64,000 nucleotides of DNA, taken from NCBI GenBank assembly GCA_029245345.1, contig JAQWPM010000012.1:248001-312000 (forward strand), written 5' to 3'. A model generated the notes under the pieces. That model did not search any database, was not told the origin of the DNA, and worked only from the letters and a program-made list of their open reading frames with translations. The translations under genes and the position numbers were made by a program. Every line of letters starts with the position of its first letter. Position 1 is the first letter of the stretch. Of the stretch, positions 1 through 64,000 are shown in pieces. Source of the DNA: Longimicrobiales bacterium (GTDB lineage: Bacteria; Gemmatimonadota; Gemmatimonadetes; Longimicrobiales; Gaopeijiaceae).

Positions 1-1879
1 AGTGAGTGCCATCGTAGAACGACCCTCCGGTGAGCTCGACGTCACCACGAGCCATGAATGCTCGCGGCAGTTCGAAGCGCGCGCGCGCTTCGTGAAACCA
101 ATAGTCCCCAATCGGAACGACGACGTCGGCGATGCCGAAGTCGCGATCCAGGCTCTCGTAGGTCGAGGTTGCACCAATTGTGATCTGAGTGCCGTTCCTC
201 AACTCCATGTTCACTTCGGGCATCACGGAGCGTGACTCCGCCGACCGATCGTCCAGGCGGAGGTAGTTGGCTCCGCGCACGATGAAGGCAGCGCTCCGTA
301 CCGATGAGGCATCATCCATGAAGTGCCGGTACTGCCCGCTCCCACCGTAGTAGAGGAAGTCGCGCCGAATCTGGAAACCGAGCCCGGGCCGGTAGTCCTC
401 ACCCACTCGGCGGAACTCCGCCGAATATCCGAGTCCCGCATCCTTGCGGCGCTCCCAGCGTGCCACGAACAAGCCGGCATCGAGCGCGCTGCCTTCGTCG
501 ATGACTTCATCGAAGGTCTGAGCCCACTTCGCGGTGACGTACTCGTCTCCCGTGACACGGATCGAAGCATCCACGCCGTACGCAATATTGTCGTTCCCGC
601 CGGATCCGAGCCTCGTGGTCAGCATGCCACCGACCGAGGAATACGGATTCAGCACCTGCTGACTCAGCCGGAGGACACCCATGTTCTCAGCAGCCCGATT
701 CTCATCGCCCGCAGTCTGCATGTTCAGGAACCCAAAGTCGGTCCCGCCCAACTGTCCCACGGCCCGAGCGCCTCCATAGATGCGGACCATCTGGCCATTT
801 ACCAGACCAATCTGCCGGCTATGGAAGAGGCGATCCGTGAAGCCCCCCGTAGAGAACTGGAAGGTGGATGAGCGTTCTTGGAAGAACTGCCGCTTCTCTG
901 GAAAGAAGAGCGCGAAGCGCGTCAGGTTTACCTGCTGGTCATCTGCTTCGACTTGCGCGAAATCCGTGTTCACGGTCAGGTCGAGTGCGAGGTTCGACGT
1001 CGGCGAAAAGCGAAGGTCCAGCCCCATCTCGCGCATCGGATCGTCGTTCGTCCGCCAGCGGGTGGATGGCACTTCTGGAGGAGAAGCGAGGAACGGCCGC
1101 TGAGTCATGCCGCCCAGCCAGAACGGAGTCACATACACCGGCTTGGACTGCACGACATCGCGCAACTGGACTCGCTGGGCCTGAGACGGCTTCGCAAAGC
1201 CGATCCTTCCCCAGATGGGCTCGATAGCCGGGTAGATCTGGCGTTCGTTCTTTCGAGCAATCACCCGGTACGTGCTGAACCCCATCGTTACCTGACCGTC
1301 AACGGCCTGGAATCCGAGCGTCGAGAACGGAATCCGGAACTCGACGAACCACCCTTCCTGGTTCTGGGTCGTCACAACGTCCCAATGAGCGTTCCAGTCG
1401 GAGTTCATCGGCATACCGCCACTGAACTCGGCGTCGTTGGAGAGGGCCCTGTCGTTCCGCACACCAGCCGGGTTCGTGATGAACCAAGAGGCGGTCTCGT
1501 AGTCGTTGTAACTGTCGATAATCAACGCCAAGAGATCGTCACCGCTATACAGATCGCGATACAACGTGTTGGTACGGATCCCGCTCGGATCGGAGTCGAA
1601 GAGCCGACCGGACACGTAGAAATACTCGTCGTCGTGCGCGAGCCGGATCTCGCTACGTTCAGTGAGTGCACCACCGAATACCGGCGAGTACATCGCCATC
1701 GGGAGCGGAGCGATTGCGTCCCATGCGGGCTCGTCGACAACGCCGTCGATCACAACCGCTGACGTCAGCCGAGCGATCTGAATGGGAATCGACCGCGATC
1801 GGTCGACGAGTTCCTCCTGCGCGAGCAGGGGAGTCGATATTAAAGCCACAGTCAGGCCAGCGAGGAGCACTCGCTTCAT
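1..1879 (-). CDS. CBM9-like/DUF5916 outer-membrane protein, C-terminus cut by window edge
   Basis: The frame is open on the minus strand from ATG at 1879 to the left edge (about 626 codons, no stop). It begins with a signal peptide (MKRVLLAGLTVALISTPLLAQ minus its tail; cleavage near residue 21). Residues about 30-210 look like the carbohydrate-binding family 9 fold seen in these proteins (VIDGVVDEPAWDAI, then the FRIPFSTLGF segment). The rest resembles the DUF5916 beta-barrel-like region (NTDFAQVEADDQQVNLTRF, FPEKRQFFQE). The family usually runs to 700-850 residues, so 100-200 residues probably lie outside the window. These proteins are thought to sit in the outer membrane; their substrate is unknown. 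The gene is divergent from the metal operon starting at 2060. Family assignment is confident, function is not. Confidence 0.85.
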   Translation of the reverse strand, partial: MKRVLLAGLTVALISTPLLAQEELVDRSRSIPIQIARLTSAVVIDGVVDEPAWDAIAPLPMAMYSPVFGGALTERSEIRLAHDDEYFYVSGRLFDSDPSGIRTNTLYRDLYSGDDLLALIIDSYNDYETASWFITNPAGVRNDRALSNDAEFSGGMPMNSDWNAHWDVVTTQNQEGWFVEFRIPFSTLGFQAVDGQVTMGFSTYRVIARKNERQIYPAIEPIWGRIGFAKPSQAQRVQLRDVVQSKPVYVTPFWLGGMTQRPFLASPPEVPSTRWRTNDDPMREMGLDLRFSPTSNLALDLTVNTDFAQVEADDQQVNLTRFALFFPEKRQFFQERSSTFQFSTGGFTDRLFHSRQIGLVNGQMVRIYGGARAVGQLGGTDFGFLNMQTAGDENRAAENMGVLRLSQQVLNPYSSVGGMLTTRLGSGGNDNIAYGVDASIRVTGDEYVTAKWAQTFDEVIDEGSALDAGLFVARWERRKDAGLGYSAEFRRVGEDYRPGLGFQIRRDFLYYGGSGQYRHFMDDASSVRSAAFIVRGANYLRLDDRSAESRSVMPEVNMELRNGTQITIGATSTYESLDRDFGIADVVVPIGDYWFHEARARFELPRAFMARGDVELTGGSFYDGTH

Positions 1880-2059
1880 GGCATAAGATATTGTTGGCAT
1901 AGCGGTTAACGTAGAAAGGATACCGCGTCTCGCGTACCTCTCCACGCCCGAACAGGGACTCACGCAACTCTTGTTAGGCACAACGGGTACCAGAGCAACG
2001 ACCCCGCCCAGCATGACTTCGTTGACGCGACACATAGGTGTGAATTAGCCTGAGTAACT

Positions 2060-2392
2060 ATGAGGCATAGGGACAACGCACTCCGGAAGGCCCTCGCGGC
2101 CTGGCTCCCGGCGCTCTTGGTGATTCTGAGCGTCGCGGTGCCCGCACTCGAACGCGATGAATTCGCGGCCGAGACTGTGGTGGAGAGCGAGCACGCCCCA
2201 GGGACGTGCCCAACCGCACACGACCACACAGTGTGCACCCAGGTTGGTGCGAATCTCTCTGTTGCCTCGGCATCGACGAAGATCTCGCACGATCACGCCA
2301 TCGTGTTGGCTTCCGCCCCCGTGGAAGCCCTAGAGGCCTCGCGCTCCGTCTTCATGGACGGGCACCCGACACGAGGACCTCCCCTGACCTGA
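2060..2392 (+). CDS. Small exported protein with two HDH motifs, first gene of metal-uptake operon
   Basis: A 110-residue protein with one hydrophobic segment near residues 10-28 (KALAAWLPALLVILSVAVPA), likely a signal peptide or anchor. The mature part carries two His-Asp-His motifs (TAHDHTVC and SHDHAIV) and two Cys residues, so binding of zinc or a similar metal is plausible. It lies 88 nt upstream of the His-rich porin-like gene and in line with ZnuA- and ZnuB-like genes, which supports a metal-related role. Small His-containing periplasmic proteins often accompany metal transporters, but I do not recognise a named family. A TTGACG at about 2018 could be a -35 element; no convincing Zur box was seen. 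Confidence 0.6.
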   Translation: MRHRDNALRKALAAWLPALLVILSVAVPALERDEFAAETVVESEHAPGTCPTAHDHTVCTQVGANLSVASASTKISHDHAIVLASAPVEALEASRSVFMDGHPTRGPPLT

Positions 2393-2480
2393 CGCACTAG
2401 CGGCCGCATACCGGTCGTCATCCGTGCGCCCACTAAGGGCGCGCACGTCACAGGTACAGATTAGGGAGATCCATCGCACG

Positions 2481-3905
2481 ATGAACCATCCATTTCGGCA
2501 CCCGGCATTCAGCTGGACCCGCATCGCAGTTCTACTGCTGGTAGGTACCACCGCACCATCCTTCGCGTCTGCCCAATCGTCGCCTGACTCTGTGCGCGCG
2601 GAGGTCGCCCGCCTGGCAGCCCTCGTCGACAGCTTGAGTCGGGAAGTAGCGAGACTCCAGGAAAGAGGTCAGGAAGAAGAGGCGACCGATGCCCTCGCTG
2701 ATCTCAGAGCAGCTGCGGCGGCCGCAGCAGCTGCAGGAGGCGCGCCGTCGACCACACAAGACGAGAACCAGGAGTTCGTCGGCCGCCAACGCTCGCTTCA
2801 GGCACTCAACCCCGAGATCAGTGTGAACTCGGACGTGTTCGCGCACATTAACAAGGACGACACGGACGAGGACAACTTCTTCGCACGCGAGTTCGAGATC
2901 TCGATCATTTCGAATCTGGATCCATATTCACGGGCCAAGGTCTTCCTGTCCCGACACATTGAGGGTGGGGAATTCTCACCGTTCGCGGACGGCGATCATG
3001 GGCACGGCCACGCGGAAGAAGGTGGTGGTGGCTTCGCCGTCGAAGAGGGATACATCGAGTGGGTCAGCCTACCTGGTGGCACGAGCCTCAAGGTGGGGAA
3101 GTTCTTCCAGCAGTTCGGCCAAATGAACCGATGGCACGGCCATGCCCTTCCTTTCCAAACCCGTTCTCTCCCCCACCTCGCGTTTGTCGGGGCTGAGTCG
3201 CTCGCCCAAACTGGCGCATCGATGCACTGGCTCGCGCCGTTCTCACCCCTCGGTGGCACGTACGAAGCAACGGTAGAACTCACGCGGAGCGAGAACGAAA
3301 CGTTGTTCGGCGAGTCCGGCCGCCTCTCCGTTTTGACACACCTGAACGGGTTCTGGAATCTGTCTTCATCCGTCGACTTCGACCTGGGAGCGAGCTGGCT
3401 AAACGGATCCTACGAAGACGAAGAGCACTTCATGGACCGAAACCTCTACGGCCTGGAAGCGGCTCTGAATTGGAGTCCTCCGGGGCAGTCGCGGTATCGC
3501 GGACTCACCCTTCGAGGCGGTGTCATGGCCTTGGAGGGTCTCGTAAGCCATGAGGAGAATGATGACCACGACGACCATGACGACGACGACCACGACGACG
3601 AAGACCACGACGACGAAGACGATGAGGAGGGCTTCGAGCGGGCGATCGGATATTGGGGATTAGGCGAAGTCCGACTGTCCCAAAACTGGTTGGCCGGTGT
3701 CCGATTCGACCGCACGGAAAACCCCGAGGACCCGACGGAGACGGCTTGGCTCTTCTCTCCGACGCTCACCTGGTGGCAGAGCGAGTACGTACGCCTGCGC
3801 GCCGAGTACGACCTCGTTGGACGCAGTTTCGAAACGGTACGACAGGGTCGCTTCCTATTCCAAGTGACCTTCGCGATGGGTCCCCACAAGCACGAGACCT
3901 ACTAA
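2481..3905 (+). CDS. Porin-like outer-membrane protein with His/Asp-rich loops, metal-linked
   Basis: 474 residues. The ATG at 2481 is preferred over an upstream start at 2424 because it places a signal peptide at the very N-terminus (cleavage after SFASAQ, about residue 32) and has AGGGAG upstream. Residues about 36-72 form a likely coiled coil followed by an alanine run, as in trimeric porin stalks; the rest is rich in alternating beta-strand pattern with aromatic ends and finishes in a strand containing RFLFQVTFAMG. Two probable surface loops are metal-binding in look: HGHGHAEE near residue 173 and a run of His, Asp and Glu at about 357-385. The stop TAA (3903-3905) overlaps the ATG of the ZnuA-like gene by one base. 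Likely an outer-membrane entry or capture protein for zinc or another divalent metal; this is inference from composition and operon. Confidence 0.7.
   Translation: MNHPFRHPAFSWTRIAVLLLVGTTAPSFASAQSSPDSVRAEVARLAALVDSLSREVARLQERGQEEEATDALADLRAAAAAAAAAGGAPSTTQDENQEFVGRQRSLQALNPEISVNSDVFAHINKDDTDEDNFFAREFEISIISNLDPYSRAKVFLSRHIEGGEFSPFADGDHGHGHAEEGGGGFAVEEGYIEWVSLPGGTSLKVGKFFQQFGQMNRWHGHALPFQTRSLPHLAFVGAESLAQTGASMHWLAPFSPLGGTYEATVELTRSENETLFGESGRLSVLTHLNGFWNLSSSVDFDLGASWLNGSYEDEEHFMDRNLYGLEAALNWSPPGQSRYRGLTLRGGVMALEGLVSHEENDDHDDHDDDDHDDEDHDDEDDEEGFERAIGYWGLGEVRLSQNWLAGVRFDRTENPEDPTETAWLFSPTLTWWQSEYVRLRAEYDLVGRSFETVRQGRFLFQVTFAMGPHKHETY
3549..3635 (+). repeat. Low-complexity GAC/CAC/GAA codon run
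   Basis: A tract made almost only of GAC, GAT, CAC, GAA and GAG codons inside the porin-like gene, encoding alternating Asp/His/Glu. Such short-unit repeats change length easily, so the loop length may differ between strains. Confidence 0.8.
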
Positions 3906-4993
3906 TGAACGTCACAAGACCTGTCCGGAACGCCCGCCGGGAGACGCGCCCAGTGTTCGCGACTGCCCTCCTCAGCACACTCCTGCTTGCAGCGGTACCA
4001 GCCGAAACGCCGGATCCCGACCGCGCGGCGCTCCGCATCGTGACCACACTGCCCATCTATGCAGAATTGGTCCGGGAAATCGGTGGCGGCGAGGTCGAAG
4101 TTTCCGCGATCGCGAATCCGAACGAGGACGCACACTTCGTGCGCCCCAAGCCCAGCTTCGCGAGGGATATCAGGAGCGCCGACGCGTTCGTCACCACCGG
4201 TCTCGACCTGGAACTATGGGTGCCCACCCTCCTCGATCGCGCCGGGAACGGCGACGTCATAGAAGGAGCACGCGGTTACATCACCGCATACACAGGCATC
4301 GCGCTGCTCGACGTGCCGGTCTCGGCAGACCGTAGCGGCGGAGACGTGCACATCTATGGGAACCCGCACCTCACCACGGATCCGCTACGCACGCTGCAGA
4401 TAGCCCGAAATATCACGACTGGCCTAAAGCGCGTCGCCCCAGACAGGGCTGCGGTGTTCGATGCCGGATTGGCGGACTTCACGGAGCGCCTGTACAACCG
4501 ACTCTTCGGAGCACGACTGGTCGAGCTGATCGGTGGAGAAACACTGGAACAACTGTCCCATGGCGGGACACTCTTCACATTCCTCGAAGCAAATGAGTAT
4601 GAGGGAAACCCGCTCATCAAGGAGCTCGGAGGATGGCTCGCACGTGCTGAACCGTTCCGCGGCCAAGACATCATTTGCTACCACAAGAACTGGGCATACT
4701 TCGAAGACCGTTTCGACGTGTCATGCGCGGACTACGTGGAAGCGAAGCCCGGGATCTCCCCCACTCCAGGACATGTCGCGCAGCTGATCAACCGAATGAA
4801 GACCGAGAACCTCGACGTCATGTTGGCCGCCACGTATTTCGACCGGGGCAAGGTCGAAACAGTCGCGCGGCGCGGCGAAGCGACCCTCGTCCAGGTGCCC
4901 CTGTCTCCAGGTGCGCGCGAAGGAATCGACGATTATTTCACACTCGTCGAGACGTGGGTGACCGAACTCGCGGCGGCGTTCCGAAACCAGTGA
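3905..4993 (+). CDS. ZnuA/TroA-like metal-binding protein of ABC transporter
   Basis: 362 residues starting at ATG 3905, coupled to the preceding gene by a one-base overlap. A hydrophobic leader (residues about 16-35) precedes the cluster A-I substrate-binding fold (LRIVTTLPIYAELVREIGG). Probable metal ligands are H77 (EDAHFVRPKPS), H155 (GNPHLTTDP) and H260 (CYHKNWAYF), with an acidic residue near the C-terminus as fourth ligand; this is the arrangement of ZnuA-type proteins. The central long linker lacks the His-rich loop usual in ZnuA; that role may be taken by the His-rich partner just upstream. Delivers metal to the permease encoded 31 nt downstream. Zinc is most likely, manganese possible. 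Confidence 0.85.
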   Translation: MNVTRPVRNARRETRPVFATALLSTLLLAAVPAETPDPDRAALRIVTTLPIYAELVREIGGGEVEVSAIANPNEDAHFVRPKPSFARDIRSADAFVTTGLDLELWVPTLLDRAGNGDVIEGARGYITAYTGIALLDVPVSADRSGGDVHIYGNPHLTTDPLRTLQIARNITTGLKRVAPDRAAVFDAGLADFTERLYNRLFGARLVELIGGETLEQLSHGGTLFTFLEANEYEGNPLIKELGGWLARAEPFRGQDIICYHKNWAYFEDRFDVSCADYVEAKPGISPTPGHVAQLINRMKTENLDVMLAATYFDRGKVETVARRGEATLVQVPLSPGAREGIDDYFTLVETWVTELAAAFRNQ

Positions 4994-5024
4994 TCATCCA
5001 CCATCCAACGCTCCGGACCATTTG

Positions 5025-5885
5025 ATGTTCGAGAACCTCGATCTGATGATCCCGCCCATCGTGGCCGGACTCGTGATCCTCTCGATTCATGCCTACTTGG
5101 GACTCCACGTCCTGGGACGAGGCGTAATTTTCGTGGATCTCGCGTTCGCGCAGATCGCCGCCCTCGGGACGACCGTTGGGCTGTTGGTCGGCTTCGAGGT
5201 CGGAAGCGCCATGTCTCTGGCGTTCGCTTTGGGCTTCACCCTCTTCGGAGCATTGATCTTCTCATTCACACGAATGGAGAAGTCGATCGTTCCGCAGGAA
5301 GCCATCATCGGGACCTCCTACGTGGTAGCCTCAGCCGCGGTGATTCTGCTCGCGGGCCTCAGCGCCGAAGGAGCTGAACACGTGAGTGAGACGCTCACCG
5401 GTTCGCTCATTTGGATCGACTGGCCAGCCATCATCAAGATCGCCGTCGTCTACGCGGTCATCGGCGGCATTCACTACGGTCTGCGACGCCGCTTCCTCGC
5501 GGTGACCTTCGCCCCAGAGAAAGCGGGAAATATCCGCCTCTGGGACTTCTTGTTCTACGTGACCTTCGGGGTGGTGATCGCTTTCTCGGTGGAGGTCGCC
5601 GGCGTCTTGATGGTATTCAGCGCACTGGTCATCCCAGCTGTGATCGCGTTCCTGTACACGAACCAGTTCGGCCGAGCTCTGCTCATTGCATGGTTCGCGG
5701 GTACAATCGCGGTCGTAGGAGGGATCGGGACGTCCTTCTACATGGACCTCCCGACGGGTCCGCTCCTGGTGTGCTTCTTCGGGCTCGTTCTCGTCGTGGC
5801 TGCTGCACTTCGCCCCATATTGGGCATGAGGGCAGAAGGCGAGATCGTGGTTCGGGCACTCATGGACGAGTCGTCAGACAGCTAG
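5025..5885 (+). CDS. ZnuB/MntB-like metal ABC transporter permease
   Basis: 286 residues, all hydrophobic with about eight membrane segments, matching the ABC-3 permease family (HVLGRGVIFVDLAFAQIAALG and VEVAGVLMVFSALVIPAVIA are typical). ATG at 5025 is used; the TTG at 5022 is an unlikely alternative. It follows the binding protein by 31 nt. No ATP-binding subunit is encoded next to it: the following gene is endonuclease IV on the other strand. Its stop codon shares the tetranucleotide CTAG with the stop of that convergent gene. Confidence 0.9.
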   Translation: MFENLDLMIPPIVAGLVILSIHAYLGLHVLGRGVIFVDLAFAQIAALGTTVGLLVGFEVGSAMSLAFALGFTLFGALIFSFTRMEKSIVPQEAIIGTSYVVASAAVILLAGLSAEGAEHVSETLTGSLIWIDWPAIIKIAVVYAVIGGIHYGLRRRFLAVTFAPEKAGNIRLWDFLFYVTFGVVIAFSVEVAGVLMVFSALVIPAVIAFLYTNQFGRALLIAWFAGTIAVVGGIGTSFYMDLPTGPLLVCFFGLVLVVAAALRPILGMRAEGEIVVRALMDESSDS

Positions 5886-6754
5886 GAAGTCCGGAAGCTG
5901 CGCAGTAGCTCCAGATTACGAATGTCTGCAGCAGCACCGTCGTCGCCCTTCGGTGTCTCCAGGATCTTCGGCACGTGGCGAAGACGTTCGTCCGTCATGA
6001 GCCTACGGAACGGCGCCTCGCCCAAGGTCCCTGCCCCAATCGTTTCGTGACGATCCTTGCGCGACCCGAACGGATGCTGCGAGTCGTTCATATGGATCAG
6101 GCCTAGACGGTCGAGTCCGATGATCTCATCGAATGCATCCCAGACGCCGTCATAGTCATTCACCAGATCGTACCCGGCTGAATACCCGTGACAGGTATCG
6201 AAACAGATGCCAACACGATGCCGCTGGGACTCGGGAATACCTTCGATGATGGCCTGGAGGTTCTCGAAGGTGGCCCCCACGCTGGTGCCAGATCCGGCCG
6301 TGAGTTCAAGCAACACACGCGTCCCACCCTCAACCGCCTCGAGAGACTCGGTGACTCCTTCGGCGTTCCTCACGAGTCCGGCCTCAGGATCCTTGTCCGT
6401 TGCGTTCCCCGGATGCGTGACCATGAAGTCCAACCCCAGCGTACAACACCGCTGCAGTTCGCCCTGAAAACAACGCTGCGACATGCGCCACAACTTCCGG
6501 TCTGGAGACGAGAGGTTGATCAGGTAGGAATCGTGAGCGCCCGCGAATACAACGCCATGCTCCTCACGCGCTGCCTTGAAAGCTTCCGCGGTCGCTTCAT
6601 CGATCTTCGGCTCAGCCCACCGACTCGGTTGCTTAGTAAAGAGTTGGATGTTGGCGGCATTGATCTCCGCCGCGCGGGCTGGAGCGTTTTGCACGCCCCC
6701 TCCAGCTGAAACGTGGGCGCCCAATTCGTCTGAGATGGCATTTTTTTCGTTCAT
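5882..6754 (-). CDS. nfo: Endonuclease IV (AP endonuclease)
   Basis: 290 residues from ATG 6754 (a TTG at 6772 is less likely). Zinc-dependent TIM-barrel enzyme that cuts the backbone 5' of abasic sites in base excision repair. Seen motifs: GAHVSAGGG near the N-terminus, GAHDSYLINL, LLELTAGSG (usually LENTAG; here Leu replaces Asn), CFDTCHGYSAGYD, LIHMNDSQ and ILETP, which together supply the nine metal ligands of the family. Length is normal. Convergent with the permease gene, sharing CTAG at the stops. Confidence 0.95.
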   Translation of the reverse strand: MNEKNAISDELGAHVSAGGGVQNAPARAAEINAANIQLFTKQPSRWAEPKIDEATAEAFKAAREEHGVVFAGAHDSYLINLSSPDRKLWRMSQRCFQGELQRCCTLGLDFMVTHPGNATDKDPEAGLVRNAEGVTESLEAVEGGTRVLLELTAGSGTSVGATFENLQAIIEGIPESQRHRVGICFDTCHGYSAGYDLVNDYDGVWDAFDEIIGLDRLGLIHMNDSQHPFGSRKDRHETIGAGTLGEAPFRRLMTDERLRHVPKILETPKGDDGAAADIRNLELLRSFRTS

Positions 6755-7333
6755 GGCCTCGAAGCTCTGCAAAGTTTGCCGAAAGGGGAACGGAAGCCCT
6801 GTGCCAAATTTGAATGAACCAAGACTCTAGAAATCCGTCGGTGCCCGTACGTCATTGTACATCAATGTGTTACAGCATCACTGTGCGCTCCACATCGAAC
6901 ATCATCAATCAGGAGGCCTCTCATGCACGTAGCGGCCGACAGATACATCGATTTGAGGGACGGACGGATGGTCCGTACCCCCCCGGCTCCGCGGAACCCG
7001 AAGCCCGAACTCATTCAAGTCATCCAATACCAACACTGGTCGTACCAAGATGGGTGGTAGGTGCTTGCACCTATCGTCACCCGTTTCTTGTCACTCGACC
7101 TGCCGTTTCGACGTTTTCGTGGAGAAGTGTCCTCGTTTCGTGACAGTCCGAACGGTGGCTCAGACGGCCCGTTTCGGCGGGCACGGCCATGGCGTCTCTG
7201 CATAAGTCGTTGTAAAGCAATGTGATGCATGACCATCTAACGGCCAGGGGATTCCCGAGCGCCGAACGGCACACGCATTGCATTTAACCCTCGTACGGCA
7301 TGGAGCCGTATTCAGCGACACGGGGGTCGGAAG
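6755..7333. other. 579-base intergenic stretch with one small ORF
   Basis: Apart from the 45-codon ORF at 6923-7060 no frame here looks protein-coding. At 6861-6870 there is a short ACAT-CA-ATGT inverted repeat upstream of that ORF. The part 7080-7190 repeats CGTTTCG-like words (at about 7107, 7137 and 7169) with TGTCAC and GTGACA arms around them. The part 7200-7330 should hold the promoter of the gene at 7334. I see no RNA gene I can name. Confidence 0.4.
6923..7060 (+). CDS. Small ORF, 45 residues, ideal ribosome binding site
   Basis: ATG at 6923 lies six bases behind a perfect AGGAGG (6911-6916), the strongest ribosome site in this part of the window. The product begins MHVAADRYIDLRDGRMV, has a Pro-rich middle (RTPPAPRNPKP) and ends QHWSYQDGW; it has no membrane segment or known motif. 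It lies between divergent nfo and the secreted protein at 7334. It could be a real small protein or a leader peptide; the ribosome site is the main support. Confidence 0.45.
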   Translation: MHVAADRYIDLRDGRMVRTPPAPRNPKPELIQVIQYQHWSYQDGW

Positions 7334-8113
7334 ATGTTATTTGCGAGGAACGAATTGAGACTGCAGGGACGGGTGGGCGTGAGGGGACCGGCGCTTTGCC
7401 TGATAATGGCACTGATCGCCGTTGCGCTTCTGGCCAGCGAAGGCATAGGCCAGGAGATCCAGTCGGAAGCGTTCGACCTCGTTGGTGCGGTGGTGGACGA
7501 TTCGAACGGGCAAGCCTTGGCTGGCGCCTTCGTGTCGCTGACGGGCTCCGACTGGGGCTCGATCACAAACGAGAACGGACGCTTCGCGATCCCTGACCTC
7601 GGGGCCGGGACCTACTCCATCAGGGCGGAGCAGATCGGCTACGAGACTTTGGTTTGGGAAGGGCAGATCTCTGCTGCAGCCCCGCTACAACTCCGGATGG
7701 CGCCTCAGCCCATGATTCTCGAGGGCCTTCAGGTCGTGACAGATCGATTCCAGTCAAGACGGAACGGAAACGCAACCAGTGTGCGCATGTACGACCGCAC
7801 CGCTCTCACAAGCACATCCCAGCCCACGGTGTTGGACTTCGTGGCTTTCCGAGTGGGTTCGGCACGCGAACGCTGCGCCTCGAATGCCCGTGCCGACATT
7901 TGCCTAAGAATCCGAGGCCGAAATGTCGAACCTACGATTGTGGTCGATGAGCTCGAGATCTTAGGCGGAATGGACTACTTGGCAGCAATTGCACCGCACG
8001 AACTGCACATGGTGGAAGTGTTCGGCCAAGGTCGACACATCCGCGCGTACACAACGCGTTTCATGGAACGTGCGGCGAAAACGCGACTGCAGCCTGTGAC
8101 TGTCCTGTTCTAG
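7334..8113 (+). CDS. Secreted CarboxypepD-regulatory-like plus TonB-plug-like protein
   Basis: 259 residues. Signal peptide with hydrophobic core at about 20-37 (LCLIMALIAVALLAS). Residues about 48-125 form a carboxypeptidase regulatory-like beta-sandwich (GAVVDDSNGQALAGAFVSL, NENGRFAIPDLGAGTYSI). Residues about 130-245 resemble the plug region of TonB-dependent receptors (PTVLDFVAF, CLRIRGRN, TIVVDELEI, ELHMVEVFG). No barrel follows, so it is not a receptor itself. Common in Gemmatimonadota as a short, soluble version of the receptor N-terminus; role unknown. Monocistronic; it faces fumarase across a strong hairpin. Confidence 0.7.
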   Translation: MLFARNELRLQGRVGVRGPALCLIMALIAVALLASEGIGQEIQSEAFDLVGAVVDDSNGQALAGAFVSLTGSDWGSITNENGRFAIPDLGAGTYSIRAEQIGYETLVWEGQISAAAPLQLRMAPQPMILEGLQVVTDRFQSRRNGNATSVRMYDRTALTSTSQPTVLDFVAFRVGSARERCASNARADICLRIRGRNVEPTIVVDELEILGGMDYLAAIAPHELHMVEVFGQGRHIRAYTTRFMERAAKTRLQPVTVLF

Positions 8114-8143
8114 AAACGCCACCCCGAACAGGATAGCTACGTT

Positions 8144-8175
8144 GAGGCCGGTCCACCCAAGGGTGGGCCGGCCTC
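8144..8175. terminator. Long GC hairpin between convergent genes
   Basis: Arms 8144-8158 and 8161-8175 pair over 15 positions with one wobble, separated by AA. It lies 30 nt behind the stop at 8113 and 45 nt behind the end of fumC on the other strand, so it can serve both. No T-run follows on either strand, so it may block RNA decay or need Rho. Confidence 0.5.
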
Positions 8176-8219
8176 GAACCGCGTAAGCGCTCTCCAATCG
8201 TTCTGGGCCCGACGTTCCG

Positions 8220-9608
8220 CTAGTCGGGCAGTCCCGGCTCGGTCATTCCACGCACGTCGAGCGCCTCGTCGATGTCGACACCCTCTGGCAAAAGGTCCTC
8301 ACGGACGACGATGTCGCGGACGCTCACATGCTCCTTCGCAGACGTCTTCGCCACGACAGCGGCCCGGTCATACCCGATGTACGGATTGAGTGCGGTCGCG
8401 ATGGACGGGTTGAGCTCCAGTAGCTGCTGAGCACGGGCTTCGTTGGCTTCGATCCCCACCAAACACTTGTCCGTGAACGCCACCGCGATGTTGGCAAGGA
8501 GCGTGATCGACTCGAGTAGCGCCTGAGCCAAAACAGGCATCATGACGTTGAGCTCGAAATTCCCGCGCTGCCCGGCGACTGTGATCGTGGTGTGATTCCC
8601 CATGACCCGTGCGGCGACCATCATCATCGCCTCAGACATGACGGGATTCACCTTACCGGGCATGATCGAGGAGCCCGGCTGAATCGCAGGCAGCTTGACC
8701 TCATGAATCCCCGACGTCGGCCCAGACCCGAGCCAGCGAACGTCGTCCGCGATCTTCATGAAACTCGTGGCCACCGTGTTGAGGGCACCAGCAGTACTCA
8801 CAGCGGCGTCCTTCGCGGCCTGGGCTTCGAAATGGTCTTCCGCCTCCCGGAAGGCGATGCCCGTCGCCGCAGCGATGCGCGCGATCGTCTTGGGCGAGAA
8901 CTCTTCGTGCGTATTGATCCCCGTCCCGGTGGCTGTCCCACCCAGTGCGAGTTCCTCCAGTTCTTCCGCAGCCCGCTTCACCCGAGCAATACCCTTCTCT
9001 ACCTGCTTGGCATACCCGGCGAACTCTTGGCCGAGCCGCACCGGCGTCGCGTCCATGAGGTGCGTGCGGCCCGACTTGAGGATGCCGTCGAACTCGGTGG
9101 CCTTCGCTGACAGCGCCGCCTGCATGTGCTCCAGTCCCGGAACGAGCTCGTGCTCGATGGCGACCCGGGCCGCGACATGAATCGCCGTGGGGATCACATC
9201 GTTAGACGACTGTCCGAAGTTCACGTGGTCGTTCGGGTGAACCGCATCGCCGCGAATCTCAGTGGCCAGGTGAGAGACCACTTCATTCGTGTTCATGTTG
9301 GACGACGTGCCCGAGCCGGTCTGATAGATGTCGAGCACGAACTGGTCGTCGTAGTCGCCCGCGATGACCTGATCGGCAGCCGCCACGATCGCGTCAGCAA
9401 TGTCCTGATCGACATGGCCGAGCTCGGCGTTCGTCAGCGCAGCCGACTTCTTGATGAGACCGAGGGCCTCGATGAAGCGGCGACCGAAACGCTGACCACT
9501 AATAGGGAAGTTCTCGACGGCCCTCTGAGTCTGGGCGCCGTAGAGCGCGTCCTCCGGGACCTGCATTTCGCCGAGAGAGTCCTTCTCGATTCTGTATCCG
9601 TCAGCCAT
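8220..9608 (-). CDS. fumC: Fumarate hydratase class II
   Basis: 462 residues from ATG 9608, the length of known FumC; the extra upstream residues of the longer frame to 9677 are not family-like. Converts fumarate to malate in the TCA cycle as an iron-independent tetramer. Signature GSSIMPGKVNP is present, with GRTHLMDATP, TGSGTSSNMNTNEV and the conserved HxxPND-type segment (HPNDHVNFGQSSND). Monocistronic; the next upstream gene on the same strand (SDR, stop 9720) is 111 nt away. Confidence 0.96.
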   Translation of the reverse strand: MADGYRIEKDSLGEMQVPEDALYGAQTQRAVENFPISGQRFGRRFIEALGLIKKSAALTNAELGHVDQDIADAIVAAADQVIAGDYDDQFVLDIYQTGSGTSSNMNTNEVVSHLATEIRGDAVHPNDHVNFGQSSNDVIPTAIHVAARVAIEHELVPGLEHMQAALSAKATEFDGILKSGRTHLMDATPVRLGQEFAGYAKQVEKGIARVKRAAEELEELALGGTATGTGINTHEEFSPKTIARIAAATGIAFREAEDHFEAQAAKDAAVSTAGALNTVATSFMKIADDVRWLGSGPTSGIHEVKLPAIQPGSSIMPGKVNPVMSEAMMMVAARVMGNHTTITVAGQRGNFELNVMMPVLAQALLESITLLANIAVAFTDKCLVGIEANEARAQQLLELNPSIATALNPYIGYDRAAVVAKTSAKEHVSVRDIVVREDLLPEGVDIDEALDVRGMTEPGLPD

Positions 9609-9719
9609 GGGAGCCGTGTCTTTGGTGTCGCTGATGCGAACGTGAAGAGCAGACCCACCGCGGCCTGCCGGCATCACGAAATCTACCCTAGCCTGGAGGG
9701 GGTTAAAGGGGCTCGCGGA

Positions 9720-10430
9720 TCAGCGCTTCTTCGGCTGGCTGGGTCGCATCTCCAGGCGGCTCACGTGCGCTTCCTTCGGATACGCCAGTAGCTGCATCAC
9801 GGCCAAGGCACAGTCATCAACATGCAGTTTCCAAGTACGGCCGCCCTCTGGCTCGTTGCCATTGAAATACGTGTCGACGCTGCCGGGCATCACGATGCTG
9901 ACCCGCACATCGTCGTAGCGCACGTCGAGCATCATGGCCTCCGTGAGTCCCAGCACTCCGAACTTGCTCGCATTGTACCCGGTGCCGCCTGGGAAAGCAT
10001 TGCGGCTGGCAAGCGAGGCGATGTTCACGATGAAGCCGTCCCCGCTCGCGCTCAGATGAGGAAGCGCAGCCTTCGAGCAGTAGAACACGCCGCCCAGGTT
10101 TACGTCGATCTGGATCTGCCACTCATCGACCGTCATCTCGGATATCGGCTTGAAGATCCCTAGGCCGGCATTGTTCACCAGTAGGTCGAGGCGACCGAAT
10201 CGTTCAATGGTCTGCGCAACGAGCTGTGCACACTGATCAGGCTTCGCAACGTCGCACACGACCCCGAAAGCCGAGTCCCCGAGTTCAGCGGCAACAGCAT
10301 GGACCTCAGATTCGTTTCTCGCGCATATCGCTACGGAACCTCCGGCTGACAGGACGTGCTCAGCGACAGTCCGTCCGATACCCTTGGTGCCACCAGTCAC
10401 GATGGCGACCTTGCCGGTTAGATCCGGCAT
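9720..10430 (-). CDS. SDR family oxidoreductase
   Basis: 236 residues from ATG 10430, with AGAGG 6 nt upstream. Classical short-chain dehydrogenase: nucleotide-binding TGGTKGIG near residue 12, NNAGLG, catalytic Ser in NIAS and YNASKFG (YxxxK). Substrate cannot be told from sequence. It is divergent from another SDR at 10491, only 60 nt away, so the two share a promoter region. Confidence 0.9.
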   Translation of the reverse strand: MPDLTGKVAIVTGGTKGIGRTVAEHVLSAGGSVAICARNESEVHAVAAELGDSAFGVVCDVAKPDQCAQLVAQTIERFGRLDLLVNNAGLGIFKPISEMTVDEWQIQIDVNLGGVFYCSKAALPHLSASGDGFIVNIASLASRNAFPGGTGYNASKFGVLGLTEAMMLDVRYDDVRVSIVMPGSVDTYFNGNEPEGGRTWKLHVDDCALAVMQLLAYPKEAHVSRLEMRPSQPKKR

Positions 10431-10490
10431 ATTTCGACCTCTCTGTTTTCGCGTGAAGAATGCACTGGCCGACCCAGGCCCCCGCAGGCT

Positions 10491-11258
10491 ATGAGTGTGA
10501 ACATGACTGAGCAAATTTCGCAACGTGTTGCCCTAGTAACGGGGGCCGCCGTACGGGTAGGTCGGGCCATCAGTCTGGCGGCGGCACGAGCCGGATATGA
10601 CGTCATGGCTGTCTACCGCTCATCCGCGGCACACGCGGAGTCTCTCCGTGAAGAAATCAACGCCATGGGAAGACGATGTCATACCCTGTCCGCGGATCTC
10701 GCCGATCCAGTGGCTTCCGAGGTGGTCGTGTCCACGGTCCAGGCGGAGTTCGGCAGACTCGACCTACTCGTGAATTCCGCAGCGAGCTTCGACAGTAGAG
10801 ATCTGCTCGACGTGGACGCAGACAACTGGGATCGGGTGATGGCCCTCAACGCGAGGGCTCCGCACTTGCTCGTGCGGGCCGCCGCTGACCTCCTCCGGAC
10901 ATCCCGTGGGAGCGTCGTGAATATCACAGACCTCTCCGCGTTCCAGCCGTGGACCGAATACCCCGCCCACTCGGTAGCCAAAGCCGCTTTGGCTCATCTG
11001 ACTCGTCTGCAAGCCCGTGCTCTCTCACCTGAGATACGAGTGAACGGGATCGCCCCGGGTGCAGTGCTGCCACCGGACGACTGGCCAGAGGATCGACGGA
11101 CGGCGCTCGCACAGACCGCGCCGCTCAAAAGAATCGGATCTCCAGAGGACGTGGCCCAGGCCGTCCTCTTCTTCGCGAAGGCAGAATTCGTCACCGGCCA
11201 GATCCTCGCCGTCGATGGCGGACGGTTGCTGGGCCCTGCGGGTCCACCTGTTAGCTAG
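10491..11258 (+). CDS. Pteridine-reductase-like SDR with His in place of catalytic Tyr
   Basis: 255 residues. The N-terminus TGAAVRVGRAI resembles the TGAAKRLG of pteridine reductase (PTR1/FolM type), and the catalytic region has Asp (NITD) 13 residues before the active-site position, as in PTR1, rather than Ser. At the Tyr position of YxxxK the sequence is His (HSVAK); Lys is kept. The Tyr three residues earlier (EYPAH) is out of register. Thus the triad reads Asp-His-Lys. It may still reduce a pterin or other carbonyl, or be a reduced-activity relative. ATG 10491 is used; ATG 10503 is possible. Divergent from the SDR on the other strand. Confidence 0.8.
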   Translation: MSVNMTEQISQRVALVTGAAVRVGRAISLAAARAGYDVMAVYRSSAAHAESLREEINAMGRRCHTLSADLADPVASEVVVSTVQAEFGRLDLLVNSAASFDSRDLLDVDADNWDRVMALNARAPHLLVRAAADLLRTSRGSVVNITDLSAFQPWTEYPAHSVAKAALAHLTRLQARALSPEIRVNGIAPGAVLPPDDWPEDRRTALAQTAPLKRIGSPEDVAQAVLFFAKAEFVTGQILAVDGGRLLGPAGPPVS

Positions 11259-12062
11259 ATGCCACCAGGACCCAAGAGGGTCACCGCCCAACGACCCGAG
11301 GTCTTGGCACAACGCGATTCCGCTTCCATCCCGCCGAAGTGGTAGAACCTCTCCAACTCGTCTCCCACCTCGACCGCGACCGGCGCGGGAAGAACACCGA
11401 TGGGGGGCGCCTAATGATTCGTCGGAGCCGGCCTGATTCACCGTCGTTGTCGCAGAGGCCTTGCAGACCAACTCCCGGTTTGTGAACAGATCGAACTCGC
11501 AAACACATCAAGGACCGCGAGCCCGTAGGGGCCACAGTGCAAGATCCGATCGGCAACCTGAGGAGTCATGTCCTCGGGATCACGCAGATCGACCCCTACT
11601 TTCGGAAGTCTCCCAGCACCAGTGTCTCATCAAGACTCACTCAAGCGCTTGCGGCCCCCTAACCTGGCGGGTGCGCCTCCAACGGCGCGGGCAGTTCGGA
11701 CCGTGGCGTCCCAAAGCTGCAACGGAAGCCTCGACAGCGCATTGTACGGCATGCCCCACCGGTACGTAACGAATACAATCGACGCACCTCGACGTGGTCG
11801 GACCGCTCCCAACCCGGCGGAAACAGGTCGTGGAACTGTTCGATGATCCCCGGCTGGTCAGATCTGAATCCGATGTGGCTGCCGTAGGACTTCATGGTCA
11901 TCCCTTCCACCCACCCGTGGCGGTCGACGACTTCCATTCAGTCGAAGGTGTAGGAAAGCCTCGGTAGCATATGCATCGCGGTTCGGGGGCATAGGACTCG
12001 GAACATCCGTCCGGCACGACCAAGATCGCCACGCGCAGACGCAATCCAAAGTGCCCTCGGAA
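11259..12062. other. 804-base stretch without an intact gene
   Basis: Between the SDR at 11258 and the glycosyltransferase stop at 12063 there is no convincing full-length frame. The minus strand from 11940 to about 11630 retains the start of a recognisable protein that breaks up (annotated separately); a further minus-strand piece near 11480-11610 (DPEDMTPQVADRIL, LAVLDVFAS) looks coding but is disconnected by stops. I read this as decayed coding DNA. Confidence 0.5.
11630..11940 (-). pseudogene. Remnant of HprK-like kinase leader region
   Basis: From about 11898 downward the minus strand reads MKSYGSHIGFRSDQPG then a segment with LFPPGWERSDHVEVRRLYSL, which resembles the N-terminus of HPr-kinase-like (serine kinase) proteins of Gemmatimonadota and relatives. 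After RRLYSL the frame degenerates and continues in other frames (YRWGMPYNALSRLPLQLWD). The downstream ATP-binding P-loop domain is absent. Similarity is from memory of family style, so the name is tentative; that it is broken is clearer. Confidence 0.4.
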
Positions 12063-13022
12063 TTAGGCGTCGCGACGCGCGCGGATCATCTCCGCCCTAA
12101 CGGCCACGCCGTGCATGAGCCCGAGCGCAAAGCGGCCGAAATCCACGACCGCGAGGACGGGGCCGCCCGCGGCCCGACAGCCGGCAACGAATCGACGTAG
12201 GCTTTCACCAGGACGCCCCCGCTCCAGCAAACCGCGGATGGCCCACCTCCAATAATGACAGGCCCACCCGCGTGAGATCCAACGGGACTCAACCCCATCA
12301 GAGCTGCGCGCAGCGAGTCGTTCATAGAGCGCGTCCACCTGGCGGTACGCTTGGTCCAGGTCACTCGTGAGGCTCCCGCGGCTGAGTCGGTACGATCCCA
12401 GCGCTTCACCTACGAACACGACCTCAGAACCTCGAGCCATCCGAAGCCACTGCTCGTAGTCCGCCGGCATGTTCAGGGTCGGATCGAAGGGCCCTGCGGC
12501 CTCGTACGCCTCCCGCGAGATCATCACGGTTACCGTGGGGATAAAGTTCTCGACCAAGAGAGGGTGGAGGACTCTGCCCTCGTGCGGCTTCACCCGGCGC
12601 GCGTAGCGGCCGAGTTCAGTGCCTTCCGCGTCGATGACTTCACAATCGGAATAACAGAGCCCGATCTCGCTCCCCGTCATGATCTCGACCTGCCGCTCGA
12701 GTTTGTCGGCACGCCACAGGTCGTCGTGGTCTAGGAACGCGATCAAGTCTCCGCGTGCAGCCTGGAGGGCCTTCCCCCGCGCGGCCCCAAGCGTGAGTCG
12801 CTCCGAGCCACCCAGTACCCGAGTCCGCGTGTCGAACGCACGCGCCAGATCCGCGCTGCCGTCATGGGATCCGTTATTCCAGAAGACGAGCTCCCAATCC
12901 TCGAAGCTCTGAGCCTTCAGACCGGCGAGGCTCTCCGGCAAGAGAGCCGACCCGTTGTAACACACCATGATGACCGAGACTGTCGGTCGCACATCCCCGG
13001 TCTCTGCACGCTCGGCACTCAC
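12063..13022 (-). CDS. Family 2 glycosyltransferase
   Basis: 319 residues from GTG 13022, 15 nt behind the stop of the thioredoxin reductase gene. GT-A fold: VSVIMVCYNG at residues about 15-24, sugar-nucleotide and metal site AFLDHDDLW (DxD), then CYSDCEV and ADYEQWLRMA. The C-terminal 90 residues are helical and basic. Transfers a sugar from a nucleotide sugar to an unknown acceptor, probably in surface polysaccharide synthesis. Last gene of the leftward operon from mlaE; the functional link with it is not obvious. Confidence 0.9.
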   Translation of the reverse strand: MSAERAETGDVRPTVSVIMVCYNGSALLPESLAGLKAQSFEDWELVFWNNGSHDGSADLARAFDTRTRVLGGSERLTLGAARGKALQAARGDLIAFLDHDDLWRADKLERQVEIMTGSEIGLCYSDCEVIDAEGTELGRYARRVKPHEGRVLHPLLVENFIPTVTVMISREAYEAAGPFDPTLNMPADYEQWLRMARGSEVVFVGEALGSYRLSRGSLTSDLDQAYRQVDALYERLAARSSDGVESRWISRGWACHYWRWAIRGLLERGRPGESLRRFVAGCRAAGGPVLAVVDFGRFALGLMHGVAVRAEMIRARRDA

Positions 13023-13037
13023 GACGAGGTGCGGCGC

Positions 13038-14051
13038 TCAGCCGGCCGTGACCAACTCGTCGTCCGCATGGGCCTGGGCATCGGGTCCGCCGTGTGCCAG
13101 CCAACGCTCGGCTTCTAGTGCTGCCATGCAGCCACTTCCAGCCGCGGTAATTGCCTGGCGGTAGAAATCGTCGAAGACGTCTCCCGCTGCGAAGACGCCC
13201 GGCACTGAGGTTACGGTCCGCCACGCCTCCGGCAGTTCGACGTACCCATTGTCCTTGAGCGCCACCACACCGTTCAGGAAGGCCGTGTTCGGCGTGTGAC
13301 CGATGGCCACGAAGAGCCCGCCGACAGCGACTTCGCTCGCCTCTCCGGTAACCGTGTCTTCGAGCTTGAGCGACGTAACGATCTCCTCACCCACGACGTC
13401 CGTGACGGTCTTGTTCCACTCCACACGGATCTTCGGGTCGTTGAGCACACGTTCCGCCATGATCTTCGATGCGCGGAACTCATCACGGCGGTGAACGACG
13501 ACCACTTCCTTCGCGAACTTCGTGAGGTAGAGTGCGTCTTCCATGGCCGAGTCTCCGCCACCAATGACGGCCAACACCTGGTCACGGAACGCGGGCAAAG
13601 CACCGTCGCATACCGCACAAGCACTCACGCCTCCACCGGACTGGGCGAGCTTCTCTTCGTTGGGCAGTCCGAGCCAGCGAGCATTCGCACCGGTCGCGAG
13701 AATCACGGAGTCGGCGAAGACCTCCTTGCCACCACTGGAGACAAGGCGGAACGGGTACTGCTCCACATCGATCTCTACGATGTCTTCCCAGATCGCACGT
13801 GTGCCGAAACGGAGGGCCTGCTCCCTCATCTCCATCATGAGATCCTGCCCCATCACGCCTTCTTTGAATCCCGGGTAGTTCTCGACCTCGGTCGTGAACA
13901 TTAGCTGCCCCCCCGGGATCATCGTGCGGCTACCAGCCCCTTCGAACACGAAAGGCTCCATCTGGGCGCGCGCGGCGTAGATAGCCGCGGTCCAGCCGGC
14001 TGGCCCCGACCCAATGATGACGACGGTCTCCCGCTCACGTACTTCGGTCAT
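13038..14051 (-). CDS. trxB: Thioredoxin reductase
   Basis: 337 residues. FAD motif [15 protein letters not shown] at residues 14-28, redox pair C145-A-V-C148 ([10 protein letters not shown]), NADPH site [10 protein letters not shown] and the C-terminal [11 protein letters not shown] signature. Reduces thioredoxin with NADPH in the cytoplasm. A C-terminal tail of about 20 residues rich in Ala and Asp is extra. Directly downstream of a second flavin disulfide-reductase-like enzyme. Confidence 0.95.
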
Positions 14052-14130
14052 TTCTGCTCTGCCTGTCGTTGTCGCGGGGAGAGCAGGACGCCCTCCACAC
14101 CATCACAATTCCCGGGGGTTCCCGACCGGG

Positions 14131-15135
14131 CTATTCCTTGAAGACCTTCATGTTCGTCGAGTGACCCGGGTTCACGCGAGCGCTCGGGTCCACGAAGTGC
14201 ACCGCATTGTTCACAGCCACCGCAGCCTCAGCAAATCCCGTCGCAATGAGGTCGAGTTTCCCCTCGTAATCGACCACGTCACCCGCGGCGAAGATCCCGT
14301 CCACATTGGTCGCCATGAGTTGATCGACCTTGATGCGGTTCTTCTCGACTTCCAGTCCCCAAGCCTTGATTGGGCCAAGGTCCGGCTTGAAGCCGAGGCA
14401 GGACAACACGACATCACACTCGACGGTCTCGTCCTCGTCCGTACGGTTGTCGAACACGGTGGCACTGTGCACGACGTCCTCTCCGTGGACCTCTCGTACT
14501 TCATAGAACGTCCGAAGATCGATCTCACCAGCCTCGGCGGCGGCTTCCATCTGAGTCACAGAAGCCGCGTGTGCGCGCCATCCGTCGCGGCGATGGACCA
14601 GTGAGATCGAGGACGCGATGCCCTTGAGCATCAGAACGAAATCGAGCGCCGAGTCCCCGCCACCCACGACAATGACCTTCTTGTCTCGGAACGACTCTGG
14701 GTCCTTTACCGCGTACTCGATGCCTTTCTGGAAGAAGTCCTCGTAGCCGGCACATTTGAGCGGCATTGGCTCAAAGGCTCCCTTGCCTCCTGCGATGACG
14801 ATGGATCGGGTCAGATAAATTCCGTTCGCGCACCGCATCTCGAAGTGGTCGTCCTTTCGTTCGACCTCCCCAACCTGTTCATCGAGAATCACTTCGGGAT
14901 CGAATTGCAGCGCCTGCTCCACAAGTCCTTTCACCAAGTCCTTCGCTAGAACCTTCGGGAAGCCACCCACGTCATGGATGTACTTCTCAGGATACAGCGC
15001 GGTGAGCTGTCCCCCGAGGTCGGGCAAGGAATCGACAATGCGGCACGAGGAGCCGCGCATGCCCGCGTAGAAGGCGGCGAAAAGCCCCGTAGGACCACCG
15101 CCGACGATCGTAATATCTCGAATATCGTTAGCCAT
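14131..15135 (-). CDS. Ferredoxin--NADP reductase, thioredoxin-reductase-like type
   Basis: 334 residues. Same two-dinucleotide-domain fold as TrxB (GGGPTGLFAAFYAG, GGGDSALDFVL, GIFAAGDVVDYEGKL) but with no CxxC, as in the YumC type of ferredoxin/flavodoxin-NADP reductase. The C-terminal stretch (HFVDPSARVNPGHSTNMKVF) is typical of that type. Moves electrons between NADPH and ferredoxin. 79 nt upstream of trxB, 53 nt downstream of the AI-2E-like exporter. Confidence 0.92.
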   Translation of the reverse strand: MANDIRDITIVGGGPTGLFAAFYAGMRGSSCRIVDSLPDLGGQLTALYPEKYIHDVGGFPKVLAKDLVKGLVEQALQFDPEVILDEQVGEVERKDDHFEMRCANGIYLTRSIVIAGGKGAFEPMPLKCAGYEDFFQKGIEYAVKDPESFRDKKVIVVGGGDSALDFVLMLKGIASSISLVHRRDGWRAHAASVTQMEAAAEAGEIDLRTFYEVREVHGEDVVHSATVFDNRTDEDETVECDVVLSCLGFKPDLGPIKAWGLEVEKNRIKVDQLMATNVDGIFAAGDVVDYEGKLDLIATGFAEAAVAVNNAVHFVDPSARVNPGHSTNMKVFKE

Positions 15136-15188
15136 GAAGGCTCAAGTGTAACCGGACGGCGAGGCCCATCCAACGGGCCCCGGACGGG

Positions 15189-16445
15189 CTACGACGCGGG
15201 TGCGCCACGATAGAAATCAGAGGCCTTGTAGCGCTCCAGTCCGCCTACGATGAGCAGCTTGGTGACAGCCGCTGCGGGGACCCCGATCAGGAGCCCGACG
15301 AAGCCGAAGAAGAAGCCTCCCAGCGCGAGCGCGAGCACGACCCACACCGGATGCAAGCCGACCGATTCACCGACGATTCTGGGACTGATGACAGTGCTCT
15401 CGAGCAGCTGAGCGACGATGTAGACGCCAGCCACTTTGATTAGCGAGATGCCGACGCTGCCACTCACAAGGGCAATGAAGATGGCCGGGATCACCGACAA
15501 AATCAGACCCAGATAGGGAACCACGGAGAAGATCGCGACGATCAGACCCAACGTCGCCGCGTGTGGGAATCCGACGACCCAAAGCCCAAGACCCGTAATG
15601 AGCCCGATCGCGATCGCCACGGTCACCTGCCCCCGCAGATATCGCGAGATCAGGTTGTTACAGCCTGAGGTAAACGAGACGAACGACTCACGTCTGTCGG
15701 CGGGGAGCAGTCCTGCAACGGTTGCGGTAAGTCCGTCCCAGTCGCGCAGCAGGTAAAAGGTCAGGACGGGGGTCAGAGCCACATAGCCGACAAGCCCGAG
15801 CATCGAACCGAAGCCGCGCCCTACACCGAGAACCCCGGTCCACAGCCAGGTGGTCAGGGCCTCCTGCCGCTCCTGAAGGAACGCCACAACCACCGCTGAG
15901 TCCACGTTACGCAAACGCTCAAGCAGGGCCTCCTCGTCAATGAGCGGGAAGTCCACCGAGAGCAATCGTTCGCGACTCGCTTCCAGCCATCCAGCCATCC
16001 TTTCGAAGAGGAGCGGGGCGGCCTGAACGATCTCGCCGAGCTGTTGAATCGCGGAGGGCAAAACCAACAAGAACAGAACACCGAGTAACCCAACCGCAGG
16101 TAACGTCAGAAGCGCGATAGCGGCTGTTCTGGGGACGCGTCTCTGCTCAAGCGCGTCCACGAGCGGGTCGAGGACATAGGCCAGCACCATCGCCAACACG
16201 AACGGAGCTAGAAGGGAGCCTGTGGTCGAAAGCAGCCAGATAAGCGTGAGGAGTCCAGCAAGACTGACGAGCTCCGTATGGCCTTCCTTCCCTCGGAATG
16301 GGAGGAGCACGGCCCATAGTAGAGCCAGTAGCATGACTGGGTTCAGAATGTCCGATGTCGCAACGAGAAAGAACCCCAGAACGAGGAGCACCGCTGCTCC
16401 CTCGACCACGCGCCACACAGTCAGTTGGGTCTGCTGATTATCCAC
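15189..16445 (-). CDS. AI-2E family transporter
   Basis: 418 residues from GTG 16445. Polytopic membrane protein with about eight segments; the LAYVLDPLVDALEQRRVPR loop and the C-terminal GFVGLLIGVPAAAVTKLL are typical of the AI-2E/TqsA/PerM family. Members act as exporters or ion antiporters; the substrate is unknown here. The start overlaps the end of the Nudix gene by 8 nt (GTGGATAA), so translation is coupled. Confidence 0.9.
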   Translation of the reverse strand: MDNQQTQLTVWRVVEGAAVLLVLGFFLVATSDILNPVMLLALLWAVLLPFRGKEGHTELVSLAGLLTLIWLLSTTGSLLAPFVLAMVLAYVLDPLVDALEQRRVPRTAAIALLTLPAVGLLGVLFLLVLPSAIQQLGEIVQAAPLLFERMAGWLEASRERLLSVDFPLIDEEALLERLRNVDSAVVVAFLQERQEALTTWLWTGVLGVGRGFGSMLGLVGYVALTPVLTFYLLRDWDGLTATVAGLLPADRRESFVSFTSGCNNLISRYLRGQVTVAIAIGLITGLGLWVVGFPHAATLGLIVAIFSVVPYLGLILSVIPAIFIALVSGSVGISLIKVAGVYIVAQLLESTVISPRIVGESVGLHPVWVVLALALGGFFFGFVGLLIGVPAAAVTKLLIVGGLERYKASDFYRGAPAS

Positions 16446-16911
16446 GTTCGACTTCCGACTTGGGTTTCTTTCCCCGTTCCCCCACCGCCTGTATCGCCAC
16501 CTTCATCACTTCACGCGCATTGTCATACGTGATCTTCTTCGGCGCATCCTCCAGGGGCACCCAAACACACTCGGTGATGGCCTCTTCGAGTTGAGGCACA
16601 GGCTCACCCGAGTCCGAATCCATCAAGTAGAATGTGGTGAACTTGTGGACCTGCGCATCTTGAGAACGGAAATACCAATCGATCGTGACGAGCTCGGGCC
16701 CCAGACGGAGGTCCGTCAATCCGGTCTCCTCGCTCACTTCCCGGAGCGCTGCTTCATGGGGCTCCTCGCCTTCCTCGAGATGTCCCTTCGGAAGCCCCCA
16801 ATTCCTGTACGGATCGCGGATCACCAAAGCGAAAGTGCCCTCGTCGGTAGTACGAACCACAACCCCACCCGCACTTCGCTCTACCCGAATGGGCACTGGG
16901 CGCTGTGCCAC
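16438..16911 (-). CDS. Nudix hydrolase
   Basis: 157 residues from GTG 16911. Nudix box GHLEEGEEPHEAALREVSEE, followed by TGL, at residues about 43-65 is complete. N-terminal SAGGVVVR strand is usual. Such enzymes with LPKGHLEEGE often cleave dinucleoside polyphosphates (Ap4A-type) or nucleoside diphosphate derivatives; the substrate is not fixed by sequence. The C-terminus is basic. 8 nt downstream of mlaD. Confidence 0.92.
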   Translation of the reverse strand: MAQRPVPIRVERSAGGVVVRTTDEGTFALVIRDPYRNWGLPKGHLEEGEEPHEAALREVSEETGLTDLRLGPELVTIDWYFRSQDAQVHKFTTFYLMDSDSGEPVPQLEEAITECVWVPLEDAPKKITYDNAREVMKVAIQAVGERGKKPKSEVERG

Positions 16912-16919
16912 GATCGCTC

Positions 16920-17912
16920 CTAGAAGATCGAGAGTCGGACGTACCGGCGCGGATTCGCGCGAACGTCCTCAAGGAGAAGAGCAAGCTGGCCCAGCACATC
17001 TTCCGCGCGGACCGCCAGCGTCGAGTCTACGAGCAATCGGCCGATCGCACCTTCACCCGACTCGATCATCGCCGTGATTCGATCCATACGAGCAAACGCG
17101 GAATCGGCTCGTTCAAACGTGCCCGCCATGCCACCCGTCGCCGCCGACATGTCCGTGGCAATCGCGTCGATCCCGCTCGATGCCGATCGAATGTTGGCCA
17201 CGATCGAATCGATCTGGGCATCGGTGAGAATGGCTTCGATACGCTCGAACGAGCGCCGGGCCACCACAGACGCTGCTTCCACTTCGTTCAGCGCGCTGTC
17301 GGCACTCGCGGTCACACTATTCGCCATCGCGGACTGTTGCACGACGAGATCCCGAATCTCGAGGCTGATCTCCTCTAGGTTGCCAATCGCCGAAGCGAGA
17401 GCCGCAGCCGTGGAGTCATTGAAGGCAAGTTCGAGTCGGTCTGACAGACCCGCGACGTTGTCCGCGATTTGTTCAGCAGACGCCGTAAGGCGAGAGAGTT
17501 CCGGCAGCGCATACCCAGGCAGCACTCCGCTCGGCGTACCCTCAGGCAACTGGTAAAACGGGAATCGCGGGAACTCGGCACGAGAGACCACCTCCGCCTG
17601 CCAGTCCCCGAACATGGACTCAGGACCAAGGATGACTGCAGCGTCTTCCGGGAGCATGACCTCTTGGTCCACCATCAGCGTGATCCGGACCGCAGCCCCG
17701 TCGACACCGATCTCGTCGACTACGCCAATGTTGACGCCGAGGTACTTCACAGTGTTGCCGCGGTTGAGCTGGCCCACATTACGAAGCAGTACATCGGTCG
17801 AAGCCTGCGGGCGTCCGAAATTCGCGCCATTCAAGAAGAACGTCCCGAGCACGGCGATAGCAATAGACACGATGATGACGACCCCAACCATCAACTCTCT
17901 ACTGCGATTCAT
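16920..17912 (-). CDS. mlaD: MlaD-like MCE-domain lipid-transfer protein
   Basis: 330 residues. One N-terminal membrane segment (residues 9-28), then the MCE domain (about 38-115, VLLRNVGQLNRGNTVKYLGV). The C-terminal 200 residues are helical with heptad pattern and many Ser/Ala, longer than in E. coli MlaD. It forms the periplasmic substrate channel of the Mla phospholipid transporter. ATG overlaps the mlaF stop by 4 nt (ATGA). Confidence 0.9.
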   Translation of the reverse strand: MNRSRELMVGVVIIVSIAIAVLGTFFLNGANFGRPQASTDVLLRNVGQLNRGNTVKYLGVNIGVVDEIGVDGAAVRITLMVDQEVMLPEDAAVILGPESMFGDWQAEVVSRAEFPRFPFYQLPEGTPSGVLPGYALPELSRLTASAEQIADNVAGLSDRLELAFNDSTAAALASAIGNLEEISLEIRDLVVQQSAMANSVTASADSALNEVEAASVVARRSFERIEAILTDAQIDSIVANIRSASSGIDAIATDMSAATGGMAGTFERADSAFARMDRITAMIESGEGAIGRLLVDSTLAVRAEDVLGQLALLLEDVRANPRRYVRLSIF

Positions 17913-18658
17913 GTAGCCGACTCCAACAATTCGGGCCTCCCCTCGATGAATCCCCTCACGACCGGATCGGTCGCGTTCCGAACCTCGTCGGGCGTGCCTT
18001 CGAAGCGAATCTGGCCATCGTAGAGCATGGCGACGCGGTCAGAAATCCTGAAGGCACTGGTCATGTCGTGTGTAATCACCACCCCAGTAACCCCCAGTTG
18101 GTCCGACATCCGGACGATCAGCTCATCGATGACCGCGGTGGTAACCGGATCAAGACCGGTCGTCGGCTCGTCGTAAAGCAGGTACTTCGGTTCCGTCGCG
18201 ATGGCCCTCGCAAAGCCGGCACGTTTTCGCTGGCCACCAGACAGCTGAGAGGGAAAGCGATCCCCGTACCCGTCCAGATCCACCAGATGGAGGCAATCAA
18301 ACACTCGGCTGCGAATCTTGGCTTCAGTCATGTCGGACATGCGGCGGAGCCCCATCCCGACATTTTCCTCAATGGTCATCGAGTCGAAAAGCGCCGCGAA
18401 CTGAAAGACGTAGCCAACCCTTCTTCGCAGCACGTAGAGGGTTTCGAGGTCGAGACGACTCACGTTCTCCCCGTCCACCCAAATTTCACCCTGATCCGGA
18501 CGGAGGAGGCCGACAATGTGTTTGAGCGCGACAGATTTTCCGGTCCCCGAGCCACCGATCACCGAAAGCGTATCACCGTCTTGTACGGACAGGGTGAAGC
18601 CCTTGAGCACCTGATTCACGCCGAATGCCTTGTGGACGCCAATGAGTTCGATGCTCAT
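17909..18658 (-). CDS. mlaF: MlaF-like ABC transporter ATPase
   Basis: 249 residues from ATG 18658 (overlaps mlaE stop, ATGA). Walker A GGSGTGKSV, signature LSGGQRKRAGFARAI (QRKR variant as in MlaF), Walker B YLLYDEPTTGLDP, H-loop VITHD. Powers lipid movement through MlaE in the inner membrane, keeping outer-membrane asymmetry. Confidence 0.94.
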   Translation of the reverse strand: MSIELIGVHKAFGVNQVLKGFTLSVQDGDTLSVIGGSGTGKSVALKHIVGLLRPDQGEIWVDGENVSRLDLETLYVLRRRVGYVFQFAALFDSMTIEENVGMGLRRMSDMTEAKIRSRVFDCLHLVDLDGYGDRFPSQLSGGQRKRAGFARAIATEPKYLLYDEPTTGLDPVTTAVIDELIVRMSDQLGVTGVVITHDMTSAFRISDRVAMLYDGQIRFEGTPDEVRNATDPVVRGFIEGRPELLESAT

Positions 18659-19434
18659 AGCAGTACCGCCGCCCAAAAAGCATCCAGCACCAAGATGATC
18701 ATGCTACTGACCACAACGGCTTGGGTCGCAGCTTGTCCCACGCCCTCCGCGCCGCCTCGGGCATGGAAACCGAAGAAGCACCCGACCGACGTGACCGTGA
18801 GCCCGAATGTCGCCGACTTAATGGCCGAGAATTGGATGTCCCACGGATCGAAGTAGAGACGAAGGCCCTTCAAGAACTCGAACGAGGACATGTCGAGGAG
18901 CGCCTGTGCGGTGACCCAGCCAGCGAAGACCCCAAGCGCGTCAGCGAGAATGACCACGACCGGGAACATGAGCACCCCGGCAACGACACGAGGCACGACG
19001 AGATACGCGGCCGGATCGTACGCCAACGTCTCCAGTGCATCGATCTGCTCGGTGACGCGCATGGTGCCGATCTCAGCAGCAATGTTGGCCCCGACACGTC
19101 CAGAAAGGGCTAATCCCGTCAGAACGGGCCCTAACTCCAAGACCATGGTCTTGCCGACGAGCGTCCCCACGAAATAGAGCGGTACCGCCCCGGTGAACGT
19201 GTACTCGGCCATCTGCGCCAGGACGATCCCCGTGAACGTCGCTATAAAGAGCGCAATCGGGACAGATTCGACCCCCACCTTTACCATCTGCGGGAGGAGA
19301 TGTGGCAACCACTGCGAACCATTCACCAGCGCGCGCGCGGCATCCCTGGCCAGATAGCCAGCACGGCCTAGGGCACTGACGGTCCGGATCGCGAACCGTC
19401 CCACGGCTCGGACGGGACCGGTGACGAAGTTCAT
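18655..19434 (-). CDS. mlaE: MlaE-like ABC transporter permease
   Basis: 259 residues from ATG 19434; GTG 19449 is an alternative. Five or six membrane segments; LGPVLTGLALSGRVGANIAAE and MRVTEQIDALETLAYDP are the conserved EQ-loop region of the family. First gene of the leftward mla operon. There is no Shine-Dalgarno before the ATG; instead a TATACT lies six bases upstream on the coding strand, which could be a -10 element giving a leaderless message. Confidence 0.92.
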   Translation of the reverse strand: MNFVTGPVRAVGRFAIRTVSALGRAGYLARDAARALVNGSQWLPHLLPQMVKVGVESVPIALFIATFTGIVLAQMAEYTFTGAVPLYFVGTLVGKTMVLELGPVLTGLALSGRVGANIAAEIGTMRVTEQIDALETLAYDPAAYLVVPRVVAGVLMFPVVVILADALGVFAGWVTAQALLDMSSFEFLKGLRLYFDPWDIQFSAIKSATFGLTVTSVGCFFGFHARGGAEGVGQAATQAVVVSSMIILVLDAFWAAVLL

Positions 19435-19465
19435 GAACGGAGTATACACAATCGCAGAAGCGAAG

Positions 19466-19500
19466 AAAAAACGGCTTCCCGACCTAGGTCGGGAAGCCGT
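19466..19500 (-). terminator. Rho-independent terminator
   Basis: Perfect 13-bp inverted repeat 19471-19483 / 19488-19500 with a CTAG loop. On the minus strand it is followed by six T residues (19471-19466). It ends transcription of the gene at 19525-19878 and separates it from mlaE. On the plus strand no T-run follows. Confidence 0.92.
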
Positions 19501-19524
19501 CGAAGTTGCAAAGCTCGTGCCACC

Positions 19525-19878
19525 TTAAACGCGGGGACCTTCCTCGCACTCGAGCGTGAACTCGACCTCCTCGAGTACTCCGTTCTCACCGGGCAGCATG
19601 TACGCGACCCGAATTCGTTTCACGGCCGCACGAGGATCCGTAATCGAGACCTCGAAATCGAGAGACTGATCGTGTGAGACGATTCGCGTTCGAATGCGAT
19701 CGCTGGGTTCCGCCTGCGCACCGCGCACCGGGTTCCTAAACAGAGCCTTGGTGGACTGTCGGCCTGTGTCGAGCTGTCTCGTCACCTTGACCAATTTCAG
19801 CCAATCAGGCTGATAATTGACCCCATATTGGAAGCCGCATTGGTCGGCTCCACTGCCTTCTCGATTGTGTCGCGCCAC
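19525..19878 (-). CDS. Conserved protein of unknown function, 117 residues
   Basis: GTG start at 19878 follows GGAGGAGG by four bases, a strong site, and an intrinsic terminator closes the gene, so it is a well-defined transcription unit. No signal peptide or membrane segment. The middle has basic DNA/RNA-binding-like composition (QPDWLKLVKVTRQLDTGRQSTKALFRNP) and the C-terminus a beta-strand pattern (RIRVAYMLPGENGVLEEVEF). I do not recognise the family. Its solitary, well-built expression signals suggest steady or high expression. Confidence 0.7.
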   Translation of the reverse strand: MARHNREGSGADQCGFQYGVNYQPDWLKLVKVTRQLDTGRQSTKALFRNPVRGAQAEPSDRIRTRIVSHDQSLDFEVSITDPRAAVKRIRVAYMLPGENGVLEEVEFTLECEEGPRV

Positions 19879-19922
19879 CCCGCCTCCTCCACGAGAGGGG
19901 AAATCCCTAAAAATCGTAAACG

Positions 19923-19951
19923 AATGTTTTCATCCGCTCTTGAATTGTCAA
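19923..19951 (-). promoter_or_regulatory. Candidate sigma-70-type promoter for the gene at 19878
   Basis: On the minus strand a perfect TTGACA (19951-19946) is followed after 17 bases by AACATT (19928-19923), three of six matches to the -10 consensus. It lies 45 nt before the GTG start and its GGAGGAGG site. Confidence 0.5.
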
Positions 19952-20028
19952 GTTTTTGCGCAGGGGGTACCGCGAAAATCGATTGAAACAGAAAGACCTT
20001 AGGCGGTCGCCCGCTGAGCTTTTTCCGG

Positions 20029-21189
20029 CTAAAGGTCCAGTGGGACCGGTACAAATGTCAGAAAAAATATCAAAACCAGCGCGAATCCCAACCAACGACG
20101 CACCAACCCGATGTGCTTCTCAGGCTGCACCACTGGGGGGTGATTCATGCGTCCGCGATGTAGAACTGCGATCAGTGCGGCCCAGGCCCACCAGCCCCAC
20201 CACAAGAACCCAAGTGGGAGCAGCGCCACCATGAACACCTTGGAAGCACGGCTCTGCTGTTTGGGGGCCAGCGCATAGAGGATGTGGCCCCCGTCCAGTT
20301 GCCCCAAGGGCAAGAGGTTGAGAGCGGTCACGAACAACCCCAGCCAGCCGACGAGCGCCAACGGATGGAGGAGAATGGGAGCCTCTCCGAGCACTCCCGG
20401 GGCGAAGATCGAACCCATCACGTGGGTGATCACCCCATTGCCCAGCCACACCGACTGGCCCGCAAACTGGATCACAAAGGGAGTCGAACCCGTCGCACGG
20501 CCGGGCACGACCTCGGAAAGCATGAGACCGATCGCGAGCAGCGGCAGCGACACCACAAAACTCGCGAGAGGGCCCGCCGCGCCGACGTCGAACAGTACGG
20601 CTCGCTTGATGGTCGGCCCCTTCAGCTTGATGAACGCCCCGAGGGTCCCGATGATGGAGAAGTACGGCGGGCACGGAATGAAGTAGGGCAAGGTGGCCCG
20701 AACCTTGTGCACCCTCGCCGCGACGTAGTGCCCCATTTCATGGGCCAAGAGCACGCCTAGAAACGGGAACGCGAACGGGACTCCGACCCACAATGCGCGC
20801 AGATTGAGCCCCGACGGGTAGGGGATCGCTAGCGCACCAAGTCTGAGGACCTCTGTGTCGAACGGATCCAACCCGACCATGAGTGCACCCGCCGCCATGG
20901 TCGTGACCATCGTCGCCGCGAAGAGAGCCAGATGAATCCATGGGCCGCGGCTACGCTCGTCCTTGGCATGGTAGACCAAAGCCACCTGGGTCCTACCGTC
21001 CTCATAGTGAAGATGCGCCGCAGCAGGCCATTCTCGTATCGCATCCTGGACCTCTGGAGAGGCACCGGACAAATCTTCCCGAAGAGTCCCCTCGAGAAGG
21101 GTATCATTCGGAAGCGAAGTCAGCCGATACTCTTCTAGAAGCGTCAACCAGAGCCCTGGATCAGGCTTGCCTGCCTTTCGGAGGGCCAT
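20029..21189 (-). CDS. Site-2-protease-like M50 metallopeptidase
   Basis: 386 residues. An N-terminal soluble part of about 80 residues is followed by 6-7 membrane segments. Zinc motif H150-E-M-G-H154 (LLAHEMGHYVAARV) and the third ligand in GQLDGGHILY (Asp299) are both intact. Conserved IPCPPYFSIIGTLGAFIKLK and DVGAAGPLASF match the EGY1-like/bacterial S2P group. Such enzymes cut membrane-bound substrates within the membrane, for example anti-sigma factors; no partner is encoded nearby. Divergent from rho, 183 nt apart. Confidence 0.9.
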   Translation of the reverse strand: MALRKAGKPDPGLWLTLLEEYRLTSLPNDTLLEGTLREDLSGASPEVQDAIREWPAAAHLHYEDGRTQVALVYHAKDERSRGPWIHLALFAATMVTTMAAGALMVGLDPFDTEVLRLGALAIPYPSGLNLRALWVGVPFAFPFLGVLLAHEMGHYVAARVHKVRATLPYFIPCPPYFSIIGTLGAFIKLKGPTIKRAVLFDVGAAGPLASFVVSLPLLAIGLMLSEVVPGRATGSTPFVIQFAGQSVWLGNGVITHVMGSIFAPGVLGEAPILLHPLALVGWLGLFVTALNLLPLGQLDGGHILYALAPKQQSRASKVFMVALLPLGFLWWGWWAWAALIAVLHRGRMNHPPVVQPEKHIGLVRRWLGFALVLIFFLTFVPVPLDL

Positions 21190-21222
21190 TACTGTGGCAT
21201 TACTCCCATAAAGACATCTGCA

Positions 21223-21258
21223 CCACTCACGTGGACCCGGTCCGCCCCACTCGTGGGG
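21223..21258. promoter_or_regulatory. Two related inverted repeats between M50 gene and rho
   Basis: CCAC-tcac-GTGG (21223-21234) and CCCCAC-tc-GTGGGG (21245-21258) lie 22 nt apart in the divergent promoter region. They could be operator half-sites or RNA stems; no known regulator motif is matched. Confidence 0.3.
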
Positions 21259-21290
21259 AACACTCCGCCACCGGGATTAGTTGAACACTC

Positions 21291-21321
21291 AACGACCTAT
21301 GCAGGTCGTTCCTCTGTTTTT
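21291..21321 (+). terminator. Intrinsic-terminator-like hairpin in rho leader (possible attenuator)
   Basis: Perfect 8-bp stem AACGACCT (21291-21298) / AGGTCGTT (21303-21310) with loop ATGC, then CCTCTGTTTTTA. It lies 50 nt before the rho ribosome site. rho in E. coli is regulated by attenuation in its leader; a structure here could serve similar control. Confidence 0.55.
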
Positions 21322-21372
21322 ATCCCCCCGTATTGGCCCGCCTAGTGGCCACTCCGCCCCCCGGAGTTCCCT

Positions 21373-22632
21373 GTAGACACTACTGAACTCAAGAAAAAGA
21401 CGGTCGGCGATCTTCACGACCTCGCGGATGAACTGAACATCAGCGACGTCAGTGGCCTCCGCAAGCAAGATCTGATTTTCAAGATCGAGCAGGGGCTGCT
21501 GGAGGCCAAGATCGTTCTGACAGGAGAGGGTGTCCTAGAGATCCTTCCAGAGGGGTACGGATTCCTCCGCTCGCAAGATTGGAACTACCTCCACGGGCCT
21601 GATGACATCTACGTCAGCCCCTCGCAGATCAAACGCTTCGACCTGCGCACGGGCGATACGATTTCGGGCCAAGTCAGGCCGCCGAAGCGAGGTGAGCGTT
21701 ATCTGGCACTCCTAAAGGTCGAGTCGCTCAACGGAGCGAATCCAGACGATGCGCCGCAGCGCCTGAGTTTCGAGAGCCTCCGCCCGGGATACCCTGAAAA
21801 GCGCTTGAGACTCGAAGTAGACGGAGACGACAGCGCGATCGCCATGCGAGTGATCGACCTCATCGCTCCGGTCGGGAAGGGACAGCGCGGGTTGATCGTC
21901 TCCCCTCCAAAAGCGGGTAAGACGACGATCTTGCAGCAAATGGCAAACTCCATCGCGAAAAACTCGCCCGAGGTTCACCTCATCGTGCTCCTCATCGACG
22001 AGCGGCCTGAAGAGGTCACCGACATGGTGGAGCACGTGGGCGCAGAAGTCATCGCGTCCACCTTCGACGAGCCAGCCAAGCGGCACGTGCAGGTCGCCGA
22101 CATGGTGATGGAAAAGGCCAAGCGACTCGTGGAGCAAGGGAAGGACGTGGTGGTCCTTCTCGATTCCATCACGCGGCTGGCCCGTGCTTACAACTCGACC
22201 ATGCCGCATTCCGGGCGCATCCTCTCGGGTGGCGTCGACGCCAATGCACTCCAGAAGCCAAAACGTTTCTTCGGTGCCGCCCGGAACATCGAAAACGGCG
22301 GATCCCTTACCATTATCGCCACCGCTCTGATCGACACTGGGAGCCGGATGGATGAGGTGATCTTCGAGGAATTCAAAGGCACCGGAAACATGGAGCTGGT
22401 GCTGGATCGTTTCATTTCCGACAAGCGGATCTATCCTGCGATCGACCTGAACAAGTCGAGTACACGCAAGGAAGAACTGCTCTTGAACTCGACCGAATTG
22501 AACCGCGTGTCTCTGCTAAGGAATTTCCTGGCAGACATGCCACCTGCTGAGGCCATCGAGTTCTTGTTGTCCCGCATCAGCATGTCCGACACGAACGCCG
22601 ACTTCCTCGACGCCATGGTCCAAGGCGTCTGA
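21373..22632 (+). CDS. rho: Transcription termination factor Rho, apparent GTA start
   Basis: The frame from 21373 gives 419 residues, the length of E. coli Rho. Order: Rho N-terminal helical domain ([27 protein letters not shown]), cold-shock-like RNA-binding domain ([20 protein letters not shown]), then the hexameric ATPase with Walker A PPKAGKTT (residues 178-185), Walker [15 protein letters not shown] and C-terminal domain. Between the preceding in-frame stop (21343) and TTG at 21805 there is no ATG, GTG or TTG, and a start at 21805 would remove the RNA-binding domains. GGAG at 21363-21366 is six bases before GTA GAC ACT ACT GAA, where homologues begin with Met. So the start is either a rare GTA codon or a G-to-A change (or sequence error) in a GTG. 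Confidence 0.95.
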
Positions 22633-22775
22633 CGTCAGTCTTCGGCATCGCCGTATCGGCTCGTATCCTGACCTGACGTATGCCTCGTCGTGATCTGGCG
22701 GCCAACGATGTCCTGTTCAGAGCAGACGGTGCCGATCGTTGACCTTACCGCATTCGCGCACGATCCTTCCGCGCC

Positions 22776-23213
22776 ATGACTGACCTGACCGCCGAAGCCG
22801 ACCGACGCCTACAAGAGGCCATTGATGCCTCGGACTCCCGCGATCCCCGTGAGTTCTATCGCGAACGGCTCCGTGAATTGAAAGGCTCCAATGCTGAGGG
22901 GTACCAAAACGCCGTCGCGTACTACCGCGACACGCTCATCCCGCAGGTGGCCTCAGGTGAGGTCGAGCCGCTGGTCGCTTGGGCCGAATACGGGCGCACG
23001 CTCGCTGAAGCAGCAGCAGTGGGGCGGACGGTGAGCATTGACGAGACGGGTCGCGCCCACCCGTACGAAGCACCCATGGACGGTCGCCTGGTACTGCACC
23101 TCCCGGATGACCCCAAGGTGCGCGCCATCCTGGTCGGACTCCCCACGGACCTCAGTTCAGCTCAGCGCGTAACCTACGACGCCCTGGTCTTGGGGAAGCA
23201 GCGCCGAAAGTAG
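22776..23213 (+). CDS. Conserved protein of unknown function, 145 residues
   Basis: Soluble, acidic protein starting at ATG 22776. The N-terminal half is helical (EADRRLQEAIDASDSRDPREFYRERLREL), with an aromatic segment YQNAVAYYRDTLIPQVASGEV and VEPLVAWAEYGRTLAEA. The C-terminal half is a short beta region (GRLVLHLPDDPKVRAILVGLP). No membrane segment or known motif. 143 nt behind rho on the same strand, convergent with the FakAB-like gene. I do not recognise a named family, though composition and codon use look native. Confidence 0.7.
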   Translation: MTDLTAEADRRLQEAIDASDSRDPREFYRERLRELKGSNAEGYQNAVAYYRDTLIPQVASGEVEPLVAWAEYGRTLAEAAAVGRTVSIDETGRAHPYEAPMDGRLVLHLPDDPKVRAILVGLPTDLSSAQRVTYDALVLGKQRRK

Positions 23214-23231
23214 CGCGGAGCGGTTGAGGGA

Positions 23232-25052
23232 CTAGTCGTCCTCAACGAGGTAAGCCACGCCCCACGCACCGATCCCCAAATGCGTAGCGATCACCGGCGT
23301 CGCCGGAGCCGACAGCACTTCAGTGTGCTCTCCGAAACACTCACGCAGCTGCTTGGTGATAGGCGGGACGACCTCTGGAATCCCCACATGCACGACGCCA
23401 AAGCGAACATTTTTCGTTCCGGCAGGAATCCTGTCCCTCAGGAGCCGCATGAGTTCGCCCTTGGCCCGACCCTTCCCCCACGCCTTCCCTACGGGTGCCA
23501 CCCGTCCCTCTTGGTCGAGTCCCAGAATCGGTTTGATGCCCAGGAAGCGCCCCAGTAGAGCTCGGCCTCGGCCCACCCGTCCAGACCGAATCAGTCGCTC
23601 GAACGTCTGCACTGTAAACAGGATCCCCGACTGGCGGCGCACCCGATCCAACTCCTCAACGATGTCCTCCGGCTCCCAAGCCAACTCCGCCAGTTCGCAG
23701 GCTTTGAGGACCATGAGTCCCTCGAGAAGCGACGCCCCTTTCGAGTCGACCAAATGCACACGGGTACTGTCGAAGCGCCACGCCGCCGCTTCTCCCGAGG
23801 CAAAGGTCCCCGAGAGAGTCGAAGAAGCCAGCACACCCAAGATGGACTCACCCTCCTCGGCGGCCCGTGCGTACGAATCGATGAAGTCGGCCGGGGCCGG
23901 CTGACTCGTAGTCGGGAGTGCCTCCTGTTCGGCCAACATGCTGTGGAACTCATCGGCCGTGATATCGATCCCATCTCGATACATCTTGTCGCCGTCCACA
24001 AGAACAAGGGGCGTCACGTGAATTCCGTGTGCCCGGACGTGCTCTTCTGACAAATCGCATGCGGAGTCTGTGACGATCGCCATCGGCCGGCGGGCCAACT
24101 GGATATGACCCCGCGCAGCTCTCTGGACAGTTTCGTGCTGGGCTCGCATGTCCTCAGCCTTGTGCGTTACCAGTTCGCCGAGGCCACGCAGGTAGTCAAA
24201 GACTCCGTCCGGTGCGTCCGTGTGGACATGGACCTTCAGGATATCTGCGGAACGGATCACGATGAGAGAATCGCCCATATCACGAAGAACGGCGCGTACC
24301 TCGTTCTGAGTGGGAAGGTCTTCTCCTCGAACAAGCGCCTCGGTACAGAAGCGGAACTGCTCCTCGTCCTCCGGATAATCGATGCCGGCCACTCCTTCGT
24401 CCCCGGCCGGAGTGCCAGAGGCCAAGGCGGCGACAATCGGATCTCCGTTCACGAGAAGGAGCACCCCTTCGAGCAAGCTCACGAAGCCCTTGGCGCCGGC
24501 ATCTACGACCCCGGCCCTCTTTAGGACCGGGAGCAACTCCGGGGTATTCGCGAGTGAGTCCCGCGCCCGCTCGACGAGAAGCTCAAGAAGCGGTACGAAG
24601 TCAGGAGCCCCTGACTCCCCCGCGGCATCCGCTGTGTCACGGATGACCGTGAGGATGGTCCCTTCTACCGGTTTCTCCAAAGCGTCATAGAGGTTCCTCG
24701 CGCCAGCGTCCAACGCCTGGCCGAATCGCGCGGTTTCGACTCGATCGTAGCCCTCCAGGTCCTCGGCAAAGCCCAGGAGGAAGTGGGAGAGCATCATCCC
24801 GCAATTGCCCCTGGCTCCGAGTACGGCGGCCTGAGCGGCTTCACTCGCCACGACCGAAACGGAGCGTGCTCGGTGGTTCCTCAGGTGGTCCGCAATGGAC
24901 TGGACCGTCAATGCCAGGTTCGTTCCCGTATCTCCGTCCGGAACCGGAAATACGTTGATACGGTTCAACTCGCCGCGGAAGCGCTGCGCGTAATCGCAGG
25001 CCGCGATTAGGGATCGCCTAAGGCGGGGACCATCCAGGTATCGGATTTGCAT
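23232..25052 (-). CDS. FakA-FakB (DAK2-DegV) fusion, fatty acid kinase-like
   Basis: 606 residues from ATG 25052. Residues about 8-200 are a DAK2/DhaL kinase domain (NVFPVPDGDTGTNL with the Asp residues that hold Mg-ADP; GNCGMMLSHFLLG). Residues about 200-310 match the middle and C-terminal FakA region (HVHTDAPDGVFDYL). Residues about 325-606 are a DegV/FakB fatty-acid-binding domain (AIVTDSACDLSEEHVRAHGI, TTSQPAPADF, ASSTLSGTF, RSGRVGRGRALLGRFLGIKP). In Firmicutes FakA and FakB are separate proteins that phosphorylate exogenous fatty acids for phospholipid synthesis; here both parts are one chain. Confidence 0.9.
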   Translation of the reverse strand: MQIRYLDGPRLRRSLIAACDYAQRFRGELNRINVFPVPDGDTGTNLALTVQSIADHLRNHRARSVSVVASEAAQAAVLGARGNCGMMLSHFLLGFAEDLEGYDRVETARFGQALDAGARNLYDALEKPVEGTILTVIRDTADAAGESGAPDFVPLLELLVERARDSLANTPELLPVLKRAGVVDAGAKGFVSLLEGVLLLVNGDPIVAALASGTPAGDEGVAGIDYPEDEEQFRFCTEALVRGEDLPTQNEVRAVLRDMGDSLIVIRSADILKVHVHTDAPDGVFDYLRGLGELVTHKAEDMRAQHETVQRAARGHIQLARRPMAIVTDSACDLSEEHVRAHGIHVTPLVLVDGDKMYRDGIDITADEFHSMLAEQEALPTTSQPAPADFIDSYARAAEEGESILGVLASSTLSGTFASGEAAAWRFDSTRVHLVDSKGASLLEGLMVLKACELAELAWEPEDIVEELDRVRRQSGILFTVQTFERLIRSGRVGRGRALLGRFLGIKPILGLDQEGRVAPVGKAWGKGRAKGELMRLLRDRIPAGTKNVRFGVVHVGIPEVVPPITKQLRECFGEHTEVLSAPATPVIATHLGIGAWGVAYLVEDD

Positions 25053-25201
25053 CAAGCAGCGGGGAGGCGGTCAATATGGAAATCGCGCCGAATCTAAGGA
25101 AGTGGACGCGATAAGGCATCTCGACCCCACTGAGCCCCCACACACCTTCATTCGATGCTCCATCATCGGGGCACCTGAGTGGAACCTGCGGGAGTAGCAC
25201 C

Positions 25202-26077
25202 TTGGATCAGGCGCCAATGATTCAACACTGGCTCGTACCCGTCGTACGAGAGGCCGGCCTCGAAGGCGCGGACCAACTGAACATCGGTTCAGATACCGAC
25301 CTGGTCGCGGTTTGGGACACGGTCGCCATGCGAACCGGACTCTCCGCGGAGCATCTTACGGAGCTCGTCGCGGCCCACTATCGGCTCGAGGTCGCAGATC
25401 TCGACAGCGCCGACGCTCACGCCTCTCGACTGATTCCCGGCGTGGTGGCCCGCAAGCTCAACGTGGTCCCGCTTCAATACGGCGATCGGAGTATCATGGT
25501 GGCTACGGCGGACCCGGTCAGCCTGGCCGCCGAGCGAGAGATCGGGAGCATCGCAGCCAGGACGGTCCAATTCGTGGTGGCGCCGCCGTCGGAGCTGAGT
25601 GCTCTGGTCCGAACGGTCTATCCGGACGAGGGCAAACTCCGACACGAGATTCCACCCCTCACCCTCGAGGCCAAAGGCGGACCCCACATTCTGGTGGTTG
25701 ATGACGATGCGTCCATGCGACTGCTCATGCGAACGATGCTCGAGACAGCCGACTTCCGCGTATCGGAAGCGTCCGACGGTCCCGAAGCGCTAGAGCTACT
25801 TGCGGGGAGCGACCCGTTCGCTCTGGTCACCCTAGACCTGCAGATGAAGGAGATGCACGGACTCGAGGTCCTGCAGCGGATCCGCTCGCGGGTCGCGACT
25901 GCGTCGCTGCCCGTAGTCGTCGCCACGGGGTCGGAGGATCCTGCGATAGAGATGCAACTCTTCGAAGCTGGAGCCGACGATTTTGTGGTAAAACCGGCCG
26001 ACGCGCCGCGTTTCCTACTTCGCATTCAGGCGGTCCTTCGCCGGCGCAGTGCCAATCCACTCGCTGGCCTGTCCTAG
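25202..26077 (+). CDS. MshEN-type domain fused to response-regulator receiver
   Basis: 291 residues from TTG 25202; ATG 25217 is possible. Residues about 40-155 resemble the N-terminal domain of type II secretion/pilus ATPases (YRLEVADLDSADAHASRLIP, ARKLNVVPLQYGDRSIMVATADP), known in MshE to bind c-di-GMP. Residues 162-285 are a receiver domain (HILVVDDDASMRLLMRTML, phospho-acceptor Asp in LVTLDLQMKEMHG, ATGSEDP, VVKPAD). No ATPase, DNA-binding or enzymatic output follows. Possibly an adaptor that joins phosphorelay input to c-di-GMP or pilus control; inferred. Confidence 0.8.
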   Translation: MDQAPMIQHWLVPVVREAGLEGADQLNIGSDTDLVAVWDTVAMRTGLSAEHLTELVAAHYRLEVADLDSADAHASRLIPGVVARKLNVVPLQYGDRSIMVATADPVSLAAEREIGSIAARTVQFVVAPPSELSALVRTVYPDEGKLRHEIPPLTLEAKGGPHILVVDDDASMRLLMRTMLETADFRVSEASDGPEALELLAGSDPFALVTLDLQMKEMHGLEVLQRIRSRVATASLPVVVATGSEDPAIEMQLFEAGADDFVVKPADAPRFLLRIQAVLRRRSANPLAGLS

Positions 26078-26159
26078 CGGAGGTGCCGAAGGCTTGCAAC
26101 GCCATCCGGCACGGTGTGCATCTAACTTTCTGCACCCCACATCCGTCTAACGCAGTACG

Positions 26160-28061
26160 ATGAGCCAAGACCAACAACCCTCCACCTTCGGCCAGTTCAT
26201 GGCAGAGATGCGCCGCAGACATGTGGTGCGTTTCGCGCTTGGGTACGCGGCGGTGGCCTTCGTCGTGCTACAGCTGGCAGAAATCGTCTTTCCTGCCTTT
26301 GGGTTAGGTGAGGCCGGCCTGCGGGTTTTGGTGATCGTCGTTGCTCTCGGATTCCCACCGGCAACCGTGTTGGCGTGGGTTTTCGATATCACGGCTGACG
26401 GGATCAAGCGCACAGAGGGTGATGGAGCGGACAGCGTGGCTCCGCGCCTGGCCCTGCTCGTGATCACCGTCACGGTGATGAGTGGACTCGGCGCTTGGCT
26501 CGCGACCAAGGGGATCTTCACGGTACCCGCCTCGACGGACGTCGCAGGCACGCCGGTGGAGTTGGCGATCTACGACCCGTCCGAGGCCATCAATTCGATC
26601 GCGGTCCTCCCCCTCGCCGACTTCTCAGAGGGGGGTGACCAGGCGTACTTCACCGCCGGAATGCACGAGGAGTTGATTGCCAAGCTGAGCATGGTCGAAG
26701 GTCTCCGGGTCGTATCCCGGACCTCGGTGACTCAGTACGCCGGCACCACCAAGTCCGCGCCGGAGATCGGTAGAGAGTTGGGTGTGGACGCGCTCATCGA
26801 GGGATCGGCGACTCGCGTGGGTGACCAAGTGCGCGTCACTCTTCAGATCATCCACGCTCGGAGTGACTCGCACATCCAGACGCTTCAGTTCGACCGCGAG
26901 GTCACGAACGTCTTGGCACTTCAAACCGAGATCGCCCACGCCGTCGTGCACGAAATCGAAGGTGAACACGCCGAAACCGCATTCACCGAAGTGGCCATGA
27001 ACGTCGAGCCGATGGTCCAAGAGGCGTACTTGAAGGGCCGCTATGAGTACGAACGTGGCACGCCCGAAGGGTACCGGATGGCCTTCGACTACTTCCAGGA
27101 CGCGGTACAGAACGACCCGGATTTCGCGCCAGCCCTCACAGGAATCGCGAGTGCCCGCTTCATGGTCGACATGGAGGACGGCGAGGCCAACCCCGTAGAG
27201 GTACAGCTCGCCCGTGAAGAAGCGGCTCAATCGCTCGAGATGGACGCTCAGTCTATTGAGACTCGCGAAGTGCTGTCCCTCATTGAGCGTAGCATCCCGC
27301 GCCTCATGCCCGAGGCTCCGGTGGAGGGACAGCCCACGATGGTGCACGTCGTGTCGATCCCTGGCATGGCCGATTCGATCGTCATGGACATCAGCGCGTT
27401 CGACACCACTTGGGTCGACGCCCTGACGGGACTCGGAGACAAACTCGAGCGGCTCGTGCGCCTGCGGATGGTGCGTGGGGAAGGAGACGGACTGGCTGAA
27501 CGGGCTGGAGCCGCGCGACAGCTGTTGGGCGCGGGTCGGTTTGGTGACGCCACGGAGCTCCTGGAAGACGTCGTCTCGGCCAACCCGGAGTCCACTCCAG
27601 CCTGGGGCCTTTTGGTGCGGACGCACATGTCTGGAGGAGATCCTATGGGCGCGGTCGGAGCGTCCAGAGATTGGAGTGAATCTGGTGCCTTTGGCGCCCC
27701 GAGCGCCGCAGATATCCAGACGCTCGAACGTGCGGTCGCTGAGAGCGGAGCCGCCGGCTATTGGTCCTGGACGCTCGGTCGACTCACCACCGAGCTGGGA
27801 GCAGGCGGCCACGTGTCTCACATAGACCTCGCTGCCGCCAACGCCGGCATGGGCGACGACGACGCGGCATTTACGCACCTCGCCGCTGCACTCGCAGATG
27901 CCGAACCGGGCCTGCTCACGCTGCGCTCAGATCCGGTCTGGGACGACCTTCGCCGCGACAGTCGGTTCGAAAGTCTCTTGAGTGAAGCCCGGGACCTCCG
28001 CTTCTCCCCCACCATGCGTGGTCGGAGAGGCGGAGGCAGAAACCCCGGCAACAACCGCTAG
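26160..28061 (+). CDS. Membrane-anchored FlgO/TolB-like and TPR protein
   Basis: 633 residues. Three membrane segments in the first 120 residues (FALGYAAVAFVVLQLAEIVF, LRVLVIVVALGFPPATVLAWVF, LLVITVTVMSGLGAWLAT). Residues about 140-255 match the FlgO/TolB N-like domain common in adenylate-cyclase-linked and TPR proteins (SIAVLPLADFSEGGDQAYFTAGMHEELIAKLS, split here by eye; EIGRELGVDALIEGSATRVGD). The rest holds degenerate TPR units (YLKGRYEYERGTPEGYRMAF). The usual DNA-binding or kinase module at the N-terminus is absent. Gly/Arg-rich tail. Probably a scaffold or sensor at the inner membrane. Convergent with the asparaginase gene, one base between stops. Confidence 0.8.
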   Translation: MSQDQQPSTFGQFMAEMRRRHVVRFALGYAAVAFVVLQLAEIVFPAFGLGEAGLRVLVIVVALGFPPATVLAWVFDITADGIKRTEGDGADSVAPRLALLVITVTVMSGLGAWLATKGIFTVPASTDVAGTPVELAIYDPSEAINSIAVLPLADFSEGGDQAYFTAGMHEELIAKLSMVEGLRVVSRTSVTQYAGTTKSAPEIGRELGVDALIEGSATRVGDQVRVTLQIIHARSDSHIQTLQFDREVTNVLALQTEIAHAVVHEIEGEHAETAFTEVAMNVEPMVQEAYLKGRYEYERGTPEGYRMAFDYFQDAVQNDPDFAPALTGIASARFMVDMEDGEANPVEVQLAREEAAQSLEMDAQSIETREVLSLIERSIPRLMPEAPVEGQPTMVHVVSIPGMADSIVMDISAFDTTWVDALTGLGDKLERLVRLRMVRGEGDGLAERAGAARQLLGAGRFGDATELLEDVVSANPESTPAWGLLVRTHMSGGDPMGAVGASRDWSESGAFGAPSAADIQTLERAVAESGAAGYWSWTLGRLTTELGAGGHVSHIDLAAANAGMGDDDAAFTHLAAALADAEPGLLTLRSDPVWDDLRRDSRFESLLSEARDLRFSPTMRGRRGGGRNPGNNR

Positions 28062-28062
28062 A

Positions 28063-28608
28063 TCACCGAAGGGCTTCAAACACTCCGGTGTCGTGGTTCT
28101 TTCGGACGTTGTCCCAGTCGAAAACCCGACCGTTCATGGCCACGTACACTCCGGGCGGAAGTACCTGTGAGACGGACAACGCCCCGCCAAGGTTGAACAG
28201 GCCATCCGAGGAACCGAACGCGATCGGGATCATCGCCCCGGTGAGAACGATGGTCTTGTCCCGCACTCGCTCAGCCAGGATGCGCGCGGTATCCACCATG
28301 GTGTCTGTGCCATGAGTGATGACGATGTGGGGCTCGGGAGCATCTGAGCAGCTGCTCGCGATGAGGTCGCGATCGGCGTCTGTCATGTCGAGCGAGTCGA
28401 CCAGCATCAGCGTCCGGACCTTCACGTCCAGGCGACTCCGACCCAGCTCGAGCATCTGCTTCAGATGCGTACCACGGAAGTCGAGTGTGCCGTGAAGCTC
28501 ATCGTACTCCTTGTCGAACGTCCCGCCGGTTACAAACAACCGAATGGGTCCGAGCCTACGGCTCCGAGAAGCCTGATCGGCCCCGACTTCGTCGTTCCCG
28601 TGTGCCAC
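28063..28608 (-). CDS. Single-domain asparaginase-like protein
   Basis: 181 residues from GTG 28608. Contains the first catalytic motif FVTGGTFDKEYDEL, the second HGTDTMVDTA and LTGAMIPIAFG of L-asparaginases, but stops after this N-terminal domain (family enzymes have about 330 residues and a second domain that completes the active site). Short asparaginase-domain proteins of this size occur in many bacteria, so it is not necessarily broken. It may hydrolyse an amide or act on another small molecule. Confidence 0.85.
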   Translation of the reverse strand: MAHGNDEVGADQASRSRRLGPIRLFVTGGTFDKEYDELHGTLDFRGTHLKQMLELGRSRLDVKVRTLMLVDSLDMTDADRDLIASSCSDAPEPHIVITHGTDTMVDTARILAERVRDKTIVLTGAMIPIAFGSSDGLFNLGGALSVSQVLPPGVYVAMNGRVFDWDNVRKNHDTGVFEALR

Positions 28609-28764
28609 TGATTTCCCCTTCCCTAAGTCGATGGGTGCGGTGGAAAACTCCTCAAGGCCGCCTGGATCCGCCAGGCTCGCGCCAACCGAACATCGTGTCC
28701 ACGAGCGGTTGCGGGAGGGGCGTCGCGGTATACCCTAGAGGCGACTCCTCCGACCGGACACGCC

Positions 28765-30132
28765 ATGAACTTCGAAGCTATCAATCCCGCCACTGGGGAC
28801 TTGATCTCAACACACGAGCCTCACACGGCCGCTCACGCTATGGACGCCGTCGGGAGAGCACACGCGGCGCACATGGAGTGGCGGTCTAAGTCGGTGCAGG
28901 ACCGCACGACCCCACTCCTGGTTCTTGCCGGGATGCTGCGCGCCCGAGCGGACGAATTCGGCCGGCTCATGACGTTGGAAATGGGAAAACCCCTCAGCCA
29001 GGGAATCGCTGAGGCGGAAAAGTGCGCCACGGTGTGTGAGTACTACGCCGAGAACGGACCGGCGGCTCTCTCCCCGGTGACTGCACACACAGACGCGAGC
29101 AAGAGCTACTGGACGCATCAACCCCTAGGAGTCGTCCTCGGCATCATGCCCTGGAACTTCCCGTTCTGGCAGGTGGTGCGTTTTGCAGCCCCGACGCTGA
29201 CCGCGGGCAACGCGGTCCTACTCAAGCATGCCCCGAGCGTACCGGGCTGTGCATTGGCTCTCGAGGAGCTGTTCTCAGCAGCTGGATATCCGGATGGGCT
29301 CTTCGCGAACGTCTTTACCGACATCCAGACGACCGGCACCGTCATCGACGACCGGCGGATCCGTGCCGTCAGCCTGACGGGCAGCGTGCGCGCCGGACAG
29401 TCAGTCGCGTCCAGGGCCGGTGCAGCCATTAAGAAATGTGTCCTCGAGTTGGGCGGAAGCGACCCCTCGGTCGTGTTGGCGGACGCAGACCTGGAGCTGA
29501 CCGTAGCCAGTTGCGCACTCGGTCGTTTGATCAACACCGGCCAGAGCTGCGTCGCGGCCAAACGGTTCGTGGTGGTGGAGTCCATCCGGGAAGACTTCGA
29601 GAAGAGACTCGTCGCAACCATGTCGAAAACCGTCATGGGCGATCCGCTCCGAGACGACACGGACATCGGCCCCATGGCGCGGCTCGATCTTCGAGACGCC
29701 CTCCACGACCAGGTCCTTCGGTCCGTGGCGTCCGGAGCCAGACTGGTCTTGGGGGGCACGGTTCCGGACCAGCCAGGAGCGTGGTATCCGCCGACGATTC
29801 TGGCAGACGTTCGCCCGGGTATGGCAGCGTACTCCGAGGAACTCTTCGGGCCGGTGGCTTCGATCGTTCCAGCCGCAGACGAAGCCGATGCCGTCCGTAT
29901 CGCAAACGACACGTCATTCGGACTCGGCGCCTCCATCTACACGACGGACGTCGCTCGCGGGGAGCAGATCGCCGCCGAACAACTGGACGCGGGCAACTGC
30001 TTCGTGAACGGGATCGTGAAGTCAGACCCCGGGCTACCCTTCGGTGGCACCAAACAAAGCGGATACGGCCGGGAGCTGTCTCCCCTCGGCATCCTCGAGT
30101 TCACCAACACTAAAACAGTGTGGGTGAAGTAG
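28765..30132 (+). CDS. NAD(P)-dependent succinate-semialdehyde dehydrogenase-like
   Basis: 455 residues. Aldehyde dehydrogenase superfamily with general base Glu228 (LELGGSDP) and catalytic Cys262 (NTGQSCVAAKR), 34 residues apart as usual. PWNFPFWQVVRFAAPTL, GSVRAGQ and the C-terminal PFGGTKQSGYGRELSPLGI match the SSADH (GabD/Sad) subgroup. Oxidises succinate semialdehyde to succinate, or a similar aldehyde. Monocistronic; convergent with thyX (4 nt between stops). Confidence 0.92.
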   Translation: MNFEAINPATGDLISTHEPHTAAHAMDAVGRAHAAHMEWRSKSVQDRTTPLLVLAGMLRARADEFGRLMTLEMGKPLSQGIAEAEKCATVCEYYAENGPAALSPVTAHTDASKSYWTHQPLGVVLGIMPWNFPFWQVVRFAAPTLTAGNAVLLKHAPSVPGCALALEELFSAAGYPDGLFANVFTDIQTTGTVIDDRRIRAVSLTGSVRAGQSVASRAGAAIKKCVLELGGSDPSVVLADADLELTVASCALGRLINTGQSCVAAKRFVVVESIREDFEKRLVATMSKTVMGDPLRDDTDIGPMARLDLRDALHDQVLRSVASGARLVLGGTVPDQPGAWYPPTILADVRPGMAAYSEELFGPVASIVPAADEADAVRIANDTSFGLGASIYTTDVARGEQIAAEQLDAGNCFVNGIVKSDPGLPFGGTKQSGYGRELSPLGILEFTNTKTVWVK

Positions 30133-30136
30133 GTCC

Positions 30137-31138
30137 TTACTTCGGCGCGTCCGGCACTGCCTCCAACATCTCTTTGGCAACGTCCTCGGCAGACCGCATG
30201 GTCGACATGTCGAGCTCAAAGTCCGGCCGCCCGGGCGTCTTGAGCTTCTCGATGAGTTCGTGGGCTTCCCGGCCGGACAGGCCCGCTTCTGCTAGCTGTT
30301 CAGCGCTCAGGTGGGCACCCGACTTCGCTGCGAGTCCGTCGTCACTCGCCTCGACGAGTTGAGATAACGCGGCGAGCTCTCCGCGGCTCATGGGCTGTCC
30401 AACCAAGTCGTAGTCGACCCAAGCCTCGTAGGACAATGGGGCCACACGTTTCACCATTCCGGCAATAATCTGGGCGAAGACCTGGATCTCCCATTGAGCA
30501 TGGGGATCGGCCCGGAGCGACAAGAAGTGCAGCAGGTTGTGTAAGTCGATCTTCCAATACCACTGGGTATAGGTCGAAAGCGGAAGATCAATCCGAGCGA
30601 CCTCGCGAGCGACGTCCTCACCGACCATCCACGTGTACCCACCCGCAGCGTCCTCTCTGAGCCGGTCCCAACGCTGGACCGCTTCCTGATACAGTTCGTC
30701 GGATGCGTCCGCGTCACGGCCCTGATTGTTCTCCTTACTCTGAAGCGCAAAGTGCTCGCGCTCCGGCATGTAGAAGAGAAGCGGCATCAGACTGTATCGC
30801 CCGCTGTACTCGTTCACGGAAGCCGTGCGGTGCCGGATCCACTGACGCGCCACGAACATCGGCATCGCACAATGGAACTTGAACTCGACCATCTCAGAGG
30901 GCGTCGTGTGCCGATGCCGGCGTAGATACCGGATCAGGCCTCGGGTCGCGGACACCTTCCGGGTGCCATATCCGTAGCTGACGCGCGCTGCCCGCTCTAC
31001 GTCTTCGTCTGATCCCATGTAGTCGACCAGCGAGACGAATCCGTGATCGAGCGCGGGAAAATAGCCACCGAGGATTTCCTCAGCTGCTGGGCTTGTGGGC
31101 CTCTTCGTTTCCATGCCATCATGTGCGTTAGGGTGCAT
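30137..31138 (-). CDS. thyX: FAD-dependent thymidylate synthase
   Basis: 333 residues from ATG 31138 (ATG 31114 also possible; neither has a clear ribosome site). ThyX motif RHRTASVNEYSGRYS at residues 102-116 is complete. Makes dTMP from dUMP using methylene-tetrahydrofolate and NADPH, replacing ThyA. The protein is longer than the usual 220-260 residues; the C-terminal 80 residues after VDYDLVGQ are an added helical tail (SREAHELIEKLK..) seen in some lineages. Confidence 0.95.
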   Translation of the reverse strand: MHPNAHDGMETKRPTSPAAEEILGGYFPALDHGFVSLVDYMGSDEDVERAARVSYGYGTRKVSATRGLIRYLRRHRHTTPSEMVEFKFHCAMPMFVARQWIRHRTASVNEYSGRYSLMPLLFYMPEREHFALQSKENNQGRDADASDELYQEAVQRWDRLREDAAGGYTWMVGEDVAREVARIDLPLSTYTQWYWKIDLHNLLHFLSLRADPHAQWEIQVFAQIIAGMVKRVAPLSYEAWVDYDLVGQPMSRGELAALSQLVEASDDGLAAKSGAHLSAEQLAEAGLSGREAHELIEKLKTPGRPDFELDMSTMRSAEDVAKEMLEAVPDAPK

Positions 31139-31435
31139 TTGACGCTGTCGGTAGACCGAATATAGCCGGGCCGTCGCACACCGAAAGAAACGCGCTGGCG
31201 GCTATCTTCGGATGCTTGGCCTTTTCTGTTTCTTTCATACCCAATTGTACATTCACGTCTAACAATGCCAAATAATAGCTAGACACGAGCTTGATATTTT
31301 GAACTTTGTGGCGAAGATTGTTGGACAACAATTAAGCATACGCACTTACCCTTACGGGGCCCCTTCGTCTGGCGGGGACGCGAATCTCACCGCAACTTGC
31401 AGAATCGTCTCTTCAGCGTCGGTATACGTTGAATA
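31139..31435. promoter_or_regulatory. AT-rich divergent control region between thyX and histidine kinase
   Basis: 297 bases without a gene, noticeably AT-richer (31200-31345) than the flanks. It contains a perfect inverted repeat ATTGTTG-GA-CAACAAT at 31317-31332, and the related word ATTGTTAGAC on the minus strand at 31258-31267. These look like operator sites for a dimeric regulator of one or both genes. A TATACG at about 31423 lies eight bases before the kinase ATG, which has no Shine-Dalgarno, so a leaderless message is possible. Confidence 0.45.
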
Positions 31436-34408
31436 ATGCAGACTGAGCCGTCCATTCGAACTCGCCTCACCCTATTGGTGAGGGGTGTAGCCCTGCCCCT
31501 CGTGTTCCTTGCTGGCTATACAATTTGGACCGAGTTCAATTCGAATCTAGATGAAGCGAAAGGCCAAACGGACCAATTCGCACGGTCCACCGCGGCCGCA
31601 GTTCAACAATACGTTCACGGCGTGGTCGAGATCGCGGGCGAACTCGTCGCGAATCCCGAAGTGCGAGCGCTCGACCCTGAGCAATGCCTCGCGGCGTTGA
31701 CCCCGGTCGTGGAAGCCCTTCCGCACGTGACCAATCTGGTCGTGAACCGGGTCAACGGGCCTCTCGTGTGTTCGGCGGTGCCTCTTCCGGACGACCTCAG
31801 TCAGGACAACTCGGACCGTCCCTGGGTACAGGCAGCGATCGAATCGGGCACCTACACTATCGCCGCACCCGCCCCGGGGCCGATTTCCCCGTTCCTGCTC
31901 ACTTCTATCACGGTTCCGATTCGTGGCGACGAAGATGAGATCACCGGCACCCTAAGCGTCCCACTGGGGATCGCCCATCTTCAGGCACTCGTGGAGATTC
32001 CGTTGCCTGAGGGAGCCCTGCTGACGATTACAGATACTACGTACACGGTCATCGCCCGGTCCATCGACCCAGAGGAGTGGGTCAGCAGAAAGCTCCCCCT
32101 CGACGACCCGGACGAGCGCTCGGACATCTCCCTACTCACTGGCTACAACACGACCGAAAGCGCCGACGGTGTGCGCCGCCTCTTCGGGTATACAGCGATC
32201 GAAGGAACTCCCTGGATCGTGTGGGCCGGTCTCCCGACGTCCATCATCTACGGCCCCACGATCTCGGGCCTGTATCCGAAGCTGGGCCTGGCCGCGCTCA
32301 CGCTGATGTTCGTGTTCGTCTTCGCGCGCATCATCAACCGGCAAATCCAAACCTCGCTCTCTGGACTAAGCGAGCAGATGAAGGCGGTCGAACCCAGTCT
32401 GGATGCCGTCCTGACGGAGTCGGGCCCGTCTGAAATCGCCGACGTAGCACGGCAATACAACGCCCTCCTCCAAGGCAGGCGGCGAGCGGAGGCGCACGCC
32501 GCTGCAAGCGCCGACCTCAGCGTCTTGGTCATGCGTTCGACCAACGACGCTTTTTGGGATTGGGACTTGGGCACCAATCAGATCGAATGCAACCCACGCT
32601 TCTTCGAGATGTTCGGAGGCGTCGCTTCCCAGCCCGAGGAGGCGATGGTGTTCTGGGCGAACCGAGTGCACCCGGAAGACATAGAGCAGGTGCGTGCCCG
32701 CATAGAGGAGGCCCTCGCATCCAAAACCGAGCACTGGACATCTGCGTACCGAATGCGCCGTGCAGATGGCGAATGGGCCGAAATCTCCGACCGCTGTTAC
32801 GTGGTAAACGATCCGGACGGAGCACCTGTGCGGTTGGTCGGAGAGATTATGGACGTGACCGAAGCTCGTTCCGCGCAGCGCCAAATAGAGAAGGTCAAAG
32901 AGCGGTATCAGTCCATTTTACAAAATGCCGCATTCGGCATTTATGTCGCCTCGATGGACGGACAGATACTCGATACGAATCCAGCCTTCCTAAAGCTGCT
33001 CGGCGCTGACAAGGCCACTGCCCTGACTTGGACCGACCGCGATTTCTATGTGGAGCCGGCCGACCGAGACCGCCACGTAGAGAGGTCCCTCACCGGCGGT
33101 GCATCCCACCCGATTGAGACTCAGTGGCAGACGCCGAATGGCAGGCGCCTCTATATGCGTTTGTTCATCAGCAGCTTCGTCGAAGCCAGTGGCGACATCG
33201 CCATCGAGGTCATAGCCGAAGATCTCACGGAACGCCGCCGACTCGATGGGCAATTCAGGAAAGCCCAGAGAATGGAAGCTATGGGGCAAGTGGCTGGGGG
33301 CGTCGCGCACGACTTCAATAACCGCCTCACGGTGATTCAAGGGCGTGGAGAAATGATCCGCAGCGAGGTTGAGCACGACCCCGACCTCACGGAAGGCATC
33401 AATGCGATTCTCGAGTCGGCAGCGCGCGCCGCAGAACTGACACGTGGCCTCTTGGCCGTCAGTCGAAAGCAGATGTACCGGCCTCAGGTCATCTCCCTCA
33501 ATGAGTTGGTCGACACGCTCAACCCTGGGCTCAAAACGATCTTAGGGGAGCGATTTGCGCTCGAGGTGTCACAAGAGGACGAACTCCCGTCCGTTTCGGC
33601 AGATCCGGGCCATCTGCAACAGGTCTTGGAAAACCTGATCGTGAACGCCAGGGACGCGCAGACGGATGGAGGAACGGTGTTCCTCAAGACGTCCGCCCGG
33701 AGCGTATCCGTGGATGAGGCCTCTGAAGTCCCAGGACTGCGAGCCGGGTCCTACGTGGCTCTCTCCATCACGGACCAGGGGCCCGGAATCCCCCCCGAGG
33801 TGTTGAACCGAGTCTTCGAGCCCTTCTTTACGACCAAACCGATGGGGATCGGAACAGGGATGGGCCTTGCTGCGGTCTACGGTCTAGCGAAACAGAACGA
33901 CGCATTCGTTTCGATCGACACGGAACTCGGTCGTGGCACCACGGTCACCCTTCTCGTGCCAGAAGAGGGAAGTGATCCCATCAAGGTCGGAGCGATCGGA
34001 CAGACGGAGGTCCCCCGCGGGGACGGCTCCCGCGTCCTCGTGGTCGAAGACGAGGAAGGCGTCCGGGTCGTCGTGGTCAGAACCCTCCAGGTGCTAGGGT
34101 ATGACGTCCTCGAGACCGAAAATGCAGACGCAGCCCTCGACCTTCCAGACGAGGCGCTGGCGTCTCTCTCGGCGCTGGTCACCGATGTGATTATGCCCGG
34201 TATGCAAGGACCGGAACTCGCTGACGCATTACGTCTCCGCTTCCCGGACCTTCCGACCCTGTTCATCTCCGGATATCAGGATCAATCGGGGGCGTTCGAC
34301 TTCGAACCGGGATCGGGGCTGGCCTTTTTGGCCAAACCATTCACGCCACAGGAGCTGGGCTTTGCGTTGGCCGACCTCCTACGCAGTCTACCCGTCTCCT
34401 CAGACTAG
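31436..34408 (+). CDS. Hybrid sensor histidine kinase with Cache and PAS domains
   Basis: 990 residues. N-terminal membrane segment (about 14-32), extracytoplasmic dCache-like sensor (about 35-275), second membrane segment (ALTLMFVFVFARII), HAMP-like linker, PAS domains at about 365-480 (FWDWDLGTNQIECNPRFFEMFG) and 490-600 (NAAFGIYVASMDGQILDTN), dimerisation domain with phospho-His625 (GGVAHDFNNRLTVIQG), HATPase (NARDAQ, DQGPGIP, GIGTGMGLAAVYG), and a receiver at about 865-985 with Asp917 (LVTDVIMPGMQGPE). Sensor of an outside signal with an internal receiver; the output partner is not in the window. Its stop shares CTAG with the convergent selenoprotein gene. Confidence 0.93.
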   Translation: MQTEPSIRTRLTLLVRGVALPLVFLAGYTIWTEFNSNLDEAKGQTDQFARSTAAAVQQYVHGVVEIAGELVANPEVRALDPEQCLAALTPVVEALPHVTNLVVNRVNGPLVCSAVPLPDDLSQDNSDRPWVQAAIESGTYTIAAPAPGPISPFLLTSITVPIRGDEDEITGTLSVPLGIAHLQALVEIPLPEGALLTITDTTYTVIARSIDPEEWVSRKLPLDDPDERSDISLLTGYNTTESADGVRRLFGYTAIEGTPWIVWAGLPTSIIYGPTISGLYPKLGLAALTLMFVFVFARIINRQIQTSLSGLSEQMKAVEPSLDAVLTESGPSEIADVARQYNALLQGRRRAEAHAAASADLSVLVMRSTNDAFWDWDLGTNQIECNPRFFEMFGGVASQPEEAMVFWANRVHPEDIEQVRARIEEALASKTEHWTSAYRMRRADGEWAEISDRCYVVNDPDGAPVRLVGEIMDVTEARSAQRQIEKVKERYQSILQNAAFGIYVASMDGQILDTNPAFLKLLGADKATALTWTDRDFYVEPADRDRHVERSLTGGASHPIETQWQTPNGRRLYMRLFISSFVEASGDIAIEVIAEDLTERRRLDGQFRKAQRMEAMGQVAGGVAHDFNNRLTVIQGRGEMIRSEVEHDPDLTEGINAILESAARAAELTRGLLAVSRKQMYRPQVISLNELVDTLNPGLKTILGERFALEVSQEDELPSVSADPGHLQQVLENLIVNARDAQTDGGTVFLKTSARSVSVDEASEVPGLRAGSYVALSITDQGPGIPPEVLNRVFEPFFTTKPMGIGTGMGLAAVYGLAKQNDAFVSIDTELGRGTTVTLLVPEEGSDPIKVGAIGQTEVPRGDGSRVLVVEDEEGVRVVVVRTLQVLGYDVLETENADAALDLPDEALASLSALVTDVIMPGMQGPELADALRLRFPDLPTLFISGYQDQSGAFDFEPGSGLAFLAKPFTPQELGFALADLLRSLPVSSD

Positions 34409-35001
34409 TTCGCAGCACCGGCGTCGAGTCCCCAGGGACGGACGAAGTCCTCGGGCTCCACTCCCAGAGCGTCCGCTATCCGCGTGATGTAGTTGAAATA
34501 TCCGATCACCTGAGTCGCGTCATGGATCGCACAGTCGTCAAATCCGTGTGACCTCAGCACATCGAGGTCTTCCGGACCCACACCGTTTTGGTCGTGCGTG
34601 AGTTTTACCGCGTAGGCACATAACGCTTGATCCGCCTCACTCAAGTCGGCCTCTCGCCAATCGCGCGCGATCGCGTGAACGAAGTCGTCCCTCTCGTTGT
34701 CACTCCTAAACAGCTCCGTGACCTCTTCCCGGAGGTCGTGCGCGTGCGCCTGAGTTCAGTAGAAGCAGTCGTTCGTCCTCGAGGTGACGACCGCCAACAT
34801 CTCCCTCCTCCATCGGGTCAGGGGCGAACGCCCGAACATAATGGCGGCGTAAAACTTCATCGAAGAATCCATCGCTCGGGGGTTCAGGCTCATGATATGC
34901 ACGATGTGCCATATCCGACCTGCTCGCTCGAGCGCTTCGTCGAAGAGTTTCTTGAGGAGACCGGTGGCCTCCCCGACGGGGATCTGTTTGATATGAGGCA
35001 T
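34405..35001 (-). CDS. AhpD-like (carboxymuconolactone decarboxylase family) selenoprotein, in-frame UGA as Sec
   Basis: From ATG 35001 the frame runs MPHIKQIPVGEATGLL..REMLAVVTSRTNDCFY, meets TGA at 34758-34756, and continues in the same frame for 116 codons (TQAHAHDLREEVTELF ... RPWGLDAGAAN) to TAG at 34405. Read through, the product is 198 residues and matches peroxidase-related AhpD-like proteins. Their redox centre is Cys-x-x-Cys-x-x-x-His; here it is C-F-Y-(TGA)-T-Q-A-H, so the TGA replaces exactly the second, attacking Cys. CxxU versions of AhpD-like proteins are known bacterial selenoproteins. A SECIS-like hairpin follows. No other stop or frameshift is present. Likely role: peroxide or disulfide reduction. 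The alternative is a single nonsense change TGC/TGT to TGA. Confidence 0.82.
34720..34737 (-). promoter_or_regulatory. Candidate bacterial SECIS element
   Basis: On the coding strand the bases 25-30 after the TGA form loop CGGGAA between GACCTC (34737-34732) and GAGGTC (34725-34720), a perfect 6-bp stem. The UGA-to-loop distance of 24 nt lies in the 16-37 nt range and a G occurs in the first two loop bases, the known requirements for SelB-recognised elements. Confidence 0.7.
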
Positions 35002-35087
35002 GACGGAATCTAGGTCGGAGATCGCCGAGTGAACCACATCGGCCTTCTTCTCGTAGTAGTAAGCTAGACACCAGGAGGAGGTCACCC

Positions 35088-35297
35088 GTGGGTCAGTGCC
35101 AGGGAAAGACAAAGAAGGGCGACCAGTGCCGTCGTGACGCGAAGGGCGACACTTCGTTTTGCTCCATCCATCAGGACCAAGAGGTGCGCGAGCGCTTCCC
35201 ACCCAACAGTGAAGAGTGGGATCATGATTCCATAATGAAGGCGGCAATCGGGTTCGCCTTGGTCGGGGCGGTCCTCTTTTTCCGCTTCCGCCGCTAG
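35088..35297 (+). CDS. Small Cys/His-motif protein with C-terminal membrane segment
   Basis: 69 residues from GTG 35088, seven bases behind AGGAGGAG (35073-35080), a strong site. N-terminal CQGKTKKGDQCRRDAKGDTS then FCSIH fits the widespread small zinc-like motif C-x9-C-x10-C-x2-H. The C-terminus has one membrane segment (AAIGFALVGAVLFF) and ends RFRR. Role unknown. Divergent from the selenoprotein gene with 86 nt between starts. Confidence 0.75.
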   Translation: MGQCQGKTKKGDQCRRDAKGDTSFCSIHQDQEVRERFPPNSEEWDHDSIMKAAIGFALVGAVLFFRFRR

Positions 35298-35321
35298 CAT
35301 CTACGGGGACAGAATTCAGGG

Positions 35322-35353
35322 CGGCCGCCGCGATTTGTAGCGGCGGTCCTTTT
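35322..35353 (+). terminator. Probable intrinsic terminator
   Basis: Arms 35324-35331 and 35340-35347 (GCCGCCGC / GCGGCGGT) pair over eight positions with an 8-base loop, then CCTTTTCC. It is 25 nt behind the small protein gene at 35088-35297. Confidence 0.6.
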
Positions 35354-35472
35354 CCGTCCCCCCCTTTTAGGTTGGCGAGGTTGCGCACACCCGCCGCCGA
35401 GAGTCCAATTGCGAGGGCTGGCAGCGGCCAGTCAGCGGAAACTCACTACACCACGACCCGGAGCACCCCTCG

Positions 35473-36972
35473 GTGACACCGTCATTGTTCGAGCGCGCGG
35501 AGACGTTCCGCGACCGAACCGCCATCATCGCCCCCGAAGGCGTTTTTACGTACGGCAATCTTTTGGACGTCTCGGCGACGGTGGCAACTCGACTGCTCGC
35601 CGGACGGGACGATCTAGAGGAAACTCGCGTTTGTTTCTTGGTTCCACCGAGTTGGGAGCACATCGTGACCCAATGGGGAATCTTGCGCGCAGGTGGCCTC
35701 GCGGTGCCCATGGCGATCTCGCATCCGTCGACCGAACTGGACTATGTCCTCGGTGACGCAGAGCCCGAAGCCCTTGTCGCCCATCCGAAGCTGTTAGACC
35801 GCATCAACATTGCGGCCGATCGTCGGGCCATCCCGGTCCTACAGACGCCCGCGCTCGTCGCCGATGGACCGGTGGGCGAGTTGCCTACCCTTCTGCCGGC
35901 TCGACCGGCCATCATGTTGTATACGTCAGGCACCACCGGCCGGCCAAAGGGTGTCGTGATCTCCCACGGCAACGTCTCCGCGCAGGTGACAGCCCTGTCG
36001 GAAGCTTGGGCGTGGAACCCTGACGACCACATCCTGCTTCACCTGCCGCTTCATCACGTCCATGGCATCGTCAACATCCTGACGTCTGCCCTGTGGAACG
36101 GCGCTCTGTGCGAGATACTCCCGCGTTTCAACCCAGTCGACGTGTGGGAGCGCCTGTCCCGGTGTGATGTCACCCTCTACATGGCTGTGCCCACCATCTA
36201 CCGACGTCTGATCGAAGCCTGGGAGGACGCAGACGCACCGACACGTGAGGCGTGGAGTGCCGGGGCCAAGTCATGCCGCCTGATGATCTCCGGATCGGCG
36301 GCACTTCCCGTTCCGACACTGGAACGTTGGGAAGAGATCACCGGCCAGAGACTCCTGGAACGATACGGGATGACGGAAATCGGCATGGGCCTCTCTAACC
36401 CTCTGGAAGGAGAGCGCCGTCCGGGTCATGTCGGTCACCCGCTGCCGGGGATCGAGGTTCGCTTGGTGGACGACAACGACCAGCCGGTATCGGGCGATTC
36501 TGCAGGACGAATTCAAGTCCGTGGCCCCGCTGTCTTCGCCGAATACTGGAGACGAGAAGAAGAGACAGCGGCCTCCTTTACCGACGACGGATGGTTCCGC
36601 ACCGGCGACCAGGCGGCCATCTCGGATGGGGCATACCGGATCCTCGGCCGGTCCAGCGTGGACATTTTAAAGACCGGTGGAGAGAAGATCTCCGCCCTCG
36701 AGATCGAGGACGTCCTGAGAACCCATCCTGCTGTGGCCGACTGCGCCGTGGTCGGCGTCCCCGACTCGGACTGGGGGGACCGAGTGTGCGCAGCCGTGGT
36801 CCGGAACCCCTCCAGCGCCTTTGACTCCGAGAAATTGAGAGCTTACGCGAAGGAGCGCTTGGCGCCCTACAAGGTGCCCAAGGACATTCTCCTCGTGGAC
36901 GACCTGCCCCGGAATGCGATGGGCAAGGTCACCAAGCCGGCGATCCAAGAGCTGTTCGTTCAGCATGGCTAG
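35473..36972 (+). CDS. MatB/ACSF3-like acyl-CoA (malonyl-CoA) synthetase
   Basis: 499 residues from GTG 35473. AMP-forming ligase: YTSGTTGRPKGVVISH P-loop, LPLHHVHGIVNIL, RYGMTEIGMGLSNPLEGERR (subgroup pattern of malonyl/methylmalonyl-CoA synthetases), GWFRTGDQA, and catalytic Lys in RNAMGKVTK. Activates a carboxylic acid, probably malonate or methylmalonate, to its CoA ester with ATP. The start of the MFS gene overlaps its end by 8 nt, and a symporter follows, so uptake and activation are probably coupled. Confidence 0.87.
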   Translation: MTPSLFERAETFRDRTAIIAPEGVFTYGNLLDVSATVATRLLAGRDDLEETRVCFLVPPSWEHIVTQWGILRAGGLAVPMAISHPSTELDYVLGDAEPEALVAHPKLLDRINIAADRRAIPVLQTPALVADGPVGELPTLLPARPAIMLYTSGTTGRPKGVVISHGNVSAQVTALSEAWAWNPDDHILLHLPLHHVHGIVNILTSALWNGALCEILPRFNPVDVWERLSRCDVTLYMAVPTIYRRLIEAWEDADAPTREAWSAGAKSCRLMISGSAALPVPTLERWEEITGQRLLERYGMTEIGMGLSNPLEGERRPGHVGHPLPGIEVRLVDDNDQPVSGDSAGRIQVRGPAVFAEYWRREEETAASFTDDGWFRTGDQAAISDGAYRILGRSSVDILKTGGEKISALEIEDVLRTHPAVADCAVVGVPDSDWGDRVCAAVVRNPSSAFDSEKLRAYAKERLAPYKVPKDILLVDDLPRNAMGKVTKPAIQELFVQHG

Positions 36973-38245
36973 TGCTCGCCCAATTCGTCTGGGCCTGAGG
37001 GAAAACCTCCCGCAATTCACACTCCTGGTGGGTGTCAACGCGCTTGTCGGCGGGATGATCGGTCAGGAGCGCACGGTCCTCCCGCTTCTCGCGGAACAGG
37101 ACTTCGGTATCACCGCGATGACCGCCACGCTGACCTTCATCATGGCGTTCGGAGTCGTGAAGGCCGCAGCCAATTTCGTGGCAGGGGCACTCGCCGACCG
37201 GTTCGGGCGCAAGCCGATCCTGCTTGCAGGGTGGTTATTCGGCCTGCCGGTGCCGCTTCTCCTGATCTACGCCCAGAGTTGGAACTGGGTCATTTTGGCG
37301 AACGTGCTTCTGGGTGTGAACCAAGGTCTGTCGTGGTCCGCGACCGTGATCATGAAGATCGATCTGGCCGGGCCTAAACACCGTGGCACCGCAATGGGCC
37401 TCAACGAGGCCGCAGGCTACCTAGCGATCGCCGCGACAGCCCTCGCGACCGGTTACATCGCCGAGCAAGCGGGACTACGCCCGGCCCCGTTTTTCTTGGG
37501 GCTGGCCTTCGTCGGGCTTGGACTCGGGCTGTCTCTCTTTTTCGTGCGCGAAACCCAAGGGCATGCTGAGGCAGAGAGCCGCACGCGGGACACTTCAGAT
37601 GAGCCGCCCCCCCGGAGGCCCAGTCTGGGTGAGATCTTCACGCTGACCAGCTTCAAGGACCCTGCGCTCTCGTCATGCAGTCAGGCCGGCATGGTAAACA
37701 ACCTGAACGACGGCCTCGCGTGGGGACTCTTGCCGATCTACTTCGCGCGCAATGGACTGAACATCACAGAAATCGGGGTGCTCGCGGCGGCCTATCCCAC
37801 GGTCTGGGGCATGGGGCAAATCGTCACCGGTGCAATGTCGGACCGGCACGGACGAAAGCGCTTCATCGTGGCCGGAATGCTGACCCAGGCCGTGGCGATT
37901 GCGATGTTCGCAGGCCTCACCGGCATGGGCGCCTGGCTGAGCGCCGCGGTCTTGCTAGGACTCGGTACAGCCATGGTGTACCCGACGCTGCTGGCTGCGG
38001 TCGGCGACGTGGCGCACCCGTCATGGCGCGCGTCTTCCGTCGGGGTTTACCGTACCTGGCGGGATCTAGGCTTCGCGGCTGGCGCCTTGATAGCCGGAGG
38101 AATAGCCGACGCGACGTCGATCGAGACGGCGATCTGGGTTGTTGCAGGACTTACCGCGGTCTCGGGCCTGGTCGTAGCCATTCGGATGTACGAAACCCAT
38201 CTTCCCCACACGCCACCACACAAACACGTCCCGGAGTCCGGATGA
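36965..38245 (+). CDS. MFS transporter
   Basis: 426 residues from ATG 36965, inside the last codons of the synthetase gene. Twelve membrane segments; loop motif ADRFGRKPILLAGW between segments 2 and 3 and SDRHGRKRFIVAG between 8 and 9 are the MFS A-motifs. A central acidic loop (ETQGHAEAESRTRDTSDEPPPRR) joins the halves. Substrate unknown; the operon suggests an organic acid. Ends with ATGA overlap into the next gene. Confidence 0.92.
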   Translation: MASARPIRLGLRENLPQFTLLVGVNALVGGMIGQERTVLPLLAEQDFGITAMTATLTFIMAFGVVKAAANFVAGALADRFGRKPILLAGWLFGLPVPLLLIYAQSWNWVILANVLLGVNQGLSWSATVIMKIDLAGPKHRGTAMGLNEAAGYLAIAATALATGYIAEQAGLRPAPFFLGLAFVGLGLGLSLFFVRETQGHAEAESRTRDTSDEPPPRRPSLGEIFTLTSFKDPALSSCSQAGMVNNLNDGLAWGLLPIYFARNGLNITEIGVLAAAYPTVWGMGQIVTGAMSDRHGRKRFIVAGMLTQAVAIAMFAGLTGMGAWLSAAVLLGLGTAMVYPTLLAAVGDVAHPSWRASSVGVYRTWRDLGFAAGALIAGGIADATSIETAIWVVAGLTAVSGLVVAIRMYETHLPHTPPHKHVPESG

Positions 38246-39714
38246 TCGACGCTGTCCTCGGCAATCTGCGCGAGTATTGGATGGTTCACTCGCTGCTCTT
38301 GCTTTACACCGTCATGCTCGCACACCACGCGTGGGCCGGGAAGAAAGGAACCAAGGACCTGGCCGACTACTACGTCGGCGGACGCAACATGGGTGGCTGG
38401 GTCATCGGGCTGTCATTCTTCGCGACGTACGCCAGCACCAACTCATTCGTCGGCTTCAGTGGCAGAACGTATGCCTGGGGCGTGCCCTGGATGCTATTCA
38501 TCCCGATGGCCGTGGCATTCAGCGTCTTCTCTTGGCTCGTGGTCGCTCCTCGTCTCCGATCGTTCACCGCCGAGATGGATTCCCTGACGGTGCCGGACTT
38601 TATCGGGTTCCGTTTTGGGAGCACGCCCGCGCGCATCTTCGCAGCTCTGATCGTGATCGCCGCGTCATTCTTCTACATGACGGCAGTCTTCAAGGGTATT
38701 GGAAACCTCGTCGAGGTCTTTCTCGAGATCCCCTACAAGATCTCGATCGTCATCGTCTTCTTCGTTGTCATGACATACACGATGATCGGGGGCTTTATCA
38801 GCGTAGTAAAAACTGATGCGGTCCAGGGCGTGGTGATGATGTTAGCGGCAGTTCTGCTCTTTTTCGGCACGGTCAACGCGGCTGGCGGTCTCGGTGCCTT
38901 CTCCGAAGTGCGCAGCCAGCCCGGGGGAGAGGAGTTGTTCACCTGGGGAGGAGGCGTGGCCATTCCAGTCCTGATCGGGACGATGGTGGCGGGCCTCATA
39001 AAATTCGCAGTCGAACCCCGCCAGTTGTCGCGGTTCTTCGCACTGGAAGGAGACAAGGCGACGCGCACCGCCATGTGGGTGTCCTCCCTCACCTTCGCGG
39101 GAGTGTTTTCGCTCCTGATTCCGGTCGGGCTTTACGCGCGAAAGATCTTCCCATCGGGGATTGAAGACACCGATCTCGTTATACCGAACCTTCTCTCAGA
39201 GGTGTTCGGACAGGGAACCAGCGCCTTCCTGCTGGTCGCGATGGTGGCGGCCGCCATGTCGTCGCTCGACAGCGTGCTCTTGGTGATGGCGTCCACGACG
39301 GAGCGGGATATCGTCTCGATCCTGAAGCCCGGGCGCTCGGAGACTCAGGAGATGTTCTGGACCAAGGGATGGGTCGCGCTCTTCGCCTTTGTCACCATGC
39401 TGATTTCGCTCAATCCCCCGGGCGGCATCGTGGAACTCACAGCTTTCAGCGGAGCGCTCTACGGCGCCTGCTTCTTCCCAGCCCTGGTGCTTGGCCTGCA
39501 TTGGAAGCGTGGAAACGGGCAGGCCGTCATCGCGTCGTTCATCACCGGCATCGTCGTGCTCCTAACGTGGGGCTTCGTTCCGGGTTCAGAGATCGTCCAC
39601 CAGATATTCCCTGCCATGGCTCTGTCCACCGGGATCTACGTGTGGCTGTCTTACGTCGGCGAGGACGCAGCGAGTGAGCAGGTGGTGGCATTGATGGAGG
39701 CCGCCGACGGGTAA
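38242..39714 (+). CDS. Sodium:solute symporter (SSS family)
   Basis: 490 residues from ATG 38242, which overlaps the MFS stop (ATGA). About 13 membrane segments; DLADYYVGGRNMGGWVIG near residue 40 and FVGFSGRTYAWG are typical for SSS proteins. Sodium-driven uptake of an organic acid, sugar or amino acid; with the acyl-CoA synthetase upstream a mono- or dicarboxylate is likely. Three-gene operon with overlaps throughout. Confidence 0.92.
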   Translation: MIDAVLGNLREYWMVHSLLLLYTVMLAHHAWAGKKGTKDLADYYVGGRNMGGWVIGLSFFATYASTNSFVGFSGRTYAWGVPWMLFIPMAVAFSVFSWLVVAPRLRSFTAEMDSLTVPDFIGFRFGSTPARIFAALIVIAASFFYMTAVFKGIGNLVEVFLEIPYKISIVIVFFVVMTYTMIGGFISVVKTDAVQGVVMMLAAVLLFFGTVNAAGGLGAFSEVRSQPGGEELFTWGGGVAIPVLIGTMVAGLIKFAVEPRQLSRFFALEGDKATRTAMWVSSLTFAGVFSLLIPVGLYARKIFPSGIEDTDLVIPNLLSEVFGQGTSAFLLVAMVAAAMSSLDSVLLVMASTTERDIVSILKPGRSETQEMFWTKGWVALFAFVTMLISLNPPGGIVELTAFSGALYGACFFPALVLGLHWKRGNGQAVIASFITGIVVLLTWGFVPGSEIVHQIFPAMALSTGIYVWLSYVGEDAASEQVVALMEAADG

Positions 39715-39787
39715 GTCGAAGGATCCCTCCCGGCACACCGTAGTAGCAGTCATTCCATACGAAGATCACCCCGGAGCAGATGCACAC

Positions 39788-41362
39788 GTGAGCACCCTCG
39801 CCATAGCCGAAGACCAAGCAGACATCCTCGCCTCCCTCCGCCGCTTGAAGGGGCATGGAACGGTCGGAGATGTCGTCTCCGATTCCGGCCTGGCCGCAGA
39901 CAATGTTCGAGTGGCCCTCAAGGGGCTCCTTGAGTCGCACCGCGGCCACTTGGACGTGTCCGACTCCGGAGAGCTCCTCTACCGCTTCGACGAGAAGCTG
40001 ATCACCCGTGGGACCGAGCCTGTCCTGGCTAGAATGAAGCGGCAGACGACGTCAGTGCTCACGGCAGGATTCAAAGCAACCATCGTCATCATGCTGGTCG
40101 TGTACTTCCTGATCTTTGTGGCACTCGTCATCGCGGCACTGTTAGCAAACAAGAACAGCGACTCACGCGGGGGGGGACTCGGCGGCCGGCGTGGTGGTGG
40201 CGGACACCGGCACTTCCCGATGGGCAATTTTTGGCTCTGGTACTACATCTGGACGCCCCGATGGCGTATCGGCCGGCCCTACTACGGACACCGCTGGGAA
40301 AGCCAGCTCCACAAAGACGACCGGTCGCCCTTCTACAAGAAGGTGTTCGCCTTCGTGTTCGGGCCCGACAAACCCCAGCCCACGCAGAACCAGCTGGACC
40401 GCGGGACACTCCGCCTGATCCGCGCCCGGAGCGGCGTGATCACGACGGCCGAATTGGTGGAGCACACAGGCCTGCCTGTTGATGAGGCGGAAGACGAAAT
40501 GGGTCGTCTTTTGGGTGCCTATGACGGCGAGGCCGTCGTGTCGCCGGACGGCGAACTGGTCTACGCATTCCCGAGTGTGATGGTGAGTACACACGAGGCT
40601 TCGACCAAAGAGCCTCACCCGGCGTGGCTCCGGCTGGAGCCGCAGCAGGAGCTGACCGGAAACACTGCCAAGAACAACGCGATCGTCGTAGGCATGAACG
40701 CCTTTACACTCGCGGCCGCCGTAACGTCGCCATGGTTCATCTTCCCGCGATTGGGAATTGGTGGCCCTGCGGCGTACGTCGGATTGGTGTTGGTGCCGGT
40801 TGTGTTCTCGGCGCTGTTCTTCGCCGTGCCTGGGCTTCGGATGTGGGGCGTGAAGCGGGAGAACAAGCGCAGGATCGCCCGTAACATCAGGAAGGTCCTG
40901 CTCGGGCTCGTGTACTCGCGTGCGCTGGGCGGAAACGCCGAGGTCCGGTCCGACGAAGTCGGCTTTTACATCGCCGAGCGCATGAAGGGTGTGGACGCCA
41001 AATCGATCGACCGGGCCGTGGACGACCTAGCCGCCGAATTCGACGCAGACGTCTCTGTCGACGAGGCTGGCGTGACTCGGTTTCAATTCCCAGCGATCCG
41101 AGAACAGTTCACCGCCAGCGAGACGGTGCGTCGTAAGCTCCAGCTTGAGAAGCGCTCTCTGGGTGAAGTCGTGTTCTCTACCGGGGACTCGGTCGGGGAG
41201 GCTGGCGACCGCGAATTGAAGCTCTTCGACCGCGAACTGAGCAGAGACGAGGCACGGTTCGACAAGTACCTGCCCGCGACCGACCGAGTAGGGTACGAAG
41301 ACGACTTCGACCTCGTCGCGTTCGATGAGGAGCTACGCTCGAGGGGGCTCGCCAAAGCGTAG
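39788..41362 (+). CDS. Membrane protein with three winged-helix-like modules, unknown function
   Basis: 524 residues from GTG 39788. Three similar helical/wing segments recur: about 10-75 (ILASLRRLKGHGTVGDVVSD .. GELLYRF), 208-260 (LRLIRARSGVITTAELVEHT .. GELVYAF) and 370-440 (LVYSRALGGNAEVRSDEV .. AGVTRFQF). Each ends in a short strand after an acidic-Gly turn. Between them lie membrane segments at about 92-118, 295-318 and 325-348 and a Gly/Arg/His-rich linker (GGGLGGRRGGGGHRHF). Cytosolic wHTH modules tethered to the membrane suggest a sensor or assembly factor; I do not recognise the family. Followed at once by a small ORF (TAGTG overlap). Confidence 0.7.
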   Translation: MSTLAIAEDQADILASLRRLKGHGTVGDVVSDSGLAADNVRVALKGLLESHRGHLDVSDSGELLYRFDEKLITRGTEPVLARMKRQTTSVLTAGFKATIVIMLVVYFLIFVALVIAALLANKNSDSRGGGLGGRRGGGGHRHFPMGNFWLWYYIWTPRWRIGRPYYGHRWESQLHKDDRSPFYKKVFAFVFGPDKPQPTQNQLDRGTLRLIRARSGVITTAELVEHTGLPVDEAEDEMGRLLGAYDGEAVVSPDGELVYAFPSVMVSTHEASTKEPHPAWLRLEPQQELTGNTAKNNAIVVGMNAFTLAAAVTSPWFIFPRLGIGGPAAYVGLVLVPVVFSALFFAVPGLRMWGVKRENKRRIARNIRKVLLGLVYSRALGGNAEVRSDEVGFYIAERMKGVDAKSIDRAVDDLAAEFDADVSVDEAGVTRFQFPAIREQFTASETVRRKLQLEKRSLGEVVFSTGDSVGEAGDRELKLFDRELSRDEARFDKYLPATDRVGYEDDFDLVAFDEELRSRGLAKA

Positions 41363-41523
41363 TGGCCTCGATGCCGATACCGGGACTCCTCGCGTCCCAA
41401 GTCGGTGACCTTCTTCTCGCCGACCTCGGCATTCCGGCCTCGGTCACCAAACGCGCCGCCGCCGTTGCACCCTCGTATGGTCTTGGTTTCGTGACCGAGT
41501 TGAGGCGAGTCCAGGGCAGCTAG
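41362..41523 (+). CDS. Small ORF coupled to the upstream gene
   Basis: GTG at 41362 overlaps the TAG of the previous gene (TAGTG); ATG 41371 is a second choice. It encodes 53 residues (MPIPGLLASQVGDLLLADLG after the first three, then helical and basic) and ends at TAG 41521-41523, which shares CTAG with the stop of the convergent acetyltransferase. No motif. It fills the gap exactly, which argues for a real gene, but it could be chance. Confidence 0.4.
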   Translation: MASMPIPGLLASQVGDLLLADLGIPASVTKRAAAVAPSYGLGFVTELRRVQGS

Positions 41524-42056
41524 GTCGACCGCTCCAATCGATACACCCCGATCTCACCCACCTTGGGGTCGGAGTCTCGCCCTACTTCAGTCATGCCGAG
41601 CTTCACGGCAATACTGATCGAGACAGAGTGTGCGACGGGAACCGTCGCATCCACTCGGTAGGCGCCCGGCTGTTGCAGCACCCAGGCAACCAGTGCCTTG
41701 GATGCCTCCGTCGCGTAGCCGTGGCCCTCGTGTTCCGGATAAACCGAGTAGCCGAGCATCGTCCCTCCATCCAGCGGGCGGCCACTTAGGCCACAAACGC
41801 CTACCGCGAGGTGAGAGTCCTTCCGTTGTACGAGCCAGACCCACCACCCGAGCTCGGCCGGGGTTTCCTCCATCCGATCCAAGAACATGGGGAGGTCCTT
41901 TCCGAACAATGGCGGTGACTCCACCGGCTCGGGGAACCATGCTCCGGTGAGCGTCCGCAACGCCTCAGCATCCTTCTCGAGCCACGCACGTAGCGCAGGA
42001 GCCGTCATCGCAGTGAGGGCGAGCCGTTCGGTTTCCAGCACCAAGGAGTCGTGCAC
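41520..42056 (-). CDS. GNAT family N-acetyltransferase (RimJ/RimL-like)
   Basis: 178 residues from GTG 42056. N-terminal LETERLALTAM, acetyl-CoA-binding LGYSVYPEHEGHGYATEASKAL (split: LGYSVYPEHEG / HGYATEASKAL) and ISIAVKLGMTEVG are typical of the RimJ/RimL-type GNAT group that acetylates protein N-termini or small amines. Substrate unknown. Single gene. Confidence 0.88.
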   Translation of the reverse strand: MHDSLVLETERLALTAMTAPALRAWLEKDAEALRTLTGAWFPEPVESPPLFGKDLPMFLDRMEETPAELGWWVWLVQRKDSHLAVGVCGLSGRPLDGGTMLGYSVYPEHEGHGYATEASKALVAWVLQQPGAYRVDATVPVAHSVSISIAVKLGMTEVGRDSDPKVGEIGVYRLERST

Positions 42057-42147
42057 TTGGTAAGGTCTCCATCGTCTTAACGAATGGGTAGATCATGCAA
42101 GAGAATCAGGGTTCGCCTGGAACCGTTGCGCATCATAACATGGATAA

Positions 42148-42573
42148 GTGAGCAGCATCCCCTTGGCTACACGCCGTCGCCGTCCCGCCCTCATCGCGCT
42201 CCTCGCACTGATCGCGCTATTCGTTCTATCCGGGTGTCTCGGCCTAGGCGGGGCTCCCGATGACCCTTTCAACGGGCGTCGTGCCGACGCTCCTGGACGA
42301 CTCAACATCGAGGTCCGGAATCTGAACTTCAATGACCTGACCGTATTCGCGATTCGCCAAGGTCAATCCATTCGACTCGGTGAAGTCACCGGAAACACCA
42401 ACCGTGAGTTCACGATTGCCTGGGACTTCGCGGTGCCGGTTCAGTTCAGAATCGACATCGTGGGAGGACGGCAATGCCGCATTGGAGAACTCGCTGCAGA
42501 TCCCGGGGCGACGATCCAGCTGCACATCCCAGCGAACGTCGGGCTCACCGAGTGCCGCGGTAACCGGCGATGA
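42148..42573 (+). CDS. Lipoprotein of unknown function, first of tandem pair
   Basis: 141 residues from GTG 42148. Basic N-terminus, hydrophobic core and lipobox LSGC (Cys about residue 30) mark a lipoprotein. The mature part is a small beta domain (LNIEVRNLNFNDLTVFAI, RLGEVTGNTNREFTIAW, FRIDIVGGRQC, PGATIQLHIP) that is shared with the next gene. Ends with ATGA overlap into it. Confidence 0.75.
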   Translation: MSSIPLATRRRRPALIALLALIALFVLSGCLGLGGAPDDPFNGRRADAPGRLNIEVRNLNFNDLTVFAIRQGQSIRLGEVTGNTNREFTIAWDFAVPVQFRIDIVGGRQCRIGELAADPGATIQLHIPANVGLTECRGNRR

Positions 42574-42962
42574 CCACTCCTAGAGTCGTCACGTGTGTGG
42601 CGCTGCTCGTCACTTCCTTCGGATGCACTTCGGCCGGCCCGCTCGTTGTGCGCGAGGATCCATTCACACGGACACCGGTGGCCGAGCGGGTCATTCGGCT
42701 TCATGTGCAGAATTCGAATTTCAATGAAGCGCGGCTTTATGTGATCGGGCTGGGCTCACGCACCGGACTGGGTATCGTCCAAGGAAAAACTCACGCTGTG
42801 TTCTCGATTCCCTGGGAGCGGTCGGAGCCCCTGCGCATCGAAATCAATATTCTCGCTGGGAGCAAATGCACGACGCGTGAAATCAGCGTCGACCCCGGCG
42901 ACACGCTGGATCTGCAAATTGAAGAGGACTTTTTCCAGACCCAGGGCTGCGATCTCGCCTGA
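42570..42962 (+). CDS. Lipoprotein of unknown function, second of tandem pair
   Basis: 130 residues. Lipobox-like SFGC near residue 19. Same pattern as its neighbour: IRLHVQNSNFNEARLYVIGL, GIVQGKTHAVFSIPW, LRIEINILAGSKC, PGDTLDLQIE, with the late Cys pair also kept. The two are therefore diverged tandem duplicates, probably translated together. Function unknown; such small beta domains may bind an envelope partner. Confidence 0.75.
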   Translation: MTTPRVVTCVALLVTSFGCTSAGPLVVREDPFTRTPVAERVIRLHVQNSNFNEARLYVIGLGSRTGLGIVQGKTHAVFSIPWERSEPLRIEINILAGSKCTTREISVDPGDTLDLQIEEDFFQTQGCDLA

Positions 42963-42996
42963 GGTCAGAGAACACTTGCGTTACTCAGAGCCCGCG

Positions 42997-44175
42997 CTAC
43001 TCGTAGAGTAGAAACGGCTCTACCGACGTGCTGAACTCGGCCACTTCCTCGTCCACACCTGCGAGGATCTCGTCCGTCGTCGCACCCGCGTCGACGCCCA
43101 ACCGCAATCCGTCGTGACCCCACAGGATATCGATGGGCATGAGATCTGCCTCGTACTCATACGGAGGTGGACGCCAACCGAATTCTGCCGGTGCCAGAGC
43201 ACGCGCGGCGCGTAGGATCTCGACCGTGGCACGGACAGGCTCGAACGAGTCAAGATCGGTCACGTGAAGTTGCCCACCCCCACACAGGGATTCCGCATGC
43301 TTCTGGAACGTGGGCTCGAAGTGGCAGGGACGGACTGTCACTCCCCGTAAACCTGCGCCCGCGAGGCGCGCACCCATCGCGTCCGCGTCCAAGTAGGGGG
43401 CGCCGAACAGCTCGAACGGCCTCGTCGTGCCCCGCCCCTCTGAGAGGTTCGTCCCTTCAAGCAAGACCATGCCGGGATAGACCTCGGAGGAATCTGGAGT
43501 CGGAAGGTTTGGGCTCGGAAATACCCACGGGAGCCCCGTGTCCGGCCAGTGCATCCACCGACACCAGCCAGCGCACTCGATCACCTCCAGTTCGCAGCCG
43601 ATCCCTCGCACCTCATTCAACCAGCGCGCGAGTTCGCCACAGGTCAGGCCATGCCGCAACGGGATGGGATGAAGTCCCACGAACGACTCGAAGCCCACAC
43701 GGAGCACGGGTCCCTCCCGACGGCGCCCGCCTACGGGGTTCGGGCGGTCGAGTACAACGAACGGGATTCCAGCTTCCGCGCACGCTTCCATAGCCAACGC
43801 CATGGTCCACACGAAGGTGTACACGCGAACCCCCACGTCCTGGAGGTCGAACACCAGTGCGTCGAGCCCCGAAAGCATCTCCGGACTAGGCTTCCGCATC
43901 TCGCTGTAGAGGGAGTGAACAGACAAGCCTGTCACCGGGTCTAGGTAGTGATCCGATTCGATCATGTTGTCCTGCTTCTCACCCCTGGCACCGTGCTGGG
44001 GGCCAAAGAGCGCCACCAAATCGAAGCCGGCGCGGATCATCACGTCAGCCGAGAACTCCAGTTTGGACGTCACGGACGCGGGGTGCGCGATCAAGCCCAG
44101 TCTGCGTCCGCGAAGATGCTCTGCGGCACCAGTCACCAGGCGCTCCACACCCGTGTCGACCCTTACATAGCTCAC
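42997..44175 (-). CDS. NamZ-type exo-beta-N-acetylmuramidase (DUF1343)
   Basis: 392 residues from GTG 44175, overlapping the stop of the gene before by 4 nt. DUF1343 motifs: RLGLIAHPASVTS, ALFGPQHGARGEKQ, SLYSEMRKPSPEML, FDLQDVGVRVYTFVWTM, LDRPNPVGG, EGTNLSEGRGTTRPFELFGAP. NamZ releases N-acetylmuramic acid from the non-reducing end of peptidoglycan chains in muropeptide recovery. No signal peptide is seen, unlike exported versions, so it may act in the cytoplasm or the start may be misread. Confidence 0.88.
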   Translation of the reverse strand: MSYVRVDTGVERLVTGAAEHLRGRRLGLIAHPASVTSKLEFSADVMIRAGFDLVALFGPQHGARGEKQDNMIESDHYLDPVTGLSVHSLYSEMRKPSPEMLSGLDALVFDLQDVGVRVYTFVWTMALAMEACAEAGIPFVVLDRPNPVGGRRREGPVLRVGFESFVGLHPIPLRHGLTCGELARWLNEVRGIGCELEVIECAGWCRWMHWPDTGLPWVFPSPNLPTPDSSEVYPGMVLLEGTNLSEGRGTTRPFELFGAPYLDADAMGARLAGAGLRGVTVRPCHFEPTFQKHAESLCGGGQLHVTDLDSFEPVRATVEILRAARALAPAEFGWRPPPYEYEADLMPIDILWGHDGLRLGVDAGATTDEILAGVDEEVAEFSTSVEPFLLYE

Positions 44176-45329
44176 GAGCCGACCCCCACCTTCACGCGTT
44201 CAGCGATTTCGTTGAGCATCCGCAGAGGGGACTGACCGAAAGCGGCACCGTCCGATGTGTTCACCTGGAGCGCCAATGCGAACCCGTATTCAGGGAAGTA
44301 GTAGGCTTCGGTCCGGTAGCCGGGCATGAAACCGCTGTGGCCCCAGGCGGTACCCGCCGGTAGCTCCATCATGATGACGCCCAGACCGTAGCTGCCCTCC
44401 GGGCCGAGAGGCGCTGGGGTGCCCGCGCGGAAGTCCTCAAGAATAACCGGGTTGAACGCCCTGCCTTCCTGCACGTGCTTGGTCCAAATGGCGAGGTCCT
44501 CGGTGGTCGAAGCAAACCCCCCGCCGGCCCATTCAAACTGGGGATTGAACACCAGACGACCGTCTTGCACCGTCGCATCGAAGGCGCCAAATCCGTTTTC
44601 GGTCCCGGCGTACCCATTCGCGATACCAGGCACATCAGGACGATCCGAAGCAACGGTGTTCTCCAGCTCGAGTCGGTCGAGGAGGTTTCGTCGGATGTCA
44701 TCGTAAATGGGACGACCGGTGACGGATTCCACGGCCATAGCAACGAGGACAAAATTGGTGTCCGAATAATCCCAGCCTTCCCCGGCCGCGAAAGGCGCCT
44801 CCATACCGTCGAGGTACGCGACCCGCTGCGCGGGAGTCCACGTCCGCATGGGATCCGCTGTGAGGTCCTGCAGAAACTGCGGATTGAACTCGTAGCGCAC
44901 GATTCCGCTCGTGTGGCTCATGAGCTGCCGGATCGTGACATCCGCACCGTTCGGGAGCCCGCCGTACCAAGGCTCGTTCCCAAGGTAGTCCGACAGCTTC
45001 GAGTCCAGAGGCAACCGCCCGTCAGCCGCCAACTGCAACGCAATGGCACCGAAGTACGTCTTCCCAACGCTCCCTTGGAGCATCCGGTCTTCGGGCCGCA
45101 TCTCGCGATGGGCGATTGTGTCCGACCATCCGGCCGCAAAGCCTAAGGAGGATCCGTCCGCTAGAGCGACGCCGAGCGTCAGTCCTGGGAAAGCGGAGTG
45201 CTCCGTCAGGGAGTCTAGATGCACCTGAAGGGTGCGGACCAGTTCGGTTCGGTCCTGAGCCTCAAGCGGTGCCAAAGCAGCCGAGAGGATGAACAACAGC
45301 GTTGCATCCACTGTACGACGAAAGAGCAT
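44172..45329 (-). CDS. Exported class C beta-lactamase-fold serine hydrolase (AmiE-like context)
   Basis: 385 residues with a signal peptide (cleavage after APLEAQ, about residue 25). Active-site motifs: SxxK in GSVGKTYFG, YxN in DYSDTNF and HxG in WGHSGFMPG. It overlaps the NamZ gene (GTGA). In B. subtilis NamZ is encoded with AmiE, a muramyl-L-alanine amidase of the same beta-lactamase-like fold, so this protein may be a muropeptide amidase rather than a beta-lactamase. Esterase or D-peptidase activity are alternatives. Confidence 0.85.
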   Translation of the reverse strand: MLFRRTVDATLLFILSAALAPLEAQDRTELVRTLQVHLDSLTEHSAFPGLTLGVALADGSSLGFAAGWSDTIAHREMRPEDRMLQGSVGKTYFGAIALQLAADGRLPLDSKLSDYLGNEPWYGGLPNGADVTIRQLMSHTSGIVRYEFNPQFLQDLTADPMRTWTPAQRVAYLDGMEAPFAAGEGWDYSDTNFVLVAMAVESVTGRPIYDDIRRNLLDRLELENTVASDRPDVPGIANGYAGTENGFGAFDATVQDGRLVFNPQFEWAGGGFASTTEDLAIWTKHVQEGRAFNPVILEDFRAGTPAPLGPEGSYGLGVIMMELPAGTAWGHSGFMPGYRTEAYYFPEYGFALALQVNTSDGAAFGQSPLRMLNEIAERVKVGVGS

Positions 45330-45401
45330 GGAAATCGGAGGTTAAGCTGAGAACGGGCCGTGCCCCGAGAATGGGTGGCCGGGTCGCGCCCCGCCACCCT
45401 C

Positions 45402-46025
45402 TTACTCGAGTGGCGTATCCGTTCGGTTGGCCCATTCCTCCATGGACCCATCGTACACGCGGACCAGCGGGTACCCCATCACCTCCAGCACGAACGCGGT
45501 GTGCGTCGCGCGGACCGCCGCCTGACAGTGGGCCACGACCTCCAGCGCAAGATCGAGAGGTGCACCGGTGATGAGTGTGTCTACCTCATTCTCGGAACGG
45601 AGGACTCGAACGGCCTGAGCGTCGGTCGAGTTTTCGAGCCGTCGATTCCACTCGAGGTGCGTGGCTCCAAGGATGCGACCCTTCCGCTTGTTGCCACGAA
45701 ACACCACCCCGTTGAACGCGTCCTCGGAGCGGACATCGAGCACCTGCAGGTCCTCGTCCGCGTGGCGCCTCTGAAGTTCTGCTCGACCAATAATCCGTCG
45801 AGGATCCACCTCGATGTCGAGATCCTCGACCTCCCGCACGTCGGGCACCTCGTAGCTCACGGGCAGCCCTGCGGAGACCCAAGCCTGCCACCCGCCATCG
45901 AGTACACGAACCCGGTCGAAACCGTAGTAGGCAAGCACCCACCACAATCGGATGGCGAACAGTGTGCCCCAATCGTCGTAGATGACGACGTCAGTCGACG
46001 GGCCGATTCCCATCGTTCGGCACAT
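45402..46025 (-). pseudogene. Sulfurtransferase (rhodanese) lacking the first ~60 residues
   Basis: From ATG 46025 the frame encodes 207 residues: the end of a first rhodanese domain (TDVVIYDDWGTLFAIRLWWVL, VRVLDGGWQAWVSAGLP) and a second domain (LQVLDVRSEDAFNGV) with a candidate active Cys in VAHCQAAVRATH. Two-domain thiosulfate/3-mercaptopyruvate sulfurtransferases have about 280 residues; upstream codons still look family-like (TDLPGPGTVKEM) but then reach TAA/TGA near 46070, directly against the preceding gene's end at 46137. So the N-terminus has been lost. A shortened protein may still be made. Confidence 0.65.
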
Positions 46026-46136
46026 CTCTTTGACCGTTCCCGGGCCTGGCAGGTCGGTCGTGGTCGCTCATTACTTTGATGTAGGGATGGCCGGGACGAC
46101 GATCGGCGCCTGGCTCGCGCCACCCCGTTTACCTCA

Positions 46137-48842
46137 CTATCGACGCCCCGGAGTAAGCGTGGTCCGGTATTCAACGCCATTGACCGTCAAGACCGCTGTG
46201 TAGTCGCCAGGTTCCACGAAGTTCGGCCGGCGGAAAAATCCACCTCCCCTCCCTCCCTGATTCCCGCCCAATCGGTCCAGCGCCCACTCTGCCTGATGCA
46301 GTCCTGCGGATCCGCCGGCCTCGAGAACGTTGACCATCGACCCCTGTGCGTCCTGGATCTCCAGCGTGACGGCCGCATCATCTCCGAGCCAATAGTGGAC
46401 GTAGGCCCGTTCATAGTTGAAGCCGCCGCGACCGCGGCCTCCACCTGCCGGCAGCGCTCCGTTCTCGGCGTCGAACAAGTGTGCGACGGACGCCACAACC
46501 GTAGGCGTCACCTTCTGAAGCTGGCGAACATCTAACGCGAACATGCCGCGTCCGTGCGTCGCGGCAATCAAGAAGTCTTGCTCATCATGCACGACCAAGT
46601 CGTGCACGAAGGTGCCGGGCAATTCATTGCTGAGTGCCTCCCACTCCTGTCCCTGGTTCAATGAGACATACACCCCGACGTCATTCCCCAAATAGAGGAG
46701 ATTGGGGTTCTTGGGGTCTTCGCGAATGATGTTCACCGGCCCGAACGGAATGCCGTCCGCGATGCTCTCCCAGGTCTGGCCGTAATCGGTCGACTTCCAC
46801 ACCAACGCGTCGTAGTCATCACTCCGGCGGCCGTTCTGAGTGACATATACCGTGCCTTCGTCATAGGCCGACGCCACCACCTCAGACGTGAAGCGAGCGG
46901 AGCGGAGCCCTGCGGAGATATCTGTCCAACTTCCGCCGTCATCCATCGTGACCTGCACCCGGCCGTCGTCCGTCCCAGCATACAGCAAGCCGGCCCTGAT
47001 GGGTGACTCCGAGAGCGCTACGATCGTCTGGAACTGAATGTCTCCCTGAGTTTCCGGATCGTTCGTGGTCAGGTCAGGGCTGATCCGCTCCCAAGTGTCT
47101 CCACGGTCGGTCGACTTGAAGACCATGTTCATTCCGTGGTAGATCGTGTTCGCATCGTGCGGAGACAGGATGAAGTGTGCGAGCCACTGGCCGCGGAGCG
47201 GCGGTTCGCCCGCAGGGACTCGCGGCATGATCGACGTGCTCTCGTTCGTCGAGACGTTGGTCCGTGAGATGGTCCCGTAGAAGCCAGCCGAATAAACGAT
47301 GTTGGGGTCCGTCGGGTCGATGGCATGGTGACTGCCCTCTCCACCCGGAGCACCGCGCCACTCGACCGCTGGGATCGCGTGCCGCCCATTGGTCAGGTCT
47401 ACGACTCCACTGTACGACCCGTGATCTTGGACCGAGCCATAGACCCGGAACGGGTCGCCCTTGTCGTAGTTCACATTGAAGAACGTGACCAACGGCAACT
47501 CGACGAAGAAACGCCAGCTATCCCCCCGGTCATAGCTAACATAGGCACCACCGTCGTTGTTGTTGACGAGGTAGTCCGTGTTGTTTGGGTCGATATACAA
47601 CCCGTGGTGGTCGGCATGCATTCCATTCATGGGCCGGAACGTCTTTCCCGCGTCCTCAGACACGTTCAGCCGTAGGCCCATCACATAGATCCTGTCGGGA
47701 TTCTGCGGATCGACGCGCATTTGCCCGAAGACCCACCCATAGGTCCCGCCGAGCCCTTCCATATACGGTGTGCTCTCACTCGTCTGCCGCCACGACCCAC
47801 CACCGTTGTCCGAGCGGAAGACGGTGGCACCCTTGATGATCCCTCCGCGTGGTCGGCCGTAGGCGTCCGTGGCGTTGGCTGGGGCTTCGCGTGCAATCTC
47901 GTAGTTGTCGACAAAGGCGTAGATGGTCTCGGGCTGCGAGCGTGCGATATCGATGCCGATACGCCCCCGGAACCGGGCGTCTGGCAGACCGCTGTTCACC
48001 TGATTCCAGTTGGATCCCCCATCGGTGCTCTTCCAGGCGCCGGAGCCGGAGAAGAGATCATCCGACCCGGAAAAGGCCGGTTCGTTACGTGGGTCGTTCC
48101 CTTTCGAGCGCCTCCGCTGCCACGTCGCTGCATACAGCGTGTTCGGATCGTCCGGGTGAATGACGACGTCGATCGCGCCCGTCATGTCGTCGATGAAGAG
48201 GACGTTCTCCCACGTCTGTCCCCCGTCCGTGGTCTTGTAGACTCCCCGCTCGGGATTGTCGCGATACTCCTGACCGCTCGCGGCGACCCAGACCGTGTTG
48301 GGGTCGGTCGGATGCACCACGACCCGGGCGATCGTACCCGTCTCGGTGAGGCCCATGTGGGTCCATGATTCACCGGCATCAGTCGACTTGTAGATCCCAT
48401 TCCCGATGTGCGAGCTGCGGAAGATGTTGGCCTCGCCGGTCCCGACCCAAACCACATTGTGGTCGGACGGCGTGATCGCAATGTCGCCGATTGAGGCGGT
48501 AACCTCGTTCTCGAAAACAGGCGTCCACGTCGTCCCCTCGTTCTCCGTCTTCCACACGCCACCACCGGCGGCTCCGACATACATGGTGTACGTGCCGCCG
48601 CGCGGCTCCGCGACCGCCACGTCCACGACGCGGCCGGAGATGTTCGTCGGGCCCAAGTGCTGCCAAGGGAGCGCGCCGAACCGCGAGTTCTCCACCAGCG
48701 CCTCATGCGCAGCGAACGCATCGAGTCGCTCGGTCGCGGACATGCGGTCTTCCTGCGCCCGGCCTGACGCGGGGAACAGCACGATCCCGGTAAGAAGCAG
48801 TGCGCACAGAGGAGCGGAGCGGAAGCCGAGCGAGATCTTCAT
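46137..48842 (-). CDS. Secreted sortilin/VPS10-like beta-propeller protein
   Basis: 901 residues with signal peptide (cleavage after GRAQ, about residue 29). Repeated BNR/Asp-box units (GVWKTENEGTTW, GIYKSTDAGESW, GVYKTTDGGQTW, GAWKSTDGGSNW, VFRSDNGGGSW, VWKSTDYGQTW) make two large beta-propellers like VPS10/sortilin or GH74-type proteins. A C-terminal domain after about 770 is Gly-rich with an Ig-like part (EPGDYTAVLTVNGVEY). These are abundant in Gemmatimonadota and related phyla; ligand or enzymatic role unknown. Upstream of the damaged sulfurtransferase. Confidence 0.9.
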   Translation of the reverse strand: MKISLGFRSAPLCALLLTGIVLFPASGRAQEDRMSATERLDAFAAHEALVENSRFGALPWQHLGPTNISGRVVDVAVAEPRGGTYTMYVGAAGGGVWKTENEGTTWTPVFENEVTASIGDIAITPSDHNVVWVGTGEANIFRSSHIGNGIYKSTDAGESWTHMGLTETGTIARVVVHPTDPNTVWVAASGQEYRDNPERGVYKTTDGGQTWENVLFIDDMTGAIDVVIHPDDPNTLYAATWQRRRSKGNDPRNEPAFSGSDDLFSGSGAWKSTDGGSNWNQVNSGLPDARFRGRIGIDIARSQPETIYAFVDNYEIAREAPANATDAYGRPRGGIIKGATVFRSDNGGGSWRQTSESTPYMEGLGGTYGWVFGQMRVDPQNPDRIYVMGLRLNVSEDAGKTFRPMNGMHADHHGLYIDPNNTDYLVNNNDGGAYVSYDRGDSWRFFVELPLVTFFNVNYDKGDPFRVYGSVQDHGSYSGVVDLTNGRHAIPAVEWRGAPGGEGSHHAIDPTDPNIVYSAGFYGTISRTNVSTNESTSIMPRVPAGEPPLRGQWLAHFILSPHDANTIYHGMNMVFKSTDRGDTWERISPDLTTNDPETQGDIQFQTIVALSESPIRAGLLYAGTDDGRVQVTMDDGGSWTDISAGLRSARFTSEVVASAYDEGTVYVTQNGRRSDDYDALVWKSTDYGQTWESIADGIPFGPVNIIREDPKNPNLLYLGNDVGVYVSLNQGQEWEALSNELPGTFVHDLVVHDEQDFLIAATHGRGMFALDVRQLQKVTPTVVASVAHLFDAENGALPAGGGRGRGGFNYERAYVHYWLGDDAAVTLEIQDAQGSMVNVLEAGGSAGLHQAEWALDRLGGNQGGRGGGFFRRPNFVEPGDYTAVLTVNGVEYRTTLTPGRR

Positions 48843-49029
48843 GAGAACAAACCGGTTCTACAGGACGCGGATAAGCGCCTGAACTGGCGCTGACTCGCAA
48901 CGTATGCAGCATCCTTTCCTCGTCGCCAGGGTCACAGCTCGATCCGTGCAACGTATTGGGGATACTAGCGTTCAGAGCCGCCCGTCATAGCTTGCTTACG
49001 TGCAGAAAATGCCCCGCCCGGAGTGCTTC

Positions 49030-50694
49030 ATGCCGACCCGTAGTCGATCCGTTCTCGTGTTGCTCGCTCTCACCGCCATCGCCGCATGTGGCGGAACGGA
49101 GGCCGAGGATCCCAAAGAGACCGAGGAGCACCAAAGGATGCATGCGCTACTCGATCAATACGCCATGGTGCGGCTCGAAGCCGACGTCTCACATCTCTCC
49201 GAGAATGACCAGGAAGTGGTCCGGCTGCTCATTCAGGCCGTCCAGCCGATGGACGACGTGTTCTGGCAGCAGGCCTACGGTGACCGGACGGCGGCCGAAG
49301 TGCTGACCCACGACGACCCGGCCACGCTCGAGTACCTGCGCATCAACTACGGGCCCTGGGATCGCCTGCACGCCGACGCGGCATTCATCGAGGGAGTGAG
49401 TGCGAAGCCTGTTGGCGCGAACATCTATCCCCGAGACATGACGCAGGAGGAGTTCGAAATCGCGGTCGAGACGAACCCAGAACTGCAGAGTCTCTACACG
49501 TTGGTGCGTCGCGATGGCGATGGCGATTTGGTCGCCGTGCCCTACCACGAGGAGTTCGCCGAGCAGCACATGGCTGCCGCCGCGAAGCTCCGCGAAGCCG
49601 CCGAATTGGCGTCGGACCCCGGCCTTGCCAATTACCTGCGTCTTCGTGCTGATGCGCTCGGGTCCGACGACTACCGAGCGAGTGACATGGCCTGGATGGA
49701 CATGAAGAACAACCCGATCGATGTCATCATCGGTCCCATCGAGAACTACGAAGATCAACTCTTCGGGTATAAGGCGGCGCATGAGGGCTACGTGCTCATC
49801 AAGGACCAGGCGTGGAGCGACCGGCTGTCCCACTTCGCGGCACTCCTTCCAAGCCTCCAGCGCGGGCTCCCGGTGGACGCCCGTCTCAAGGCGGAAACGC
49901 CTGGGACCGACTCTGACCTGAACGCCTACGACGTCGTCTACTACGCCGGCGATGCCAACGCCGGGTCGAAAACGATCGCGATCAACCTGCCGAACGACGA
50001 AGAAGTTCAGCTGGCCAAGGGCACACGGCGGCTCCAGCTCAAGAACGCGATGCAGGCCAAGTTCGACGAAATCATGCTGCCGCTCGCGGCAGAACTGATT
50101 GTGGAGGACCAGCGCGCCAACATCACGTTCGATGCCTTCTTCGGGAACACCATGTTCCACGAAGTCGCACACGGACTCGGCATCAAGAACACGCTCAATG
50201 GGCGCGGAACGGTCCGGACTGCACTACGTGAACACGCGTCCCCAATGGAAGAAGGCAAGGCGGACGTGGTCGGGCTCTACATGGTCACACAGCTCTTCGA
50301 GCGAGGTGAGCTGACCGAGGGAACGATCGAAGATCACTACGTGACTTTCCTGGCGGGGATTTTCCGCTCAGTCCGTTTTGGGGCCTCTAGCGCCCATGGT
50401 CAAGCGAACATGGTCCGCTTCAACTACTTCCAGGAAAACGGCGCGTTCAGTCGTAACGATGTCACCGGCACCTACCGCGTCGACTTCCCCGCGATGAGCG
50501 AGGCCGTGAATGGGCTGAGCGAACTGATTCTCACGCTCCAGGGGAACGGCGACTACGAAGGTGTCGATCAGCTCATGGAAGAAAAAGGGCTCGTTCCGGA
50601 CGAGCTTCAGGCTGACTTGGACCGGCTCGATGCGATGGGAATTCCCCGCGACATCATCTTCGAACAGGGCATTGGGGTGTTGTTCGGCGGCTGA
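49030..50694 (+). CDS. DPP III-like (M49-like) zinc peptidase lipoprotein
   Basis: 554 residues from ATG 49030, which puts the lipobox AIAAC (Cys about residue 19) at the N-terminus; an in-frame start at 49000 would not. Zinc site FHEVAHGLG with the second motif EEGKADVVGLY about 55 residues later, matching dipeptidyl-peptidase III-like proteins. Classical DPP III has HExxGH; here the spacing is HExxH, as in a bacterial subgroup. Likely removes dipeptides from peptides in the periplasm. Convergent with the gene ending at 50712. Confidence 0.87.
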   Translation: MPTRSRSVLVLLALTAIAACGGTEAEDPKETEEHQRMHALLDQYAMVRLEADVSHLSENDQEVVRLLIQAVQPMDDVFWQQAYGDRTAAEVLTHDDPATLEYLRINYGPWDRLHADAAFIEGVSAKPVGANIYPRDMTQEEFEIAVETNPELQSLYTLVRRDGDGDLVAVPYHEEFAEQHMAAAAKLREAAELASDPGLANYLRLRADALGSDDYRASDMAWMDMKNNPIDVIIGPIENYEDQLFGYKAAHEGYVLIKDQAWSDRLSHFAALLPSLQRGLPVDARLKAETPGTDSDLNAYDVVYYAGDANAGSKTIAINLPNDEEVQLAKGTRRLQLKNAMQAKFDEIMLPLAAELIVEDQRANITFDAFFGNTMFHEVAHGLGIKNTLNGRGTVRTALREHASPMEEGKADVVGLYMVTQLFERGELTEGTIEDHYVTFLAGIFRSVRFGASSAHGQANMVRFNYFQENGAFSRNDVTGTYRVDFPAMSEAVNGLSELILTLQGNGDYEGVDQLMEEKGLVPDELQADLDRLDAMGIPRDIIFEQGIGVLFGG

Positions 50695-50711
50695 CTGACA
50701 GGAGTGTCGCT

Positions 50712-52427
50712 CTAGCGCCGCTCTTCCCTGACAACTTCGAGGATGTACACCTTCGCCGCGGCAAATTCGTCGATGCTCGTCGTGTCACCAGCCAACTCCA
50801 CGCCGTCCATGATGGTGTTGATCGTTAGAAGCTCGTTTGCGGGAACGCCACAGATCCGATAGCGCCCTTCCTCGTCCGCATTCACCTGGAAGCCGGACAT
50901 GGTTTCCCCGGTGATGCGAGCATTCTCAAGGCCGACGTTGACCATGCGGACCTTCTCCCAACGCACCTGTACCGCCGCGCCGGGCATGGGCCGTGAAGTC
51001 GCCGCATCCCGCACCCAGCCCAGGAGCAGCGACGTGCCTTCATCGACCACCTGGTCCCGACATGCCTCGAATGCAATGTCCGTAATCGAAGGCATCATGA
51101 AACGGACCGCAGCGACCCCGCCCTTCACGACTTCTTGGACGACCGGCTCCGGCACGTAACCCATCATCTCGAGCCGGGCATGTGAGAAGTGAAGCTGGTA
51201 GGTCCCTTCCGTCAGGCCCGGGATCGCGAAACGTCCCTCCGCGTTCGTGAAGACAGACTGCGGGGACCCCACGACGCCGACCCGGGCGCCTCGCAGGGGT
51301 TCGGCACCCAAACTGTCGAGGACGATGCCTTCGATCGTCCCAGTTTCGGCCCGAACGACGGTCCGACCGCCGGACTCCTGCACTTCAGTGACGATCCCGC
51401 CCATGACTCTATACGCTTCAAGATACGGTTGGCGCCGACCGGAGGCGTCCCGGACATAACCCACGGTCGGCATCCGAATCCACCACTCCGGCACGATCCA
51501 ATTGCCGTTCGGAAGGCGCCGAAAATCGACTCGTCCGCCCACGTCGGGTGCAGTCAGATCGGCATTGAGATTCCGGTATCCGTACTCCAGATATCGGAGT
51601 TCGTACGAGTCGAGATCGATCCAAATGGTGCCCGCGATATCGGTCACACGATTCCGATTACCCACGGGTTCGAACTCGAGGCCAACGAGCCCATCGTTCG
51701 ATTCGCGGCCACGCGCAAGCCGCAAACAGTGCGTGTCAAGGAATGCGTCGCTGAGGAGCACGTCGGCGTCTGGGGCAAAATAAAGATCGCCATCGTCATC
51801 GGTCTGAACGAAGCCGTTCTCCAGAAGGTCCTCTGCAGGTCGGCTCTCGAAGGGGGTCCGGAGATACCCAGAGGAACGCCGCCGCTGCTCCTCCCGAGTG
51901 ATCTTCGTGTTCGGATCCACGTCCCGCGTATAACGCTCCGTCTGGTATCGATACACCTCTTGGCCGTCCGTAAACGCCGCCGCTGAGAGGGCCTTTCGCG
52001 CCTCGTCCCAAACGTCCGCTATGATCAGGCCCTGCTCCGGACGTACCGAGCAGCGACCACCCTCTGCCTCGACCTGGATGCCCTCCAAAACGATCGCTCT
52101 CGACTCGAGTCGGAGCTCTCGAGCAACTGTTGCACCGGCGACCACTTCGAAGATCTCAGTTTCGCCCGCCCCCTTCCCGATCATTTCGGCCCGTACCTGA
52201 TACATACCCGGGGCCAGACCCACGAAGAGCGCTCTACCTCGCTCGTCGGTCAGGGCGTTTCTCACCGTCGACCCCTGTCCGTCGTCCAGATAGGCCAAGG
52301 CGCCGAAGATAGGCTGCGATGTCTCGGCATCGATGACCCTGAGCAGCACGGTCTGTGCGTTGACTGCCGGACTCCAGAGGAACCCGCAGAGGACCACAAA
52401 GACGAGAAAGAAACGTGTTGAGCGCAT
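50712..52427 (-). CDS. Secreted protein with several CarboxypepD-regulatory-like domains
   Basis: 571 residues with signal peptide (cleavage after AVNAQ, about residue 25). Beta-sandwich repeats at about 27-110 (VLLRVIDAETSQPIFGALAYL .. GMYQVRAEMIG), 350-430 (GTIEGIVLDSLGAEPLRGARV, AEGRFAIPGLTEGTYQL) and 450-560 (LGWVRDAATSRPMPGAAVQV). The middle 120-345 resembles the surface-protein segment found in Gemmatimonadota TonB-related proteins (YRYQTERYTRDVDPNTK, TIWIDLDSYELRYLEYGY). Probably outer-membrane or periplasmic; role unknown. Confidence 0.82.
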   Translation of the reverse strand: MRSTRFFLVFVVLCGFLWSPAVNAQTVLLRVIDAETSQPIFGALAYLDDGQGSTVRNALTDERGRALFVGLAPGMYQVRAEMIGKGAGETEIFEVVAGATVARELRLESRAIVLEGIQVEAEGGRCSVRPEQGLIIADVWDEARKALSAAAFTDGQEVYRYQTERYTRDVDPNTKITREEQRRRSSGYLRTPFESRPAEDLLENGFVQTDDDGDLYFAPDADVLLSDAFLDTHCLRLARGRESNDGLVGLEFEPVGNRNRVTDIAGTIWIDLDSYELRYLEYGYRNLNADLTAPDVGGRVDFRRLPNGNWIVPEWWIRMPTVGYVRDASGRRQPYLEAYRVMGGIVTEVQESGGRTVVRAETGTIEGIVLDSLGAEPLRGARVGVVGSPQSVFTNAEGRFAIPGLTEGTYQLHFSHARLEMMGYVPEPVVQEVVKGGVAAVRFMMPSITDIAFEACRDQVVDEGTSLLLGWVRDAATSRPMPGAAVQVRWEKVRMVNVGLENARITGETMSGFQVNADEEGRYRICGVPANELLTINTIMDGVELAGDTTSIDEFAAAKVYILEVVREERR

Positions 52428-52561
52428 TGAAGTTGCGTCGATGCCGACGACTGAAGTGATGCGAATACCACCTTCATATACGACTACGACACCCGACGGT
52501 TCCTAGACGTTCACAACCCTTCCCCCTCCATTTGGTTCATATTGAAAACAAGAGGAGTCAA

Positions 52562-52906
52562 CTGGAGGGCAAAGGCACTCGGCGAGTTCGAACAACTCAT
52601 ACTCTATGCGCTGCTTTCTCTGGGCACTGACGCTTATGGAGCCTCGATCCGCTGCAAGATCGTATCACGGACCGGTTGAGAGGTGAGCGCCGGCGCGGTA
52701 TACACCGTATTGAAGCGACTGGAAGCTGCCCGCCTGATCACCTCAAGCGTGGAGGAACCTCAGCCGAGCGGGGTGGCCGCCGCCGTAAGTACTCCATGCT
52801 CCGCCCAAGCGGCGCACTCCTCCTCCAGGTATCACGCGATCGGATGGCCAAGCTGTCGGCAGGCCTCGAATCGTCACCGGCCTCGCTCGCCACCTGGGCG
52901 GAATAG
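52562..52906 (+). pseudogene. PadR family regulator, decayed
   Basis: The pieces spell a PadR regulator: EGK, ALGEFEQLILYALLSLGTDAYGA, EVSAGAVYTVLKRLEAARL, ITSSVEEP, then in another frame GGRRRKYSMLRPSGALLLQ and MAKLSAGLESS. Lesions: CTG where ATG is expected (52562), an extra G near 52574, TGA at 52677-52679 in place of an Arg codon, and a frameshift near 52770. The original ribosome site (AGAGGAG, 52551) is still visible. PadR genes normally precede ADOP permeases, as here. Confidence 0.85.
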
Positions 52907-52908
52907 GC

Positions 52909-53213
52909 ATGCCACCACCCGTTGTTCGCTTCCTGTTGTGGCTCGTGCTCCCTGCGCCCCCGCCAAATAACTGAACTGGAGAAGCACCACCTCCGCATTC
53001 ACAGCCCTCGCCGCGCACGACATGCGGCGCACGAGCCTAACTGTGGACGGCGTCGCCACGCGGGGACGTGTCGCATATGAACGTTGGCGGGACCAATACG
53101 GATCTTCGCAAGATGTGATTGGGAGGAGCTTCCAAGTCGACGAAGAGAGGTACGCGATCGTCGGCATGGCACCGGCCGCCCTCTCGTTTCCGAAATCCGA
53201 TACCGACGTATGA
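52909..53213 (+). pseudogene. ADOP-type ABC permease remnant
   Basis: ATG 52909, two bases behind the PadR stop, starts MPPPVVRFLLWLVLPAPP, the usual ADOP N-terminus, then stops. From 53022 a segment RVAYERWRDQYGSSQDVIGR then VDEERYAIVGMAPAALSFP matches the MacB-like periplasmic domain of these permeases. All else (over 700 residues) is gone. So the whole PadR/ADOP module has been deleted down to fragments. Confidence 0.75.
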
Positions 53214-53320
53214 CCGCGGTCACGCACCGAGGCTCCCAAAAGATCCGGCTTCCCCGAGAAACCTCTACGAGGCTCGCGCCCTGATCGTGCTCCGACAGGA
53301 GTGGACGAGGAGCCACGCTC
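53214..53320. other. Non-coding tail behind the ADOP remnant
   Basis: Nothing recognisable; probably further eroded permease sequence. Together with the gap 52428-52561 and the two pseudogenes it makes a 893-base stretch without an intact gene. Confidence 0.4.
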
Positions 53321-54751
53321 CTAAGCGATCCCACCGCCAGAGAGTGCCTTCACCAGACGGAAGAGAAACTCCTGTCCTTCGAAAAAATTCTGGATACTGA
53401 TCCGCTCGTCCTGCCCGTGTGCCCGCACGTCGTCCATGTCACCAAACAGGCCACTCACGCCGTAGACCGGGATGCCTTCTTTCCGCAGATACAGACCGTC
53501 CGTTGCACCCGTCGACATGACAGGGAGCACCTTCACCCCTGGCCACATCTGTTCGGTGACTCTCTCAATCGGGCCGAGAATTTCGTCGGTCAACGGAGAC
53601 GGCGGGCTCGGATTGGCCGCGCCGTCCATCTCGACCGTCACATCAAAGGGAGCTGCGATCTCCCGGAGTCTCACAAGCACGTCTTCGGGATCGTGCGTCG
53701 GGAAAATGCGGCAGTTCACGTTCGCGGTCGCAAGCTGCGGGAGCGCATTCGGCGCATGGCCGCCTTCGAGAAGCGTCGCGACGCAGGTCGTGCGAAGGCG
53801 TGAGTTGTAACCGGGCTCGACGGAGAGCGTCTCCGCCGCATCCGCATCATTCGGATTCGCAACGATGCGGCGCATGGCCTCGCCCATCTCACCGCCCACG
53901 AGCTCGGCGGACCGCCCGAAGAACTGCTCGGTGACCTCGTGGAGCATCACAGGGAAATCGTAGCTCTGCACTGCCACTAAGGCCTGTGACAGGTCATAGA
54001 TCGCGTTCTTTGGCACCGGCAGCGAAGAGTGACCACCAGGATTGGTGCCCGAGAACCGAAAGTTCAGGTACTTCTTTTCTGCAGCCTGAACATTGTTGGA
54101 GATTTTCCGACCGTTTTGAGCCATGCCACCGCCGCCCTCATTGAGCGCATACTCGGCATCAATGAGATCTCGGTGCTCCTCAAGGAGGAACACAACGCCG
54201 TTGCGAGGACCGCCCTCTTCGTCAGCCGTCAGCGCCAAGACGATATCACGCTCAGGGACGAAGCCTTCTTGGCGCATCCGAATGAAGTTGGCCGTGTAGA
54301 TCGCAGCTTCGTCTTTGTTGTCCGTCACGCCGCGGCCGTAGTAGTAGCCCTCACGTTCGAGGAAATCGAAGGGGTTCAGGTCCGGGCTCCAATCACCGGG
54401 CAGCGCCTCCACCACGTCGATGTGCGCAAGCAACAGAATCGGCTTGAGGCTGGAGTCCCGACCTCGGAATCGCGCGACGAGATTGCCCTTCGTAGGCGAA
54501 TCATCGGGGATCAGGACATGGACGTCTTCCGCAGGGAAGCCGGCATCTAACAGTCGCTGGGCCATAGCCCGCGCCGCGATCGTATTGTCGCCGCGCACTG
54601 AATTCGTCGTGTTGATCTCGATCAACTCAGCGAAGATGGACCGCGCCAACTCCTGGTGTTCCTGGGGAGGCAACGTCTGCGCATCAACGGCTGCTGCGGT
54701 GACCGCCACGGCTGCAAAGGCACTCAATAACCCACGGTAAGTCGGCTTCAT
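53321..54751 (-). CDS. Exported M20 family metallopeptidase
   Basis: 476 residues with signal peptide (cleavage after AVDAQ, about residue 25). Zinc ligands and active site of the M20/M25/M40 group: LLLAHIDVVEA (His, Asp), YYGRGVTDNKDEAA, LALTADEEGG (general base Glu), and the late HGQDERI. Dimerisation domain in the middle (GTNPGGHSSLPVPKNA). Cleaves dipeptides or acyl-amino acids in the periplasm. Its ATG overlaps the stop of the acylase gene (ATGA), so the two are co-expressed. Confidence 0.93.
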   Translation of the reverse strand: MKPTYRGLLSAFAAVAVTAAAVDAQTLPPQEHQELARSIFAELIEINTTNSVRGDNTIAARAMAQRLLDAGFPAEDVHVLIPDDSPTKGNLVARFRGRDSSLKPILLLAHIDVVEALPGDWSPDLNPFDFLEREGYYYGRGVTDNKDEAAIYTANFIRMRQEGFVPERDIVLALTADEEGGPRNGVVFLLEEHRDLIDAEYALNEGGGGMAQNGRKISNNVQAAEKKYLNFRFSGTNPGGHSSLPVPKNAIYDLSQALVAVQSYDFPVMLHEVTEQFFGRSAELVGGEMGEAMRRIVANPNDADAAETLSVEPGYNSRLRTTCVATLLEGGHAPNALPQLATANVNCRIFPTHDPEDVLVRLREIAAPFDVTVEMDGAANPSPPSPLTDEILGPIERVTEQMWPGVKVLPVMSTGATDGLYLRKEGIPVYGVSGLFGDMDDVRAHGQDERISIQNFFEGQEFLFRLVKALSGGGIA

Positions 54752-56892
54752 CGTCCATCCTCATTCATATCAGTGCGTGATTCCAGATTCGCTTCGATTT
54801 CGGTCCGTGTCCTCCACGGGGTCCGCATTTCTTGTCTCGAATACAGCTCAAGTTGATCGCCAATGTGGGGCGAGTGGGACTGCGTCGCATTCCCGTACGC
54901 AAGCAGGACGCGGGCGTTCACCCCGTCCGGCGTGAATTCCATGACGGAGTAGTAGGTATCTCCGTGGTTCACGACCCGACTTCCATCCGCTTGCTGCTGG
55001 AACTCGGCGACCCGGAAGACGCCATGGGGGTCACCAGGGCCGCCCGAGACAGGCACATCGAAGTCGCCTCGCCTCGCACGGTGGACATCCCCCCATGCCA
55101 CGTCGAGCGAACCTCGCTCCGCGACCACTCTGGCTGCAGTTTCGGCCAGTAGAGCGACTGCGAGCTCCGGGTCAACCATCCCATAGGGTGTGCCAGACGG
55201 CATCGCGGCGTCCCAGCCAAAGCCCCACGACGATCCAGATCGTACCCAGGCCTGGAGCCATGCCTCGAAGAGAATTCCTCCCCTGCTGTCCGCGCTGACG
55301 GTCCGGTCCCAGGCAGACAACACCGCGACCGCTTGTTGCACCATTTCGTCGTCAGAGCCTTCCGCCGCCGCGAACAGGTCGTTCAGGACACGGTCCGCCG
55401 ACTCCATCAGCGTCGAGTGTTTGTAGGCCAGGGCCTCATCGAACGTGATCGACTCGTCGTTGATGAGCATGTTGGCGCTGCGCTGCGGTCTGAACGCCAT
55501 GCCTGTCGGCGACATATAGGCCGGGAAGTCGCTCGGATCCAGTGCTTGAGGCACGGTCGACGTCCAAGGGGGGTCGTTCGCGTTCTGGAGCCAACCGTTC
55601 TCGGGATCGAGGACGCGCGGCAGTTCGTCGTAGCTGTGGTACGTCGTCCAGAGCGTGGACGGGTCACTCCCGTCGACTACTCCGCGCCAGGTACCGACGT
55701 CACCCATCGATCGTTCGGGTACAGATCCGTTGAACACGTACAAAATGTGTCCCTCAGCATCCGCATAGATCGCGTTGAACATCGGGATCTGAAGACGGGA
55801 CAGTGCGGCTTCATACTCCGCGAGGCTCTGAGCACGCGCCATGTCCCACCATTGGCCAACGACGCCGGGCTGCTCGAGCCCAGCGACCCGCAGCGCAACG
55901 GCACGCCCACTTCCGGCCGCGAGGACGGGCCCGTGGACCGACTCCCTGACTGTGAGCGTCTCCTCTCTCAGGCCGCCCCCCGCACCCGTCACGAGAATGG
56001 TCTCATCTCGTGATTCGAACGCCCTGACCTCGTCACCGAATAGATAGCCGTCATCGGCGAGGTCCATGCGAAACAGGTCGGCGCCATCGTAGGTGTTCAC
56101 CGTGTGCGTCCAGCCGAGTTGATCGTTGAACCCGATCAGGACCCCGGGTAGCCCAACGAGGGTGCTCCCATAGGTATCGATGGTCGGGCCGACCAAATGC
56201 ATCTCGTAGAACAGGAAGAGCCCCGCCCACGGCAAGTGCGGGTTCGCGACCAACATCGTGTTCCCGCTCGCAGACCTGCTCGGTCCAATCGCCCAGGCGT
56301 TGGATCCGATCTGGCTGGCCCACTCTTCCTGCGACTGCTCCAACGGAGCCGGCCCCATCGCCGTGCGCTCGGCCACTGCTGCGCCGGCCTGCCGCATGAC
56401 TCCTGCGTTTGCCATGAAGGTGAAGTGCATGGCGCGATTGGCGTGCGACAGCACGTCCGCTGGCGTGACCGGAAGCACGACCTCAACGTCGTCCGCGATC
56501 AACTCTGGGTGCGCTTCGGCATACGCATTCGCTCCAGCGGCGAAAGCCTCGAGGTTTGCCTGCATATCGGGAGACTCGCCCTCAAACCACTCTGCCCCGC
56601 GACCCGGGACACCCATGATACGGAGGTATTGGTCCATGGGAAGGAAGTCCTCACCCCAATACTCAGCCGCTCGACCACGCGCCTCGCCATACAGCCTCAA
56701 GATGAGGTCGCCATGGCTCTCCATCTGGGCCCAACCCATGCCACGGAAGACGTCGGCATCGCTGACGCCGTAGATGTGCGGCACCCCCCAGGAATCCCAA
56801 AGGATCTCATTGGAGTCAGGTCTCTCACTGCTGGGGGCGCAGGACGTGACGAACAGCCCCACGAGCGCGACGAAGAAGAGTCGACGTGTCAT
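54748..56892 (-). CDS. Penicillin-acylase family Ntn hydrolase
   Basis: 714 residues; hydrophobic leader and lipobox-like TSC near residue 18. N-terminal-nucleophile Ser in QIGSNAWAIGPSRSASG (about residue 195) marks the self-cleavage site between alpha and beta chains; oxyanion and Asn region LPGVLIGFNDQLGWTHTVN is intact. WDSWGVPHIYGVSDADVFRGMGWAQ is the usual start of the alpha chain. Acts on amides such as acyl-homoserine lactones or N-acyl peptides. Paired with the M20 peptidase downstream, which suits stepwise use of acylated peptides. Confidence 0.92.
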   Translation of the reverse strand: MTRRLFFVALVGLFVTSCAPSSERPDSNEILWDSWGVPHIYGVSDADVFRGMGWAQMESHGDLILRLYGEARGRAAEYWGEDFLPMDQYLRIMGVPGRGAEWFEGESPDMQANLEAFAAGANAYAEAHPELIADDVEVVLPVTPADVLSHANRAMHFTFMANAGVMRQAGAAVAERTAMGPAPLEQSQEEWASQIGSNAWAIGPSRSASGNTMLVANPHLPWAGLFLFYEMHLVGPTIDTYGSTLVGLPGVLIGFNDQLGWTHTVNTYDGADLFRMDLADDGYLFGDEVRAFESRDETILVTGAGGGLREETLTVRESVHGPVLAAGSGRAVALRVAGLEQPGVVGQWWDMARAQSLAEYEAALSRLQIPMFNAIYADAEGHILYVFNGSVPERSMGDVGTWRGVVDGSDPSTLWTTYHSYDELPRVLDPENGWLQNANDPPWTSTVPQALDPSDFPAYMSPTGMAFRPQRSANMLINDESITFDEALAYKHSTLMESADRVLNDLFAAAEGSDDEMVQQAVAVLSAWDRTVSADSRGGILFEAWLQAWVRSGSSWGFGWDAAMPSGTPYGMVDPELAVALLAETAARVVAERGSLDVAWGDVHRARRGDFDVPVSGGPGDPHGVFRVAEFQQQADGSRVVNHGDTYYSVMEFTPDGVNARVLLAYGNATQSHSPHIGDQLELYSRQEMRTPWRTRTEIEANLESRTDMNEDGR

Positions 56893-56961
56893 GTGTACCT
56901 ATATATGGCCTGAGGAGGCACTAAGGGTCGGACACCTCACCGGGGCGCGCAATTGCCCGGC

Positions 56962-57522
56962 CTAGGGCACCCAGGTGGTGAAGTCGGACGCGGCGCAGCG
57001 GGCCTTCCCTGCCGGAGTCTCCGCAGGCTCACCCAGCTCGATGCACGCGATAATCCGCTCACCGTCCGGCACACCCAGAGGACCACGGGCATTGGGATCA
57101 TCCATGATCGCGCCGGACTTCAGGTGAGTACCCAGACCCATCTCGCACGCGGCCAGGCTCAGGTTCTGAATGCCCATCCAAGCGGCCGCGTAATCCTCTT
57201 CCTTGATCTCGGGATTCTCGTCCTGCGCGATCGCCACGAGGAGCATCCCCGGGAGATCACGGTGTACGCGTGAGACCTTGTCGATCACAGCCTGCGCCGC
57301 CTCCGGATCCTCTACGCGCTTCGCCTTCCGCATACCTAGCGCCTTTCCGTAAGCCGCTCGCCCCTCCGGCCCGAGAACGTAAAAACGCCACGGTTCCGTC
57401 ATCCGGTGGTTGGGTGCGCAGCAGACCGCACCGAGCAACCGCTCGATCTCCTCATTGGTGATCGCACGATCTGTGAAGTTCTTGATCGAGCGCCTGGAAG
57501 CGATGACGTCCATGACCGACAT
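56962..57522 (-). CDS. Nitroreductase family flavoprotein
   Basis: 186 residues from ATG 57522 (ATG 57513 also possible). FMN-binding RRSIKNFTDRAI at the N-terminus and CCAPNHRMTEPWRFYVL, AAAWMGIQNLSLAACEMGLGTHL match the nitroreductase/oxidoreductase fold. Reduces nitro compounds, quinones or flavin-type substrates with NAD(P)H; physiological substrate unknown. Divergent from the amino-acid permease. Confidence 0.92.
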   Translation of the reverse strand: MSVMDVIASRRSIKNFTDRAITNEEIERLLGAVCCAPNHRMTEPWRFYVLGPEGRAAYGKALGMRKAKRVEDPEAAQAVIDKVSRVHRDLPGMLLVAIAQDENPEIKEEDYAAAWMGIQNLSLAACEMGLGTHLKSGAIMDDPNARGPLGVPDGERIIACIELGEPAETPAGKARCAASDFTTWVP

Positions 57523-57680
57523 GCGAATTTCCTCGTGTTACGATGGAAGGTTTGTAAGACCGGAATCATGTGAACACAGGGCACACTTGAGAAGCCCTCG
57601 GCCCTGCTGTGAGCCAGCTCAGGCTGGCGAAATACCGGGCATCCACTCTACCCTCCCGGGTCCTTCACAAGGAGTCGGGT

Positions 57681-59066
57681 GTGTCGTTTCGAAAAGAACT
57701 GGGTCGGTTCGATACCGCGATGGTTGTGGTCGGTGGAATCATCGGTGCCGGCATCTTCATCAACCCGTATATCGTGGCACAGCGTCTCGACTCGCCCGCG
57801 CTCGTCATGGCGGCTTGGTTGGCCGGCGGGGTAGTCGCCCTGGCCGGTGCCCTGACCTTTGCCGAGCTCGGCACGCTCTTCCCCAAAGCGGGCGGACACT
57901 ACGCCTACCTGCGCGAAGCCTACCACCCCATGGCAGGCTTCCTTTACGGCTGGGGCCTCCTCTTGATGATCGAGGGCGGCGCGATCGCGGCAGTCGCAAT
58001 AACCTTCGCCGAATACACGCTCCGGTTGGTCGGAAATACGGGAGCAGACGGGCAGATCCTGGCGGTGCTCGGCATCGTCGTCGTGGCGGCGGTGAATTAC
58101 GTCGGTGTGAAACCGGGCAGCCGGGTGCTGAACACATTTGTCATCCTGAAGCTGATCCCGATCGGCCTGCTGATCTTCGCCGGACTCTTCCTGCCGATTC
58201 GGGAGACCGGAGCCGAGGCGGCCATCGGTGCAGCAGCTGGCGCCCTCGAGCCGATCGTCCGACCGGGGGGCGGAATGCTGCTGTTCGCGTTCGGCGCGGC
58301 ACTCATCCCGATCATGTTCACCTACGGAGGATGGCAGAACGCCAACTACGTGGCGGAGGAAATGAAGGACCCGGTTCGCGACATGCCCGTTGGGCTCCTC
58401 GCCGGAACCGCCCTCGTCGTGCTCGTCTACGGACTCATCAACTTCGTGTACCTCAAAGTCCTTGGGCACACAGGACTCGCGAACACGCTCACGCCCGCGT
58501 CAGATGTCGCCGACCTGTTGTTTGGCACAACTGGGAATTTCCTGATCACGCTCGGCATCGCGGTATCGACCTTCGGCTTCTTGAACCTGACCATGCTTGC
58601 ACCGACTCGCGTGTATTACGCGATGGCCCGGGACGGCCTCTTCCCGGAGCGCGTCGCCAGACTACATCCGAAGTACGACACCCCTTCTGTCGCCATCGTC
58701 ATCCAGTCCGTCTGGGCGGTGGTGCTCGTGACGACCGGTTCGTACGCGCAGCTCGTCGATTACGTCGTGTCGGCCGACTGGTTCTTCTTCGGACTCGCTG
58801 GGGCATCTCTGTTCGTCTTCAGGAAGAAAATCCCTCTCGCTGAGCGCCCCGAAGGCGTCTTCGCGACCCCCTTGTACCCACTGGTCCCGGGACTCTTCGT
58901 TGCCGTATCAATCTTGATTCTGGGGAGTGTGCTCTGGAACAACCCGGTACGCTCCGGAATCGGATTCGCCATACTCGCGGCCGGGGTCCCGGCCTACTTC
59001 TACTGGAACGCGCAGCTCGTAGGTAAGGGCGGCGCTGATACCTCAGAGACTTCCATCGATGTCTGA
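57681..59066 (+). CDS. APC family amino-acid permease
   Basis: 461 residues. GTG 57681 is chosen because GGAG stands six bases before it; the longer frame from 57609 adds a non-family N-terminus. Twelve membrane segments; GGIIGAGIFINPY in segment 1 is the substrate-binding motif of APC permeases, with FTYGGWQNANYVAEEMKDPVR in segment 6-7. Imports or exchanges amino acids. Its end overlaps the aminotransferase start by 8 nt. Confidence 0.92.
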   Translation: MSFRKELGRFDTAMVVVGGIIGAGIFINPYIVAQRLDSPALVMAAWLAGGVVALAGALTFAELGTLFPKAGGHYAYLREAYHPMAGFLYGWGLLLMIEGGAIAAVAITFAEYTLRLVGNTGADGQILAVLGIVVVAAVNYVGVKPGSRVLNTFVILKLIPIGLLIFAGLFLPIRETGAEAAIGAAAGALEPIVRPGGGMLLFAFGAALIPIMFTYGGWQNANYVAEEMKDPVRDMPVGLLAGTALVVLVYGLINFVYLKVLGHTGLANTLTPASDVADLLFGTTGNFLITLGIAVSTFGFLNLTMLAPTRVYYAMARDGLFPERVARLHPKYDTPSVAIVIQSVWAVVLVTTGSYAQLVDYVVSADWFFFGLAGASLFVFRKKIPLAERPEGVFATPLYPLVPGLFVAVSILILGSVLWNNPVRSGIGFAILAAGVPAYFYWNAQLVGKGGADTSETSIDV

Positions 59067-60162
59067 CACACGTTTTCCAGAGACTTGGGCACCTTATATG
59101 ACGTGGGCCAAGCACCACGCTAAAGCCAAGTACGACCTCACGGGCTCCAACCTCCTGCCCTGTTCGATGGATGAGCTTCCTGGAGCACGAGACGCGCTGG
59201 AGATTTACGGACGGAACGACGATGGCTGGCCACCTTTGGTGGAAGCGATCGCATCTCGTTTTGGGGTCGCCACTGAGCGCGTAGCCACGGCACCCGGAGC
59301 GTCAGGGGCCAACTACCTCGCTCTCGCAGCTCTGGTCCGTCCCGGTGACACGGTGCTCGTGGAATGGCCAGGGTACGATCCACACATGGGCGCTGCCCGC
59401 TTTTTGGGCGCGAACGTCACGACATTCCAGCGTGGATGGGAGCAAGGGTTCACACTCGACGCGGACGAGGTCGCTGCGTCGATCACGAGCGAGACCCGCG
59501 CCATCGTCCTCACGAACCTCCACAACCCTTCTGGGGCGTACGCCGAACCGGAAGCACTGGTGGAGGTCGGTAAGCTGGCGAAGGTAGTCGGAGCCAAGGT
59601 CATCGTTGACGAGGTCTATCTCGATGCGCTGGAGGGAGTCGATAACTCGCCAGCCGCCACACGCGACGACGTCTTCATTTCAACGAACAGCCTTACCAAG
59701 TCCTATGGCCTGGCGGGTATCCGGGTGGGCTGGGTGCTTGCGGACCCCGAGACCGTGGAACGTATCAACCGAGTGCGGGACGTCATCGACGCTGTCGGCT
59801 CGATCCCGTCCGAGACACTCGGCGTCCTCGCCTTCGAACAGTTGGATGGGCTACTGGAGCGTGCCCGAGGTGTCCTTCACCCGGGCCAGGCGATCATGCG
59901 TGAATTCATGGCAGCCCACCCCAGGCTGGAATGGGTCCAACCCATCGGTGGATCTGTAGCCTTTCCCCGTATTCAAGGAGTGGAGGACGTGGGGCCCTTC
60001 GTCACCCGAGCGGCAGCCGACTTCGATGTCGGGGTGACGCCCGGATCGTACTTCGGAGCCCCAGCGCATTTTCGGGTGGCGGTGGCTGGAGAACGGGATG
60101 TCCTAGAAGACGGCCTCGCCGCACTGGGACGCGCCTTAACAACACACTTTGGTGATGTGTAA
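59059..60162 (+). CDS. Class I/II PLP aminotransferase
   Basis: 367 residues from ATG 59059, overlapping the permease. PLP Lys214 in NSLTKSYGLAGIRVGW, Asp-Tyr pair in VIVDEVYLD, LTNLHNPSGAY and the C-terminal FRVAVAG (Arg for the substrate carboxylate). Exact substrate unknown; the coupled permease suggests it transaminates the imported amino acid. Confidence 0.92.
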   Translation: MSDTRFPETWAPYMTWAKHHAKAKYDLTGSNLLPCSMDELPGARDALEIYGRNDDGWPPLVEAIASRFGVATERVATAPGASGANYLALAALVRPGDTVLVEWPGYDPHMGAARFLGANVTTFQRGWEQGFTLDADEVAASITSETRAIVLTNLHNPSGAYAEPEALVEVGKLAKVVGAKVIVDEVYLDALEGVDNSPAATRDDVFISTNSLTKSYGLAGIRVGWVLADPETVERINRVRDVIDAVGSIPSETLGVLAFEQLDGLLERARGVLHPGQAIMREFMAAHPRLEWVQPIGGSVAFPRIQGVEDVGPFVTRAAADFDVGVTPGSYFGAPAHFRVAVAGERDVLEDGLAALGRALTTHFGDV

Positions 60163-60358
60163 CGGTTCGGAAGCGTCAGCGTCCTTAAATCCTCACGACG
60201 GCGCAGCACACGAGGCCTCGTTCAGCTACCCGAACGACATCGGCGTGAGTCCTGACGGCCGCTATCTCTATGTGAACGACGTCGAAGACCTCCACAGGCA
60301 TCCTGCTCCTCTCTCGCCCCTGGTGATCCGCCGAATCGACCTAGGCAGTAGCCGCTGA
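60149..60358 (+). pseudogene. SMP-30/beta-propeller fragment
   Basis: The plus strand reads SFSYPNDIGVSPDGRYLYVN then DVEDLHRHPAPLSPLVIRRIDLG, a single blade typical of SMP-30/gluconolactonase-like six-bladed propellers (about 300 residues when whole). There is no start with a ribosome site, and the rest is missing. It overlaps the end of the membrane protein gene on the other strand. Confidence 0.5.
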
Positions 60359-60730
60359 GTCGTCCTTCTTCTCGCTTCCGCCCCACACAGTGGCCGGTAC
60401 GATCAGACCCAAGAAGACGATGTGGTACCAGGCAGGCATGAGATCCCAATACGTATACTCGACGAAGATGCCGACGGCCAACTGAATCAGGGCGAACACC
60501 CAAACGGTCTTCATAGGTGACTCCTTCTTCACAGAGGCACAGACAAATCCGGCCACAACCGAGATCACTACGCTGTAGATGATGCAGGCGATCAACACGC
60601 CGGTGTGCGTCAGCGGCTGTCCCGTAACGATGATCTCTGGCAACGCGACCGCGGCGATCTGATTGAAGCCCAACCACAAAACGGTCCACAGTACAAACGC
60701 CGCGATCACACCACCGATTGCTCGGCCCAT
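60341..60730 (-). CDS. Small membrane protein of unknown function
   Basis: 129 residues from ATG 60730 behind AGGAGG (spacing seven). Four predicted membrane segments (IGGVIAAFVLWTVLWLGF, THTGVLIACIIYSVVISVVAG, VWVFALIQLAVGIFVEY, WYHIVFLGLIVPATVWGG) and a charged tail GSEKKDDS. No family name is certain. Its own strong ribosome site and codon use support a real gene. Divergent from the FG-GAP gene. Confidence 0.75.
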   Translation of the reverse strand: MGRAIGGVIAAFVLWTVLWLGFNQIAAVALPEIIVTGQPLTHTGVLIACIIYSVVISVVAGFVCASVKKESPMKTVWVFALIQLAVGIFVEYTYWDLMPAWYHIVFLGLIVPATVWGGSEKKDDSAATA

Positions 60731-60939
60731 AACACACCTCCTGCTGGTCTTCGGATCACCCGGCGCGGCCCGAATCTTCGCTGCTCAGTCCGAAGGGATG
60801 CAATCCCTGAGATCGGGTGACGACCGGAGCGCGCACTGTCCTCCAACACCGGGCCTTGCCGAAGACCCCGCACAAACGCCAGCATACCTGCCTGACTCAA
60901 CTTGGAGCACCGCATGCCCAGGCTTGGCCCACACAGCAT

Positions 60940-62487
60940 ATGAACACCCTAAAATCAGTCCTCGGAGCCGGCGCTCTCGCGCTCGGCGTCGTCGCAATAC
61001 TCTGGCTTCGCGCAGACACCGAGCGGGCACCTGAGCCTGTGGCGTTCGCCGCAGTGGCCAACGAGCTCTTCAACTCCGGCGGAACACTCTCCGACGCATG
61101 GGCGGACTTCGACGGTGACGGGGACCCCGATCGGTTCGTGGGCTTCAACGGCACGCCGTCCCGGCTCTACATGAATGTCGGCGCTGGTGACTGGGTGGAC
61201 GTCGCAGCTGATGTTGGTCTGGCGGTGGAGCGATCTGTGCGCACGTCGTCCTGGGGAGACTTCGACGCCGACGGAGACCCCGACCTACTCCTGGGTTACG
61301 CGGGCGATGCTCCGGTCACGGCATTGTTCCGGAACGACCGAGAGAACGGCTTTGTGAATGTGGCGGCAGAGACGGGGCTCGAGTTAGCAGAGGGGACGAC
61401 TCGCCAAGCCTCGTGGGTGGACTACGACGGTGACGTTGACCTCGACCTGTTTCTGGGTATGCGGGACCGAGCCAACCAGCTCTTTCGCAATGACGGCCCT
61501 GGCTCCAGCCCCCACTTCGCGAATGTCACGGATGAGTCCGGCATTGGTGACACGCGGCGCACCGTAGGCGCGGTCTGGGCCGACTTCGACCAAGACGGCG
61601 ACTTCGACGTGATCGTCGGCAACATGAACGGCGATGCCAACGGGCTCTTCATGCAGGACGCGGGACACTTCACGGATGTCGCCCCCGGAACACCCGTGGC
61701 TGGCGGCGGGCGCGGCGTGGGAGACGAGGCGCTCGGGACAGTTCGGCCCTGCGCTGTCGACTATGACAAAGACGGTCACCTAGACCTCTTCTTCGCCAAC
61801 TATGGTCCGAACGAACTCCTACGCTCGGCGGGCGACGGGCAGTGGGAATCAGTCGGAGAAGCGCTCGGTCTTCGTGTCGACGCCCGGTTCGACAGTTGCA
61901 TCTGGGGGGACTTCGACCACGACGGTACTGAGGACCTCTTTGTGAACGGCACCGTGACGGGCGGCGTCCAATACCCCGACTATCTCTTCCGGCGAGAAGG
62001 CACTGAGACGTTTGTGAACGTCCTCCCGTCCGACCTCGCGGGCCTAGCGCTGGACCATGGAGCTACCTGGGTCGACTTCGACGGTGATGGGGACCTCGAT
62101 CTTTCGGTGAACGGCGCTCCGGAGGACGGGGTCCATCTTCTTCTGCAAAACCTCCTGCGGCCCGAGTTCGCTGGACAGTCTCTCCAGGTGCGAGTGCTGG
62201 ATGGGAGTGGTGCAGCTACCCGGACTGGCGCTGAGGTACGGCTCTTCGCGGCAGGAACGGACGAGCTTCTCGGCTTGCGACTCGTCGATTCGGGCTCTGG
62301 GTACGACTCGCAGTCGGATCTCCCGGTTCATTTCGGACTCCCGGGGGCACAACCCGTAGACGTCGCGGTGACGATTCTGGCGGGAGGCGAGAGGCTCACA
62401 GCTACGGTCACCGATGTCGACCCGGCTGAGTACCGAGGCCGTGTTCTCGAGCTTCGCGTGGGCCAAAACGGCGAGGTCGCGCGCTAG
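60940..62487 (+). CDS. CRTAC1-like FG-GAP repeat protein
   Basis: 515 residues from ATG 60940, giving an N-terminal membrane segment or signal peptide (VLGAGALALGVVAILWL); a longer frame to 60817 lacks support. Seven calcium-type Asp motifs (DFDGDGDPD, DFDADGDPD, DYDGDVDLD, DFDQDGDFD, DYDKDGHLD, DFDHDGTED, DFDGDGDLD) mark a beta-propeller of FG-GAP/VCBS repeats. The C-terminal ASPIC/UnbV-like part starts near QSLQVRVLDGSG. Extracellular or surface protein; binding partner unknown. Confidence 0.88.
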   Translation: MNTLKSVLGAGALALGVVAILWLRADTERAPEPVAFAAVANELFNSGGTLSDAWADFDGDGDPDRFVGFNGTPSRLYMNVGAGDWVDVAADVGLAVERSVRTSSWGDFDADGDPDLLLGYAGDAPVTALFRNDRENGFVNVAAETGLELAEGTTRQASWVDYDGDVDLDLFLGMRDRANQLFRNDGPGSSPHFANVTDESGIGDTRRTVGAVWADFDQDGDFDVIVGNMNGDANGLFMQDAGHFTDVAPGTPVAGGGRGVGDEALGTVRPCAVDYDKDGHLDLFFANYGPNELLRSAGDGQWESVGEALGLRVDARFDSCIWGDFDHDGTEDLFVNGTVTGGVQYPDYLFRREGTETFVNVLPSDLAGLALDHGATWVDFDGDGDLDLSVNGAPEDGVHLLLQNLLRPEFAGQSLQVRVLDGSGAATRTGAEVRLFAAGTDELLGLRLVDSGSGYDSQSDLPVHFGLPGAQPVDVAVTILAGGERLTATVTDVDPAEYRGRVLELRVGQNGEVAR

Positions 62488-62579
62488 CGCTCAATACGCT
62501 GGGCGCTTGTGCGACCCCCTATAAGGCCGCAGCATCGGAATCCGTTCGTATTTCGATGTTCGCAACGCTCGAGAATCGC

Positions 62580-64000
62580 ATGAACAGAGCTGTCTTTGCT
62601 TCCGCCTGCCTCCTGTCCATATCCGCACCCGCCTTAGTGGCCCAGGAGGCCCAACGCCCCCTGACCCTTGATGACTACGGGGCCTGGAGCCGGATCACTC
62701 AGGTATCGCTATCCCCAAACGGACAATGGATGGCCTACGCCCATCAACCGAACGACGGAGACGCGACATTCTTTGTGCGATCGCTGGACGGAGACGACAC
62801 GCACGAGGCGATGAACGGGACCGTGGCGGCCTTCTCCAATGACGGGCGCTGGGTGGCGTTCTTGACCTCCCCCCCCGAAGAGGAAGCGGACCCACTCCGC
62901 GAACAACGAGAGCCAATCCGGCGGGCACTCCATCTCATCGATCTCGCGACGGGCGAGGAATCCGAGGAGTCCTCTGTGCGCTCGTTCGCCTTCAGCGAAG
63001 ATGGGCGATTCCTCGCAATTCATCGCGAGAGGTCCGACGCGGACGCGGAACATGAGGGTTCCGATCTCATTCTGCGCGACTTGACCCAAGAGACGATGCT
63101 CAGCTTCGGGAACGTGTCAGGCTTCTCTTTCAACGAAGCCGGGGATCGCTTGGCATACCTCGTCGACGCAGATGCGATGTCGGGGAATGGGCTCTACCTG
63201 GTCACTCCGAGTGACGGACGGATTCGTCCGCTCGACACTGGCTCGCACAAATACGACGACCTGGCTTGGAACGATGCGGGCACGGGACTGGTCGCGCTCC
63301 GTGGATCCGAAGAGGAGGGTTTCGTCCAACGGGAAAACGTTCTAGTCATCGCTTCCGGCCTGGGCGGCTCGCCTCACACGTCGACGTACGACCCGTCCGA
63401 CGATACGTCCTTCCCCGCGGGATTCGTGCTTTCCGAACTCGCGAACACGCGGTGGACTCAGGACGGGGATCGTGTCGTCCTCGGGATCAAGGAGCAGGAA
63501 GCGGACGTCGACGAAGACGATGAAGAGGGGCCGAACGTCGACGTTTGGCACTGGGCAGACGACCGGCTCCAGTCCGTGCAGATGGTCCAGGCGAGCGCGG
63601 ACCGCCGCTCTACCTACACCTCCGTCTACAACGTGGATGACGGTCGCTTCGTACGCCTAGCCACAGACGCGATGCAGCGGGTCGACATCACAGACGACGG
63701 ACGTTGGGGGCTCGGCCGACACACTGGCAGCTACTTGGATGACCTGACCGTAGCCGGAGGACTCGTGGACTACGTGCGCATAGACCTCGAAAACGGCGAA
63801 CAGCGTGAAATGGTCAACGGCCTCCGCCGCGCGATGGGGACCTCTCCGGACGGCGAGTGGTTCATCTTTCTCCAAGACGAAGAAGTGCACGCCATGGAGA
63901 TCGCGTCGATGGAGCGCACGAATCTCTCTGAGCAATCCGGTGTCGACTTCGTAAACCGCGAGTTCGATCAAGTGAACGAGGCTCCGGCCCATGGTGTCGC
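62580..64000 (+). CDS. S9-type prolyl oligopeptidase-like peptidase, C-terminus cut by window edge
   Basis: Open from ATG 62580 to the right edge (473 codons, no stop). Signal peptide (cleavage after PALVAQ, about residue 22), then propeller blades of PD40/WD40-like type (VSLSPNGQWMAYAH, AAFSNDGRWVAFLT, SFAFSEDGRFLAIH). The start RPLTLDDYGAWSRITQVSLS matches exported S9 peptidases of Gemmatimonadota and Bacteroidota. The alpha/beta-hydrolase catalytic domain must lie outside the window, so activity cannot be judged. Confidence 0.85.
   Translation, partial: MNRAVFASACLLSISAPALVAQEAQRPLTLDDYGAWSRITQVSLSPNGQWMAYAHQPNDGDATFFVRSLDGDDTHEAMNGTVAAFSNDGRWVAFLTSPPEEEADPLREQREPIRRALHLIDLATGEESEESSVRSFAFSEDGRFLAIHRERSDADAEHEGSDLILRDLTQETMLSFGNVSGFSFNEAGDRLAYLVDADAMSGNGLYLVTPSDGRIRPLDTGSHKYDDLAWNDAGTGLVALRGSEEEGFVQRENVLVIASGLGGSPHTSTYDPSDDTSFPAGFVLSELANTRWTQDGDRVVLGIKEQEADVDEDDEEGPNVDVWHWADDRLQSVQMVQASADRRSTYTSVYNVDDGRFVRLATDAMQRVDITDDGRWGLGRHTGSYLDDLTVAGGLVDYVRIDLENGEQREMVNGLRRAMGTSPDGEWFIFLQDEEVHAMEIASMERTNLSEQSGVDFVNREFDQVNEAPAHGV

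Follow-up and report, generated by a model that had tools for sequence, protein, structure and literature searches.

A probable AhpD-like selenoprotein with a CxxU redox centre and a predicted bacterial SECIS in a Gemmatimonadota genome

The window, that is, the whole stretch of DNA that was analysed (64,000 nucleotides), is part of a Gemmatimonadota draft assembly of 3.79 Mb, which is 98% complete with an estimated contamination of 3.7%. The gene under study lies on the minus strand, and its reading frame is interrupted by a single TGA at a position where related proteins carry a catalytic cysteine. The locus is composed of the following features:

30137-31138, minus strand: thyX (Thy1, 176.7 bits), beyond the kinase gene
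beyond the kinase gene: aldehyde dehydrogenase gene, from a Pfam scan of the flanking genes
31436-34408: hybrid histidine kinase gene, convergent with the predicted selenoprotein gene and downstream of it
34405-35001, minus strand: predicted AhpD-like selenoprotein gene, 198 codons plus TAG; TIGR01926, carboxymuconolactone decarboxylase (CMD) superfamily
34720-34737, minus strand: predicted bacterial SECIS hairpin, from conservation and published constraints
34744-34803, minus strand: active-site segment with Glu67, Cys79, Tyr81, Sec82 and His86, from alignment
34756-34758, minus strand: in-frame TGA (Sec) codon, residue 82, at the second position of the C-x-x-U-x-x-x-H centre
35088-35297, plus strand: small divergent ORF upstream, with a start, CQGKTKKGDQCRR...CSIH, that resembles a zinc knuckle, and with a hydrophobic stretch at the C-terminus
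35473-36972: AMP-binding ligase gene, beyond the small ORF on the upstream side

Translation of the minus strand begins with the ATG at 34999-35001 and ends with the TAG at 34405-34407; 81 codons precede the TGA and 116 follow it, no further stop and no frameshift occur, and the sequence around the TGA reads ...NDCFY-U-TQAHAHDL.... A preliminary description of this DNA had placed the gene at 34405-35001, leaving the strand unsaid, and had described it as one uninterrupted frame of 198 residues with a lone TGA; both the coordinates and the frame hold on the minus strand. A plus-strand reading of the same interval was rejected, its translation being nonsense. The same description had foreseen that standard gene calling would break the gene in two, and under the standard code two ORFs are indeed obtained, the first with its end at the TGA (35388..34756), the second 79 residues long (34644..34405). 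The stop codons of the gene and of the convergent kinase gene overlap in a CTAG palindrome (34405-34408). In a heuristic scan of the window for other Sec-type TGAs, which covered frames with high third-position G+C only, all candidates were in ordinary-stop-like contexts or in chance frames, and a scan upstream of the gene found no sigma-70 promoter.

With the TGA replaced by Cys, the product is assigned to TIGR01926 (‘peroxidase-related enzyme’) with a score of 125.7 bits (cut-off 81.8; E 1.6e-36) over residues 10-185, corresponding to positions 9-177 of the 178 in the profile; the match extends across the TGA, in agreement with the earlier statement that both halves of the gene are intact and family-like. 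The CMD domain, PF02627, is also above its cut-off (30.6 bits vs 23). Two proteins of solved structure, 2oyo (an uncharacterized peroxidase-related protein) and 6k40 (an alkyl hydroperoxide reductase AhpD), align over nearly the whole length and across the TGA; the order of their motifs is that of the window protein, and both have Cys where the latter has Sec (residue 82). Judged by the TIGR01926 homology, these PDB alignments and the column of homologues described below, the TGA-containing frame is more than a chance one. Membership of NF041238 (AhpD_rel_CFYUT) was rejected: the CFYUT motif is identical and the core domain related, but the score, 58.4 bits, falls short of the cut-off (175). 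This alkylhydroperoxidase-related (seleno)protein, ‘hypothetical protein 1’ of the Sargasso Sea set, is longer (357 positions), and the window protein covers just its C-terminal part.

The active-site pattern, E67-(11)-C79-F-Y81-U82-T-Q-A-H86, confirms the position originally assigned to the TGA, the second Cys of the Cys-x-x-Cys-x-x-x-His centre of the family. In Mycobacterium tuberculosis AhpD, the proton relay consists of Glu118, Cys130, His132, Cys133 and His137, and in the P. aeruginosa AhpD relative PA0269 of Glu36, Cys48, Tyr50, Cys51 and His55 (PMC3141380). Both proteins share the Glu-(11)-Cys-x-x-Cys/Sec-x3-His relay with the window protein, and PA0269 in addition the Tyr before the second Cys/Sec, whereas they differ from it in subfamily and chain length. 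Since the spacing is identical, Sec82 takes the place of Cys133/Cys51, and Tyr81 is found at the Tyr50 position; by alignment, the five residues correspond to the five that make up the proton relay in AhpD and PA0269.

Homology points to a peroxidase activity, which, following AhpD enzymology, could operate in the following manner: Glu67, a water molecule and His86 would deprotonate Sec82, and the resulting selenolate would attack a hydroperoxide. Cys79 would then resolve the selenenic acid, giving a Cys-Sec bridge, which a dithiol reductant would recharge. The alternative that survives best also assumes a genuine selenoprotein of this family and differs in the reaction alone, the rest of the two readings overlapping: the enzyme may be another thiol oxidoreductase, an isomerase or a decarboxylase of the CMD superfamily. 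Several activities are known within this superfamily, and most of the close relatives with solved structures carry the name ‘uncharacterized peroxidase-related’. Moreover, the H2O2 reductase activity of PA0269 is weak (PMC3141380), so that another thiol-redox role of the Sec protein is conceivable. Against a non-peroxidase stands the match at all five AhpD proton-relay positions, with Sec where AhpD has Cys133; we regard such a reaction as unlikely, if still to be reckoned with.

A bacterial SECIS after the UGA, for which the preliminary description had proposed a search, is predicted in the form of a hairpin consisting of the stem GACCUC (34737-34732), the loop CGGGAA (34731-34726) and the stem GAGGUC (34725-34720). 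The hairpin begins 18 nt 3' of the UGA and its loop starts at 24 nt; the 48 nt after the UGA fold with -12.6 kcal/mol. According to published constraints, a bacterial SECIS has a loop of 3-9 nt with a G within its first two positions, a stem of 4-16 bp, a spacing of 16-37 nt and a minimum free energy of at most -7.5 kcal/mol (PMC13188914). The predicted element agrees with all of these: the loop has 6 nt, with a G at the second base and another G thereafter, the stem has 6 bp, and the spacing is 24 nt. Taken alone, the window hairpin does not go beyond chance in comparison with dinucleotide shuffles (z -0.38), and 33% of synonymous-codon shuffles reach an equal model score (P 0.33). Sequence by sequence, the synonymous-codon shuffles are mostly not significant, because the D-L-R-x-E-V codons are themselves nearly self-complementary. 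Single-sequence folding, not being significant, was dropped as evidence for the SECIS, and the comparison of homologues was used instead. The six pairs are preserved in every one of the 29 distinct subfamily sequences, with a compensatory CG<->TA change in one pair only, and the stem codons are frozen, Leu90 as CTC and Glu93 as GAG in 38/38 each, whereas other conserved Leu codons of the gene have a codon entropy of 1.2-2.4 bits. Such codon freezing across species is stronger evidence than the single-sequence shuffles, and on this comparative basis the predicted SECIS is convincing across the subfamily. More distant Sec subfamilies have their hairpin at 16-17 nt, with a different G-rich loop; a comparable hairpin is absent from most Cys homologues, the exception by score being L038, with a 9-nt loop.

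The conservation of the hairpin also bears on the possibility that the locus gives rise to two products, an 81-residue protein that ends at the UGA and a separately started C-terminal protein, with read-through being minor or absent. The standard code does yield two ORFs, and termination at UGA competes with Sec insertion, chiefly under selenium shortage, which counts in favour of two products. However, the TGA lies inside both the family fold and the active site (E67, C79, U82, H86), the Cys homologues are single uninterrupted proteins, and conservation of the SECIS hairpin likewise speaks for read-through, leaving the two-product account very improbable.

To assemble homologues, 59 genomes (that of the window and those of its relatives) were used, together with a scan over genome contigs. 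Among the 61 that cover the column of residue 82 in the alignment, 55, including the window's own copy (L021), have TGA and six have Cys; the preliminary description had proposed to look for Sec or Cys at this column, and unrelated residues do not occur there. The six Cys homologues form one group in the tree, and E67, C79 and H86 are present in all 61. In comparisons with six of seven close relatives, pN/pS, the ratio of nonsynonymous to synonymous differences, is 0.12-0.26 before the TGA and 0.25-0.35 after it; for the seventh, the values are 0.48 and 0.23, respectively. By this measure, purifying selection acts on both sides of the TGA, and both evolve as protein.

These data decide on a further alternative, a pseudogene or a sequencing or assembly error, in which a mutation or a miscall would have turned the TGC or TGT of a Cys gene into TGA. 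In its favour, the assembly has draft status, and TGA is one base away from TGC/TGT. Yet independent assemblies from several phyla have the same TGA in the 55 homologues, which refutes the account in its general form, and the frame is otherwise free of stops and frameshifts. As selection at the protein level continues 3' of the TGA, both a pseudogene and an isolated sequencing error are excluded, and the explanation is scarcely credible.

Plasmid relatives were looked for, and none was found. The homologues L053, L054, L055, L061 and L062 come from assemblies labelled Gammaproteobacteria (or BD2-11, filed under Pseudomonadota), yet they fall inside the Gemmatimonadota clade. The L062 protein is identical to that of G012, a genome belonging to the same family as the window; together with the placement in the clade, this indicates that the public labels of those assemblies are probably wrong.

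The search for a Sec machinery, which the preliminary description had put forward as a check, recovered all of its components in the window genome: tRNA-Sec (selC; 65.1 bits vs a gathering score of 47), which ARAGORN also calls as tRNA-SeC with the anticodon TCA (UCA), SelA (548.8 bits), SelB (over the cut-off) and SelD (376.4 bits). The machinery genes are located on contigs other than that of the selenoprotein gene, which in a draft assembly with 3.7% estimated contamination counts against the reading, although the same linkage recurs across related genomes. A full-strength tRNA-Sec is found in 22 of the 24 genomes with a TGA-type homologue, as compared to one of the ten with stop-free homologues only (Fisher p ~1e-5; related genomes are non-independent, and the ten include distant stop-free homologues); the two TGA-type genomes without it are only 81-82% complete. 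The selD gene (L084; G000:C24:30597-31520, minus strand) holds an in-frame TGA of its own, at a ...SHGAGUACK... motif; with SelD itself a selenoprotein, selenophosphate synthesis in the window genome would depend on Sec insertion.

Reassignment of TGA throughout the genome, e.g. to Trp or Gly, would explain the one TGA read through in frame, but is refuted by window genes that end in TGA (MFS, 36914-38245; asparaginase-like, 28063-28608), by 38 of the 55 Sec-type homologues, in which the first stop past the Sec TGA is again TGA, normally at the expected gene end (within one mRNA, TGA then has two meanings, as SECIS-directed insertion predicts), by a column that holds Sec or Cys but never Trp or Gly, and by the presence of tRNA-Sec, SelA and SelB, so that its probability is negligible. 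Site-specific insertion of Sec, the preferred reading, would follow established bacterial Sec biology: SelB and Sec-tRNA-Sec would bind the hairpin and place Sec at codon 82, after which the ribosome would continue past the UGA to the TAG at 34405. An AhpD-like selenoprotein with a CxxU centre, as originally proposed, is supported by the family match, the conserved TGA column, the machinery and the hairpin; judged by its sequence, the gene very probably encodes a functional selenoprotein of the AhpD-like peroxidase-related family (TIGR01926, CMD superfamily).

In the neighbourhood, a Pfam search with the small ORF at 35088-35297 gave no match, and no ahpC is present among the flanking genes examined with Pfam. 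In 15 relative loci (L023, L024, L027, L051, L052, L057, L059, L063, L065-L070 and L075, some of which represent the same species from two collections), thyX lies directly 3' of the Sec gene on the same strand, at a gap of ~4-134 nt, and an aldehyde dehydrogenase gene is convergent beyond thyX in the relative loci with enough flank. In the window, as in the relative L022 of the same genus, it is a kinase gene, not thyX, that adjoins the Sec gene, and in the window it separates the pair. In other members of the subfamily thyX does not adjoin the Sec gene; the pair therefore belongs to one lineage. Adjacency of the two genes suggests an operon. The gene pair is observed, whereas a functional link is speculation: that the Sec-AhpD-like enzyme may be a dedicated partner of ThyX, for instance clearing peroxide produced from the ThyX flavin and O2, is improbable. 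The gene pair was not found in the literature, and a search for papers linking selenoproteins with ThyX gave one match, by its title and abstract an unrelated review.

A second Sec-type AhpD-like paralogue, 47% identical and with the motif CFYUINHHGAGLR, is encoded elsewhere in the window genome (L083; G000:C5:6229-6750, minus strand), where it adjoins a gene that, read by eye, resembles a histidine/phenylalanine ammonia-lyase. In the subfamily relatives of this paralogue, the SECIS-like hairpin is located 16 nt past the UGA, not 24 nt.

The selenoprotein family of which the window protein is a member has been known since 2005, and the kind of system is not new. AhpD-like CxxU selenoproteins (COG2128) were described in the Sargasso Sea data in 2005, with 27 sequences (PMC1088965), and as ‘AhpD-like 1’ in the GOS data in 2008, with 299 sequences (PMC2398784); a 2026 review lists TIGR01926 with CxxU (PMC13188914). 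These papers bear out the preliminary remark that Sec is known at this position in AhpD-like selenoproteins. The marine proteins and the window protein have in common TIGR01926, a CxxU with Sec second, a downstream bacterial SECIS and widespread Cys homologues. The former are mainly from marine metagenomes, whereas the latter is from a Gemmatimonadota genome with a second Sec-type paralogue; a difference of kind does not exist between them. No paper devoted to selenoproteins of Gemmatimonadota (Gemmatimonadetes) was found in a literature search of incomplete coverage.

While ideas on the use of selenocysteine are unchanged by this selenoprotein, it provides a clean example of one that is broken in two by standard annotation, and its practical value lies in a correct annotation and a defined candidate enzyme. 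Within Gemmatimonadota, a phylum scarcely mentioned in the selenoprotein literature searched, Sec decoding is common, as are AhpD-like enzymes of the Sec type.
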